Shown here piece after piece: positions 1-64,000 of a DNA stretch of 64,000 nucleotides (positions are counted from its first letter, which is position 1; every line of letters starts with the position of its first letter). The stretch comes from Hesseltinella vesiculosa. Its lineage: Eukaryota; Mucoromycota; Mucoromycetes; Mucorales; Cunninghamellaceae. The stretch lies in contig MCGT01000043.1 of NCBI GenBank assembly GCA_002104935.1, forward strand, positions 1 through 64,000, given 5' to 3'. The notes under the pieces are model-generated. The model was not told the origin of the DNA. It saw only the letters and a list, made by a program, of their open reading frames with translations, and did not search any database. The position numbers were made by a program, and so were the translations under genes.

Positions 1-303
1 CCAATTAATAACAAACGGATCTTGATTTTTTTGTTGGTTTAATACAATGCTTACCTTCAGGCCAGTCACTCGATGAGATATTCTTTCGGTTTAAACTTGA
101 AGATCGCTTGTTTGCTATGGTTTGAAAGATTAGACGTCTTACTAGTCTTACTCATGCATTACTCACGTAAAGACATTTGTTTTTAAATAAAAAAGAGGCG
201 TCAGAACCTGATTTCATGCGACCCTCTTTTGTTTCAGGTGCCGACCGTCCAAAATGGAAGGGAGCTTTAATCTTTTGCGACCGGTTTCTTTCCAGTCATC
301 ATC
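1..303. other. Intergenic, left edge
   Basis: No gene is seen. The last about 60 bases before 304 resemble the bases just upstream of the complete Fanzor-like gene at 1020, so the start of this block belongs to a partial tandem duplication. Confidence 0.5.
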
Positions 304-740
304 ATGATTTCAAAAGACCTTTTTACAAGCATAGTATCGTCGTTCACATATGATACTGAACATGACTTAGTGGGTTACAAGGGTCGCCTGGATCTGGATC
401 CCGCGGATCGAATTATCCTCATGACTCAATTTGTGGCCAGCCGGCCAGGTAAGCTATTCTCCTATAACAGCGAAACATTTATTGATGTTGATATTCTCTT
501 GTTTTGTAATATCTGTGGAGGAGATGGTCATGCTGCAAAGAAGAGTCGTGCTTGTAACCTTCATCTTGACACTGGACGTAAGTTCCCAAGTTACCTTCCA
601 TCGTCCTTCTGAAAGCGGCTCATCCTCTAGGTCAACTGATTTTGATGAACAAGCCAATATTGAAAATGGTAAGCAAGCCGACCGTCGAAAATATAAACTT
701 GAAGCTGCCAACCCTGATGCCATCCTGTTTTCGACCTGGT
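304..740 (+). pseudogene. Truncated 5' duplicate of the Fanzor-like gene
   Basis: This stretch repeats the 5' end of the neighbouring gene at 1020-4269. It has the same start context and a near-identical opening (MISKDLFT). The downstream Cys-x2-Cys-x4-His zinc-knuckle segment (CNICGGDGH) is present, as is the same second-intron position after a Gly-Arg codon (donor gtaagt near 580, acceptor ctag near 630). After the third coding block (DEQANIENGKQ region) similarity to the complete copy ends near 725, and no RuvC-type sequence follows. I read it as a decayed partial tandem duplicate. A short independent protein carrying only the zinc knuckle is the alternative, but nothing supports it. Confidence 0.65.
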
Positions 741-1019
741 TGACCTTGGAAATGTGGAAAGGTTCCAAGGATCTGAAAAGTGTGCATGTCTCCCATCTCA
801 AGCTTTCCCCCCCCCTCCATTCTTCTGTGGCAACTCTATTATAAAAAAACAATCTGAAATAAAACAATCCCTTGTTTATATGTTGTTCAATAAGACAGCT
901 AGGCTTGTTCATTTCTTGTTTTCATTTAAAAATGGAATGACCGCAGTTTCAAAAGATTTTTCCCTTTAAATTTGGAGAGGAGTTTGATCATTTTCGACCT
1001 TTTCTTTCCTCTTTTCATC

Positions 1020-2090
1020 ATGATTTCAAAAGATCTTTTTACAAACATAGTGTCGTCATTCACATACGATACTGAGCAAGATCTTTTGGACAACATGGAT
1101 CACCTGGATCTGGACCCCACAGATCGAATTATCCTGATGACTCAATTGGCAGCCAACCGACGAAGTACGTTCTGTTTTCAAAAAAAAAAAAAAAAAAAAA
1201 CCAGCAAAAATGAATGCTTCGCTTTTGTTGGAGTAGGTCTTGTGTTTTGTAATAGCTGTGGAAGAGAAGGTCACGCTACAAAAAAGAGTGCTGCCTGCGA
1301 ACATTACCAAGAAGCTGGACGTAAGTTTCCAAAGGCACCTTCCAGTGTCCTTCTGGAAAGTGGCTCACTCTGGTTTTTTTTTAAGCATCGACATCCACCA
1401 AGTCAGCTAATCGTGATGAACAAGCCAATATTGAAAAAGATAAGAAAGAAGGCCGTCGAAAACGCAAGCTTGAAACTGCCAACCCTGATGCCACACCCAG
1501 ATCACACATGCGGCCAACGAAAAAGCAGTATTACGACGATGTCTTGCCAAATCGTGAGGAATATACAAGAAAACTCTCTTTTGACTTAGCCGTGCGACCT
1601 GATCACATGCTGACTCTTCAACAAAATGTGACTGACGCTAGCCAACAGTTACGTCAGCTCATCCTACGCGTTGGGTTGTTTGTCAACCACTTTATCCTGA
1701 CCTATCCTCAGCAACTCGTGCGAACTGTCATGAATGGCAATGGACTATACAAGGTATACATGCTCTTACGTGGTGACCAAAACGTGGGAGGATTTGCAGG
1801 GCAGCTCCCACCCGAACTCCTTGGCCATTTTGGTTCCCTCCAAGCTGCATTGGCTGCAGAACCTGGTTCCCCGTCTCTGCTGTTCGCGCCTCCCCCTGGT
1901 TCTATTGACGCAAATACAATCAAATGCGCCTTGGACCATATGGCAACCGGCTACAACGAATCTACGAATGAACACTTTGAGGCCAAATTCAAGTCGTACA
2001 TCCGATTTCTAGCGCTTATGCTTTGTGGAAATGTAAGGCCTCTTTAAAAAAGAGCGATGCTGAGGGTGAATCTGGGATGGCTAACTCAAC

Positions 2091-2123
<33 letters not shown>

Positions 2124-4269
2124 TGGCCCACTCAACCACCAAAGTGGATTGTGACCAAGCTCGTGGATGAATCTTATATTCACTTTGCCATGAAGACTGA
2201 ACAGTATCATCCTGCCATTGACTGGACGGCCGTGCTCGACCATGCTGAATGGCCAGAAGATATGCCACACACCATCACCGCCTACACTGACCTGGGAAAC
2301 GCACTGGTTACGCAGTTGTTTGTCTTCAAGCCTCAGTACGTGGGAATCATCACAGCTGGATATCTTAAACAACATCCACATCACTCGATCCAATTGCTCT
2401 TAGAAGCTACCACATCCATGGAACAGTACGACAACCACCCATTCTTGGATCATCCACTGCCAAAGCCATTTGCCGTCCTTCCGCAGCCATCATGGGGACT
2501 ACGCCACGTCGACCTCGTTCCGGAAAACATCCACTGCTACAGTCCCGTACACAGCCGAGCAAGACCCACTGCCCGTCAGGGCACTGGTGATTCGGATCTG
2601 TCTGTCCCATCAGCGTTCCTGTCCCTGAAGACGTATTTTGATTTGTTTCGCATGGAGCACTTTGATATCCATCGGTACCTTATTTTTTTCTGTTCTCAAA
2701 AGGCAACTGTTGCTGACTTTTTTTCCCAGACACGAAGATTTGCTCGATCCATTGATGCATGATCCCCTGATGATGGTTTCAACGAACGGTGTGGAGGTGA
2801 ACTTCACTTTTAGTCGCATTTCAGGCTTACCAATGAAAGAGGCTCGCCTCGAAGACCTGGCACCCATGGATCATGATGTGCGAAATCGCTTCAATTTCTC
2901 GACAATTGACCCTGGGCGACGAACCACCGTCACAGCCATCGGACCGATACCTATGCCTGACACAGACCCTGGATCGTTGATACCGCGTCGACAAGGGAAG
3001 AAGCCAGCCAATGTGGATGACCAACATAGCCGCCGGTTGTGCACCTGTGTCCCTAGTGATGCTGATGAATCTGATGATGGCGCACGAGTGCTTGATACAA
3101 GCCCATTGCCCTTGCGCCGAGTCACCGCCAAGGAACTGCATGCACAGAGCGGGCATACAAGCCGCATGAAAGCACTGGCCTATCGAAAGAATCACACCTG
3201 GGTCAACATGCCTGGATCTTCAGACGCAGTGACGTTTCAAACATTCGAATCAACGATCGGGACAGCCAAGACAGCATCACCAGACGTTTATTTTGCGCGC
3301 ATCAGCAAAATTCTGGCCAATCTACCCGCCATCTGCGAATTCTACAATCGGCAGAGCCTCGTTGACCGGTTCAATGGCTATCGAGGGAAACAGCGGGCGA
3401 CAGCATTTGGTGCAAACGTGCTCATGACTGGAGGAAAGAAGTACAACAAATCCAAACGACAGACATGGCGCACCAAGCGAAACCGAAGGAACCGAAGGAA
3501 CAAAGCCTACAAGAAAAAGTTGATGAATCACATCCACGTGCTTGCCTCAATGGCAGCTCAACGATCTCTGGCCCGCTCACAATTACAAGCTCCGTTGGTT
3601 CCCATAGCTGTGGAGTCCCTTAATGCTTTAGAGCGCGACCTAATCCATACATTGGATTCTCGGCCCCCTCCACTGTAAGCCATTCCTAGCAAAGGCTTTT
3701 TTTTTGTTCACCGCCTTTTTTATTTTATATTATATGCTTGACATCTTTGGTAGACCAATGAAGGATTCCACAAGGATTTTGCATGGCGTAGTCAAGAACG
3801 ATGGTGTCACCAAAGTTCCGGCAATTGCGTTTGGCTCTGGAATGAAGCAAAACGTCAATCGCAAGGGCTTCAAAGGTCACATCACTGGAGCGTCGGAGAT
3901 GATTCGTCGACTCCTACTGGAGCACATGGCAAGAGGAAAGTGCCTTGTCTTTTCAATGGATGAATTCCGCACCTCTCGGGTATGCCAATGCAAGAGTGGC
4001 GGCTTGCCTACCTATTTTGCTCACATCTACTTTTGTTTGGGGGGGGGGTCTAGATGTGTGTATCGCATGGATGTCAGCACCAGCGTGTTGAAAATTTCCG
4101 TATTGGTGGCCAAGGGATCTTTGCTTTGAAGTCATGTTCAACCTGTCGAACAGTTTTTGAACGTGACCGACTAGCTGCCTCAGCAATGGCAATCATTCTT
4201 ACAACCTGGGAAGCCTCCCAAACCCGCTCTCTTCCCTGGCAACGCCCTGGCCGTCCTTTGCAAGCATAA
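1020..4269 (+). CDS. Fanzor/TnpB-like RNA-guided nuclease candidate, complete
   Basis: Seven exons fit: 1020-1164, 1237-1320, 1386-2032, 2124-2674, 2730-3674, 3754-3979 and 4054-4269. They total 2814 nt (937 aa plus stop), with GT-AG introns and consistent phase. An N-terminal zinc knuckle (C53, C56, H61, C69) is followed by a basic linker. The C-terminal third carries the RuvC-like core: IDPGRR with D536; an IAFGSG segment near 815-820 followed by a Gly/Lys-rich stretch; DEFRTSR with E861; a zinc ribbon (C868, C873, C894, C897); and ERDRLAASA with D904. DPG, DE-x-x-TS, the four-Cys ribbon and the RD-x-x-A block in this order are the TnpB/Fanzor signature. Family members are RuvC nucleases guided by a transposon-encoded RNA. 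Activity here, and assignment to Fanzor1 or Fanzor2, is inference. Intron 1 could be retained, since it is 72 nt and open. A ten-G run lies inside the last intron, not in coding sequence. Confidence 0.85.
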
Positions 4270-4609
4270 TTTTTTTTTTCTATAGCATCCATTCAAAACG
4301 TGGATATCAACATTTGATGCTTTTATAAAAGTAAGTGCTCAAAAATAAGCTCGGTTCTAACAAAAATGAAACAAGGTAAGCGAATCACTCATTGGTTGTT
4401 TGTTCTTATTCTCACTCACCTATTTGTCCTTTTTCGTAGTGGCTGACTTTTTCATTTTTCACAATCTGCGACATTTGATTTTGGAAAAACAGTATGGCAT
4501 GACAAATGCTTGCCAAGCAGATTTGGCAGATGAGCGGAATACGAACCCCACAGCTTTATTGCCTTTAAAGCTGTTCCCTATTTTTTTTTTTTTCCCTTCT
4601 TCCATTGCC
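4270..4609. other. Intergenic, Fanzor 3' flank and thioesterase promoter
   Basis: No gene is seen. It contains T-rich tracts and an isolated ATG followed by a donor-like gtaagc near 4376. By analogy with TnpB systems, the 3' end and flank of the nuclease gene is where a guide RNA would be sought. I see no structure that I can defend as one. Confidence 0.4.
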
Positions 4610-5860
4610 ATGGCGCTCACTAAATCAGTCGTTGCTCCTTTTGAATTTGATCAGGCAACCAATACGACATTCATTGACACCAATGGTAATGGTACCAGCT
4701 TGTACAGTGGTGAAGCCAGTATCGTAAGCTTTCTAGAGCTCCATGGCACTTGTCTCATGTTTCCCTCTCGCGCATTGAATTAGGAATGGGCCATTGGATC
4801 TGTCCCCAATGTAAGTCCATGGTGATGCCATGGTGGAGATAAGAAGCTCTGATGATTCCTTTTTTTTTTTTTTAATATTTGTCATGTTGCTTTTGCCAGG
4901 GTGGTGAGTCGGGAAGCGAGCGTGCACAGCTTATTCACATGATCCTTGAACCTGACTTTTTATTTTCTTGCCTAGGCTACGTGGTGTCGATGATGCTTGA
5001 CAGTGTGCTGCGCCATTTTGAAACAAGACACCAAAAACACCCGGTATCGATGGATTGCTTCTACCTAGCTAAGACCGCGGTGGGTCCGTTTGTGGTTGAA
5101 ATCCAAGAACTCAAAATGAGTACCAAAGGCTATTGTGTCTGCCGTGCCGAGCTGAAGCAATTCAAAGTGCGACGAAAAATAAGCTTTTTTTTTACATGCT
5201 TATTCATCTCTCTGTCTCGATCTCTTCTAGGACCTGGACACACCTTTGCCTCAGCACATGGATGAATATGATAGACAGGCCATGGTCACCAAGGTGTATG
5301 GGGTCTTCACCATGGGCAATATGGACCATGAAACTGGCAAATCGTTCGAACACAAAAATGTGAAAGCTCCATCGATCGAGAACATGGTCCCTTTCCCCTA
5401 TGTGTTTATGGGTGATTTTGTTGAGGCCAAGGTCGACCTTTCGACTTTCCCGATCAGCGAAGATGGTGGACTCGCGCTGGCTCGCGGCTTCAGTGGATCT
5501 GAGGACAAAGTGGTCCAAGGTCGACCCGAATTGTCCCAGCTCATGAATTTTTCAGACGGCCGCCCCATCGACGTCAAATGCCTGCCTTATTGGTGTGATA
5601 TGTTTTTGCCTCCTCCTGTTTTGCTCGGAATTAAATTCTGGAAGAGTAATGTCTGGTGCCCGACCATGTCTCTGCAAGTCCAATTCAAGCGTGTGCCCAC
5701 GCCTTCTACCAAGCAAGTCATTGCTCATTTCAACGTGCCCCATATCGTCAACAACCGCTACGACCTGGATGGTGAGATCTTTGATCTTGACGGCAACATC
5801 TTGGCTGTCACCAAACACCAATGTCTGGTTGTCGATTGGTCTCGTAACACAAAACTCTAG
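4610..5860 (+). CDS. Acyl-CoA thioesterase-like (hotdog) protein
   Basis: Exons are 4610-4723, 4784-4810, 4900-4903, 4976-5166 and 5231-5860, giving 966 nt and 321 aa. The N-terminal half contains EWAIGSVPNGGYVVSMML, the NGGY motif typical of TesB-like double-hotdog thioesterases. The C-terminal half contains RPIDVKCLPYWCDMFLPPP and a second hotdog-like segment ending in a D-x-x-G-x-I-x-A-x-T pattern followed by QCLVVDWS. Members hydrolyse acyl-CoA or related thioesters, but the substrate cannot be read from sequence. No signal peptide or membrane segment is evident. The third exon is only four bases (GGTG). Without it the frame breaks, and with it the conserved NGGY motif is restored. The gene starts 340 bases after the Fanzor-like gene, on the same strand. 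Confidence 0.75.
4900..4903 (+). other. Four-nucleotide microexon (GGTG)
   Basis: It is flanked by an acceptor ending ccag (4896-4899) and a donor gtgagt starting at 4904. It supplies a Gly codon plus the first base of the next Gly in the NGGY motif of the thioesterase-like protein. Direct splicing of 4810 to 4976 would give a stop within a few codons. Confidence 0.7.
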
Positions 5861-6725
5861 ATCCACCTCTTTCCTTCGTTGTCTTACTGCTGGATGTGCC
5901 TTGACGACCGGCCTTGTATTTTTTTATTTCCTACATAAACCCAATTTGATACAATTGACGCCAACAGAGGGTCGAAGGCTTTTGTAACGCTACGCCGAGT
6001 GGACATCCGCAGTCTACAGCTTGTGTCCTGGTCAGCTATGATTTCCCTCAGACCTGCCACCTCCAGACAAACAGCCCTTTGGCTTAATGCCGTGCTGCCC
6101 CCTTTTTACACATCGATCCCAAGGCTCACTTTCAGCGAAATGGCTGCGCTCTGATGTCAGGCGAAGCATCATCGGGTCTTTTTGGTTGACATTTAGAATG
6201 TCGTCCAAAGCAGTAGACAAAAAGATGGGCCACATGCATTCCAATGGCCCACCAATGCCAAGCTTGAATAGTCGATGCTGATGATCTAGAATCTGGCATC
6301 GGCGCGCCGAGCGAGCCAACAAGGCTTTCGGCGTCTCTTCTTCGGATTCGCAATGATAGACGCTATTCCGTTGATGTCAGTCTGCCGTATTCTTCGGCGC
6401 GACTGCTAACAGCATTGGCTTGGTGGATGTAAAAGTGAAAAGAAGAAGAAGAAAAAAAGGATACCCCTTCCGAATGGAGAAAAAGCCCGTGTCCGCCGTC
6501 TTCTTCATTTCTTTTTGTTTTTTGGAAAGGGACGAGAAGAGATCATCCACGCTTGACCATCAGCTTTCGGCTTTCGCTACCCTTCTCTCCTATATTTTTA
6601 TATCACCTTTTTTTTTTTTGACTTCTTCCTTTCCACTCATTTACCATTGCTTCCCTTGTTGACTCTCCTCTTTTTAATATATCCGATTCTTTCGCCCACT
6701 CGTTTCAACAAGACCAATACATGCC
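5861..6725. other. Intergenic, nothing recognised
   Basis: About 865 bases hold no recognisable gene. Two overlapping minus-strand open stretches (6032-6353) resemble no family I know and have no convincing start context. The last about 135 bases are the pyrimidine-rich promoter and leader of the MYND-presenilin gene. Confidence 0.4.
6591..6605 (+). promoter_or_regulatory. TATA-like element upstream of MYND-presenilin
   Basis: The AT-rich block tatatttttatatca lies about 120-135 bases before the start codon at 6726. Position and composition fit a TATA box. No other evidence supports it. Confidence 0.3.
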
Positions 6726-8598
6726 ATGACAGCCAGTTCATCCCAAGACAATGACGATGAAACAAGTGCCTGTACACATTGCCAAAAGCCAGGACTGTTT
6801 ATTTGCTCATCGTGTGGTGTAGATGGGCCTCGTTACTGCTCTCAACTTTGCCAAAACGATCACTGGCAGCTTGATCACCACCAACACTGCAAAGCAACCC
6901 TTCAACGGCAAAGCCGTCAGCTGAATGCTCAACAAACACAAGGTAAGCAGGAAAGGAGAAAAAAAAAAGGTATCATGGCAGCCGTTTATAGATGAATTGT
7001 CCATAGGCACCACCACCGCCGATATCCCATTAACAGAAATCAATACCAGCTCGGCGGAATCCGAAGACGACAGCCCGGAAGAGCAGGCCAGCAATATAAA
7101 GTATTACATGGATCAAATCTACCTGATTATCCAACCTGTTGTGTATTGCATTTTGCTCAGTATCTTTTGGGTCAAGGTTGGCTTCAACGATGGCAGCGAT
7201 TACAGGTAAGGGAAAATAATACAAAAAGAAAGCCTGGTAGTTAGGCACCCATGCCTCCCCCTTCTTTTATTTTTTTTGCTAGCCCCACACGGCCGACGTA
7301 TTCTGTGATTTCCAACAGCAACACTGGCTCACCGGAATCCACAAATTCGGGCCTCAGCTCATTTGCCAGCGCTGCCATCATCATTAGCCAGATTATTGTC
7401 GTCACGATCGTCATTGTCTTTTTCTTCCGCAAAGGCTGGATCAAGGTGTTGATTGGTTTCTTTATGCTGGTTGTGCTGTGCCTGTTGGGTTTCATGACGT
7501 ACCTGTTGATTTTGTAGGTAAGCCGATGGTCCGAAGACGCCGGCTTACACCATTAATTTTCATCAGGAATTTGGTCCAGGTGTTTTTTATTCCTTTGGAC
7601 TATGTCACTTTGAGTTTGGCCCTGTGGAACTTTGTCATCGTCGGGTTGATCTCGATTTTTTGGCAAGGTCCTCTTTGGCTGCAACAAGCTTATCTGACAA
7701 TCCTCAGCTCCTTGATGGTAAAACAAAAAGCAGAAAAAATGCCAGCCAATGGCTGATCACTTTTCTTTTGGCTCTAGGCTTTTTCTTTGACAGGGCTGGA
7801 ACAGTGGACAACTTGGATCTTGCTGGGCCTGTTGGCAGTATGGGGTAGGCTGTGTAAGGGAGTCACGAGTGACCAAGGTCTCATTGATTTTTTTTTTATG
7901 CGTATGAAGATCTGATAGCGGTCCTTTGTCCGTTTGGTCCCCTTCGGCTATTGATTGAAAGCTCAAGGTCACAACAGCGAGAAGTGCCTGCACTGCTGTA
8001 CTCAGTGAATGCAGTCTGGTTCATGCTGGCTGCGCCTCATCACATTGCCTCCTCGGAAACAAGTTTTTCCAATGGTCCCCTGGATCCACCGATGACGCCC
8101 ACCTCCACAACGCCGCTGCACTTACAAGAGGATCGTTCCGAGCGAACCATGGGGTCAGCTCCCGACCAGGTACGCCACCGCACAAGCGCCGAATCATCCC
8201 GTCCATCTTTGTCCGACGCAACGACAGATGGTGAGAATCCACGACCCCGTGATGAAGAAGATGGTAATATTTTTAGACAACCTCCTTCATCCACTCATAT
8301 TTTTTTTTTGTAACGAATAGCGGAACGGAGTGGATTAAAGTTAGGGTTGGGGGACTTTGTGTTCTATAGCGTGCTGATTGCTCGTGCAGCCATGTACGAC
8401 TGGATCACCACGGTGTGCTGTACGATTGCTGTCCTGACTGGCTTGACGGCTACCATCTTTTTGCTTGCTATTTATAAAAAAGCTCTGCCTGCCCTGCCGA
8501 TCTCCATCGCCTTTGGTATTATGTTTTATTTTGTGGCCAAGACTGTCTTGGTCCCTTTTGTCACGGTGCTGTGTGCTGTGGCTATGGTCGCTCTTTGA
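6726..8598 (+). CDS. Presenilin with N-terminal MYND zinc finger
   Basis: Exons are 6726-6942, 7007-7205, 7283-7513, 7567-7717, 7778-7844, 7910-8263 and 8321-8598, giving 1497 nt and 498 aa. Residues 16-55 form a complete MYND finger (C16, C19, C27, C30, C38, C42, H51, C55). From about residue 100 the protein is a presenilin, the intramembrane aspartyl protease of gamma-secretase. It has multiple hydrophobic helices, catalytic D289 in [16 protein letters not shown], a hydrophilic loop (about 315-405), catalytic D418 in [10 protein letters not shown], and the PAL motif at 463-465. The usual YD of helix 6 is WD here. The MYND exon joins the presenilin exons through a phase-1 GT-AG intron, with no stop or promoter between them. 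A minimal upstream reading frame (ATG at 6721, stop overlapping the main ATG) precedes the start. The MYND finger would face the cytosol if topology is standard. Confidence 0.88.
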
Positions 8599-8819
8599 GA
8601 TGGTCTCCAAGCCATTTTTTTTTTCTATTTTTTAGATGTAGCAAATCCTTGATACCCTTTTCTCTCTTCAAACGTGACCCTTTTTTTTTTTTTTTTTTTC
8701 TGATCGTGACCAAAAGACCAGGTTCTAAGTTGGCTTTTTTTTTTATGGGATAAGCAAAGAGGTCATGGGGACAAGAGCGGCAGATTGTTTTTATTGTTTT
8801 GTGGCCAGTGACCCGGGAT

Positions 8820-9701
8820 TTATTTATTGATGATGAGAGATTGATGAGGAGGAGAGGAAAAAAGGGCGGGGGGTGACTTTTTAGAGCTAGGCTCCTTTGT
8901 TGGCAAGAACCCGGTGACCAAGGACGAGACGGAATGCTGATCATAAGGGGCTGAGGGTGGGTTCTCTTGATAATGTAGCGGCGGAGGAGGGTACATGGCG
9001 GCATGGATGGATGGTAACTGGATACTTTTTTTCTTGTGTAATGTAGGCGACGGAGACGCTGACGATCGAGAAGGGCTGGCGATCGCAGGAGGAGCGGGAG
9101 GATGGGAATGACGGAGAGGCGATGACGTAGGAGCGATGATTTGACTGGAGGGCGGTGGAGGGGAGGCCATGAGACGTGAGGATCGTAACTGCTGCTGGCC
9201 TAACAAGAAATGAAGAGTGGATTCGATGGCAGCAAGTCGGTCTTCGATGTGGGACAAGACCAAACTGGTTTCGGTTGACTTGGAAGTGGTACGAGCGGTG
9301 GCGGCGGAAGAGGTGGGGGGAGGGACGAAGCGGGTGATGTTGGGGGAGGAGTAGGAGCGGGAAGGTGAAGAAAGTGGGAAACAAAGGGCGTTGTTGGCTG
9401 GGATCTTTCCCCCTGGGCCATGAGGCGGCAGGCCAGCAAAGCGAGGTGTGGAGGCTGGAGAGGGTGAGGAGTAGGTGGGTGCCAATGGTAAGGTGGCTCG
9501 TCGTGGGTATGGGGTATGATGTGGAGAAGTGGTGGGTTTTGAAGTGGAAGGGGAGACATAGCAACAGTTGGATTTTGATTTGATACAGTTGGCACAGGGC
9601 TGAGCGCCATCACACTTTGTTTTTCGACGGCGACATTCTGTGCATGCCGTTGCTACCTTGAGTCGCTTTCGACGAGGCCCTTCATTAACGAATGTTGCCA
9701 T
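8820..9701 (-). CDS. Zn2Cys6 fungal transcription factor
   Basis: This is a single-exon gene of 293 aa, transcribed towards the presenilin gene. The N-terminus has a basic stretch (RRKRLK) and then a complete binuclear zinc cluster, CTECRRRKTKCDG followed by CANCIKSKSNC, the DNA-binding domain typical of Gal4-type regulators. The rest is rich in Ser and Pro, with one short leucine-rich segment (TSLVLSHIEDRLAAIESTLHF) that could form a coiled coil for dimerisation. No fungal-specific middle homology region is visible and the protein is short for the family, so it may be a minimal regulator. Target genes are unknown. Confidence 0.85.
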   Translation of the reverse strand: MATFVNEGPRRKRLKVATACTECRRRKTKCDGAQPCANCIKSKSNCCYVSPSTSKPTTSPHHTPYPRRATLPLAPTYSSPSPASTPRFAGLPPHGPGGKIPANNALCFPLSSPSRSYSSPNITRFVPPPTSSAATARTTSKSTETSLVLSHIEDRLAAIESTLHFLLGQQQLRSSRLMASPPPPSSQIIAPTSSPLRHSHPPAPPAIASPSRSSASPSPTLHKKKSIQLPSIHAAMYPPPPLHYQENPPSAPYDQHSVSSLVTGFLPTKEPSSKKSPPALFSSPPHQSLIINK

Positions 9702-11461
9702 TGTTTGTATAAAAAAAGAGAAATGATCAAATGAAAAGACGAGAGAAAAAAAAAAAAAAGACAGAAAAGAGAAAAGACTTGTGCCATGGTTAAAAATAAA
9801 ATCCCAAAAGAATTTCGCTCCGGGACACCCTGTCTTTTTTTTAACCTGCGCTTTTTCCCTCCAAAAGGGAATCCGGTGGACTCGTGTTTTCCTTCCTTAA
9901 TCTTCATCCAAACCATCACACAACAGTATGCACAAACCACAGTCATGCATTTCGATTGAAAGAAGAGAGGGCCAAGCTAAAATGTGACTGGAAGATGGTT
10001 GCTTAGGGAGATCTCCTTTTTAGTGGAGAGCTCCTTTTTTATTAATTGTTCTTTGGAACAGGGTTGATTTCCTTGGGGGGGGGGTCATGCCCCTAATTCC
10101 ATTGCATGGCTCTTTTTTTTTTTTTTTTTTTGCTGAGCGACCTTTTTTCAGGACGGTCCGTGACATCCGAACAAAGTTTCAAGTGGAAAAAAAAGGGCGG
10201 CACCGGGATGACGCATGTTTTTGTTAGTGAACGAGTTTTTTGCTCTAGGTGCAACATGATAGGTCATTTGAGCCTTTTTTTTGTTTTAATGCGTTTTTTT
10301 TTTTTTGCTTCATGTGTTCGTAAAAAGGAATAAATTCATGAGAAAGCCTATTTTTTGAACTTTCCGTTCTTGTCACCTGAGTTCATATCACAAAAACTAA
10401 AATGATGATTGAAAATGGGCATGAAGCTTTCCACGTGATTACTGCCACTTGGATGGGACTCGGCTATCCCTTTTGATCCCACTTCCCTTCAAACCAGGAT
10501 TCCCCAATGTCTTTTCTTTTGTGCAACCCGAGTAAAAAAACAAGGAGCAAACTGTCTCGCCTTGGCACTCTCCCCCCCCCCTTTTTTTTTACTCCTTTTT
10601 TTCTTCTCTATGCGCTTTTGTTACAAAAACAAACGAATGCCGGAATGCGCTTTAAGGAAATTTAGGGTATCGACCCCTCAAGTACAGAAAAAAAAAAACC
10701 TTGCCACAGCTTTTAAAAATTAGCAACCTCCGGATCCCCTGCTGATTGGCCAATCCTACCCCTCTCCCATTTTTCCGCCAAAAAGGCACCCAAAACAAAA
10801 CATTTTTTTTTTTTTTTTTATTTTCTTCTTCTCCTTGCAAAAAAAGAAAAAGTAAGCTATCCTGTCACAATCCAGGGCGATGGAGACTGGGCAAGGATGA
10901 AAACTTGGAACGTATCGAATTATTTTTATAATAATATCCATGGCAGATTATACCACTCGGGTATATCCTGATGAATCAATCTTCTCTCTGAGCCCATCCC
11001 ATTACCCCTCACTTCTCTTAAAAACTGGCTTCCTTTCTAATGCTTCTTCTTTTCTCTCAGATCAACTCGTCAAGTTTTTTATTCTAATGCCTATTTCTCC
11101 TACGCCAATGAAAAAATAAATTGATACCCATTCTTAACGATACTCAGTCTTCACGGGCGGAATGTTGCTCCATTCACCCAATCCCATGCAATGACCCAGC
11201 CCATTGTAACATAACTACTTTTGCCTCATAACCATCATGACTCTACCAAATGCAGTAATGACAAGATCATCCTACAAATCAATTATGACCAGCCTTGCCC
11301 TCCACGCGACCCCATCTTGGCTTGCATGTGACTCTCTTCGGCAGCCTTTAGAAAGATGACACAGTGCTTCCTACTTGCAATGGCGGACAAATTTATCAAG
11401 CCATGGTTGATCCTACAGTATGTCTGTCATTCCTTTTATTTTCACTTTCCAACGTGTTCAG
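9702..11461. other. Intergenic, 1.76 kb, no gene recognised
   Basis: Homopolymer-rich sequence holds only short open frames made of low-complexity Phe or Lys codons. The first about 250 bases upstream of 9701 are the leader and promoter of the zinc-cluster gene. Confidence 0.5.
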
Positions 11462-12731
11462 CTAAAACATCACGGTGTCACGCCATTCCATCCGAGGTAC
11501 CTGAAACGATAAAAAAAAAAACCAGGCATCAGCTGCCCATGCTTCCATTTGGTCTTATATTCCGGATTACCTTGCGATAGTCACCCACTTTACCGAGACG
11601 CCAGAGGTAGACATCCAAATCACCGGTATGCATATGAGGCACAGGGCCGACACTGGCGGCATGCTCGACAATAACATCGCAGGCTGTCACGGCAGCGGCT
11701 CGAAGCACTGTCCCTTTGAATGGGCCTACGTCGGTATTGGTGTCCAGATCGTTTTGCCAGTCTTCAGGCATCGTCAGCACACCAAGGTGGATCAGCATCG
11801 TTGGCAGCACGTTGTCTGAAAATACAGTCAGGTTGTGAATGTCGACAAAGTTAAACCGGGCTGGCTCTTGATCATGGAAAAACATCCACAGGTGATACAC
11901 CATGATCTGAGCCTTTTTAAACAGATACACGGTGTCGCCATCAGGCGTCGTGTACAGATCTTGCAGACCAGGGAGCGCACGCACCAATTGCTCCACCAGC
12001 TGCGACGCTCTGGGCTCCTTGTTGGCTTCTGGTCGGGTGAGATCCAGGACAAAGGCTGCCAGATCCTTGTAACCATGGTCAACCAGGAATTCACCCGTCG
12101 AATTCAGCACTTGCTGAATGCCTTCTGCAAATGGCTTCAGGGGGGTTTGCACCACCGTCTTGACAAACTGCAGAGTCTCGTGGTCCACTTCTTGCGTCAC
12201 TGGGATCTGAAAAGTCGATGCTACCTCCCACAACGTGATATCCTTGAACGTCTTGGCATCCATTGGTGTGCCACCAATATGGAACGACATCACACCAAAT
12301 CGGATAGTATCAAAAGCACTAAGTCCATCAATCAATAGAGCAGCAAGTGAGCTTCTCGTTTTTTTTTTTTTGTTTCTCACGCGCTTACCCACGACCAGTC
12401 AGCTCATGAAGAGGCACACGGTAGCCACTGCCAAAGTTCAATAGATCAATCACACAGACAAAGTTAATTTCTTCAGCCAAGGTGGAAAACTTGACTGGCA
12501 TGCGCATCGGCGTGTCGATGGACAATTCTTCATAGTAGGGTTTTTCCAGTTTATTCAAAAAGTCGTCCACGCCCGTCATTGAGATCTGATCAGAGAAGAA
12601 ATAACCAACATTAAGTGAGCAAGTGTCTTTTTTAGAATTTCAATCGCATTTACATTGACAGGGCTCTTTTCAACAACATTTTTACAAGATGTACGCACGG
12701 CTTCGATAAAATCGCCAGTAGGAAGTGACAT
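11462..12731 (-). CDS. QNG1: Queuosine 5'-phosphate N-glycosylase (queuosine salvage)
   Basis: Minus-strand exons are 12731-12654, 12585-12389, 12318-11571 and 11500-11462, giving 1062 nt and 353 aa. Recognisable blocks of the DUF2419/QNG1 family are FLNKLEKPYYEELSIDTPM, EEINFVCVIDLLNFGSGYR, PLHELTGRGAFDTIRFGV, a YLFKKAQIMV segment and the terminal DVYLWRLGKVGDYRKVPR followed by a short tail. The family releases queuine base from queuosine nucleotides so that eukaryotes can recycle the micronutrient for tRNA modification. The last exon is only 39 nt; without it the conserved PRMEWRDTVMF end is missing. No targeting signal is visible. Confidence 0.85.
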
Positions 12732-13745
12732 GCTGAATGAGAGAGTGAAAAAAAAAAAAAAAAAAGTGCAGCGCTGCTTGATTTTTATTTTCTTTTGTCC
12801 CTTTCCAGACTGTGCCACTTTTTTTATCACTTGAGCCAACTTGGAGTCTTATCATTTCTACCTGGCCCCCACAGTGGACGTTTGGCTGCGTTGAAAAAGT
12901 AAATGAGAAGCGGCAAAAGAGGGCAGGAAAGATGCATGGCAACATTTATTTCGTAAAGTTTCGCGGTGGTAGGGCCGGGAGGCAGGCATCCAACACCAAC
13001 TTGGCCGGAGCCTATGCCCTGTCTCTCATCACGACCTTTCTTCTGGCCATCGCTCGCACCCTCTTTTAGGGTCGCAGTAAGCTATGAATAAAGGGATACC
13101 CTGCCAATGTTGGAATACCCTGGTTGTTTTACTGAGGAAAGGGCCCTGGTTCGAGGTTGGAAGCTGCGGCAGCATGCGTTTATCACGGGTCCATCGCTAG
13201 TTCCACTGCCTTGCTCTCATGGTGCTACTTGTCGTTCGTTTACCTAGGATCGTGGCCGAATACGCCGCTATCGGTTCGCCGGCTTGTTCGAAGGAATCCC
13301 CAATAATTGAGGTTGCGACTTCGCGCTGATATGTCATGTGATCAAACCGACGCAAGGCGGCTGTCCAACCCCACCTTGAGCCGCTTCTCTTCCCCCCTCG
13401 CTTACTCCACCTACCTTGACAGGACTTCCTGTCTTAAAAATTCGCTGATCAGGAAGCAATCGAACAGAACAATGCCCAAACATATGAACACAAGATACCT
13501 TGCCCCTCTTCTCTGATACGACACTCAGACCTCTTCTCTTACATTACGTTACCGTAAGATAACATTGAAAGAGGTTAAAATTGAGTATACCCTGCATTTT
13601 AATAAATAAAAGAGTATACAAATATCCCTTTACATTACCAGTATGATCTTCGATCAAAAAAAAAAAAAAAAACGCGGACATTCTGCTTGAGTTTTTCTTT
13701 TTTCCTCTTTCTTTTTTTTTTTTTTTTGCGCACCCAAACTATACC
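12732..13745. other. Intergenic, no gene recognised
   Basis: About 1 kb lies between the divergent QNG1 and CHRAC15-like genes. An open frame at 12812-13069 has no family resemblance and no splice support. Long A and T runs flank both gene starts. Confidence 0.45.
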
Positions 13746-14443
13746 ATGTCAGACGACAAGTCAGAACGCACGCCAGGACAGAGCTACTTACCATTAGCTC
13801 GTGTGAAGCGAATCATCAAGTTAGATAAAGATATTGCCATGATCAATGCCGAAGCCACGCAAACCGTGTGCCTTGCCACTGTAAGAAAAACTTTTTCTTT
13901 TTATTTTTGTCATAGTAGATCTCATCCACCCTCTCTCTAGGAATTGTTTATGGAATACTTAGCGAACGAAGGCTACACAACTGCTCAAAAAGCAAAGCGC
14001 AAGACGATTTACTACAAAGATCTTGGTATGTTGCACCCCAATGAAAATCGGCATCCATGAAAAGCCGCTGACTTTTTTTTTTTTGACATGTAGCTGATGT
14101 GGTGGGTAAGACAGAAGCTTTCCAATTTCTAGAAGACGTGGTGCCACAGACAATCACATTGGAGGAAGGTTATCGACGACGAAAGAAAGCTGGCATTGAT
14201 GATGGGGTGGAGATTACAGACGAACCCAGCCAAAAACGCCAGCGCAAGAAGAAATCAACCCAAGGCGAGGACGAGCCCCAAGCAACGAATGGCGACACTG
14301 ACAAGGACATGGCCGAGTCTACACCCAACTTGGTCCAAGACAGCGACGACGACAACGAAGAAGACCAGGTCGAAGCGCTCGATGACGATATAGAAGACGA
14401 GGACAATGTCGAGGAAGAAGAAGACGACGACGACGAAGATTAA
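13746..14443 (+). CDS. CHRAC15/Dpb3-like histone-fold protein
   Basis: Exons are 13746-13880, 13941-14025 and 14094-14443, giving 570 nt and 189 aa. Residues about 13-90 are an H2A/NF-YC-type histone fold: LPLARVKRIIKLDKDIAMIN, then a TELFMEYLANEGY helix and TIYYKDLADVVGKTEAFQFL. The last segment matches the CHRAC1/CHRAC15 pattern better than Pol epsilon Dpb3, although the two are related. The tail has a Lys/Arg-rich patch (SQKRQRKKKS) followed by a long Asp/Glu-rich stretch, as is common in nucleosome-contacting proteins. It is likely a nuclear partner of a POLE3-type histone-fold protein in chromatin remodelling or DNA polymerase epsilon; which of the two is not certain. Confidence 0.8.
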
Positions 14444-14817
14444 AGCCTTTATTAAAAGTCACCCATTTGAGTGATATCGTCGATTTTTATCTTATCTATT
14501 GAACTTAATTATGAATGAAAGGAGAAAAGAAGCTGTTCTTAAATCAGTAGAGTGCAGACTGGCCGATGTGGATGTTTGCGATGACACATTATCAAACCTA
14601 CGGTTCCTTGGTGATCGCAATGCATCCAAGCGAAGAAAAAAGCAATCCCACGGCTCCTTGGCTTGCACGACCTAAAAAATCAGGCGCCGACGCAGGCAAG
14701 ATCAATGCAACGATGGTCTACGTTTTTTCCCATGGAGCCGCTCTTCGCCTCTCTTTATCCTTTCCCCCCCCCTTTTTTTCTCTTTTTTCTTTTCTTTTTT
14801 TTTAAAAAAGCCATCTC
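14444..14817. other. Intergenic with one small open frame
   Basis: A 54-codon open frame at 14511-14675 (starting MNERRKEAVLKSVECR) is lysine- and arginine-rich at its end and not low-complexity, but has no family resemblance and no splice support. The rest is the pyrimidine-rich leader of the NIPSNAP gene. Confidence 0.25.
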
Positions 14818-16249
14818 ATGCTTCGACGGATTTTACCAGTAGCTGCTAGACATACGTTCTATCGATCATCCATTAGCCTTCAGCGTTTCCATTCCACTGG
14901 CCATGAAGCGCCTGCGAAAGAAGAAACGATCAAGGAAAAGGCCTCCATCCCAGGCAAGGCCAACGAAATCTTGGAAGCTGTGCTCTATGGGTCGAAGAAG
15001 ATCAAGGAAGAAGATGCTCAAACCCATTCCAAGGCCCTTGCCCGTGGCAAGTATGTCCATGAGCTGCAAAGTAAGCCGTCGCCTTTTTTTCGTTTTCATT
15101 CATCTTGCTCGTTTATCACACTGACATTGACAACTACTTTAGAACACCGAGTGCGCCCTGACAAGGTGGATGAATACATTGCTCTTGTGTAAGCAAAGGG
15201 TCCATGATGAAGAGGACAGAAAGAGAAAGAGAGGGAAAGGATTCGGGCGTAGAAACGGGAAACGTCATAATCTGACTTGACCCTCCTTTTTTATAGAACC
15301 GACCATTTCCCTCGTATTGCCAATGACCCTTTAAACGATGTCCACCTCTGTGGTAGCTGGGAAGTTGAAATTGGCGAATTAGATACTTTTTGTAAGTGAT
15401 GTCACCGGCCAGCTTTCCCCTGTCTCACTTGTTGTTCTCCTAGTTCATATTTGGGAATACAAAGGCTACCCAGGTCATCAGCACACACTCGCCCGTTTGA
15501 AGGAGGATCCTGTAAGTCAAAGCAGAGCGAGAGAACGCCAATATCAATGACAAGCAACTCACGCATGGTGTTCATACACAGGTCCATCAAGAATTCATGA
15601 AGAAATTGCGTCCATTGATCGTGGAGCGTGAAAACAATGTGATGTTGGAATTCACGTTTTGGAAAACGTCACCTCCCCAAGTCACCCATGGCATCTATGA
15701 GTTACGCAAGTACAATCTCAAGGCAAGCGCGTGCATCTCTCACTTTTTTTTTTAATTTTTCACGTGTGTCATTGGCTAAACCTTTTTTTTATTTAGCCTG
15801 GCCATTTGCTGGAATGGGAAATGCACTGGTAAGAAACGAGAGATCAGCAAGGAAATGAATGCTCATGCCTCGTTTTAGGCGTAGAGGATTAGAATGCCGC
15901 CGCCAATTTTGTGAACCCGTTGGAGCTTGGTTTGCGCAATTAGGAGGGTTGCATACCGTCCACCACATGTGGACTTATCCGTAAGTGGAAAAAAAGAGGG
16001 GTCCACATCCAAGTTATAAACCCTCCTGTCTTGACCTTGTCTTTAGTGATTTGCAAACCAGAAAGACGACTCGTGAAGACGCTTGGCGTGTAGAAGGTTG
16101 GTCTGACACAGTGTACAAGACAGGTAAAATATCCCTCCGACACTTTTTTTTTTTGACTTACCCTCACGTTTGATTCTCCCTCAGTGCGCTTGGTCGACAA
16201 TATGGAATCGTTTATCTTACGCCCATTGAATTACAGCCCCTTGCGCTAA
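14818..16249 (+). CDS. NIPSNAP family mitochondrial protein
   Basis: Nine exons fit: 14818-15070, 15143-15188, 15297-15391, 15444-15511, 15582-15722, 15797-15828, 15879-15980, 16047-16123 and 16185-16249, giving 879 nt and 292 aa. The N-terminus is Arg/Ser-rich with no acidic residue in the first about 25 positions, consistent with a mitochondrial presequence. Two ferredoxin-like NIPSNAP repeats are visible: GSWEVEIGELDTFFHIWEYKG in the first, and YELRKYNLKPGHLLEWEMHW plus LGGLHTVHHMWTYPDLQTR in the second. The family associates with mitochondrial membranes and has been linked to mitophagy signalling in animals; its fungal role is unclear. The intron at 15723-15796 uses a GC-AG donor (aag/gcaagc), the only one I noted in the window. 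Confidence 0.88.
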
Positions 16250-16557
16250 TCGTGTATTTTTATGAACGCTGACGCTTCAGAAGATTTGTCGGATGGCAAA
16301 ATAAAAAAATGGTAAAATGGTATGAACACCATGGAGCAAAGAAAAACGTAGGCATCGGTCGGAGGCGGGATGGCTTTGTTCAAAAGAGAGTGAAGTAATA
16401 AAAAGACAGGATGAAATCCATCAGGAAGTGGCTGGCTATTAGCGAGAGTGAAACTTGCCTGAGAATTGGATTTGTGTGAAAAACCCTGCAACAGCGAAAT
16501 GCCCTGTTCTTTTCTTTCACTGATCGTTTTTTTTTGCAGCTAAAAAAAAAAAAAAGA
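16250..16557. other. Intergenic, nothing recognised
   Basis: A short spacer between two same-strand genes. It ends in a T tract and an A tract immediately before the next start codon. Confidence 0.5.
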
Positions 16558-17012
16558 ATGTCGTTCCGTGCTCCAAAGACTTTACCCATCATTTCGCTCT
16601 TCCACAATCCTCGTGTGGCTCAATCCCAACAAGCCATGCGCATGTTACAAGAACGCCAGCGCCGGCCTTCGGGTGAAGACGCCTATCGACTTGACGTCAT
16701 TGCACCCGATCAGCTGCCCACCAAAGACCAATTGCAACAATTGGCATCTTCATTGCATGGTTGGGATGCATTGTTAGCTGATGAAGCCAAAGCAGCCACG
16801 CAACATGATGCACTTTCGGTGTTGCTGAAGGACACTGATGCTCTGAAACGCCCTATCGCCATGGATTGGGACAAGGGTATGAGGCTGCGGGCTTTGAGAC
16901 TGACGCTGAAAACATTCATCCTTTTTTTTTTTTTGTAGGCACCGCAGCAACCAACATGACCGACCTTGAAAATCTGATTCAATCTCGATGGAACCAAGCC
17001 AAGAATCAATAA
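16558..17012 (+). CDS. Fmp46-like thioredoxin-fold protein (DUF1687)
   Basis: Two exons, 16558-16876 and 16939-17012, give 393 nt and 130 aa. The start TLPIISLFHNPRVAQSQQAM resembles the opening beta strand and loop of the DUF1687 family, which includes the yeast mitochondrial protein Fmp46, a putative redox protein. The family usually lacks a CxxC pair, and none is seen here. The C-terminus (LKRPIAMDWDKGTAATN) fits the cis-Pro and final strand region of a thioredoxin or arsenate-reductase-like fold. I chose the ATG at 16558 because upstream in-frame codons are only a poly-Lys run. Function beyond the fold is inference. Confidence 0.65.
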
Positions 17013-17199
17013 AAAAAAGCGTTGATAATTATTCTTATTTTTTTTTTACGAACGAGCGTTTAATTATGAAGTAGTTTAAAAAAGGTGAGGGGTAATCAAC
17101 ATGCAAGAGGGGGGGGGGGGAAATGATTCGCAAAGAGCGGGGAACAAGAGGATAAATTTACACATGCAAAAAGGGAAACAAAAAAAAAATGAAGGGGTT

Positions 17200-18991
17200 C
17201 TACTTGGCTTTCTTGTGGTGTTCATTGCCGTTGTCTTCCGTGGAGGGAGGGTCCAAGAGCTCGATATGATCACGTTCCATACACTGTTTGCTAGGAGGGA
17301 CAAAGGCATGGTGGGTGTGTTCCAGGCAAGGGCTATCAGGTAAGCAGGTGGGAATAGCACTAACCCAAGGGTCGGCAAGCACTTGGTCGAGGGTGAATCG
17401 GACCTTTGGGTCGGGGTCCAAGATATGGCTGATGACGCCACGAGCTTCCCTTGGCAGCATCTTGAAAAGACGGGCAGCGGCTTGTGTGGATGGGTTGATA
17501 AAATTGCGATAGGAAGGATCGTGGGTGGGTCTTGGGATTTTCCAGGGGAAGCGGCGGATCATCATACACACATACACAATGGCACAAGACCACAGATCAG
17601 CCAGACCAGCATCATAGTCAGACTGGGTGTATTGCTCAGGAGCAATGTAAGGGTCGGAGCCACAGATGCCTTTGCTTCGTCGCACACTCGTGTCATATGG
17701 GTACTTGACCACCACACTGCAGCCGAAATCAATGATTTTGACTGTACGACCATCTTCGCCAATGAGTAGCTAAGAAAAACCAGGTCAGTCTTGGCATGAA
17801 AAAGGCGGAGGCGGAGAAAAAGAGTTGCCGTGAAGTGACTTACGTTGTCCAATTTGATGTCACGATGAGCAATGCCCATCGATTGAAGATATTGCACACC
17901 GTTGAGCAGTTGCTTCCAACAGCAGGAGATTTCACCACGAGACATCTTGCCGCTCATGACAATGTTGAAGAGGTCGTTGGGAGCATATTCCATGATTTCG
18001 TAAAAATGGTGGCCTTCTTGGATGATGTCCAGCGTTTCGACCACGTTGGGATGATGCAGTGTTGAGCCAATACAGAATTCAGCCGTCACCTTTTTCACAT
18101 ATTCCTTTTCGTTTTCATTCTCGCCGCGTTTACGGAATTGCTTGACGGCAAAGGTCTTGTTGTCGGTGCTGCGCCGAATCAGTCGGACAGTCCCTCCGGC
18201 GCCTTTTCCGACAAAACGGCCTTCAAAAAAGGAAGAGTGTGTGAGTGATGAATGGAGAGTGGGGTGGTTCACTTACCCCATTTGCCATAGCGTCCTTCTA
18301 AATCTTTGTTGAATTCATTGGCAAAGGAAAGATCGCTGATCTTGTTGGAGCCGCTGTAAACCGAAGATGGGCGCGATGCCTTTTTCTTTTTCTTGTCAGG
18401 TCGGAAAAAGCGTTTGAGTTCGTGCAAAAAGGAGTCCTTCTTCTCGGCATGGTGAAAGTGGGTGCTGTGATAAGTTTTGTTGTATTCGGGACGTTTGAAG
18501 ACGAATTGGGAAGGTGTGCCGGGGCGTGAGGGAAGCGAGGTGGTGGAGGAGTCGTTAAAGTCCTCAAAGGTGGGTTTGGCCCCTTCATGGACGGATGTGC
18601 TTGGCGAGGATTCGGAGGAGGAGGCTGGCTGAGACGAAGAGGTGTCTTCGGGACCAGGATGTGAACGAGGGATGGTGTCGGCATCGAGCTTTTCACCACT
18701 GTGGCGAGGGGACAGAGAGGGGGTGTGGGCGGCGGTCAGGCCCGGCGAAGGTAGACCAAAGGACAAGGCGTCCGACGAAGTCTGCGGGTGAGGAAACCGA
18801 TGGACAAGAGGTGTGCCAGGGACAGAGACATCAGGAGTGACATTTTCAAAATGGTGGCCTGCTGATTTGCCTTGTTGAAAGATCTTTGCTGGTGATTCAA
18901 AGTCGACCGATTGCAGTTTATCGGCCAGTTGGTTAATAGCCGTCATGCCTTGAATGTGTTGGTGAAATGAGTTTGGGCGAGAGGTAGTCAT
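17200..18991 (-). CDS. Sat4/Hal4-Hal5 type serine/threonine kinase
   Basis: Minus-strand exons are 18991-18277, 18220-17844 and 17769-17200, giving 1662 nt and 553 aa. The first about 235 residues are a Ser/Pro-rich, disordered regulatory region. The kinase domain starts at [19 protein letters not shown] (glycine loop). It continues with the lysine in [26 protein letters not shown], the hinge region MEYAPNDLF, the catalytic loop [14 protein letters not shown] (DFG) and the activation segment SDPYIAPE. The block [15 protein letters not shown] is characteristic of the fungal Sat4/Hal4/Hal5/Npr1 group, which stabilises nutrient and potassium transporters at the plasma membrane. I chose the ATG at 18991 because upstream in-frame codons are homopolymer-encoded. 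The target transporters are unknown; a K+ channel and a nitrate transporter lie elsewhere in the window, without a demonstrated link. Confidence 0.88.
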
Positions 18992-20359
18992 GCCAATAAA
19001 TAAACTGTGAATCGTCGGCAGAAAGTGAGAGTGCCAAAATAAAAGAAAGGAAATACAAGAAAGCACAACAGTGGTACCTCCAAACCAATATAAAAAAAAT
19101 GTGAAGAAAAAGGAAAGGAAGAAAAAAAAAAAAAAAAAAAAAAAAGGCATGCTTTTCAAATGGAAAAACAGAGTCCCGAAAACCAATCAGTTTGCGTGCA
19201 ACCTGAGAAAAAGACTTGTCAAATTTCTATCAATGAAGGCAATCCTGTCCCATCTGATCTTCGTTGACGGACTCCTTTTTATATTGGTTCACTTTTTCTC
19301 ACCATTGCAGCAGAATCACTGCAACAGAATCGTTGTTTTCCCCCTTTTTTTTTTTTTTTTGCTCTTCAAACGATCCGGCTGCCTTGAACTCTCTCATTAT
19401 CTCCAGCGGCGGTAAATAAAAGTGAGGGGGATTTCTAAAAGGAAAAACTTGGTTCCGCGCAAACGGATATGTTTGCCCCTGTTTATCCTTTTTTGTCACA
19501 CTCCCACTCTACCGCAGCCGGTCACTCGGCGGCTCCTCTTTTTCTTCAAAGTCCATGATCAACCAAATCACCCTCCACACGTCTGAACAGACTGATCTTT
19601 CCCACATGATACCCTGATCTGCTGTTCCGAGGTTCAGAACATGTTCATGGACCCTTGGCTTTCGTTTTATTTTTTTTTATTACCAAACCTTATCCTCGGC
19701 GCTTCTTCTGTACCCTATCAGAATGTTTTGGGCAAACATGAAACGCATTCTCCTATCACATCGCTTTATTATTTTGATAATCACTTTCACGACTCCGTGT
19801 TTTTTGGATGTGCAAATAGTGTGTCCCTCTGATGCTCATCCTTGGAAATTTTGATTGGAACGTGTTTTGAAGGGTGGTCACCAGGTTTGTATTATTCATC
19901 GTCCTCGGCAACAAAATAGGCGCCCTTTGCCTGAATCATCGTCCACCCAGCCCAAGGTCACACAGATCGAGATCGCATTTTGTGCCTGTCTGCACGCATT
20001 TTTCATTCTTTGGCCATCTCCTCAACACCCATGCCATGGCCGAGACGCATAAAAATTCATGCGACGCATCACCCAGATGCCTAGCAAACCAGATACGGAA
20101 AAATGAAACGGACAGGCTCACATGCTCCCTTTAAAAAAGGGCGGTTGTGCCAAGGCACTTTTTTTGCTCTTGCCTTCTGGAAGGGTAAAATGAGAGACTT
20201 TGCGAACCAACGCATGGAAGCTTTGGTGCAAACCCTTTTTTTTTTCATTCTTCAGCAGGGGAAAAAACAAGTCTTAAAAAAATGGGAAGTTTCTTCTCCG
20301 CCACCTTGCTTTTTATTTTTTTTTTTTAAGAAAGTCTCCCCTTGGATTATTTATAATCA
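18992..20359. other. Intergenic, divergent promoters, no gene recognised
   Basis: About 1.37 kb lies between the kinase gene and the ketoacyl synthase gene, which are transcribed away from each other. It contains long A and T tracts and only unconvincing short open frames. A tatttataatc block lies about 10-20 bases before the synthase start. Confidence 0.45.
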
Positions 20360-21927
20360 ATGGCGCGACGTGTAGTTGTCACTGGTTTAGGACTTGTCAC
20401 ACCACTAGGCGTGGGTGTCAACACTGTTTGGAAGAATCTGCTACAGGGCCAATGTGGTATCATCTCGCTTGCTCAAAACGAAGCCTACAACAATGTTCCT
20501 GTCCGCATCGCTGCCATGGTCCCACGGGGTGAAGAACCAGGCCAATTCAATCCAGCTGACTGGCTAGATCGTGGTGTAAGATCCATAGCATGAACGACAT
20601 GTCTTTCCTTGCCCATCTGACGCTCCTCATTCCTTTTTGTGGATTCTTCAGGACGAGCGCACCATGGCAACCTTTACCCAGTATGCATTGGCTGCTGCTC
20701 GACAGGCCATTCAGGATGCTCAATGGCTTCCGACAAGTGATCATGAGAAAGAACGCACTGTATGCCTTGCCAAACACCTTCCATCCTCTCCCCACTCACA
20801 CTCTTTTCCAACAGGGCGTCTGCATTGGCTCTGGCATGGGTAGCTTTGACGATATCGTGTCCGCTTCCTTGGCCTTCCATCAAGGCGTAAGTGGCTGCAT
20901 CCTTTTTTTTTTACTGCAGACTGACAAACTGTGGGATATCTTAGGGCGCTCGCAAAGTGTCACCGATGTTTGTGCCGCGTATTTTGGCCAATATGGCGGC
21001 TGGCCATGTGACGATCAAGTATGGCTTCCAAGGCCCCAACCATGCAGTCTCGACGGCCTGCACCACTGGCGCCCATGCCATTGGCGACGCCATGCGCTTC
21101 ATCCAATACGGTGATGCCGATGTCATGGTGGCGGGCGGCACCGAGGCCAGTGTTCACCCGCTCGCCATTTCCGGCTTTGCACGTGCCAAATCTTTGGCCG
21201 CCGGCTACGAAGACCGACCATCCGAAGCCTCACGACCATTCGATAAGGACCGCAACGGCTTTGTCATGGGCGAAGGCGCCGGCGTTGTTGTGCTGGAAGA
21301 ATACGAACACGCCAAGCGCCGCGGTGCTACCATTTATGCCGAGCTCAAAGGGTATGGCCTCTCGGGCGACGCGAACCACATGACTGCCCCACCTGCCAGC
21401 GGACAAGGGGCCATCCATTCAATGCGACGAGCTCTGCACCATGCCAACCTAGATCCAAGCGATATCGACTATGTCAATGCTCATGCCACCAGCACACCTG
21501 TGGGTGATGCTGCCGAGAACCAAGCCATCAAGACTGTCTTTGCTGGCAACACGAATACCCTGGCCGTGTCTTCCACCAAAGGTGCCACCGGCCACTTGCT
21601 CGGCGCTGCTGGCGCTGTTGAAGCCATCTTCACCATCCTGGCCGTCAACAAGGTAAACATCATCGCATGGAACAGCAAAAAAAAAGGGGGGAGAGAGGGC
21701 TATCGCCTTTGAAGGAGGGAACTCAGCCGCAGTATTTTACTTATCTACTCTAGGACACGTTGCCACCAACACTGAATTTGAACGAACCTACGGATCCTGA
21801 ACAATTCAATCTGAACTATGTGCCATCGAAGCCCCAATATAACCGGCCCGTCCGTGCAGCCCTGACAAACAGCTTTGGATTTGGCGGCACCAATGCCACG
21901 CTATGCTTTACCAAAACTGCTGAGTAA
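20360..21927 (+). CDS. CEM1: Mitochondrial-type 3-oxoacyl-[ACP] synthase (KAS II/CEM1-like)
   Basis: Exons are 20360-20575, 20652-20759, 20815-20886, 20945-21652 and 21754-21927, giving 1278 nt and 425 aa. It is a thiolase-fold condensing enzyme of the FabF type. The opening is [15 protein letters not shown], the catalytic Cys is in [15 protein letters not shown], the two catalytic His residues are in [11 protein letters not shown] and [11 protein letters not shown], and the terminal motif is [12 protein letters not shown]. It extends acyl-ACP with malonyl-ACP. In fungi the stand-alone form serves mitochondrial type II fatty acid synthesis (lipoate precursor), while cytosolic synthesis uses type I FAS. 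No long presequence is present, which is also true of some orthologues, so mitochondrial location is inferred from the family. Confidence 0.9.
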
Positions 21928-22907
21928 CTTAAAAGTGCTAGTTTTCTTTTTATTAAAAATCGCCATTCTGCTATAAAAAATGAATGTATCGAACTGTGAC
22001 ACCACTCCATGAGGCACCATTCGATGTGAATCACACTAATTATTTTCTAGTGCGAACAAAAGTAAAGTCAAGTGCGCACGAAAGTTAAATCAGGTGTGCG
22101 CTAAATCATGCTTACCAAAGAAGCATACAGAGTGGCAGATCCAGGCCTGTGTTGCACGACATGAATGCTGTTTCATTAATGCAGGTTGAAGCTTGGGATG
22201 CTGGACCCTTGGATTACATGCAACATTGATCAGGACATCGTGCGACATTGACACTGGCTATGGATGGCTTTGGAAAAGGTTGGATTTTAAGCATTTGGAT
22301 TGCTTTGGTGAAGGTTGGAAATTTGAATTGATTTGGATTGGTTTGGAGTGTGTAACAAAACCATTACAGTAAAATAGGTGTCAAGATGAAACTGTTCCCC
22401 TTCCACAATTGACCAGAGGTTTTCCACGCCATCACCATTCATGCATTTGCGTACCACGCAGTGCCTTCCATTCCTGGCCAGTGCACGCATGGGCAATTCG
22501 CTATCAGATAATAAAAAGCAACCCAAAAGCCCATGTCACCATTGGCAAACAGCTCCAAAGCCGGTAATCTCTTCTTTCGATGTTGTGAAATGGCGCAACC
22601 CTTGTTTTCCCCCCTCCAGCTCACAGGTGGACGGCGCACTAGGCACAGTTTCACGTGCACATAATTTTGCTTTCGCGCGCACCAGTAAACAATTTAGCCG
22701 ATTGGGTTGCCTGCTAAAAATATTTATGCAAGGCTTGAAAGAAATCAGGTATACACCAATAGCAGGCATGATGTGAACTTTAAGACTGTCCATCACGAAA
22801 AAAAAAATCAATTGGGAAAACACTCTCCATTTTTGGTAAGTAAGGATGCTTGCAGCAAGCAGTTTTTACTTTTTTTTTTTATTTTTTCAATTGACGTCTT
22901 CGAGATC
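21928..22907. other. Intergenic with unrecognised insertion-like segment
   Basis: Bases about 21955-22030 resemble 27275-27340 (shared catcgaactgt and ccatgagg blocks), which lies upstream of the second RPR2 copy. Between that patch and the RPR2 start, this copy holds about 760 extra bases. The extra block includes minus-strand open stretches at 22287-22660 with Cys, Trp and His-containing sequence (for example NGRHCVVRKCMNGDG) that is not low-complexity but matches no family I recognise. It may be a mobile-element remnant. Confidence 0.35.
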
Positions 22908-23592
22908 ATGGCCAAGAAAAAAGCACCACAAGGGCCTGGACCACAGCAACTTCAGATCTACCAGCGAATGAACTTCCTATACCAAGCCGCAACACTCATG
23001 TCATCCTTGGCACGGCCGATACCACCAACATCAACCTCACCACCCAAAAAGCACATCAAGCAAAAGTGTTCCAAAACAGACATCAAATGGCAAGCCTCCC
23101 AAGATCTCCATCCTCTAGCTCGTTACTACAATACCAATATGAAAAAGATAGGAAGACGCCTTGTGATTCGTGTGTCAGTACAGTCTCGCTCCATCTCTCA
23201 AAACAAAGCTGGTGGCCTTAACCTTTTTGATTCTCATGTAGTGATCCTCATATCAAACGCTCGATCTGCAAACGATGCGACACTCCCCTGTTACCTGTTA
23301 CGACATCCACCACTCGAAGCAAAAGTAAAATAGCCGTGCGATGGCCCGATCCTGGCCAGAACTGACGTCTCCCCATCTTTCTTCTTGTTCTACCTTAGGC
23401 AAACCTGAGCCAGCCATAGTCAACCTGTGCCACGCCTGTGGTAGCCAGCGATCCTATTTACTAAAGGAAGACCACACCCTATGTATCGATCGACCAGATC
23501 GGCTGCTGCAGCCGCCTCAAGACGATGTTGATTTATTACCGACCAAAGGACAGCCGGAAGTATCCTCCGTTCAGCAGCAACAAGGCATGTGA
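22908..23592 (+). CDS. RPR2: RNase P protein subunit Rpr2/Rpp21, intact copy
   Basis: Three exons, 22908-23173, 23242-23324 and 23399-23592, give 543 nt and 180 aa. The N-terminal helical region reads QQLQIYQRMNFLYQAATLM. It is followed by LARYYNTNMKKIGRRLVIR, then DPHIKRSICKRCDTPLLPV and CHACGS, the four-Cys zinc ribbon (CxxC plus CxxC) that defines the Rpr2/Rpp21/Snm1 family. The protein is a subunit of nuclear RNase P (tRNA 5' processing) or the related RNase MRP. The C-terminal tail is Gln-rich. This copy is open throughout, whereas its duplicate at 27452-28120 is broken. Confidence 0.85.
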
Positions 23593-23838
23593 AGTGTCAT
23601 AGCGCTTGTCATCACTTTTGATAGTAAAGCCTCCTGTATTTGTTTCGGCACGCGCGTAAATGGTTAGAGGTCACCGAGTGCAATTATACGATGCTAATGT
23701 GTGTAAGCGAAGAGCAGTGAAAGATGAAGCGATCTTGGCATGTACTTCTGTGGGGTGAAGGAGATTAGCGCAATTTACTGCACAAGCACAAAATCCAGTT
23801 TTTCATTTTTTTTTTTTTGATTATCTACGCTGGAGTAA
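23593..23838. other. Convergent spacer, copy 1 of the duplication
   Basis: Nearly identical to 28121-28365. It separates the convergent RPR2 and aldehyde dehydrogenase 3' ends. Confidence 0.6.
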
Positions 23839-24603
23839 TTAAGAAGAGAATACACGACGAAGAGTAACGATGAATTTGAAGATGGCGATGAATTTTGCGT
23901 GGATGGCGGCTGGTAGCCCGGCGAACAGGACTCGGATGAGAGAAACTTTGTCGTCGGTGTAAGGAGGATAGCGGGCGGCCAAGACTTTTTCCATACCCGA
24001 GGGTTTGAACATCACACTGCGTTCATGCACAAACGTATTGAAGGAGTTGTCACCGTGGTAGATACCCATACCAGAGGGGCCCACCCCACCGAAGCTAATA
24101 CCATGCTCGGCGACATGAATCATCACATCATTCACCAGCACACCTCCTGAGCGAGTGTTGTCGATCACTAAAAAAAATTCAGCCGTCAGGATGTCTGTTG
24201 TCTTTCTACTGCGTTTCTTTCAGATTCTTACACTTATCCACTTGCTTCTTGTTGTCACCAAAGACGTACAGTGCCAAGGGGTGATCTCTAAAATTGCGCC
24301 AGGTCAATCACCCAGACTGCACGATTCCTTTTTTTTTTTTTTCGTTGACTACCTCATATTGATGATATCAATGGCATGGTCCACATCGTCGACAGGAACA
24401 ATGGGTAAATAGGGTCCAAAGAGTTCGTCTTCCATCAAGGGGTGGCCTTTGGCGGGCACAGGGGCCACGACGGTGGGCGCGATAAACAGGTCTTCGCGAT
24501 TGTTTTCACCGGCAGCATGCACGGTCACAGGATCCACGCCTTGCATCATGTTGGCCAAGCGGTCGTACTGACGTTCGTTGACGATGTGGCTATGGGAGTC
24601 CAA
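23839..24603 (-). pseudogene. 5'-truncated aldehyde dehydrogenase (copy 1)
   Basis: This is the C-terminal part of a class-3 type aldehyde dehydrogenase, nearly identical to the complete gene at 28366-30472. It retains the last exons ([20 protein letters not shown] and the hydrophobic tail) and their introns. It stops abruptly near 24603, within the segment encoding [15 protein letters not shown], where a minisatellite block begins. The NAD-binding and catalytic Cys exons are absent, so it cannot encode an active enzyme. Confidence 0.85.
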
Positions 24604-24631
24604 GCTGAGTAAAGCTGGAAGCCGAGTCAAG

Positions 24632-25425
24632 GTGTCCCTTGACCTACCTTGACCCAAAAATGGGAGCTCGTGATTGGCTAGCACCCACCTTGACCCACCT
24701 TGACCCACCTTCATCCACCTTCATCCACCTTGTGATTGGCTCAATTTCGCTCGGAGCTTGTGATTGGCTGTAACTCTCCACCTTGACCACCTTCATCCAC
24801 CTTGACCCACCTTCATCCACCTTGACCCACCTTCATCCACCTTCATCCACCTTGTGATTGGCTCCGTTTCACCCGGAGCTTGTGATTGGCTGTAACTCAC
24901 CACCTTGACCCACCTTCATCCACCTTCATCCACCTTCATCCACCTTGTGATTGGCTCCGTTTCACACGGAGCTTGTGATTGGCTGTAACTCACCACCTTG
25001 ACCCACCTTCATCCACCTTCATCCACCTTCATCCACCTTGTGATTGGCTCCGTTTCACACGGAGCTTGTGATTGGCTGTAACTCACCACTTTGACCCACC
25101 TTCATCCACCTTCATCCACCTTGTGATTGGCTCAATTCGCTCGGAGCTTGTGATTGGCTGTAACTCTCCAGTCTCCACCTTGACCAACTTGACCCACCTT
25201 GACCACCTTGACCCACCTTGACCCACCTTCATCCACCTTCATCCACCTTCATCCACCTTGTGATTGGCTCCGTTTCACCCGGAGCTTGTGATTGGCTGTA
25301 ACTCACCACTTTGACCCACCTTCATCCACCTTCATCCACCTTGTGATTGGCTCAATTTCGCTCGGAGCTTGTGATTGGCTGCAATTCTCCACCTTGACCC
25401 ACCTTCATCCACCTTCATTCAGCTA
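24632..25425. repeat. Compound minisatellite, left inverted arm
   Basis: It is built from 12-13 base units alternating between CCACCTTGACC and CCACCTTCATC. These are interrupted at regular spacing by a longer unit containing GGAGCTTGTGATTGGCTG, which I count seven times. The higher-order period is about 80-140 bases. The outer end (agctcgtgattggct...cacccaccttgaccc) is matched in inverted orientation at 27134-27265. Confidence 0.85.
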
Positions 25426-25587
25426 GATTTTCTTTGTGCGGCTTGCAAAAAAAGGTCGTTTTTTTGTTTTTCTCCCCTTTTTTTTTTCCTACCACTTTAT
25501 ATTAGTCTACTGAAAGGTAAAAAGGTCAATACATGTTAATCTAATGTCTGTCTTGTTCGTAACTAATGCTCCATTACATTAGACATT

Positions 25588-26616
25588 ATGCGATCAATCA
25601 GCATTCAATAAACGAAGGATATCGAGTCTTTATTACGAAGCAACGACAACAACCTGTCTGTACGTGCTATGGCTGCTCGTACAGGCGTGTCAACTGCCAC
25701 CATCAGTCGCATTGCCTCGCAATTAGGCATTGCATTGACCAAGAAGGCTGGCCGCCCAAGCAAGATCAGTGATGGTACTGCTCGGTTTTTGTTCCGTGAG
25801 GTCGAAACTGGCAAATACACCACTGCCACGGCTGCTTCCAAGGTAGTCAACGCCAACTACGACGTCAAGGTCCATCCACAGACGATTCGCAACTTAATGC
25901 GCAACAATGTCATGATCTCCAAACGCAAGGAGGTCACCCCCGCAATCTCGCCATTGGTCAAGCGCATTGAGTTTGCGAAGAAGTATCTGGAGTGGACTGA
26001 AGCCGACTGGGAGAACGTTGTCTTCACTGACGAGTCCAAGATCAACCGCCTTGGCTCTGATGGGAAGCAATGGTTCTGGAAGCAGGCTGGTCAGCCTACG
26101 CGTGAACATGGCAAGATCCGAAAAAAGAAGTTTGGTGGCGGCAGTGTCATGGTGTGGGGCGCCATAACTGGTCATGGCGTTGGGTTCCTTGCCAGGATTG
26201 AGGGGAACATGAACACCGACTTCTTCCTGACCATCATGGAGGACGACTACCGTACCTCAAAACCTTGAAGTGGTACGAGATGGATATCAAGCGGACCTTC
26301 TTGTTGCAGGACTCTGACCCTAAGCACATCGCCAAGGCCTCACAAGAATGGTACAAGAAGAAAGGTGTCCAGGTCCTTGACTGGCCCACCAACTCCCCTG
26401 ACCTCAATCCTATTGAAAGCGTGTGGGCAAAGGTCAAACAACTGCTTGCTGCCTATTACGTTTTACTTGGTGACAATTCAGGCGGAAGGTATTTATACCA
26501 TGGCAGAGCTGGCACACCTGGATGCACCAATGGCGATCTCAGACATCCCTTCCTATCTCACAATGCTTTCCATTCTCAAAAACGTGCTCCATGTTTTTTA
26601 TGACCGCTGTGCTTAG
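25588..26616 (+). pseudogene. Tc1/mariner (DD34E) transposase, decayed
   Basis: The opening is the classic Tc1-like start (MRSISIQ), but codon 8 is a stop (25609-25611). An HTH follows (SVRAMAARTGVSTATISRIAS), then a second HTH/linker region. The DDE catalytic core has VVFTDESKIN (first Asp), LLQDSDPKH (second Asp) and SPDLNPIESVW (Glu), with 34 residues between the second Asp and the Glu. The frame changes near 26255 (after EDDYRT) and again near 26470, and the C-terminal SYLTMLSILKNVL segment is in the new frame. One stop and two frameshifts make it non-functional. The gaps are too short to be introns. Confidence 0.88.
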
Positions 26617-26752
26617 ACAACTTCGGATGAATCTGATTCATCATATCCTCTGACTTGGCGCCGTCCCTCCCTCTCCTCAGAGGATGAAATGGCAATAATG
26701 GCCGCAAAAAACAGAAAGCGCAAGAACTACACTGGCTATGACCCCTGAGCCA

Positions 26753-26754
<2 letters not shown>

Positions 26755-26794
<40 letters not shown>
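26755..26794. repeat. (TC)n microsatellite
   Basis: About 40 bases of uninterrupted TC dinucleotide follow the transposase remnant. They are followed by three imperfect copies of a cacttgacc/tacttgac motif. Confidence 0.95.
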
Positions 26795-26798
<4 letters not shown>

Positions 26799-27133
26799 CT
26801 TGACCTTCTGTTCCCACTTGACCCTCTCTTTCCTACTTGACTTCCAACCAATGTCCAGTGATACCTATTCACAGTATATCTTAAAAGCTTTTTACGCTGT
26901 GGCAGCCTGCCTGCCTCTTTTTTTTTTTTTTTTGCTCTATGCGGTACTCCCCCTCCCCATCATCAATGAATAAAAAAAAATGCTGTTCCCGAAAAAAAAG
27001 CCTCGAGGTTAGATAGGCAGGCGCTTAAAGTAAAAAAAAAATCAAGCTTTGCCCCTCCTCTATTTTAGAACGCGAGTCGCAGTCGATGACTTTGAAAGAA
27101 AAAGTGGAAAAAGAGGTTTCTACTGTACAATAA

Positions 27134-27265
27134 GCTGGGTCAAGGCGGGTCAAGGTGGGTGTTAGCCAATCATGAGCTCGTATTTTTGTGGGCTGGGTGA
27201 AAATTTTGGGTCAAGGTGGGTCAAGGTGGGTCAAGGTGGGTCAAGGTGGGTCAAGGTGGGTACAG
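27134..27265. repeat. Minisatellite, right inverted arm
   Basis: Repeated ggtcaaggtggg units are the reverse complement of the CCACCTTGACC unit in the left arm. An embedded gttagccaatcatgagctcg block is the reverse complement of the outer-left gagctcgtgattggctagc block with a few mismatches. It ends at about 27265, directly before sequence shared with the upstream flank of the duplication. Confidence 0.8.
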
Positions 27266-27451
27266 TATAATAACTACCGTCATTCTCCAATAAAAGTGAA
27301 TGCATCGAACTGTCTCAACCTCTTTTTTCCATGAGGAATTAACGCAAGAAAAAAAAAGCCTGTCTGAAAGGCTATTGTGCTAGTCATGGCCATTTGCAAA
27401 CAAAGGCTTCTTCCCATTGGTTTTTTCCCCTTCTTCTTCGTCTTCGGGATC

Positions 27452-28120
27452 ATGGCCAAGAAAAAAGCACCACGAGGACCTGGACCTCAGCAACTTCAGA
27501 TCTACCAGCGAATGAACTTCCTATAGCAAGCCGCGGCCGATACCCCCAACATCAACCTCACCACCCAAAAAGCACATCAAGCATCAAGCAAAAATGCTCC
27601 AAAAACAGACATCAAATGGCAAGCCTCCCAAGATCTCCATCCTCTAGCTCGTTACTACAATACCAATATGAAAAAGATAGGAAGACGCCTTGTGATTCGT
27701 GTGTAAGTACAGTCGCGCTCCATCTCTCAAAACAAGGCTAGTGATAGTAACCTTTTTGGTTCTCATGTAGTGATCCTCATATCAAACGCTCGATCTGCAA
27801 ACGATGCGACACTCCTCTGCTACCTGTTGCGACATCCACCACTCGAAGCAAAGTAAGATAGCCGTGCGATGGCCCGATCCAGGCCAGAACTGACGTCTCC
27901 CCATCTTTCTTCTTGTTCTACCTTAGGCAAACCTGAGCCAGCCATAGTCAACCAGTGCCACGCCTGCGGTAGCCAGCGATCCTATTTACTAAAGGAAGAC
28001 CACACCCTATGTATCGATCGACCAGATCGGCTGCTGCAGCCGACTCAAGACGATGTTGATTTATTACCGACCAAAGGACAGCCGGAAGCATCCTCCGTTC
28101 AGCAGCAACAAGGCATGTGA
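27452..28120 (+). pseudogene. RPR2/RPP21 pseudogene (copy 2)
   Basis: A near-identical duplicate of 22908-23592. Codon 25 is TAG (27524-27526) where copy 1 has TAC. A deletion of about 23 bases follows shortly after (copy 1 acactcatgtcatccttggc region), and a small insertion repeats catcaag near 27580. Downstream exons with the zinc-ribbon cysteines and intron positions are preserved, which suggests recent loss. Confidence 0.88.
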
Positions 28121-28365
28121 AGTGTCATAGCGTATGTCGTCACTTTTGATAGTAAAGCCATCCTGTATTTGTTTCGGCACGCGCGTAAATGGTTAGAGGT
28201 CACCGAGTGCAATTATACGATGCTAATGTGTGTAAGCGAAGAGCAGTGAAAGATGAAGCGATCTTGGCATGCACTTCTGTGAGGTGAAGGAGATTGGCCC
28301 AATTTACTGCACAAGCACAAAATCCAGTTTTTCATTTTTTTTTTTGATTATCTACGCTGGGGTAA

Positions 28366-30472
28366 TTAAGAAGAGAATACACGACGAAGAGTAACGATGA
28401 ATTTGAAGATGGCGATGAATTTTGCGTGGATGGCGGCTGGTAGCCCGGCGAACAGGACTCGGATGAGAGAAACTTTGTCGTCGGTGTAAGGAGGATAGCG
28501 GGCGGCCAAGACTTTTTCCATACCCGAGGGTTTGAACATCACACTGCGTTCATGCACAAACGTATTGAAGGAGTTGTCACCGTGGTAGCTACCCATACCA
28601 GAGGGGCCCACCCCACCGAAGCTAATACCATGCTCGGCGACATGAATGATCACATCATTCACCAGCACACCTCCTGAGCGAGTGTTGTCGATCACTGAAA
28701 AAAAAAATTCAGCCGTCAGGATGTCTGTTGTCTTTCTACTGCGTTTCTTTCAGATTCTTACACTTATCCACTTGCTTCTTGTTGTCACCAAAGACGTACA
28801 GTGCCAAGGGGTGATCTCTAAAATTGCGCCAGGTCAATCACCCAGACAGCACGATTCCTTTTTTTTTTTTTTTTTTCGTTGACTACCTCATGTTGATGAT
28901 ATCAATGGCATGGTCCACATCGTCGACAGGAACAATGGGTAAATAGGGTCCAAAGAGTTCGTCTTCCATCAAGGGGTGGCCTTTGGCGGGCACAGGGGCC
29001 ACGACGGTGGGCGCAATAAACAGGTCTTCGCGATTGTTTTCACCGACAGCATGCACGGTCACAGGATCCACGCCTTGCATCATGTTGGCCAAGCGGTCGT
29101 ACTGACGTTCGTTGACGATGCGGCTATAGGAGTCCGAACTGGCGGCGTCCTTTCCATAAAATTTCACGATGGCATTACGCACCAGTTCGGTAAATTCCTC
29201 CACCTGATCTTTTTGCACAAGTACATAATCGGGAGCAACGCACGTCTACGAAAAAGGAAAAAGTTGAACACCTAGCATCCCCGCCTTTCTTTTTTTACTC
29301 TGCTTTACCTGGCCACAGTTGAAGAATTTGCCCCAAGCGATACGACTGGCGGTGGTAGCATTCACAGCATCGGGTAAGACTACAGTAGGCGACTTGCCAC
29401 CCAACTCCAAAGTCACTGGGATCAATTGTTGAGCAGCTTTGGCCATGATGATCTTGCCAACAGTACCGCCGCCAGTATAAAAGATGTGATCCAAAGGTTC
29501 CTCTGCAGAAAAAACAAAGGAAATTGAGTACAATGGTGATGACGAAGGCAAGGTTGTCGTTTACCTAACAAGGCAGTTGTTTCTTGAGCACCACCATTAA
29601 CAACGCGATAAAAGCGACTGTCCAAGTACTTGGGAATCAACTCCGTCACGACCTTGGCAGTATGGGAAGACACTTCCGAGGGCTAAGAAAAAAAAAAAAG
29701 GAGCGATGAGGATGACAAATCAAGCAAGCAAGAATATTTGTGTTCACCTTGATGATAACACAGTTACCAGCAGCAATAGCTCCCAACACAGGATCCAAGA
29801 GAAGATACACCTAAAAAAGGATGAAGAAGGATCAGACCATGCCTCATTTGATTCCATTGCGGGGTTTCTGTGTGTCCTACAGGATAATTCCAGGCACCTG
29901 AAATTGAGGGAAAAAAAGATGAGTTTTTTTTTTCTGCTTGTCACAAGGAAATGTTTCTTATTTTTTCAGTTGAACGTTTGTGGTACTTACCAATCACTAA
30001 TACCACACCCTTGGGATCCTTGCGGACGATTAACTTGTCCATGCTATTGATAGCATAATGTGCTTTGGCAGATTTTGGTTTAGCCAAACGGTCCAAATTC
30101 TACACAAAAAATTAAGCTTGGTGCTCCGTGCCAATTCCGTTTTTTTTCTCGAAATGTTACTTTGATCAGGTGCTTGCATTCATTGATGGTGGGGATGATT
30201 TCCAACATGGCTTCCATACGATGTTTGCGCATGTCACCGTGAATGGCTTCGGCCAGGATATCCGAGTTTTCTTCTAGCAATTGCTGCATAGCCTTGAGTT
30301 GTTGCTTGCGAAACTTCAAGTCCCTGGTGACACCTAAAAAAAAAGAGAGACATTGTCATCACGCTGGGAGTAGTTTTCTTTGGGTTTGTCGCTTACCAGA
30401 ACGAAATGTCGTTTGAAGTTCTTTGCCAAGACCTTGAATAGCTGCGAGTGGGGTAAATTGAAAGGAAGGCAT
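28366..30472 (-). CDS. Class-3 type aldehyde dehydrogenase, complete copy
   Basis: A minus-strand multi-exon gene starting [19 protein letters not shown] at 30472, roughly 490-500 residues. The Rossmann region includes GVVLVIGAWNYPV, encoded across a 17-base exon (29881-29897), then NCVIIKPSEVS. The catalytic Glu is in [11 protein letters not shown] and the catalytic Cys in FFNCGQTCVAPDY. The C-terminal domain has [11 protein letters not shown] and [12 protein letters not shown]. The C-terminus ends in a hydrophobic, basic tail ([13 protein letters not shown]) like the membrane anchor of fatty aldehyde dehydrogenases. The family oxidises aliphatic aldehydes with NAD(P)+. All examined splice junctions keep frame. 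It is convergent with the RPR2 pseudogene. Confidence 0.87.
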
Positions 30473-31928
30473 TTTGCAAGTCAATTAAAAATAGAAGGAC
30501 GCGAAAAGTGTGGGAAGAGGAGGGTGAAATAAAAAAAAACACACAAAAACTTAAAAAAGAGGAGAAATAAGATCATGCCACTGACAAAAAAAGATCATCA
30601 AGATGTGTTGCTGTACAACTTGAATCAAGTTTATGAAAACAAGTGAAAAGAGGGGATTGTCCTACATCAGACATGAACACAACAAAATAAGAACTTGGAG
30701 CATGTCAGTGCAACCATTCTCTGTACCCTGCGCCCAATTACCGGTTCTGCACTGTTTGTTTTCAAAAAAAAAAAAAAAATCGTAGGCTTTGATTCCTGGC
30801 TGACAGAACGACTCTGAAGAAAAAATCCACTGCATTTCAGGGGTCTTGTGATTTGGGCTTTGATGGTCCAAGCTGTTTTGGTGTTCGGCTGAGCCAAGTC
30901 GCCTAGAGACCAGCCGCTCCATATTGAATTTTTCAATGAAAGCATCACGTCTAGTAGCTCCATGGCTGAATATCATTATCATGAGGATCCATTTGATTTT
31001 ATTGTCGTCATCGAGTGAGAGGGGGAGGGGGTAAAACGCTGTGAGAGGCAAGGCAGGCAGACACTAACCCCTCTGTTGGAGAACGCCACGATGGTCCTTC
31101 GCTAATGAGAGGAGGCAAGTCCATATCGGGCCCTTGCATACAGAAACTGACTAGTCTCTAACTTTACAGGTTTACCATGCCTGTTCTGTTCTTGCCGTCG
31201 AGGAGTTGGTTGATAATGGTTGACATCTGTAAGGATTTGTTTGCCTTTGTGAGCGACACGTGGTCACTTGGATATCGTCATCTTCACCGTGTTTGTCGTA
31301 GGAGCTCTCGATGGCAAGAACTAGGCCAGCAGATGGCAGCTATTCAATGAACGAGGTTATACTGAAGTAAGGGTATCGTTCATAACCTCAGGAAATTGAC
31401 AAGGCATAGGTGGCTGGCGTCACCGGTCATTCAGTCGACATTGCTGACGGGCACGAGTTTTGGCAGTGGTTATTCACCTATTGTCGCAGCAAAACTCAGG
31501 ATCCGTGCCTTGCACCGAAAATAACAAAAGTGACACAAGTATGAGTATCTGTGGACAACAATGGGCTGCTAGTCGTTGAATGTATCCCTGGTGAGAGGAT
31601 AGGCGCTTACATTATCTAGATATTTACGGTTTCATGATGAGCATATGGCAAAAGGGCTGAATGTAGACCAAAGCAGCCGCGATCGCGAGTGGATGAATTA
31701 TCGCAAATAGCATTGACATTAAGGATCATTCCAATGATCTTCATTGAAGGTTTACTTGAGTTTTTTTTTTTGCGTGAATGGATTGGCGCAGGAGGCTACG
31801 TGAAAAAAAAAAAGAAAAGCGCTCTGGCGTTTGTTTTTTTTCTGGTCCTCTTTTTTTTTTTTTTTTTTTTTCCACCAGCACCAACACATCTTTATTGCAA
31901 TCAATCAACAAACAACATTTAGAATAGC
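30473..31928. other. Intergenic, no gene recognised
   Basis: About 1.46 kb. Minus-strand open stretches at 30662-31051 include homopolymer-encoded Phe runs and show no family resemblance. The last about 100 bases are T-rich and precede the MED8 start. Confidence 0.45.
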
Positions 31929-32681
31929 ATGGATGCCTCATCATCATTACCACCAGCACCTACACTGTATTTGGATCCACATACAATGACCGAGCTGGAG
32001 GCACTAAAGGGGAAGCTTGGATCACTGCAGGAAACGCTGTCGACTCAGATTGCTTACCTCAAGGAACCCAAGTTTCACTTCACCTGGCCAGATTTACTCA
32101 ACAAATTCAACATGCTGACGGCCAAGTTCTCATCATTGTCAGAAGACTTTTATCAACAAATGCAAACAGGCAGCACGTCCACCTTGCCGAAATTGATGCT
32201 GCATCCATGGCATCCACCGTTGACCGAACAAGATACCAACATCTTCAGCGTGCTGCTACGCACCAAGCTGATTCCCGACATTGAAGCGCTGGAGAAAGAT
32301 ACCATTCGCGCAATCCAGCAAACCCTGCCACCTTCTGCATCGGGCCTACCATCCACCATCAACACTGGACCTCATCACCACCATCACGACGAGCCTCTGC
32401 CTTTAGACCAATGGAAATCGTTGCGTGAACGCCATGATCGACTGGCCATTACGGCCCACCGATTTATTCAGCAACTGGCTACTGACCACCGCGATTCCTT
32501 TTTGGAACGAATTGAAGATGACGAGAGCGAAGACGAGGACACACCAGAGTGGAAGCAGCAAGGTTTTGGCACAGAGGACGACTGGAAACGGTTCAAGCTG
32601 GAATGCATGATGACGTTTTACAGCATGGGCAAGGATGAGTTAGTCGGCAGTGACCTCAAATCCAATAAACCATTTGTATAG
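31929..32681 (+). CDS. MED8: Mediator complex subunit 8
   Basis: A single-exon gene of 250 aa. The N-terminal helical bundle has the MED8 pattern: LEALKGKLGSLQETL, then FTWPDLLNKFNMLTAKFSSLS (the W-x-x-L-x-x-x-x-N-x-L segment), then LMLHPWHPPL and SVLLRTKLIPDIEALE. A central His-rich insert and an acidic region (DDESEDEDTPEW) follow, then a C-terminal block WKRFKLECMMTFYSMG. MED8 is part of the Mediator head module that bridges activators to RNA polymerase II. The length is normal for fungal orthologues. Confidence 0.82.
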   Translation: MDASSSLPPAPTLYLDPHTMTELEALKGKLGSLQETLSTQIAYLKEPKFHFTWPDLLNKFNMLTAKFSSLSEDFYQQMQTGSTSTLPKLMLHPWHPPLTEQDTNIFSVLLRTKLIPDIEALEKDTIRAIQQTLPPSASGLPSTINTGPHHHHHDEPLPLDQWKSLRERHDRLAITAHRFIQQLATDHRDSFLERIEDDESEDEDTPEWKQQGFGTEDDWKRFKLECMMTFYSMGKDELVGSDLKSNKPFV

Positions 32682-33945
32682 GCTGCGGTAACTTTAAGCC
32701 TCGGTGGACAGCGTGAATGTGGCATGGTGGAAGTTTGTCTGGGTTCTATCCTGCATTGCATCATCACAGACAGAGGTTGGGTCAAAAAAAACAAAAAGGA
32801 AAGTCGGGATCCGAGGCAAGTGGAGAATGTTCGCGGTTGACGCAATGCATCTAGAAGCTTGTTTTTTTTTTTTTCATTCAAGCCATGTGGCTACACCATT
32901 TTCAGACTTTCCAAGAAGACTGATGCTTGACAATGCAGATGTAAAATGAACAAAACCCACGTTTTTTTTTTTTTGCAGTGAGCCTGCCGTGGAAAATGAC
33001 TCTTTGTGCCTCGTTGCACAAATCCACCTTGGTGTCCTTTTTTTCGCGCCGCTTGAAGCAAAGCAGCCAGCCATAAAAATTTCCAATGCATCACCTCATG
33101 GACGATGCAAGCAAAATAATTTGTTTTCCAAGTCTGAAAGCATGGCCAAAGCGGGCTAGTCGGGTTCTTTTCCAGAGGCAATTTTTTTGACAGGTCATCT
33201 CATTTAAGAAAAAAAAAAATACAAGAAAACCGGAAAAAGGTTTGTTTAGCCAGAATGCCATTTTGTCGAGACCAAGGTAACGGTGGGGTGGGTGTGTGGC
33301 AAAAAAAAAAAAAAAAAAGTACACAAGGAGCGAAAACCTTGTTTTTCATAAACTCAAGCTACGAGGAAAAAAATAGGAACAGACCATTCAAAGAAAATGG
33401 TAATGGAAATGCACGTGTTTTGTTGCAGGTCTTGTCAGCATAGACGAAACTCGTTTGGGATGAGAAGGAAAGCGTCAAATCTCGCGCGCGAAAGAAGCTT
33501 TCAGGGACATGGTCTCGGCAGTTTTGATTTGATTCTCCGAAGCCTGGATTCAACCTGGTTCTTTTGTGTCTCCAAAAGATAATGACTAGGAAATTAGTGA
33601 TATACCCTGGGAGCTTCTTGATTTTTAAAACTTGAATCCTGTTTTGCCAATGAACTGGGTACTCTCCCCCATTCTTTCATGTCAGATGAAATATCTCGCC
33701 ATCACTTTAAGTAGGCATGTGAGTTTTGGGTCCATCAAGTTTTGTACCACTTTCGGTCAGTTTTTAAGCTCCTCAAGCGGGCGCGCACGTTTTTTCCTTT
33801 CTTCTTTCAAACATCTTCCCCTTTTTCCTTTTTCTTCTGTCCGTTCCCCATTTTTCAATTCCTTCTTGCCTTTTCCTCGTTTTTTTTATCTTTTTTTTAT
33901 TTTTTTATTTTTAATATACCTCGGGATCCACTTTTATAAAATACT
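32682..33945. other. Intergenic, no gene recognised
   Basis: About 1.26 kb of homopolymer-rich sequence. The final about 150 bases are strongly pyrimidine-rich and form the leader of the next gene. No open frame here has a recognisable domain. Confidence 0.5.
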
Positions 33946-35251
33946 ATGGCCTTTGACGATGATGACAAAAAAAAGCGTCGTTGGTCTCACGGTTTTAGTA
34001 AAAAGTGGAAGCATCTAAAACACCGGCTGTCTGGCCTTTCAGCTCAACCCCACGACCGACCTGAAAACAACCAACCCCTCCATCATGCCCCTCTAGGTAG
34101 GCCTACTTTCTGGGTGGCATTTTCTCACCCCATTCCCAAAAATAAGGAGGGAATCAAAGACGGCGTCACAAAGGAGAAAAGGAACAATGAGAATCCTCAT
34201 TTTTTTTATTCTTGCAGGCATCGACGTCAAGGGCAAGCCCATGACCACCCATATGGAAGAAAAGGAAGACAACGCTTCGATTTCAACTTCCTGGTCCGAA
34301 TCATCTTGTGAAAAGGAAAGCCTGGAGCCTTCCTATTCGCTACTGTCCCTCAACCCATCCTCACCTCTGTCGCCTCCCCCTCGACATGCTGTCCCTCAGA
34401 TCGTCCATCGAGCGCCTGCTGAGCCTTCTGCCCATTGGCGACAATTCTCGGCAGATGACAGCCGTCAGGTCCTTGGTGGCCGCTTATCCCTTGACATGCC
34501 CGACGAGCCATCCTCTCAGCCAGTGCAGCGTGCCAATCAACATTTGGATGTGCCGCCTGTGCGGGACTCGATGTTAATGTACCAGGAAGACGATCCTTTA
34601 ATGCTTAGCAATGGCTCAACCAGTGCAATTTCCGTCTCCAGCTCGCTGATACCCGTTGCACCTCATACTTTTGCCCAGCCTCGACCCTCGGCATCCTCTC
34701 CAACCAAGACCAGCCCGCCTCACCGAACTGGCACCCTTGGTTTCGTATCCAACCAACCCTTGCCTCCACCCGTCCATTTACCTCCACTACCCACTCGATC
34801 ACCTTCCATTCGCCAACGGGACCGACTGCAGGATCAAGTCGCCACCGATCAAACCCGATACACCGCGGCCATGCAACGACAGCCTTCGATAGCCTCGTCC
34901 ATTGCGTCTTCGCACAATGATATCCCATTGAAGGAACGACGTCGTCGTCGAAGCCCATTGATGTTTGCTGACAATGACAGATTGACTCTGCCGATTGTCT
35001 ACCAGCAACCACCTTCCTTTGGCAGTAAAGAAGCCTCCCGTCGCCAGGCCATGCAGCAGCTTGAGGGCCTGCCTGCTGGTCGCAAAGTCATCACCATGAC
35101 CCGTATTGCATCCCCGCACGATCTTGACCAACAGCTTGGCAATTCACCTTGCTTGCCTACCCCATCTTCCTCATCCCTGCATCCCTCTCCACACGCTTCT
35201 CCAGTCAAACATCTATGCATGCCTGCCACCCCCAATTCCATGGAAGCTTGA
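33946..35251 (+). CDS. Ser/Pro-rich protein of unknown function
   Basis: Two exons, 33946-34096 and 34218-35251, give 1185 nt and 394 aa. I do not recognise a family. The N-terminus is highly charged (MAFDDDDKKKRRWSHGFSKK), and a second basic cluster KERRRRRSP lies in the middle; either could be a nuclear localisation signal. Most of the protein is low-complexity Ser/Pro, consistent with disorder and phosphorylation. A better-ordered block, SRRQAMQQLEGLPAGRKVITM, lies near the C-terminus. The joined frame and coding-like third positions support a real gene. A signalling or cytoskeletal adaptor would be a guess. Confidence 0.6.
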
Positions 35252-35540
35252 CTTCATCCTTGCCTTTTTCATGCTTTTCTTCCTTTTCCCTTCTTTTCTT
35301 GGCTACCGGATATTGCCATTCAATAAAGAACTCGCATTTTTTTTTCGCCATTCTAAACTTTACCTCATTCCCGAGCGCCAAGATGGAGAGGTTTTTATTT
35401 CTGCGGTGGCGAGCAAATCCCAGCAAGCCCTTCTTGGCCAATCAGGCAGCAGTGTCTTTTAATGTTGTTTTGTTTTTCCAAGCGTCGTCATTTTTTCTCT
35501 TTCTTGTTCACCAATTACTCTCCCTCCATACATTTGAACA
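35252..35540. other. Spacer between unknown gene and SUMO
   Basis: T-rich sequence with no gene recognised. It acts as 3' flank and SUMO promoter. Confidence 0.5.
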
Positions 35541-35968
35541 ATGTCGGACACACAAGGAAAAATTGAAAAGAAAGAGCCTGGTGCATCCACCGATCACATC
35601 AACCTCAAGGTGGTTGGTGCTGTAAGTTTTCATCACCATCTTTGCCATCATGAAAAAAAAAACCTAAAAAACGACCTGTTCTTAGGACAACAATGAGGTG
35701 TTCTTCAAAATTAAGCGAAGCACACCCCTCCGTAAACTTATGGATGCTTTTTGTGAACGGCAAGGCAAGGCTCCTGGATCTGTTCGTTTCTTGTACGATG
35801 GCAACCGCGTCTTGCCCGTAAACACACCCGACGAAGTAAGTCTTACCTATTTCAAAACAGTAACAAAGCAACTCACTCTTCTTCTTTTTTCATTGTTACC
35901 AGCTGGACATGGAAGATGGCGATACCATTGATGTCATGGTGGAACAAATCGGTGGCTTTCAGGCTTAA
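35541..35968 (+). CDS. SMT3: SUMO (Smt3)
   Basis: Three exons, 35541-35621, 35686-35835 and 35903-35968, give 297 nt and 98 aa. A ubiquitin-like beta-grasp fold is clear: HINLKVVGADNNEVFFKIK, TPLRKLMDAFCERQGKAPGS, VRFLYDGNRV, DELDMEDGDTIDVMVEQIGG. The precursor extends three residues (FQA) past the Gly-Gly, so a Ulp-type protease must mature it before conjugation to target lysines. The disordered, Lys-containing N-terminus (KIEKKEP) is typical. Confidence 0.95.
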
Positions 35969-36637
35969 TTTACCTTTTTTTTTTTTTTTTTTTTTTACTG
36001 CTTCCAACCCATGCCGAACGTCGTCTCGTGAATAAAATCGTCACCATCCTTCCCCCTGCTTCCTTTATTTGATGTTTATTCTTAACCTAGCCAATCTATT
36101 CCTAACTCACGGCCCTTCTTCTACACTTTTTATTTACAACCACGGGAAATAAAATAATATCACGTTATACAGTGCATTGTACAGCAGCTGAAAACCGAAG
36201 CACGTCCCTACTGAAATATCAGGAGTGATATGCGAAATGTTCAAGCGCATGCCGACCCGATCCTAAGACATGGCAAGCGTCACAGCACGTCAAAAAAAAA
36301 TTCTCGTGCTTGAAGCAAACCGGTGGAACGATCCCTCGGGCTCAGTCGCTCCTCACCGAAACCCGTGCCATTCTGACTTGTGTGGGCTTGATACCATATT
36401 GGACGGGGTACATTAAAGCTGGAGAGTGCTGGAAACAAACAACCATCACATAACGATGAATTTGGAAAGAGAGGATGGAAAAATGCGCCATCCCTATGTT
36501 TTCTGCGGTAAAGGAGCTGGGAGCGGTGCTTGATGGAGAAAAGGTGTGACTTTTGGCTGCCGCTGATTAACATAGCGCTTTTGTTATTGTTTTTCATTTG
36601 TTTTTTCTTCTTCACCTCTTACACTTTTTTTTTTATC
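35969..36637. other. Intergenic, no gene recognised
   Basis: About 670 bases that begin with a long T tract after the SUMO stop. No gene-like open frame with family resemblance is present. Confidence 0.5.
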
Positions 36638-36808
36638 ATGGCCGGTTTCCATCCTCACGCTGCCAGCTTCACTCACCGTTTCACCGGTAAATTCCTCGGT
36701 GCCACCATGTGGTTCTGGATGATGTATCGTGCCAAGCAAGATGGCCCTGCTTTGTTGGGCTTGGAACATCCCTGGGATCACCATCACGACCATGCCGAAG
36801 AACATTAA
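36638..36808 (+). CDS. Complex I subunit NDUFB2-like
   Basis: A single-exon gene of 56 aa starting MAGFHPHAASFTHRFTGK. The central hydrophobic segment, FLGATMWFWMMYRAKQDGP, and the following LLGLEHPWDHHHDH closely match the plant/fungal form of NADH:ubiquinone oxidoreductase subunit NDUFB2 (one transmembrane helix, His-rich end). It would be an accessory subunit in the membrane arm of mitochondrial complex I. I chose the ATG at 36638 because the extension upstream consists of homopolymer-derived Phe residues. No cleavable presequence is obvious, as is usual for this subunit. Confidence 0.85.
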   Translation: MAGFHPHAASFTHRFTGKFLGATMWFWMMYRAKQDGPALLGLEHPWDHHHDHAEEH

Positions 36809-37270
36809 ATCCTTTGTCACCATCCATCTTTTCTTTTTTTGCGCTTCTCATCCCACCTTCCCAGCAACAGCAATGTCTCAACCACGAACCTCCAATTCCC
36901 AACATCGATCCATTTCCGCTTAGAACAATCAACAAGAGACAATCAAGCTTTGAAAAAACCAAAACGAGTCTGCATGTCCAGCCTGTATTTTTTTTTTCTT
37001 CGTCTTCTTTGATATCACCATCTTGTCCTCGAGCTAGAAATCCAATAAAACAAAATGTAAACAACACACCTGTGCGGCAAACACAAGTTTGAAATCATAA
37101 CCGCTCCATTGCCAACGAAAAAAAAAATGACTAGTTTTTTTTTTATTGCAGGAAAATAAGTTTACAAGGGCAATTGCAAAAGGAGGTGGATGACGGTGAA
37201 TGGGAGATGGAAGGGTTGCTTTTTTTTTTGGGAAATACGATATGATAAAAACAAAATTTGGATAGTTTAT
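36809..37270. other. Convergent spacer, nothing recognised
   Basis: The 3' flanks of NDUFB2 and RPL23. Only short open frames are present, without domains. Confidence 0.5.
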
Positions 37271-38073
37271 TTACACAACGGTACCAGCAGAAGAGGCAAT
37301 ACGGGGCCACAAGTCGGCACATTCCTTGGCAACGGGACCAGTGATAGCAGAGCCCTTCATTTCACCCTTGGGGTTGACAATGACACCAGCGTTATCTTCA
37401 AAGTACAAGAAGACACCGTCACGGCGGCGCCAAGCCTTGCGTTGGCGGACAACGACAGCAGGCATGACTGAACAGAAGAAGAATTAATGAGATCCGTTTG
37501 TCTCGAGCCCCTATCAACAAAATAGACTTACCCTTCTTTCGCAATTCGGGTTTACCCTTCTTGACGGAAGCGACCACCATGTCACCAGCACCAGCAGCAG
37601 GGAGACGGTTCAAACGGCCCTTGATGTTGCGGACAGCAATGACGTACAAGTTCTTGGCACCAGAGTTATCGGCACAGTTCATGACAGCACCAACGGGCAA
37701 ACCGAGAGTCATGCGGTACTTGGTACCAGAAATGCTAACTACCAACGTTGGAAAAAAAAATATCGTGTCAATGCCATTGTATCGCATCATTCATAATTCG
37801 CGGATCGACGATGGAAAACGAGGAAGTCGTGATGGATGGGTGCATTGTGAGCCATCGAATCGAATCGATCAGGGACGACGGATGGATGAGCTGCATGGTG
37901 GATGGATGGACAACGGAGAGGATAGTCATCGTCAAAAGCTGCTGGATGGACCCGTCTATTTTTGCATCCATCCTTCCATCCATCCATCGTCATCGGGCTC
38001 CATCAAATATTACATGACAGGCTGCTCGTTTCTTTCGAAGATCCTCGTATGTTTATGTATTACCTTTAGGCAT
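37271..38073 (-). CDS. RPL23: 60S ribosomal protein L23 (uL14)
   Basis: Minus-strand exons are 38073-38064, 37738-37532 and 37467-37271, giving 414 nt and 137 aa, the standard eukaryotic length. Motifs are [79 protein letters not shown] and [16 protein letters not shown]. It is part of the large subunit near the elongation-factor binding site. The first exon is only 10 bases (ATGCCTAAAG), and the first intron is 325 nt, several times longer than others in this window. Confidence 0.95.
37739..38063 (-). other. Long first intron of RPL23 with inverted GGATGG repeats
   Basis: The intron contains clusters of GGATGGATGG around 37830-37920 and the complementary CCATCCATCC around 37965-37990, able to form a long stem. 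Ribosomal-protein introns often host snoRNAs, but I could not identify paired C and D boxes with confidence. Confidence 0.5.
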
Positions 38074-38575
38074 GGTGAATAAAAGGGTGTATAAAAAAAA
38101 TAAATGAAGGAAGAGGGAGCTTTCCAGTTTCAACCGGTTCAAAAAATGAAAGGCGACGTGTCGGAGCTGAAGCCGAAAACTGGCCTCCGCTTTGGCCTTT
38201 GGCCAGCCATGACGACGCATTTGGACTTCATGCCGCCAACCGCCAGTGGCTAGGCAGGATGGGTCATTCAAACGCAATGGCGACTCTTTCATAGAAGAGC
38301 TGATTCTGTTCTTTGCTACCCATCTTAGAGATCGCAACAGCCTTCGTGTTTCCAATTTAAAGTGATCAATACACCTGAGCTCAAAATAGCAAACGCCAGG
38401 TAGAACTTGGGGTTGGTTTAATGATGAAATTTGAAGCGACTTTTTATTTTTATTTTTTTACTACTACATGTCAGCTATGATGCTAGAGGAATGTGAGTGG
38501 AATGGAAATAAAATAATAAAAATAGTGAGATGTTTGGTATATGTATTGGATAGGACCACCAGGTAATTCTATTTT
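38074..38575. other. Intergenic, RPL23 promoter and channel 3' flank
   Basis: No gene recognised. The first about 300 bases upstream of 38073 are presumably the ribosomal-protein promoter. Confidence 0.45.
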
Positions 38576-40689
38576 CTACTCCTCGGAGATCCGCTGTAGA
38601 GCTGGCTCGGCGGGCAAGATCTCGTCGATGGGGCCATTGGTTGGCTGCGGGCCGGTCGTTTCTAAAGAGGCAGTGAGAGGTGATTGAACATGGGATTTCG
38701 GATGTGTCTGGGCTTCAAGCAAGGAAAAGATGCGTTGGATATCCTGCTGGTTTTGTCGTGCAATGGACATGAGGGCATGTAGCTGGCTGAAGAGCTCGTC
38801 GTCGGTCGTATTGCCCAGCAAATTAAACGGTTCACCACCAGGCAAGGTATGAAAACTGCCGGAGCGACCACGTGTGGTGGGGTTGCCCAGAGGATCGTCA
38901 ATAGCCATGGAAGGTCGTGACATTGGTTGGAAGGTGTCCGAGAGTCGGGACGCCATGTTGCCTGCATTTGCTGGATGCTGGTCGGGAGCATCTGTATTTG
39001 TGTACTGCAATTGCTCCAGGTATTGTCGGCGACGCATGGCTTCCCACACAATTGTAAAATTGCGGCCCACAATAATCGAAGGCAGGGCAATCAGCTAATC
39101 GACAAGTAAAAAGTAAATCAAATGCTTTCCTTTGGATCTCCTGCTAGCATAATTCATTATCACTTACTAAAACACCAAACATCATCGCTGGGAATGTCAC
39201 CAGTTTACCAATAAACGTGGTAGGCACCATATCACCTGGATGATAAAGGGGGAGAAATGAAACTTTCATTTAGCAACCTGTTCTCCACCCAATAAAGGTA
39301 GCCAGTCACTTACCGTAACCTGTTGTTGTAATGGTCACCAACACAAACCAAAAGGCAGCAGGGATACTATCAAAGGCACTGTTTTTTTTTACCGGGAAAG
39401 GCGTGGAAAAAATTTAGTTACAAATCATAAATTGCCTCATGCCTTTTTTTTCTTACCTCGGGTTGCCATCGGGATCGACAAAGGTTTTCAGCGTTTCGTC
39501 CCAGGTGCCGCGTTCAGCAAAGTACAGCAAGGTGGAGAAGAGCACGACACATGTCACCAAGAAGAAGAAGAGGGCTGACAGAGCATCACCAGATCGGCGC
39601 AGGGCTACCATCATCACTTCGATGGTCATAATAATAGCATTGGAGTACTTGTAGGTCTTGAATAAGCGCAGCAACCGGAAGAGTCGCAGAATGGTGAATC
39701 GGAATTCATAGGTCTGGTAGGAGTACGAGAAAGACAGGGGTAAGCCTTCTCAAATTTGGGTGCACCTCAAGTTCCTTACCGTGTCCCGCTGAGCAATCAG
39801 CTCAATGTAAAAAGGCACAATGGAAATAAAATCAATGATCGAGATGGGTGCTACAGAGACAAGAGGTGAGGTTGAGGCATTTTCTTTCTTGTGCAGGCCA
39901 CTCTACCTAGTACAAATTTCCTGAGCATCAGTAACGAGTCTGAGTGAGCAAAGAGACGTAGCAAGTATTCCAAAGTAAAGAGGGCTACCATGGTCGATTC
40001 CAAGTGAAACCTGGCAAAGCAAAAAAAAAAAGAAGGGGTGCCGAACGTTAATCACCAAGCACATCAGCCTCCTTTTTTTTATCGTTTTTGCTTCTTGTAG
40101 GTTCTTACCATACACGGTTACTTTCAGCAGACCTAAATGCCGGGATAGTTTCAATTGTGGTCATGACAGCACTGGATACAATCAGGAACGAAACAACGAC
40201 GTTGGTCCAAAAGGCGGCACGGGAGCTGGAAGGCTGCTCCAAAAGAAGGTACAAATACCTCTTTAGACCATTTTCAATGTCCATGGCTGGTGAGGTGTAA
40301 TCCGTTTCATCCAAGTGGTGCTCATCGACATGAGGGCTGTCTTCATCAAGGCCAGGACGTGGCTGTCCAGGGCGTGCAGTAAAACCCGTGACGGAGTGCC
40401 ATGCATCCGCCAGTTGGCCGCCCAGTCGTTGATAACCAGCCTGGTGCGATGGTCGGTAAGATCGTCGTTTAGAGCGTTTCTGCGAACGGCGATGAGACCG
40501 ATAAGCTTCGGCACTTGCTGATGGATCGCCTTCATCATAGCTGGTGGACACATCCGATGACATGGACGTCCGAGCGTGACGATCGGGATGGCTTCTGCTG
40601 GTTGATTCTAACTCCAAGACTTCATGGCTGCCTGTCAACGGTAGCTGGTCATCGAATACTTGATGGTGTGACGACCTAAATATGTTCAT
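38576..40689 (-). CDS. Voltage-gated potassium channel (Kv-like)
   Basis: A minus-strand gene of about seven exons and roughly 560 residues. A hydrophilic N-terminus of about 150 residues precedes S1 (AFWTNVVVSFLIVSSAVMTTI). Next come S2 (MVALFTLEYLLRLFAHSD), S3 (SPISIIDFISIVPFYIEL) and an S4 voltage sensor with regularly spaced Arg/Lys (RFTILRLFRLLRLFKTYK). S5 is ALFFFLVTCVVLFSTLLYFAE. The pore ITTTGYGDMVP contains the K+ selectivity filter, and S6 is GVLLIALPSIIVGRNF. The filter GYGD is split by an intron. The C-terminal tail is Ser/Gln-rich. This is a six-helix Shaker-like architecture. It would carry voltage-dependent K+ current at the plasma or organelle membrane. Confidence 0.88.
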
Positions 40690-41300
40690 GCGTCAGGTAA
40701 AGTGAGCAATACAAAAAGGGTAAGGATGCAAAAAAAAAAAAAAAAAAGGAAAGGAAGAAAAGAAACGAAAACGAAAAAAACAAAACGTCAATGCGGCGAA
40801 AAATCTCTTTTTCTTCCGGCCGTTCCCATTTTGTGGTGACACTAGAGTATCAGAGCAGTAATAGGCACTGTTGACAGACAATAACATATAGGGGCATGGG
40901 TTGCAGGGGTCAAGCCTAAAATGAGGGATTGGCGTTGGCATCTGTTTTACCAGCAGGTTCCTGTGTCGGATCCGATAACGCCTGTTACCATCTTTTCTCT
41001 TGTAGCTCGGAGTCAACGCACGTGGACGGCCGATCCATGCTGCTATCCTATGACCTTAGTTGGCACCAGCCCGTTCAGCAGGCTTACAGTATGTATTTAT
41101 CCTTTCGCCTTGCAGCCTTCCCAGCTCCACGCAGAGTTTTTGGCCAATAGGAGAAGCTTATTCCTGCTGGCGATTTCTCTGAGCCCGCCCAAAGCAAAAA
41201 AAAAAAAAAACCACCAATTCGCACGGAAGAGTGCCGTATTTCTGCCATGCAGATTTTATCAATGCAGTTGGGTGAGTAGCAAGAAAAAAAAGACGAAAGG
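40690..41300. other. Intergenic, no gene recognised
   Basis: Promoter side of the K+ channel gene. A T tract lies close to its start. The plus-strand open frame at 40921-41316 has no recognisable domain. Confidence 0.45.
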
Positions 41301-42560
41301 GGGTTGCTGGATATAAAGCACATTCCCCAAAAATCTGTCAGACAGAGACAAAGAAACCGATGGATTTGCTGTTCCAGTTCATCGGATGATCGATGGGATT
41401 TTTCGCTTGTCCATATTTTGAATGCAAAATCGGGATCCTTGTCGTCAGATACATTATCATTGATGAGGATATTCCTTATTTGCTCGAATATTCTTGGATA
41501 TGAATGAAGACTTGCAAGGCGGAACTTATCAGAGCGGCATTGTTCAAAAATTGCCGCTGGCATAATCATGACAATTCTTGGCATAAGTTTTGACTTGTAT
41601 AGGCAATGAGGATATCTTTGTGACGTTATCGAAGGCTTTGATAACATTACGATATGCCCTTTCTGGTGAGATTGATCGAATGCTGTCCCTTTTCCAGGTA
41701 TTCACAATTTTGGATGGACTGGTAAGTAAACGACGGATACTGGATTCTTTTTTTTTCAATTTCCTCCCATTTTCCTGGAAACTGTTGTCAATACTCGCTT
41801 GAGCTTGTACAGGAAGCGTAAAAGGCGATAGCTGAGCGTCTTGAAGGGCCATGGTTAAGCTTCAAATAGAACGCGAAGCCAGACGTTTCATAGAGATGCA
41901 CAATGAAATGACGCACAATGTCGCCAACTGGCAAGTCGACAAGGTTGTCAGGAAGATACATATTGATAGGCAGAGCAGGGTTGTGACGGAACTGGCCATA
42001 AAATTCATCTAGCTCATCCATCATTGCTTCAGAAGAGGGAGATCGTTGGCGGGTGGTTCTGTTTCGGCAGCGGATGCAAGTCAGGTACCAGCATCAGCGT
42101 CCTTCAATATGCGCTGAGGTCGTTTACATTTGCAATCACTACAGCGAGCGATGTACTTGATCAGTTACTTGCAATAAAGCGTTCAATGGAGGCATTATCC
42201 AGGCGCGTAACGTTATGTGATGGCATTATAAGAAATAGCGAAGAGAAAGAAATATCAGGAAAAGGTGTAAAAAAAAGCAAGTTTGCTTTTCTCTTCCCAT
42301 CCCCCCATTTTTTTTTTTGCCAAAAACAGAAAAATGATTTTATTGGTCAATCCCAGGCTGAGTGTAACAATCGTGAACCTCCTCGTTTATTTGAAAAATG
42401 ATCAAATGGCAGCACGGAAATGGCTTGAAATTATTTACTATGCAGCATGGCACCCTTTTTTTTCTTTGTCGGCCATTGCCATCATTGATTCCATTCGAAT
42501 TTTACGAAACTCCAAGGTTTCATTCCCTTTATTGAAGTCAATTATCAGTATGTTAGTTTC
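41300..42560 (-). pseudogene. Unrecognised, probably decayed coding sequence
   Basis: Several adjacent minus-strand stretches look protein-like rather than random. They include one starting MMDELDEFYGQF with VDLPVGDIVRHFIVHLYETS, one with SPERAYRNVIKAFDNVTKIS, and one with FEQCRSDKFRLASLHSYPRIF. They lie in different frames, and I found no consistent set of GT-AG introns joining them. Upstream (42100-42250) further minus-strand pieces such as HNVTRLDNASIERFIAS run into stops. I do not recognise the family. An old gene or mobile element decaying in place is the simplest reading; a multi-exon hypothetical gene is possible. Confidence 0.35.
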
Positions 42561-42627
42561 TAGGCAATTGATTGATTGTATTTAATGAAAGGAAAGAAAA
42601 AATGGGAACAGAGAGGAAGCTAGCAAG

Positions 42628-45600
42628 CTACCAATCAAGCGATTTGTCGCCGCAGCTACCGCCGGCTGAGCATCCTGACGCCATTGGCTTGATCTGCGGG
42701 GTCATGGACTTGTTAATGACCGTGTTGGCGGATCCCAGCGTGTTGTTCAGAACTTCCATGGGTGGCACTAGCAAGTGAACTAGGTTATGCTCAACCTTGA
42801 CCTCAAACGTAGACAGCTGATATGATTCCTGATCACTGAGGACGTGGCCAGATGCCAAGTCAAAGTTTTTCTAACGCAAATAATACCAAGGATGAGTTTT
42901 CAAGGAGAAAAAAAAAAGATGGTATGTACCTTGTGCATGGGGCATGATACATAAGGCGACTGGCCCACATCCGTTCCCAGGAGACCAGAAGAGAGCACAA
43001 GAGCGCGTTTGTGGGGGCACATGTTTTGCGTGGCATACCATTTGCCTTGCGTGCGAAAGACAGCGATTTGAACGTCACCGATAAGCACGGTTTTACCCGA
43101 TTCTACTGGGAATTGATCGACGGTACCCACTGCCAGCCAGGAGAGTGAGCCTTGCGTCAGCAGTTCTTCTTCTTGGGGGAGGGGTTCCATGGGAGGCAGG
43201 GTTTTTGGCCAGTTGACAGGGCGTGTTTGGCCACGTTCTTCGATCATCTCGATCATGACAGGTGGCTTGCCGGGGATGTTGGCAAACGATTGGAAATGAG
43301 CTCGGCGCTTGGGGTCCTTGACAACGGTCGTCCATTCACATTGGTAGGCAAGGATCAGCTGGTGCATCTGAGTTTCCAAGGTCTCGGCGATACCCAAATG
43401 ATCTTCGAGCACAACCTTGCGCAGGTACTCCATTCCGCCGTCCAGCTTCTCCAGCCATCTTGCTGTGCGCATAAGTCGGTCGGCTGTCATGATATAATAC
43501 ATCAGGAATCGATCCAGGTATTTGATCACCATATCTTCAGGAGCATCTGCAACCAACAGCTCAGCGTGCTTTGGAGTGGAACCGCCGTTTCCACACACAT
43601 AAACATTGTAGCCCTTGTCGGTGGCAATGCAACCAAAATCTTTACCCTAAGAAAAGAGTGAGCCAGCGCTTGGATTTTTTTTTTATAAAATGGGTGTACC
43701 CTTGCTTCAGCACATTCACGGATGCAGCCAGAAACGCCGCCCTTGAGTTTGTGCGGCGATCGGATGCCCTTGTATCGATTTTCAAGCTGACCATTTGACA
43801 AGAGAGAGTGAGAACAGCGTACCTGTCTGTAATGTGAGACAATTCAAATTTACCATGATGGCGAATCCAACGGAATCTTGTTGACCATAGCGACACCAAG
43901 ATGTACCGACACAACTTTTCACTGCCCGCAATGATTTACCGTAGGCATGGCCACTAGTAGAGAGAAATCATAAGTTACAGCGATTCCAGCCTGCTATTTT
44001 TTTTTCTTACCTTTCGAAACCGGCATCCACCAGCTTTTCCCAAATGTTTGGCAGCTCTTCCTTTTGGGCACCCACTATGGAATGATAAAAAAAAAGTCAG
44101 TTTAAAGTTTTTTTTTTTTTTTTTTTTTTTTTTTTGGTGGACATACTCATATCAATACGCTGGGCACCAGTGATTTTGGTGTAGAGGTTGTGTTGGATTG
44201 CGACTTCAGCGATGACTTTTAGTTTCTCCGGGCTGATTTCACCTGCAGCAATGCGAGGCACCACACTATAAAGACCCCCACGCTGAATGTTGGCCAGGTA
44301 CCGATCATTGGTGTCTTGTAGAGATTGCAAGCCGTCCTCCAAGATGTGATCATTCCAGAGACTGGCCAAAATGGAAGCAATGGTGGGCTTACATATCTCA
44401 CACCCAATGGCAACAGCATCATCTTCGATATCCAGACGGATCTTGGGGTCACCGTCTCTAGGCTGGACGAGGACTGAAGCTTCCTTGACAAAATCGTCAA
44501 AGGTTTTCAGGTTCTTGGCTTGGCCAATCGTGAACAGCTCGGCGCGGCTGTACTTGAAGTGACGGCAGAGAGAATTGCTAACAGTTTGACCCAGCGACTT
44601 GAGTTCAGCCTCGAAGACCTGCGCAATAAAAAAAGAGGAGGAAGACGGAGTTTGGAGTGAGATGCTCTGGTCGGCAAATTGTTTCATTACCTCCTGCACT
44701 TGCTGTAAGCAGCCACCGCAGCCAGTTCCGGCTTTGGAATGACACTTGACTTGGTTGACATTTTCGCACTGCTGTTGTCGGATGACTTGGCGGATGTCGG
44801 CTTTGGTGACATTGTTGCAGGAGCAGATCTGTGTGTCATCTGGCAGAGAATCAGCGCCTTGGGCTTCATTCTTTTGTACGCCTAGGATCAATTCAGAAGG
44901 CGGTGTCTTTAACCGAAGGCCGTTCTTGACCAGTGACAAAAGCTTGCCATAATCGCTGGAATCACCGACCAGTATCCCACCCACAATCTTTTTGCCATCC
45001 TTAGTGAAGATCAGTTTCTAAACATGGCAAGGCAGTTAAACATGAGCCGTTCCTTTTTTTTTTTTTGGAGTGAAGAGGGTTACCTTGTAGATACCAGCAA
45101 ATGGATCGCGGTAAACCAGGGGCTGGAATGACTCTTGGTTCTCTTCATCAGCAAAACAATCGCCAAAACTGGCGACCTGAACGCCCAGGAGCTTCAGTTT
45201 GGTGGACATATCAGCACCTTTGAACTTGACACGGTCAGCTTGCGAAGCCAGCGATAGGTTTTTTGCCACAATGTCAGCCATGCTAAGGATGAGGAAAGAT
45301 TGAGGTTCAGCTTTGTCATTGACCCGGGACTTACTCGTAACACGGTGCGACCAGGCCATAGCACATGTCATTGAAGGAAGCACATTCACCAATGGCATAG
45401 ACATCAGGGGCGGAGGTTTCCATGTAGGCATTGACTTTGAAACCTCCACGTGCACCACGGTCCAGGGTCGAGGATGGTAGCTTGGCCAGCAGGTCATTGG
45501 GCACAATGCCAATGGAGTAGATGACCATGTCGGCCTCGACAACTCGGTCGTCATCCAGGGTCATGGTAGCAACATGCGGTTTGGGCAATTCAGCGGTAGG

Positions 45601-46390
45601 CTGGTTCACATTGGCAGCGGTGGTGATGCCATGTAGGTTGACAGGGCAGTTGCCAATGCAGGTCTTGAGGCCCATGTTGTGGATTTCATTTACCAAGGTT
45701 GCAGAGGCTTCAGTATCCAACTGGCGGGCCATCAGGCGGTTCGATTTTTCATAGATGGTGACATGAGGAATACCCAAGTCTTTGGCAGCTCGCGCCGCCT
45801 CCAGACCAAGGAGGCCGCCTCCGACGACGGCGGCTCTTTTCACAAAGGGTTGATCGGCCCAAGCAATCATTCGGTCCAAATCGTCAATCGTGCGGTAAAC
45901 AAAGATGCCATCCATTTCATTGATGGGTACACCTGGAGGCAAGGCTGCATTGGAGCCAGTTGCAAGGACGCATTTGTCGTAGGAGACCCAGCCAAAGTTG
46001 GAGGTGTGCACCTTTTTCAGCGCAGTGTCGATCTGGTCCACTGATTCGCCAAGATGAAGCTGGACGTTGCGTTCTTCATACCATTCTGGAGGTTGCATCC
46101 ATTGATTTTCCAACTTGCGATGGCCAAAATATTGTGTTAGGCCCACGCGGTTGTAGGCCACTAGGATGCAAGTGAGAAGATTTTGATAAGTTGCCCGTCT
46201 TTTGTTAAGTTGCTTTTTTACCTATGTTCTCTTTGGAAAAGACTTGGATTTGATACACCTTTTCGTGGTCATATGTCACAAGCTTGTCAATAAACGACAC
46301 AGCAGTCATACCAAAGCCAACTACAATCACATTGAGGACTTGCTTTTGCTCAGCTGGCAGCTGGAGTGGTTGTTCGATATTAGGAGGCAT
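42628..46390 (-). CDS. niiA: Assimilatory nitrite reductase [NAD(P)H]
   Basis: A minus-strand multi-exon gene of roughly 1,000 residues. An N-terminal FAD-binding start (LNVIVVGFGMTAVSFIDKL) is followed by a pyridine nucleotide-disulphide reductase domain (AAVVGGGLLGLEAARAAKDLG; DVYAIGECASF). Next is a BFD-type [2Fe-2S] segment (CSCNNVTKADIRQVI and GTGCGGC). The sirohaem/[4Fe-4S] core has CVGTSWCRYG and GCIRECAEA. A C-terminal Rieske-like domain has CPHKRALVLSSG and CPMHK. It reduces nitrite to ammonium with six electrons from NAD(P)H. It lies 735 bases downstream of the nitrate reductase gene, on the same strand, in the nitrate cluster. It ends in a short Cys/Gly-rich tail. Confidence 0.92.
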
Positions 46391-47125
46391 GGGATAATAA
46401 TAAGAATAATAAAAAAGAATGTCAGGGGGAAAAAAATAGCAAGGTAGAAAAGAAAGAAGCCTTTTTCAAATGCATCATGTAGACAGTTCATTCAAGGGTA
46501 GGAAGCTTGATAAGATATTGCAGAGGACAGATCAACGTCCCATTTTGATACGAAGGGATAAGCGCTTCATGTGCTTTCTTTTTCCACCTCCAAAGTAAAA
46601 AGTCACACTTTTACATCCGTGGCATAAAATCGATTGGGGGAAGAATGTTTGTTAGATAACGATAGCCGTTTTTTTTTCCAGATCATGAATGGTTAGACAA
46701 AAAAGTAAAAGGCAATAAAAAAAAAAAAAAAGACCGCCCTTTTGAGCTTTATCGCTGGACTTCCAAATTAGGATGACAAACGGCTGTCCCCCATTTTTCC
46801 AATGCCTATCTTTTCATCAAAGGAAAATCTATTGATAGTAAAAAGTAGCAGACCATGCTACCCCACCCGCTGGTATCTCTATCACCCTAATAAGGATTAC
46901 AAACAAACAAACAAAATAATTAACTGTCAGTGATGATGCTTGTGATGATCAAATTTATATAATGATTGTTTGTTATCCTAAAAAGGCAGCAAACAAAACG
47001 GTGGCCACTGCAAGATTGAGGAGAGATGATTATCGTAAGGATGGGGGAGAAAGATGGGGGGGGGTATCACCATGGGATTTATTGCGCATTGAGCAAAAAA
47101 GAAAAGAAAAAAAAATAAAAAAAGA
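46391..47125. other. Spacer between nitrate and nitrite reductase genes
   Basis: Holds the niiA promoter and niaD 3' flank. Several GATA-core motifs occur (for example gataagatattg near 46510 and ataacgatagcc near 46655), consistent with nitrogen control by a GATA factor. This is inference. No gene recognised. Confidence 0.4.
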
Positions 47126-49981
47126 CTAAAAGACAAATACATTGCCGCTGACGAAATCATCGCCACGGCATTGCCGTAACAAGGGCTTGCAGCAGGATTC
47201 CACCATGGCGTCTGAGCCGCACAGCAGCACTGACGTTTGTAAATCGAGCCCAAACCGGAACAGATGGTCATTGATCTCTTGGCTTGTCAACCTTCCTTTG
47301 CCATACTGCCAATCGGGTGGTGGGCGCGATAAAATATATCTATCAAGTAAAAAAAAAAAAAAAAAAGGAGGTGGGTCGTTTTGTTTTAAGATCCGTCTTT
47401 ATCGCTTCAATTACCTGATATGAAAGCGGTCATGACCATTTGCGCCGCCATTTTTTCCAGGGCATCCAAGTAGATCAAATCGTCCTTGAATCTTGCACAA
47501 AATATGAGCGACACAAGAGGCGGGTGTAGGTCGTTTGTGACCATTTCCATGAGAACTTGCCACATCGGTGTGATACCAGTGCCACCGGCGATCATGGCAA
47601 TGTGCTGGGCTCGAGGTTGGGGCTGCTTCAGGATACAATAGTCACCATTGCCTAGGTACTCGTATTCACCAAGAGGGCCTTTGGCTGGCACACTTTCACC
47701 AAGGCGCACTTGATCAAGCAACGTGGTAAATTGGCCGCCAGGCTGGTCGTTGAAGGGATAGTAAATCTTGATGACAAACTCGACCCAACCAAGTCCAGAG
47801 GCACTTGGGGTATAGGCACGCATGACCATCTTCTTGGCTTCATCATACAGCTTGAGATACACGTGCTGGCCGGTGGGTAGGCCAAATGCAGCGCGGCCAG
47901 GGTAGTTGAAGCGGTACACATGGGTCGTGGGGGACAGTCGTGTTTTTTTGGCCAGGGTCAGATCGAGCCATTGGCGAGGTTGGAGAAACACAGTATCGTC
48001 GTCAGCGGAGGACAGGGCCGTGGCCAAAGAGAGACTGGAGCTGAAGCCTTTGACGAGGGCGTCCTTGTCATCACCGTTGACCGACACGGTTGTGGACGAA
48101 GAGGTAGAGGTCATGGCAGGGGTTGGTGCGGCTGATTTGTCGCCTTGATCGTCGCTCATAACATACCCCACTAGATAATCTTCGAGCATGGTTTGTGCTT
48201 TACTGGAGTGGATGGCATCGAATTCTTCGGTGGTGTCAGCACCGCCACAAATCAGGATGGACGAGGCACCTCCAGGATGGTCATGTAAAAATGGTGTGCA
48301 GTCGTATACCTTGTCATGGACCACGATCCAGCAGTCGTCGTCACGGTCATGGGAGGCGATTTGATCCAATGTGTACCATGGCAGGTCCGGTTTGGTCTTT
48401 TGCGTCGCTTGCATGGGGTTGGGGGTTTTGTCCTGGGATGGTTGGCGATCCATCCAGCCGCCGGTCATGGGCCCAGCCAGAGTAGGGTGGACGGCTTGGA
48501 CGGCAAGGGCAGCTGCACGATCCCATTCGAGTTTGACACGGTACCAGCAGTTGTTCATCATGCCCATCAGGTTCCACGTCATCTTTTCAGGCTGGGTATT
48601 TTGCGATACATCCCAGGCGCGCACGGCCAACTCCGAGGCACGGATCAGGCTGGTGATGGGCACCTTTAGCTCCCACAGTGTCCAGGTCCAGAACCGGGGC
48701 TTATCTTGATCCAGGGGTGTTTCGAGACGGGCCAGGGTGGGCTGCAGCGCCTGCATGGCTTGGTCATGCCGGGTGTTGATGTCGGCCAGCAACCAGGTCG
48801 ACCCATTGTCGAGGGTGACTTCAACACGTGTCAGGGGTCGGTTGCCTCCAGTGTAGGCGTATCCTTGCAGGGTATAGTGAGGTGGCTTGTCGGGTTGAAG
48901 CAGGGTATTGTAGTCCAATTGCTCGCCCTGGGCAGGGGATGTGATGACGCTATTGATATTCAGATCATACAGGGTGTATTCAGGACGCGGCCACCAGCCT
49001 TCTTGGGTCGCTTGTTCTGCCGACTGCACTTGCGTTGGAAAAACCTTGTTGTCATTGTCATGGAAGACGTTGGTGGATTCGCGGTCGCTGCATTCAATCG
49101 TCGACAGCCATTTGACGCTGCGTCCCCCGATACAGCCAGGTACAATCAGCCGTAAAGGGTAGCCGTGGTCAGGTGGAAGCCATTCACCGTTCATTTGAAA
49201 TGCCAGCATCACATCAAAATGGTCAGACATGCATCGATACAAAGGCAGCGATGTACCATAGGCGCCCTGAGGGAAAGGTAGGAGGTGGAAAAGGGCGTGA
49301 GCATGGAACACCAGGCGTTGTCCATGTGCTTACCTTTTGTGTCTTGTCGCAGCCTTCAAACCAGACATATTTGCACTCGGGACGCACGCCGCATTCGTTC
49401 AGGATGTCTCGTAAAAAGACACCTGTCCACATGGCAGTGCTGACACCGGAAGGACCCCTATCGAGAAGAAGCCGATGCAGGTGGCGTGAGTGGGGTTCTA
49501 TGCTGAAAATAAAAAGAAAACTGACCACCCAAAGCCGATGGATTGCTTGTACATATTCTGTTCTTTACGGCGATTACCAGCACAGGCCATGGAAATGGCA
49601 ATGGTGTGTCGTGGGTAGGTCATGATGTCCTTCAAGGTCAGAGTGATGGGCCGTTGAATGAGACCACGGATGGTGAGAGTGTGGCTCTCGGCTTGGACTT
49701 GTGGCACTGGGCCATGGTTACGAACAAAGTGAAGTTCATTGGGTGTTAGCCATCCAGCCTTTTCCAACGATGACAACGGTGGTTCTGAAAAGCCATGGAT
49801 GGAAAGAAAATAAAAGGAAGCAAAGAAAAAAGAAATGAGCGGGCGGCTTTTCAAGTTAGCCCATCAAGCTTTCTTTTCACTTACCAGCATTGAAAGGGTG
49901 GACACCTGTCAAACGGATCATCGATGGGTCTCGTTCAACAAAAGCATCTGGAGTTTTCAAATCTTTTGGATCAACAGGCAT
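47126..49981 (-). CDS. niaD: Assimilatory nitrate reductase, one-base frameshift near C-terminus
   Basis: A minus-strand gene starting MPVDPKDLKTPDAF at 49981. The molybdopterin domain has ISMACAGNRRKEQN (Mo-ligating Cys) and GVRPECKYVWFEGCD. The Mo-Co dimerisation domain follows (YAYTGGNRPLTRVEVTLDNG). The cytochrome b5 domain has CTPFLHDHPGGASS with the haem His. The FAD domain has MRAYTPSA, and the NAD(P)H domain has AGGTGITP. It reduces nitrate to nitrite. The main exon frame leads into MAAQMVMTAFIS and does not match the phase of the last exon (47126 to about 47351). The expected GHDRFHIR-YILSRPPPDW sequence exists, but in the adjacent frame. A six-A run (plus-strand T run at 47451-47456) is one base short for continuity. 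This is either a sequencing error or a disabling mutation. Confidence 0.88.
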
Positions 49982-50453
49982 ATCTTTGATAATTGTTTAT
50001 CGAAAAGAAGAATAGAAAACCAAAGAGACTTTATATCTTTTTTTTTTTTTTTTTGCATGATGACAATTGGAATTAGGCCAATTGGAAGAGGTTTGATATT
50101 CTTTAAAGGGGAAATCATTGCGATAGGGCGGTGCTTTCACTTTCGCTGCACTCCCCCCCTTTCTCGTTGGTGCTATCGAGATAAGCTCCTTTAGCTGTGT
50201 CACTCGGAAATGGATTGAAATCACAGGTAATCGGCTTGTGATTATGTATTGATACAGATAGCTCCCCCTCCTCCTTTCGTTTGCGCATATGAAGTCTTGC
50301 GATGACGGTTGCTTGATAATGATATCTTACTATCTTACATGCTTCACCTTCTTCAGTGCCTCAACGGTTAGACCCTCCATGTCAAATTCTATAAAAAGAC
50401 ATGCCTTTTTTTTCTTTGTTCTTTTTTTTTATTTTTCATTCTTCAATTGTATC
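49982..50453. promoter_or_regulatory. Divergent nitrate-cluster promoter with GATA sites
   Basis: The 472-base region between niaD (minus) and the nitrate transporter (plus) contains GATA-factor cores. TGATAA occurs at 49987-49992 and 50314-50319, AGATAAG at 50179-50185, AGATAG at 50256-50261, and a complementary CTATCT near 50330. AreA/Nit2-type GATA factors activate nitrate genes in other fungi through such sites. A pathway-specific NirA/Nit4 site could not be identified. Confidence 0.55.
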
Positions 50454-52301
50454 ATGTTCAAGTCTCTGACAGCCGAAATCTTGGTCGACCAAAATGGAAA
50501 AGCCACCAACTTCCCATTGCTTTCGTTTCGATCTCCCAACATGAGAGCATTTCATATGGTAAGATCCCAGATTGTTGATTGACAGATCTGACTCCTTTTT
50601 CCAGTCTTGGCTCTCTTTTATGATTGCTTTCTTTTCATGGTTTGCCGTACCCCCATTAGCTACGGCTATTTCTTCGGATTTAAAAATTTCTGCAAGTGAC
50701 ATGTATGACTCCAACGTGTCAGCCGTCGCTGTTACCATTGGTAACTTGGAACAATGGATCGATCTATCACCATACTTACCCTTCTCTTTTAGTGGCCCGC
50801 ATTGTGGTTGGCCCTCTCTGTGAACATTGGGGCCCTCGCCGTGTCATGGTGGCTCTGTTGGTGTGTGGCTCGATCCCAGCAGCCATGGTCGGCCTTGTTG
50901 AAAACGGTGCTGGTTTGATTGCCATTCGTTGTATCATTGGCATCCTTGGCGCGACCTTTGTGCCCTGCCAATTCTGGGCCACGCAAATGTTTTCGCCCGC
51001 CCGCGTCGGCACAGCCAATGCTTTGGTGGGTGGCTGGTAAGTCGTCTTCTTCTAGTCAAAAAGCTACTTTCTCACCTCACACCTTTTGTTTTTGTATAGG
51101 GGAAATATGGGTAAGACAAGTTGTTATTCTCATCAATCATGTTGATTACAGTCGAACTGACTTTTTTTTTTTTTTCTCTCGCAGGTGCTGGCTTGTCATA
51201 TTTAGGTATGTTCTTCCTTCCTATTTTTTTTAATCCATACTAAACTCCTTTTCTTACTTCCTATCGACAGTGCTTATGGGCATTTTCCAAGGCTTACAAC
51301 GCGTTGTGTCGACTGGCATAGCTTGGAGACTGACCTTTTTATTCCCCACCTGTATATGACCTACCAACCCCAAAACGCAACGACAACGCTGACCTTTTTT
51401 TTTCCTTTCCCTAGTGGCTTGCTTGATTGTAGCCTTCATGGACTTCTTTTTGGCTGTGGATTCTCCCAATGGTGACTGGCTGGCCGTTCGCCGCGTTGAA
51501 CGGGACACGTCCGTCCACGGCGATGCTTCCATCCAATCCAGTGGCGACGAAGAAAAAGTCCAAGTAACCAAGATCGAGACCTACGATACCAATATTGACC
51601 GACGCACTGTGTTTGTGCTTCCCAAAGACCAAGCCCATGAAGTTGGCTCGCTGCAAGACGTCAGGAAAGACGAAACTTTCACCCAAACCCTCGCTTCCTA
51701 CGGCAGGACTCTGATGCGCCCTACCGTCCTGATCCTCTGCTGCCAATATGCTTGCAGTTTTGGCATTGAGCTGTCCATCGACAACATCATCGGCAGTGTC
51801 TTTTTGAACACTTACAAATTGGAAGCCTCGACAGCAGCCTACATTGGCTCCATCTTTGGTCTGCTGAACATCTGCTCACGTTTCACAGGTGGTTTGCTCT
51901 CTGACACACTAGCCAAGAAACTTCAGCTCCGCGGCCGAATCCTTGCCCAGCTGATTCTCATGTCGCTTGAGGGTGCTTTCCTCATTGGGTTCTCATTTAT
52001 TCTGGACGAAAACCTCCTTTACCGTGCAATTATCATGATGGTGTGTTTCAGCTTCTTTGTACAGGCCGTGTGCGGCTCCACATACGGCATCGTGCCGTTC
52101 GTTGATCCTGCCAACACTGGCAAGGTCATGGGCCTTGTTGGGTCCTTTGGCAACGTAGGCGGCCTTGTCTTTGGTCTCCTCTTCAAATCCTTTGGCATCC
52201 AATACCACATGTCCTTCCTGATCCTTGGGATTTGCACACTTACCTCTGGCATTCTCGGCTGCGCTCTGCTCCGCGTCCAAGGTCGGATGCTTTGGAACTA
52301 A
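50454..52301 (+). CDS. nrtA: Nitrate transporter (NNP family, NrtA/CrnA-like)
   Basis: Exons are 50454-50558, 50605-50740, 50793-51036, 51100-51110, 51185-51205, 51271-51351 and 51415-52301, giving 1485 nt and 494 aa. It is a 12-helix MFS protein. Recognisable nitrate/nitrite porter blocks are SWLSFMIAFFSWFAVPPL, RIVVGPLCEHWGPRRVM (MFS motif A loop), FVPCQFWATQMFSPARVGTANALVGGWGNMGAG (first NNP signature) and VDPANTGKVMGLVGSFGNVGG (second NNP signature). A hydrophilic central loop of about 90 residues is typical of fungal members. The first signature is spread over four exons, including an 11-base and a 21-base exon. It imports nitrate across the plasma membrane and is divergent from niaD. 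Confidence 0.92.
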
Positions 52302-52599
52302 TTCCGTCTCTTGCATCATCCCCCTTTTTTTTTTCTTATGTATCTATGACCACCACAGCACCCATGTAATAAAGTTAATACCAGCCTCTCTCTTTTTATT
52401 TTTTTAAGCCAAGTGCATTGGCCACCATGACTCCCAAGGACGGTCATGTTACATGATCCATTTTTTCGTAGGCAGCCTCTGACCCGGGCTTGTGCAACAA
52501 TCGGGAAAAAATAAAAACTCAATGTACCTTGCTCTTGTACCATTTCTCTTTCACTCTTTTTTTTTTTTTTAAAAAAAAACCCCAACTAAAATAATCAAT
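52302..52599. other. Spacer and metallothionein promoter
   Basis: No open gene. An A/T-rich leader precedes the metallothionein start at 52600. No clear metal-response element was identified. Confidence 0.4.
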
Positions 52600-52728
52600 A
52601 TGCAAAACTGTGACGGATGCTCGTAACTATGTCTTTTATTGCTGGCTTTGGATGGTACTGATGTTTTTTTTAGATGCGGTAAAGCTTGTGGATGTGCCAA
52701 GGGCCAATGTGGCTGCCCCAAGAAATAA
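52600..52728 (+). CDS. Small metallothionein, 25 residues
   Basis: Two exons, 52600-52622 and 52674-52728, are separated by a 51-base intron (donor gtaact, acceptor tttag) and encode 25 aa. The protein starts MQNCDGCSCGKACGC and ends in CGCPKK. It has seven Cys, at positions 4, 7, 9, 13, 15, 20 and 22, mostly as C-x-C pairs, with no aromatic or His residue. This composition, size and Cys count parallel the small copper metallothionein of Neurospora (about 25 residues, seven Cys), which binds Cu(I) as a cluster. It probably buffers copper or other soft metals in the cytosol. The splice junction places the CSC motif across the intron, and the frame closes only with splicing. Confidence 0.75.
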
Positions 52729-54870
52729 ACCAACCTGCCTAAACCTACCCCAGGATTTCCCAAGAAGTTGGTTCCTTGGTTAAATCAACACCTCAATGAT
52801 TGATGCTTTAAATTTCCATGGAAAAATAAATTAACTCTTGAAAAAAAAAAAAAATAAAATAAAGAGCTACCCAGGTCAAGGGGTCTGCAACCATGAGCTT
52901 CTTTAGAGATGTCGCGTGCTGTTCAGGAAGACTCACAAAGATTTTTATATCTCCGCATCTGTACCGCGCCAATGAAACGATGACCCTCCCACACTACCCA
53001 AACTAACCACATGAACGCAGTGCATGTCTTTTGGGAGCTGCATGCCGAAAAGTAAAGCATCAATTTGGAGGTTTCAATAGAAAACATAACCCTGGTCAGT
53101 TTAGCAATGACACGTTAATAAGATATTGCTCTTGCCAATGAAGAGGAAGGCAACAAGCCTTTTTCAGTGAAAGAAAAAAAAGCTTTAGAGAATGCCCCTA
53201 AACTTGTATATTTCCAATATGTGCAATGAGGAGAGTGATGGGAGGGCAATTGTCTAGCAGGTCGTAGTCACTGCAAGCGTCTTGATCATCACCATCTTGG
53301 CCAAGCAGAGCGTCAGAAGCAGCTATTTTTAAAACATCAGCTTCAATGCGAGTGTTGTGTCACATGAGCGCCTGGTTGATGGACCCAGGAAAAAGGCTGG
53401 TCATGTCCCTTTCTCAAAGCGGGCCACTGGGTCCACTGCTGCACTGACCTGTATCCTCTCTGTTGGCTTAAATCGACATGCATACTCCTAACAGCCTCCA
53501 AGGTATATCGGATATCTCCTAAACAAGTGAATGTGGCGCCATTCAGACTCTTAAGTTCTTGGCTGTTTAAGTTCTGCCCTCAGGCTGGTATAGATGGAAG
53601 TACGTCAGCTGAACATTGATCAGATTGCCCTGGTTCCCTGGGAAAAAAATGGTCTTCCTGCAGAAAAATGCTTGTAGTACACGATTAAAAATTCCAGCAT
53701 TCCACAAAAAAAGTTGAGACTGTTGTCCAGCCTTTGCTGCTTCTTCAGCTGCCAAAGTGCAAAATAAAAAAGCAATATCTTATACTGCATATTGAAAAGG
53801 AGCCACTTTTTTTTGTTTTGTTTTGTTTTTTTTTTTTTTTTAAAAAAAAAAAAGGCAGCAAACGCACAGCACTTTGAGCGAAGGTGTCATTATGATCGAC
53901 GGTGCCTGCCCAGCCAAGGTGACAGCTGTTTCATTTCGAGCGTCTCCATCTTCAGCCTCTAACGCTGAAGGTTTGATAGCCGTTGGCAGAAACAAGATAT
54001 GGCAAAGAAGAGCCGTGAATTCAACACGGGAGACAAACCTGAGCGATCCAGCTGCATAGAGCATTTTAGTCATTTTTTCTTAACGTGGAAGGATTTTCAT
54101 CGACTTGCTAGTGTGTCCATTTTACCCAATTTCATTTAATCTGTCGTCATGTCACATCAAATCCTATTGACCATGACTTTACCGATGGAAGACATACCTG
54201 GTGGGGACAAAATGAGCCGAATGCAATTTACGCTGAAGCAATTGCTGATAGCTGCGCCCCCCCCCCCGGCTTGCACATGTCGTTTCTCATGATGCTTAGG
54301 CACATGAATGAGACAAGAATTATATTAGAACTTGGTGCTTCTCGCAGAGTTGCTGGGTATGCTCTGCCAAATCGCCATTTTGGCATGAGCAAAATGTGCG
54401 GTTAAGCTGCCCGGATATCTGAATGGCATCTTGAATCTGGCAGCTTTGGCAGCAACCATAGAGCCTTACTCATGCTCACGCATAGGTTGTTTGCGTGATG
54501 AGTGGCCAGCTCTGAAAAAAATAAACAAAAAGGAAGACAATAAAGAACGCGCCCACACTGAAAATGAGCTGCTTAGTTTTTTTTTTTTTTTCTTTCGCCC
54601 GTTCAGGATCCCTAGGATTCTGATGCCTCCAACGTACGATCGCTTCATGTTTATTAAACCTGAACAAAGATGTCTTCAAAGAGGCTTTGCCAATACAAGC
54701 TCTTTTCTATTCAATATGGCAGGCGCTCAGCTACAACAAAAAGTAAAACTACATGCGACTGATGGCACTGGTAAAGTCCTCATTGCAGGTCAAAAAAAAA
54801 CAAAGCAAGCTGCTCTCATCGCAGATTGAAATTCTCAAAATAATCTGTCACGAAAGACAACCTCTGCTGA

Positions 54871-54953
54871 GATTGAAGTAAGGTCTTTTTCATTTTTCAG
54901 TAATAGGGGAGCTTCAGAGACTGAAGCAAAGTCTTTTTCATTTTTCAGTAAAA
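54871..54953. repeat. Two imperfect tandem copies, period 48
   Basis: A block reading gattgaag, then taaggtctttttcatttttc, then agtaa recurs 48 bases later with a few changes (gactgaagcaaagtctttttc..., same end). Confidence 0.8.
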
Positions 54954-55726
54954 TAAGAGGGTGAAGCTTGTCCTGAAGAAGGAAGAATACCCTATGCCAA
55001 GGCAATGACGGACATGTGGCTACCGTCCTGCGCATCATTCTCGTAATGCCTCCTCAAACTCAAAAGAGTCAGGAGTTTATAGGCAGGCCCTTCACTTCAA
55101 AAGGGGCTTCAGTGAAGAAAAAAAAAAAAAAAAAGAAAACCTGAATGAAATCGTCCTGTATTTATACTTTTTCATTTTTTTTGACCCGGTTCCTTGACTT
55201 GCCAAAAGGAGAAGCCCCTGGTCACGTGCCTAAGAACGAATTGTGGGACAATGAAACCGCCTTTCACGGCTACAACTGCACCCTTTTTTGTGCTGTTCAT
55301 GACAATGTGGCTATTGTTCGTGACATACGAACAGTCATTTCAGTTTATAGATACACCTGCCATTACGATATTGCCCTAATGTATCATATCATTGCGCAAT
55401 AAATCAGATCTGGCAATGATGTATGGGGACGCAGTTTTCCAAGTCTTGAGAATGACACGCCACACATAACTTCCTAATGACAGCTCCATCCAGTATCCAT
55501 GATTGCCATCTAATACATTTTCTGATAAAGATGTCAAAGTGACTTACAATATGACATGGTCACATATCAATTTGCCCTGGTATGCAAAATCTGGGATGAG
55601 TTGACCTGGAGCGGTTTTTGATGGTTTTTTAATTTTTTTTTCAAGCTAAGGATTCGTAGGGATCCATAGAAAGCTGAATAAAAGCCGGCTGTGCACTTCA
55701 CCGTTCAGCCTAATTTTTTCAGGGCC

Positions 55727-56385
55727 ATCATCATCCATACATTTGCACACTCTTACAAAATTTCACATTCATTCAATCACTCAAAAGTGTTGTGCTTTTT
55801 TTTTTTTTCTGAATTGCCATATTTAACCTCAGCAGAGCCTTCGATTCATGGCCAGTGCGAAAAGGCAATTGGTTATCAACGTTCTAACTTTTGGCGCCAT
55901 GTCTGGGCGACTTTTCATTTAAACCAACGTCATTTCATATCATCTTGTACTTGCTTGCTAAATTTGGGGTGAAGTTTTTAGAAAGATGTTGCCTGGAGGT
56001 CCTCTGGCGGCCTTTCTGTTAGTCACCAGACGTGAAGAAAAAGCACGATTCCATCTCAGGCTGACTCTTTTCCCCCTATCCTCCTACAGAGTGAGTCAAC
56101 CTCGGCACCCCTTGGGCACCAGGTCAACCACCTCCGCAATCACTCCAATGCTTGCCAATAAATAAATGTTCACATCTACCTCGTGAAGGGACCATGCTAC
56201 CGGATAGGCTTTCTTTAGCTAAAAAAAAAAAAAAAAACGGGGGCTGTGCGGAGACTGAATCATCAGCCCAATTCTTTTTCATTTTGAAAAAAATCCACCA
56301 AGCGCTGCAGAGCACTTTTGGGCCATTCGATCGATGTGAGATTTTGTATGGGTGTGCAGGAGGATGAATGTGAATGGCGGTGAAA
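55727..56385. repeat. Imperfect inverted repeat, arms about 70 bases
   Basis: The left arm (55727-55798, with gcacactcttacaaaatttcac and caaaagtg) matches the reverse complement of 56308-56385 (gcacacccatacaaaatctcac and caaaagtg) at roughly 70 percent by eye. Translated in the corresponding frames, both arms give YKIS..-x-KVLC-like strings. The enclosed about 510 bases have no recognised gene. Confidence 0.55.
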
Positions 56386-56996
56386 CTATCAGGTGGACTG
56401 GCCAAGGTTGCCCAGCCAACTCTTGATAGAGCTCGATTTCATAATTCCGCTCCACCAGCTAAAAAAATGAAAAATCAGCCATTTTAGCCAGGGATCACCA
56501 AGGCGATCAGCCCAAATTGTAAATCGATTTTTAGTTAACACATCAATGTGGAATATGGCATGAGCGCAAGCTCTTATGAACGGAATGGACTTTAATGTAA
56601 TATACTAATCATTAAGCGCAATTCAGTACACTACAAACAAACTCCAGTTTTTTTTTTTTTTGAAATAAGGAAAACGAGACAAGCTGTGCCAGACAAACTC
56701 AGCATGCCACGCTCAACTGCCAATAAAAAAAAACGACACCTCTGTTGTCTTCAAGCCGAAGTTGACTGCATTAATCATCGGATTATTAAAGCAAGAGAGC
56801 AGTCTAAAATGTTGACAAGGCAGTTACATCATCCACGTAATCAAGTAGTAAGCCAATGAGATGGAAGAGATCTACAAAGCTGAGTTCTAAAGTGGACAGA
56901 CCGCGCCAGGTGAAAAAAAAAGTTTAAAAAGGCCATTTTTTTTTGTAATTTCATTCATGTCAAAAAATTATTCCTCACATAACAAAAAACACAACA

Positions 56997-57828
<832 letters not shown>

Positions 57829-58291
57829 AAGTTTTTCGGCATGCCTATTCGATGCCACCTGTAACTACGAGATGTTTGCAATAAACTGACCCTTGAAACC
57901 CAAATTTACGAGTCGTGATCATGTGCATTTCCTTTAAAGCATAAGTCTATCGTATCTCCAACATTCATCGTTCCTTCAGTTACTTTTTTTTTTTTAAGCG
58001 GGAAAAAGTCGTTTTTTTTTTTTCATGTAAAATACCCAGTCAAATTAGAAGAGGTCTTGTTGATGAATCGTATGCTCTGCTCCTTGGTCCCGGCAGATAT
58101 GCTATTTTATTTTTCAAATCAGACATATCATGACTCGTTCGTGCGAAGCTGCCTGCCGTTGCTCTTTGTCAATTTTCTTTCCGCGGCATTTCCTACAAAG
58201 CCTATTCTCTACGCCTATTGGATACAAAAGACGAAGCTGGAGTGAAGTTGCAATGCTCATTTTATTCATTATGATTTTTATGTACGATGCT
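57829..58291. other. Convergent spacer, nothing recognised
   Basis: The 3' flanks of the quinone reductase and the MFS transporter. T tracts only. Confidence 0.5.
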
Positions 58292-60801
58292 TCATGCGAT
58301 GTTTTCACCATAACCCGCCCATTGGCGCATGACTTGACCTTTGAACTTGACGACCAGGAGCAGCAGCATGCCAAGGATGTTGAGGCTTGCCAAGATGACC
58401 ATGAAAAACCCCGTGCCGATGGCAGCCACGACTGGCTCGCTGATCAAACTGAGGACACAAGCAATGGACATACGAAACAAATTGCTGGCGGCCGTCACCG
58501 ATGCCCCTCTCCCTGGGATGCAGTCCACCAAATATGCTGATGATGCCGAGTAAACTGAGTTGAAAAAACAGGAGTGAGCAAGGCCTAGCGTTTCCAGGCT
58601 CTAAAACCACAAACCTTGGCTCATGCCAAAACACACAATGCCAAAGCCGACAATAGGGACCCATACAGTGAGTAAAGATTGAATTCCCCAGCCAAACAAT
58701 AGCAATCCAGCCGGAATAAAGATGATACCACCGGGCCTATGTAAAAAAAAAAAAAAAACGGGTGACCTCAGTCTGGGCCTCTCATTTTTATGCAGGGCTT
58801 ACCATGCATTTAAGGTGATACGATCTTCGGTGAGAGCACGGCCGCCACGATTGGCGCGCGCTTGCTTCAAGAGGCAGTCCGAGAGCCTTCCGGACACAAA
58901 AGAACCGATCAGATTTCCCAAGCCGGCGCCAAGGAAACTCAGGCCTGGATGGGCAGTGTTAGTGCCGAAGTATGGGTCGTTGTCTTTTGTTACCTGTTTG
59001 CCAAGAAACGAAGTCGTAATTGAGGCTGTACAGGCTGGGTATCAAGGTTTCGATGGTGAACATGGAGCCAAAACAAAAACCGATTTCGATAGCCACCATC
59101 CACACAAACATATGCCGTAGCAATAGGATCGATGTAAACGGGTTGAAGGTCCGAGATTTTTCTTTGTCGGCCTGAACGATTGGTGCATCGTTCGGATCCG
59201 ATGCATCCATGGCTAGCTGTGACGGTGTTGCATCAGTTGTCACGTCCTCAGTCATGCCTCCATGGGCAAAGGTGCTAGAGAAGCTATTGCGGCCATGCGA
59301 ATCGAGGGACGGCAATGAGTCGCCGCTGCTGGAATGGAGGCTCTTTGGAGGTGGCGCAGACACTTCGGGTGGGTGGTCGATTGATTGTGAGACTAACGAT
59401 GGTGTGGACAGTTGGGCGCTGAGGGACCGTGCTGACCCTTGACTGGAATTGTCACCCGCCACGCCGATCTCTTGATGATGCAGAGGCAGGTCTTTCCAGC
59501 GGCCTTTTTCCCGATAAGTTTCAGGCAGGAATGTAAACAGGAACCAAAACAGGAATAGGCCATAAGCAAAGCAAAACCAAAACGTTGATCGCCACCCGAG
59601 CCCTGTTGTCAATCCGCCCCCTATGATGGGACCTTTCAAGGGATAGTTAAGACGAAATGCCCCATCTTCGGTCATCGCCACCTCAACCTACCAATCAGAG
59701 GGCCAAAAAATTGCCCCACAAACAACACACTGAAAGCTGAGCCACGTTCAGTGACTTCCCAACAATCAGACACGGTACCTAAACCATGGGATACTTCGTT
59801 AATACATATTGACCAAAGGTCTCCTTGGAGATCAAAGAGGTTTTGGTTCCTACCTGCACCCACAGACATGGTCACTGATTATGGGAAAAAAAAATGCATG
59901 CTTAGCAAGCTTTTTCTGTTTCTTCCCTTTTAGGTTTACCAGACGTGCCCACGGATTGGATACACCGCAGCACCACCAACAGCCAAATATTCGTAACAAG
60001 TGCACAACCTGCTGAAGCAACTGTAAAAATCAGCAGCGACACCAAATACAAAAATCTAAAAGAAAGGGAAAAAAAATGTCAGAAACCTGTGGATTATCAT
60101 GCCAGTGCGTTTTCCTTTTTCGGACGTAGCTCACTTGCACTCTTTCTTTACCTTCTGACATGATAAAAATCAGACATGGAGGCCCAAAAGATAGGCTGAA
60201 ATAAGGAGAAAGGCGAGAGTGAGACAAGAAAAAGAGAAAGCACGAATAAGCTTACACCAATACCGCCGAATAAAATAAAAAGAGAGGTGGTCAACTGCAC
60301 ACTCATGGTACTGGCATCCAATTCTGAGGTGATGTCAGGTAACCCAGGAAACTGTGACAAAAATAAAAAAAAAAAAAAAAGTGACACAAAGATGCACCTG
60401 TCAAGATCCTGCTACTTTCATTTTATTTTTATGCGATGGCTTACGTAGATGGTGGAGCAAAGGCCGTTGAGGGAGGAGCCCATGGCCAGGCTGGTGATGA
60501 TCCAGCGTTTTTGTGATTTGGAAAAAGTACGAGGGTCTCGAGGAACAGGCGGCTTGAAGGCCATGTGGGTTTTGAAGAAGCGAAGGAGAGGTTGACAACA
60601 TTGATATCTATTACTGGCGGAAGCGGTCTGGACCCACGAAGGTGAGGAGGAGAGAGGCATCGGCGGAAGACTGGGAAGTTGAGGGTTGGAAGCACATGGT
60701 TGGACGTCGGCTGAAGACGGTAGTGATTGACCATCGGGATCGGGTAGAGCTTCGTTTACTACAATAAATCGATCATCCTGATAGACTAAAGATGGAGCCA
60801 T
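58292..60801 (-). CDS. MFS drug:H+ antiporter (DHA1/QDR-like)
   Basis: A minus-strand multi-exon gene of roughly 600 residues starting MAPSLVYQDDRFIVV. A hydrophilic N-terminus of about 100 residues precedes the first helix (KRWIITSLAMGSSLNGLCST). Characteristic DHA1 blocks follow: FPGLPDITSELDAS (extracellular loop and helix 2 region), IFWASMSDFYHVRRP (motif A region), PLIGGLTTGLGWRSTFWFCF (helix 5/antiporter segment) and FLPETYREKGR. A long Ser-rich central loop follows. The C-terminal half ends with a VDCIPGRGASVTAASNLFR block, typical of the fungal Qdr/Aqr/Dtr antiporters. It exports drugs, weak acids or polyamines in exchange for protons; the substrate is unknown. Confidence 0.85.
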
Positions 60802-61389
60802 GAACAAAAAAAAAACAAAAAAAAAAAAAGAGTCGACAGATAAAGAGGATAAAATTATTAAAAGAAAAAGGAAAAAAAAAATATAAAAGGCAGGGTGAAT
60901 TGAAAAGACATGGTCCATTTGCTGGCTGATCTCTTTTGTGCCGAAAAAAAACAACGGACAACACAAAAAGTGAAGTGTGACACACGCAGTAAAAAAAGGA
61001 ATCAGGGTGGGTGGTCTCAGCGCAAGATGATATTAGACTGCTACCGTTGAAATCAAAAAAAGCGAGGTTTTCACCATCTTCAGCCATCTCACGTCATTTA
61101 TTATTTTTTTTTTTGATAAAGGCTTTTTCTCCCTAGTTTATTGGCGTCCTAACTGGTTGAAGCCAGCTTACGTTGAGCTCATGAACGGCCAGTATGGCTC
61201 CTCCTGTTCCTTTCTAAGAATGAATGGCTTAATTTATAACAGACAAACAACAAATAAAAAGAAGGGGTCGACAGAAATAACAAAAGAGAAATCAACTCAA
61301 ATACAACAACATGATGGTATCATTCAAATCACCAGGGAGGGAAATGGGGGGGGGATGGCTAACAATACAACTAAAATAGAAACAGCCTG
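60802..61389. other. Intergenic, no gene recognised
   Basis: About 590 bases holding the MFS promoter and the kinesin 3' flank. A and T tracts lie near the MFS start. Confidence 0.5.
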
Positions 61390-64000
61390 TTACTTGACCA
61401 AGGGTGGCTGTGCGGTTCGTTTCAGCAGCATCAGTTCCTGTTCAGTGGCTGCAAGTTGGGCACGCAACCTGGACTGTTCCTGTTGCATGGATTTTTGCAA
61501 TTGCTTGTTTTCGGAGCGCAGCTGTTGAACGGAGGTGCGCAGGCGCTGGACAATCTGTTCGGCCTTTGCCCGGGCAGTGGTCATGGCAGAGACAGTGTCG
61601 GTGATCTGGCGCTGCAGCTTGTCGTTTTCACTGGTCAGGCGTTTCAGGCGTGATTCGTACTGGCGCTGTTGCTGAAGGTGCGGTGAAGGGGATTTGGAAA
61701 GCCGGGGAGAGAGCGGGGACCCGGCGCGGTCGGGAGAAGCAGGTGAGGCAGATCGAGGCAGGGGTGAGGCTCGTGCCCTTTCCTCGTGGTCCAATCGTCG
61801 TTGGAGCTCACGTTCTTGCTCTTGTTCCTGTTGTAACTCCACCAGTGACCGCAATTGATGCTCGTACGTCTGACGCATTTGGTTGTATTCGGCTTCGGTA
61901 CGGTTGAGCTGGTCGACAAGCTCCTTTTTCACTAGGAGGTCGGCTTGGGTTTGGTGCAGCATCTTGAGGACATCTTTGCTCTTGCGCCGACTGACGGAGA
62001 GGTCGTGGTGGCGGTGGAGCCGTCCGCCTTTGGGATCTTTTTGCGACAAGTTGGAGGATCGGCGGGAAGAGAGTTCGATCGAGTTGTCGGAATCAGACCA
62101 GTCTAAAGAATCTCGTTTGATGGATGCTTCCTTGGGCATCTTTGGTTCTTCTGTCCACACCGGAATCGTCTAGAGAAAGGTGGAAAACGGAAAAAGTGAG
62201 TAGATTGAATATCGTTTCTGTTTGCACCCACGCCCGGCACTTTTTCTTCTTGTTTACCAAGGCTTCGACTTCATTCTCGTTGATAAGCACTGGGTCAAAA
62301 GGGTCGATGGAAGGTGAGGCGTTGAATTGTTTATCCTTGTCATTGCTGGGTGACATGGTGAGTGGGCGAAAGGTGGGAAGAGGGGTGGTGAAAAAAGAAG
62401 CATCGTGGGATTTGGGCGTTGGGTCACCATTTTCATTATGCTTTGGCATTGAGACAGAATCAACCTGTGATCAAGAAAAAAAAATATGCCCAAACAAAGA
62501 AAGTTCATCAGACAGATCAATTTAAAAATCGTCAGTTTCTGCATTAAGTCTCCTTTTCGTCTCCTTCTCGTCCAATCACCTTTACCTGTCCTAGTGACTG
62601 AATGGCTTGTTGCTAGGGAATCCAAATTAAAAAAAAATCAGTGGATGAAAAGGTTAAACGCCATTCAAATCTACCGAGGGGCGACGGGGCATCCTAGTTG
62701 GATCATCTGCCAGGCCATAGTAGTCCAAAAGGACATCGTTGATATCAGGTGATGGTGGTTGTACGGGGGCTGAATGCACCCGTTGTTGGGGCTTGCTACG
62801 ATGCTGAGCGGTGGGTTTGCGGTATTTGACTGGGCGCCGTCCAGAGGTGGATAAGGTAGACCGAGGGGTATATCTGCCGGGCGGCAGCGACGAAGAAGGG
62901 GCATGGACTAGGTGGCTTTGGTGCTGTTTTGCCTGCAGGTACACGAGACGATGGTTTGCTTCGGCCAGGTCGAATTTGAGATCTTGGATTTGTTGCAAAT
63001 AATCAACAAGGAGGCGCTCTGTGGAAGAGGAGGAGATGGAGGGCGAATGGGTGGCACTGGTATGCTCAGGCGATGCCTCGGTCAACGGCAAGTAGGCAGG
63101 CAAGGGTGATGACGCGTCTCGTTGGACGGGGAATGGGTTTGGAAGCTGGGTCTCACGTAATAAGTCCCGTTCGCTTTGTACTTGCGCCAGCTCCTGAGCG
63201 ACCAGTGATGCATAGGAGCGCATGCGATCCAATTCGGATTTGACAAGGCGGTAGTCCTCCGACAAGCCTTGGGGATCGTGCTGCTGTTTGCGCGAGGTCG
63301 TGAGCTGCAGCCGTAGTTTGGTGACTTGCTGGCGGAGGTATTGAACTTCGTCGTCGTGATCATAGTCAACATTGATCTCGACACGGTTCTGGATATTGCG
63401 TGCACGATTGGCGTACTTGAGGGTATTGAGGGTTTCGGTATAGTCGGCAGTAGATGGGCTGATGCAGGCGAGCATCAAGGTATGGCTGTTGCCACCTAGG
63501 GAGTCTTGCAGCAGGCGGGTGAGCTTGCTGTCACGGTAGGGCACATGTGACATGCGACGCGTTTCATCCCCAAGGGCCGAAATCACATTGCCCAGGGCCA
63601 GCAAGCCGGTGTTGATGGATATGCCTTCTTTTTGCCGATCACCATTGGCATTGGTACGTTTCAGCTAAGGCATGAATAGAAAAAAAAAGGGGGGGTAAGC
63701 TGATCGTTCTCCTTTAGATCTTTTTTCTCTTTCATTTTTACCCTTTCTGATCCGGCCAAGTCGACAAAATGAAACTTGGACACAAGGCGCCGTTGCAAAA
63801 GAGGGTCATCACTGTCAGTGATTTGTTGTTTCAGGGCGATGGAGAAGATGGCATGTGATCGTGAAGAGGTGCAGTTCATGTCGGTTGAGCCGGTGGCACG
63901 GCACAAGGAACCTTTGGCAACAAAGCTACCGCAGGGGTGGTAAGGAGTCAAGTCGTCTATTTATATCAATTTTGAACTTACTCGAGTAATTCGTCAGCGG
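61390..64000 (-). CDS. Kinesin-4 type motor protein, 5' end beyond window
   Basis: The minus-strand gene is partial: its N-terminal motor half lies beyond the right edge. The visible motor part has [15 protein letters not shown] (switch I, SSRSH), [12 protein letters not shown] (switch II), [37 protein letters not shown] and [17 protein letters not shown]. These blocks are typical of kinesin-4 (KIF4/KIF21). Coiled-coil segments follow ([59 protein letters not shown]), alternating with Ser/Pro-rich linkers. The C-terminus is short and lacks the Cys-rich tail of animal chromokinesins. It is a plus-end microtubule motor that probably regulates microtubule length or transport. Confidence 0.9.

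Follow-up and report, generated by a model that had tools for sequence, protein, structure and literature searches.

The window, that is, the whole stretch of 64,000 bases that we analyzed, comprises bases 1 to 64,000 of contig C38 (204,212 bases) of the Hesseltinella vesiculosa genome (27.05 Mb in 85 contigs). Close to its left edge, on the plus strand, lies a gene that we read as a Fanzor (1020-4269). The original prediction of a complete frame spliceable over seven exons was confirmed: removal of six introns, each running from GT to AG, leaves a single protein of 937 amino acids followed by a stop codon, with the start of exon 3 picked by phase and open frame. The gene is carried by an inverted-repeat element, the left ~1.4 kb of which is missing from the window because the contig starts inside the element. 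The features are as follows.

1..254, strand not assigned: belongs to the left section of the element; an open minus-strand frame extends over roughly bases 1-150
255..722, plus: incomplete tandem duplicate of the Fanzor 5' region, running from exon 1 into the beginning of exon 3, in blocks 79-82% identical, with a second knuckle
1020..1164, plus: Fanzor exon 1, start codon at 1020 (backed by the alignment with the paralogue P0002)
1237..1320, plus: Fanzor exon 2, with a CCHC zinc-knuckle-like motif (residues 53-69)
1386..2032, plus: Fanzor exon 3, putative REC part (by position alone)
2124..2674, plus: Fanzor exon 4, putative REC/WED part (by position alone)
2730..3674, plus: Fanzor exon 5, with a TNG motif, RuvC-I D536 (codon 2908-2910), a basic helical stretch and RPPP
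3754..3979, plus: Fanzor exon 6, with FGSG at the canonical RuvC-II site and E861 (codon 3962-3964)
4054..4269, plus: Fanzor exon 7, with the four-Cys ribbon, RuvC-III D904 (codon 4165-4167) and the stop codon
4270..4492, plus: 3' noncoding right end, the expected place of a putative omega RNA scaffold
4467..4492, plus: right terminal inverted repeat
4493..4494, plus: TA flanking the right end, a presumed target-site duplication (its left counterpart lies off the contig)

Beyond the element, the window carries an acyl-CoA thioesterase-like gene at 4610-5860 (4HBT_3, 4HBT_3C), the likely start of which, placed by eye at 4610, is 115 bases past the TA at the element's right end. Further on, at 6678-7756, a MYND finger frame is closely followed by Presenilin frames, which may form one fused gene with it.

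A model of the same gene has been deposited as P0001 ("hypothetical protein DM01DRAFT_1386592 [Hesseltinella vesiculosa]"; 921 amino acids; 98% identity over the part searched), for which no Pfam family matched up to E = 1. Compared with our model, P0001 draws its first nine residues from the incomplete 5' duplicate upstream of the gene and omits the first seven residues of exon 4; its last exon, beginning at 4078, leaves out MCVSHGCQ, which makes up the first half of the zinc ribbon. The family 2 paralogue P0002 (41% identity to the window protein over the part searched) reads LCPEHHCRHQ where P0001 lacks the ribbon half, and its N terminus aligns with residues 1-48 of our model. Moreover, a diverged copy on contig C2 keeps the AG at 4052-4053, and the later AG used by P0001 is altered there. 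On this comparative evidence, namely, the ribbon and N terminus of P0002 and the acceptor retained in C2, we prefer the 937-residue model as probably the better one. This suggests a correction to a database gene model that hides the nuclease.

The hallmarks of a RuvC nuclease were found at the positions claimed for them: D536 of RuvC-I in a DPG motif, E861 in DEFRTS, and D904 of RuvC-III in ERD. All three are invariant in an alignment of the three Fanzor families that we recognized in this genome, as are C868, C894, C897, and R903. The predicted four-Cys ribbon is present as C868-x4-C873-x20-C894-x2-C897, its first pair spaced C-x4-C instead of C-x2-C, likewise in P0002. At the canonical RuvC-II site there is indeed a Gly-rich FGSG (residues 817-820), and the three families read F-G-[SQD]-G at this place (FGSG, FGQG, and FGDG). 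The proposal that E861 is a displaced catalytic glutamate is supported, since it stands six residues before the first ribbon cysteine, C868, the alternative-glutamate position described for Fanzors in the text available from PMC10711439, where DPG together with such a glutamate is given as a Fanzor mark. An intron directly follows TS[RK] of the glutamate motif in families 1 and 3 and, judged by a break in the protein match at 867/868, in family 2. AlphaFold2 runs on P0001 and P0002, with alignments of only three sequences, gave pLDDT values of 35.5 and 37.8 and no usable model.

The spacing of these motifs departs in part from published patterns. The [TS][TS]-ribbon-RD arrangement is present, with TS at 864-865, the four cysteines, and RD at 903-904, five residues past C897, where the pattern allows 5 to 50. 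However, the gap from the RuvC-I aspartate to [TS][TS] is 327 residues in the window protein, 302 in P0002, and 399 in family 3, so that none of the three families falls within the D-X(125,275)-[TS][TS] published in 2013, which we treated as a descriptive range observed at the time and not as a functional rule. A relaxed motif, DPG-x(120-450)-E-x6-C-x(2-4)-C-x(12-24)-C-x2-C-x(4-8)-D, occurred in 0 of 20,000 shuffles of the protein, a test that only bounds chance because the motif was relaxed with the sequence already in view. Two printed Fanzor motif spacings do not fit these large fungal Fanzors as written.

A search of the genome with the window protein gave at least 92 exon-level matches. 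In the RuvC/TNB part, the window protein is 42% and 37% identical to the other two families. Family 3, of which we spliced a member from locus C1:1308307 onwards, has 23 loci (in pieces 70 to 98% identical to one member), several of them with long open frames. A diverged relative lies at C1:1651-1654 kb, and the genome is rich in Fanzors. The TNB domain PF07282 was seen in three of the four aligned members: the window protein (0.0023) and P0002 (7e-4) score under the Pfam cutoff, and family 3 scores over it with the best value (7e-9). With phmmer, family 3 matched the TnpB-like protein L79 (9b0l), which we take to be a mimivirus Fanzor2-like protein, at 2e-4 and LaTranC (9jfq) at 1.7e-4; both were found via family 3, not with the window sequence. 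Family 3 aligns with L79 over the ribbon, the displaced-glutamate motif (NEFKTSKLC on NEYLTTKTC), and RD (DRD on DRD), and with LaTranC over the ribbon and RD. Among solved TnpB/Fanzor chains, a set that may not contain SpuFz1, GtFz1, or PpFz1, no match up to E = 10 was obtained for the full window protein, its C-terminal piece, or the four-sequence or three-family profile. Protein searches for relatives returned at least three proteins among 7,999 scored candidates in one case and one and no proteins in the others, and the few peptide patterns used on viral and prokaryote contigs found no relatives there. The window sequence alone scores weakly, and kinship to TnpB rests on the paralogues; with the triad invariant in three families and family 3 above the PF07282 cutoff, the reading as a TnpB-derived nuclease is supported. 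Taken with its setting, the gene is a divergent, recently mobile Fanzor, probably of the Fanzor1 type.

As far as the accessible portions of PMC3627910, PMC10711439, and PMC11423790 go, Fanzor1 proteins (SpuFz1, GtFz1, and the mucoralean PpFz1 of Parasitella) share with the window protein the DPG of RuvC-I, the glutamate six residues before the ribbon, and the RD of RuvC-III. Fanzor1 genes are also described, in what was available of PMC3627910, as carried by diverse eukaryotic DNA elements, as the window gene is by its own. In contrast to Fanzor1, the window protein has an N-terminal CCHC motif, a C-x4-C first ribbon pair, and a D-to-TS gap of 327, and it is 937 residues long against the 600 to 700 that the excerpted PMC11423790 gives for most Fanzor1 proteins. 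Fanzors are already known in Mucorales, since the 2013 listing, in the part of PMC3627910 at hand, includes Fanzor1 of Rhizopus, Phycomyces, and Mucor, with several Fanzor families per genome. The elements named there for Mucor, Rhizopus, and Phycomyces (MCi, ROr, and PBl) come from the same fungal order and likewise represent several families per genome. What is new here is a divergent, recently mobile member of a kind already published in Mucorales. In our literature search, no mention was found of a Fanzor together with Hesseltinella, Mucoromycota, a zinc knuckle, or CCHC; published catalogues (supplements) may contain the gene.

The N-terminal CCHC-like motif claimed at residues 53-69 is present as C53-x2-C56-x4-H61-x7-C69 and occupies an 84-base exon of its own, exon 2. 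The pattern C-x2-C-x3-GH-x(4-8)-C is shared by families 1, 2, and 3 and Gongronella P0003. Family 2 has it at the matching place; family 3 and Gongronella P0003 have it further on, right after an NP-x-[AV] stretch, so that the motif is widespread in these fungal Fanzors but varies in position. Six-frame translations of the fetched loci (593,088 codons, with overlapping loci counted repeatedly) contained 37 matches to the pattern, each in a Fanzor leader; a looser pattern without the glycine gave 44 matches, of which 37 were inspected. Judged by sequence, the motif belongs to several families of fungal Fanzors and is not unique to the window gene. We call it knuckle-like only, as the Pfam zinc-knuckle models found none in the window protein and scored zf-CCHC_6 at 0.19 in P0002, under the cutoff. 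A tandem duplicate of the knuckle-bearing 5' part is present in family 1, and a separate one in a single family 2 copy, at the C14 locus, where two knuckle exons lie 851 bases apart. The duplicated exon 2 in the window lacks an AG at the position corresponding to the acceptor, and the exon 1 plus exon 2 copies differ with a dN/dS of about 0.34.

The Fanzor gene is the cargo of a 5.9-kb inverted-repeat element present in four near-identical copies, which have different flanks and shared ends. The copies on contigs C45, C78, and C56 are 98.4 to 99.4% identical to the window as far as base 4495, and comparison of 30-kb stretches around them defined a shared unit of 5,952, 6,238 (with an insert), and 5,913 bases, respectively. 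The left end reads CAGTGTTTTCGGCAAAACATGTCGCA in C78 and C56, and C45 has one A more; the right end, reversed, reads CTGTTTTTCCAAAATCAAATGTCGCA. Of the three copies with both ends, C45 and C78 are flanked by TA on either side, and C56 by AG at its left end and TA at its right end. The right ends read TAT in all four copies. A search with 19 bases of the end, allowing up to three mismatches, gave 14 matches against 7 for a reversed control; four of the matches had two mismatches or fewer, and these correspond to the three complete copies and a site on C85. Remnants of the right end were found at C22 and C34 (0.8 to 0.9 kb around each was read), and a left-end remnant was found at C85. The left 1.4 kb of the element, together with about bases 1-150 of the window, contains a minus-strand reading frame in short exons, which within the genome is confined to this element family (C45, C56, C78, C15, and C2) and in which no in-frame start codon was seen by eye.

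The end searches found no transposase-bearing element in the genome that shares these inverted repeats. The left-end match at C85 (24 of 26 bases) adjoins a DDE_3 transposase gene, and we rejected this locus as an autonomous partner: the transposase belongs to an element at C85:762.8-765 kb (DDE_3, 1e-22) that has its own perfect 27-bp inverted repeats and lies beside the Fanzor left-end remnant. Because no transposase-bearing element with these ends was found and the TA flanks are mixed, the element would be classed, from its sequence, as an inverted-repeat element with TA flanks that is Tc1/mariner-like at most. The inverted repeats and TA flanks would speak against an IS607 element. Among the elements covered by the available text of PMC3627910, the Fanzor-carrying PUl-4-type Mariner elements without transposase likewise have inverted repeats, a TA duplication, and no large gene other than the Fanzor. 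In contrast to these, a match of the window element's repeats to a confirmed Mariner is putative, the left TA is absent in one of three copies, and there is an extra minus-strand frame. The mucoralean elements detailed in the same text have 9-bp, 11- to 12-bp, or 6-bp duplications, compared with TA here, and are set apart by description, not by sequence.

The window and C45 copies are open, the latter with all splice sites, and two of the four near-identical copies are broken. C56 has lost one base in exon 1, and C78 has an insert of ~290 bases in exon 7, just past the D904 codon, with an 8-base target duplication, a length suggesting that the insert is presumably a hAT-type MITE. Among older copies, C15 is frameshifted in exon 3, and C50 and C2 are degenerate. 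We compared the spliced coding sequences by NG86, with the window copy as the reference throughout, so the pairs are not independent; Fisher tests used rounded counts and site totals back-computed from proportions. Against the window copy, C45 showed 11 synonymous and 8 nonsynonymous changes in 933 codons (dN/dS, 0.22; P = 0.001), C78 showed 9 and 4 in 903 codons (dN/dS, 0.13; P = 0.0005), and C56 showed 24.5 and 17.5 in 932 codons (dN/dS, 0.21; P = 2e-6). In fragments of older copies, C15 had 2 synonymous and no nonsynonymous changes in 288 codons, and dN/dS was 0.45 for C13, 0.30 for C2, and 0.47 for C50. Synonymous changes are in excess in all three pairwise comparisons, so that coding constraint acted on the lineage as the copies diverged; by this measure, the gene is under purifying selection (dN/dS, 0.13 to 0.22).

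We considered whether the assignments within the protein could be mistaken. The stretch IAVESLNAL, containing E770, locally resembles the canonical TnpB RuvC-II pattern, VxxEdLN, and if E770 were the RuvC-II acid, the reading of E861 would be wrong. However, this stretch precedes the strand ending in F-G-[SQD]-G and is poorly conserved, with a loose match in P0002 (PVET-FLRQLE) and a gap in family 3, whereas E861 is invariant in the same alignment. We therefore rejected E770 as the catalytic glutamate and regard this assignment as extremely improbable. The CCHC motif, for its part, could be a chance pattern of cysteines and not a zinc knuckle. The sub-cutoff Pfam result is in keeping with this, as are the nearest solved matches to the knuckle, retroviral nucleocapsids at E values of 4 and 7, but a chance pattern would not be expected to recur across three families and Gongronella P0003 with 37 of 37 matches in Fanzor leaders, and we consider it very unlikely.

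With respect to the gene as a whole, the broken and decayed copies raise the question of whether it is a fossil, of a family that moved recently but no longer uses its nuclease, with open frames too young to have decayed. The excess of synonymous changes in every pairwise comparison and the two copies that are still open argue against this, which we hold to be unlikely, though less so than the other alternatives. An intron-rich and constrained coding sequence might also be expected of a Fanzor domesticated by the host for a cellular role instead of serving the element. However, the gene lies between shared element ends at different sites, and the identity of 98 to 99% extends to the noncoding parts, which makes domestication highly improbable. 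These observations suggest that the gene is, with good confidence, an intact, recently mobile, divergent Fanzor, a RuvC nuclease of the TnpB lineage with DPG and a displaced glutamate, most likely Fanzor1, traveling as cargo of the 5.9-kb inverted-repeat DNA element.

RNA guidance of the window Fanzor is inferred by extension from published Fanzors. Folding of the right end (4270-4495) was no better than that of shuffled sequence (-33.1 kcal/mol against a mean of -36.1; z = +0.85; 163 of 200 shuffles at least as stable), and Rfam gave no match in window bases 1-6000. Blocks of the right end are conserved in C2, C22, and C34, and the five-row alignment gave no supported structure. At 4376-4439, past the stop codon, the stretch GTAAGC...TTTCGTAG resembles a small intron, both ends of which are kept in the C22 remnant and not in C2 or C34. 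If it were spliced, an RNA derived from this end would be altered.

By analogy with published Fanzors, the protein would bind a noncoding RNA from the element's right end and flank (from about 4270 across 4492), the nuclease would recognize a short motif, probably with TA as its last two bases, like that beside the left end, and it would cut the matching empty site. Repair from an element-bearing copy would then restore the element and maintain its copy number once a transposase provided from elsewhere has excised it. The knuckle would most likely add RNA or DNA binding, the least supported step of this scheme. A more far-reaching possibility, which we think quite unlikely, is that mucoralean Fanzors are a knuckle-bearing, large-bodied sublineage, in which the CCHC unit (which occupies two alternative positions, forms a separate exon in families 1 and 2, and is duplicated in tandem in one member of each of these families) gives a binding to RNA or transposon ends that other Fanzors lack, and in which an invariant R-P-x-P loop ahead of the RuvC-II strand docks a host cyclophilin, as the loop with P614 and P616 does in PpFz1. 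R787-P788-x-P790 shows no variation among the four aligned sequences and lies between the basic helices and the RuvC-II strand. In PpFz1 of Parasitella, according to the available sections of PMC11423790, P614 and P616 of a RuvC insertion contact cyclophilin, and the authors found the insertion only in Parasitella and Rhizopus. We treat equivalence of the two proline loops as a lead. Under the preferred reading, that of a recently mobile Fanzor serving its element, the window gene belongs to a young multicopy family, two copies of which are open, and whose ends are defined and flanks known. Such a family would allow a direct test of the role proposed for Fanzors, namely, the recutting of empty sites to keep the element.
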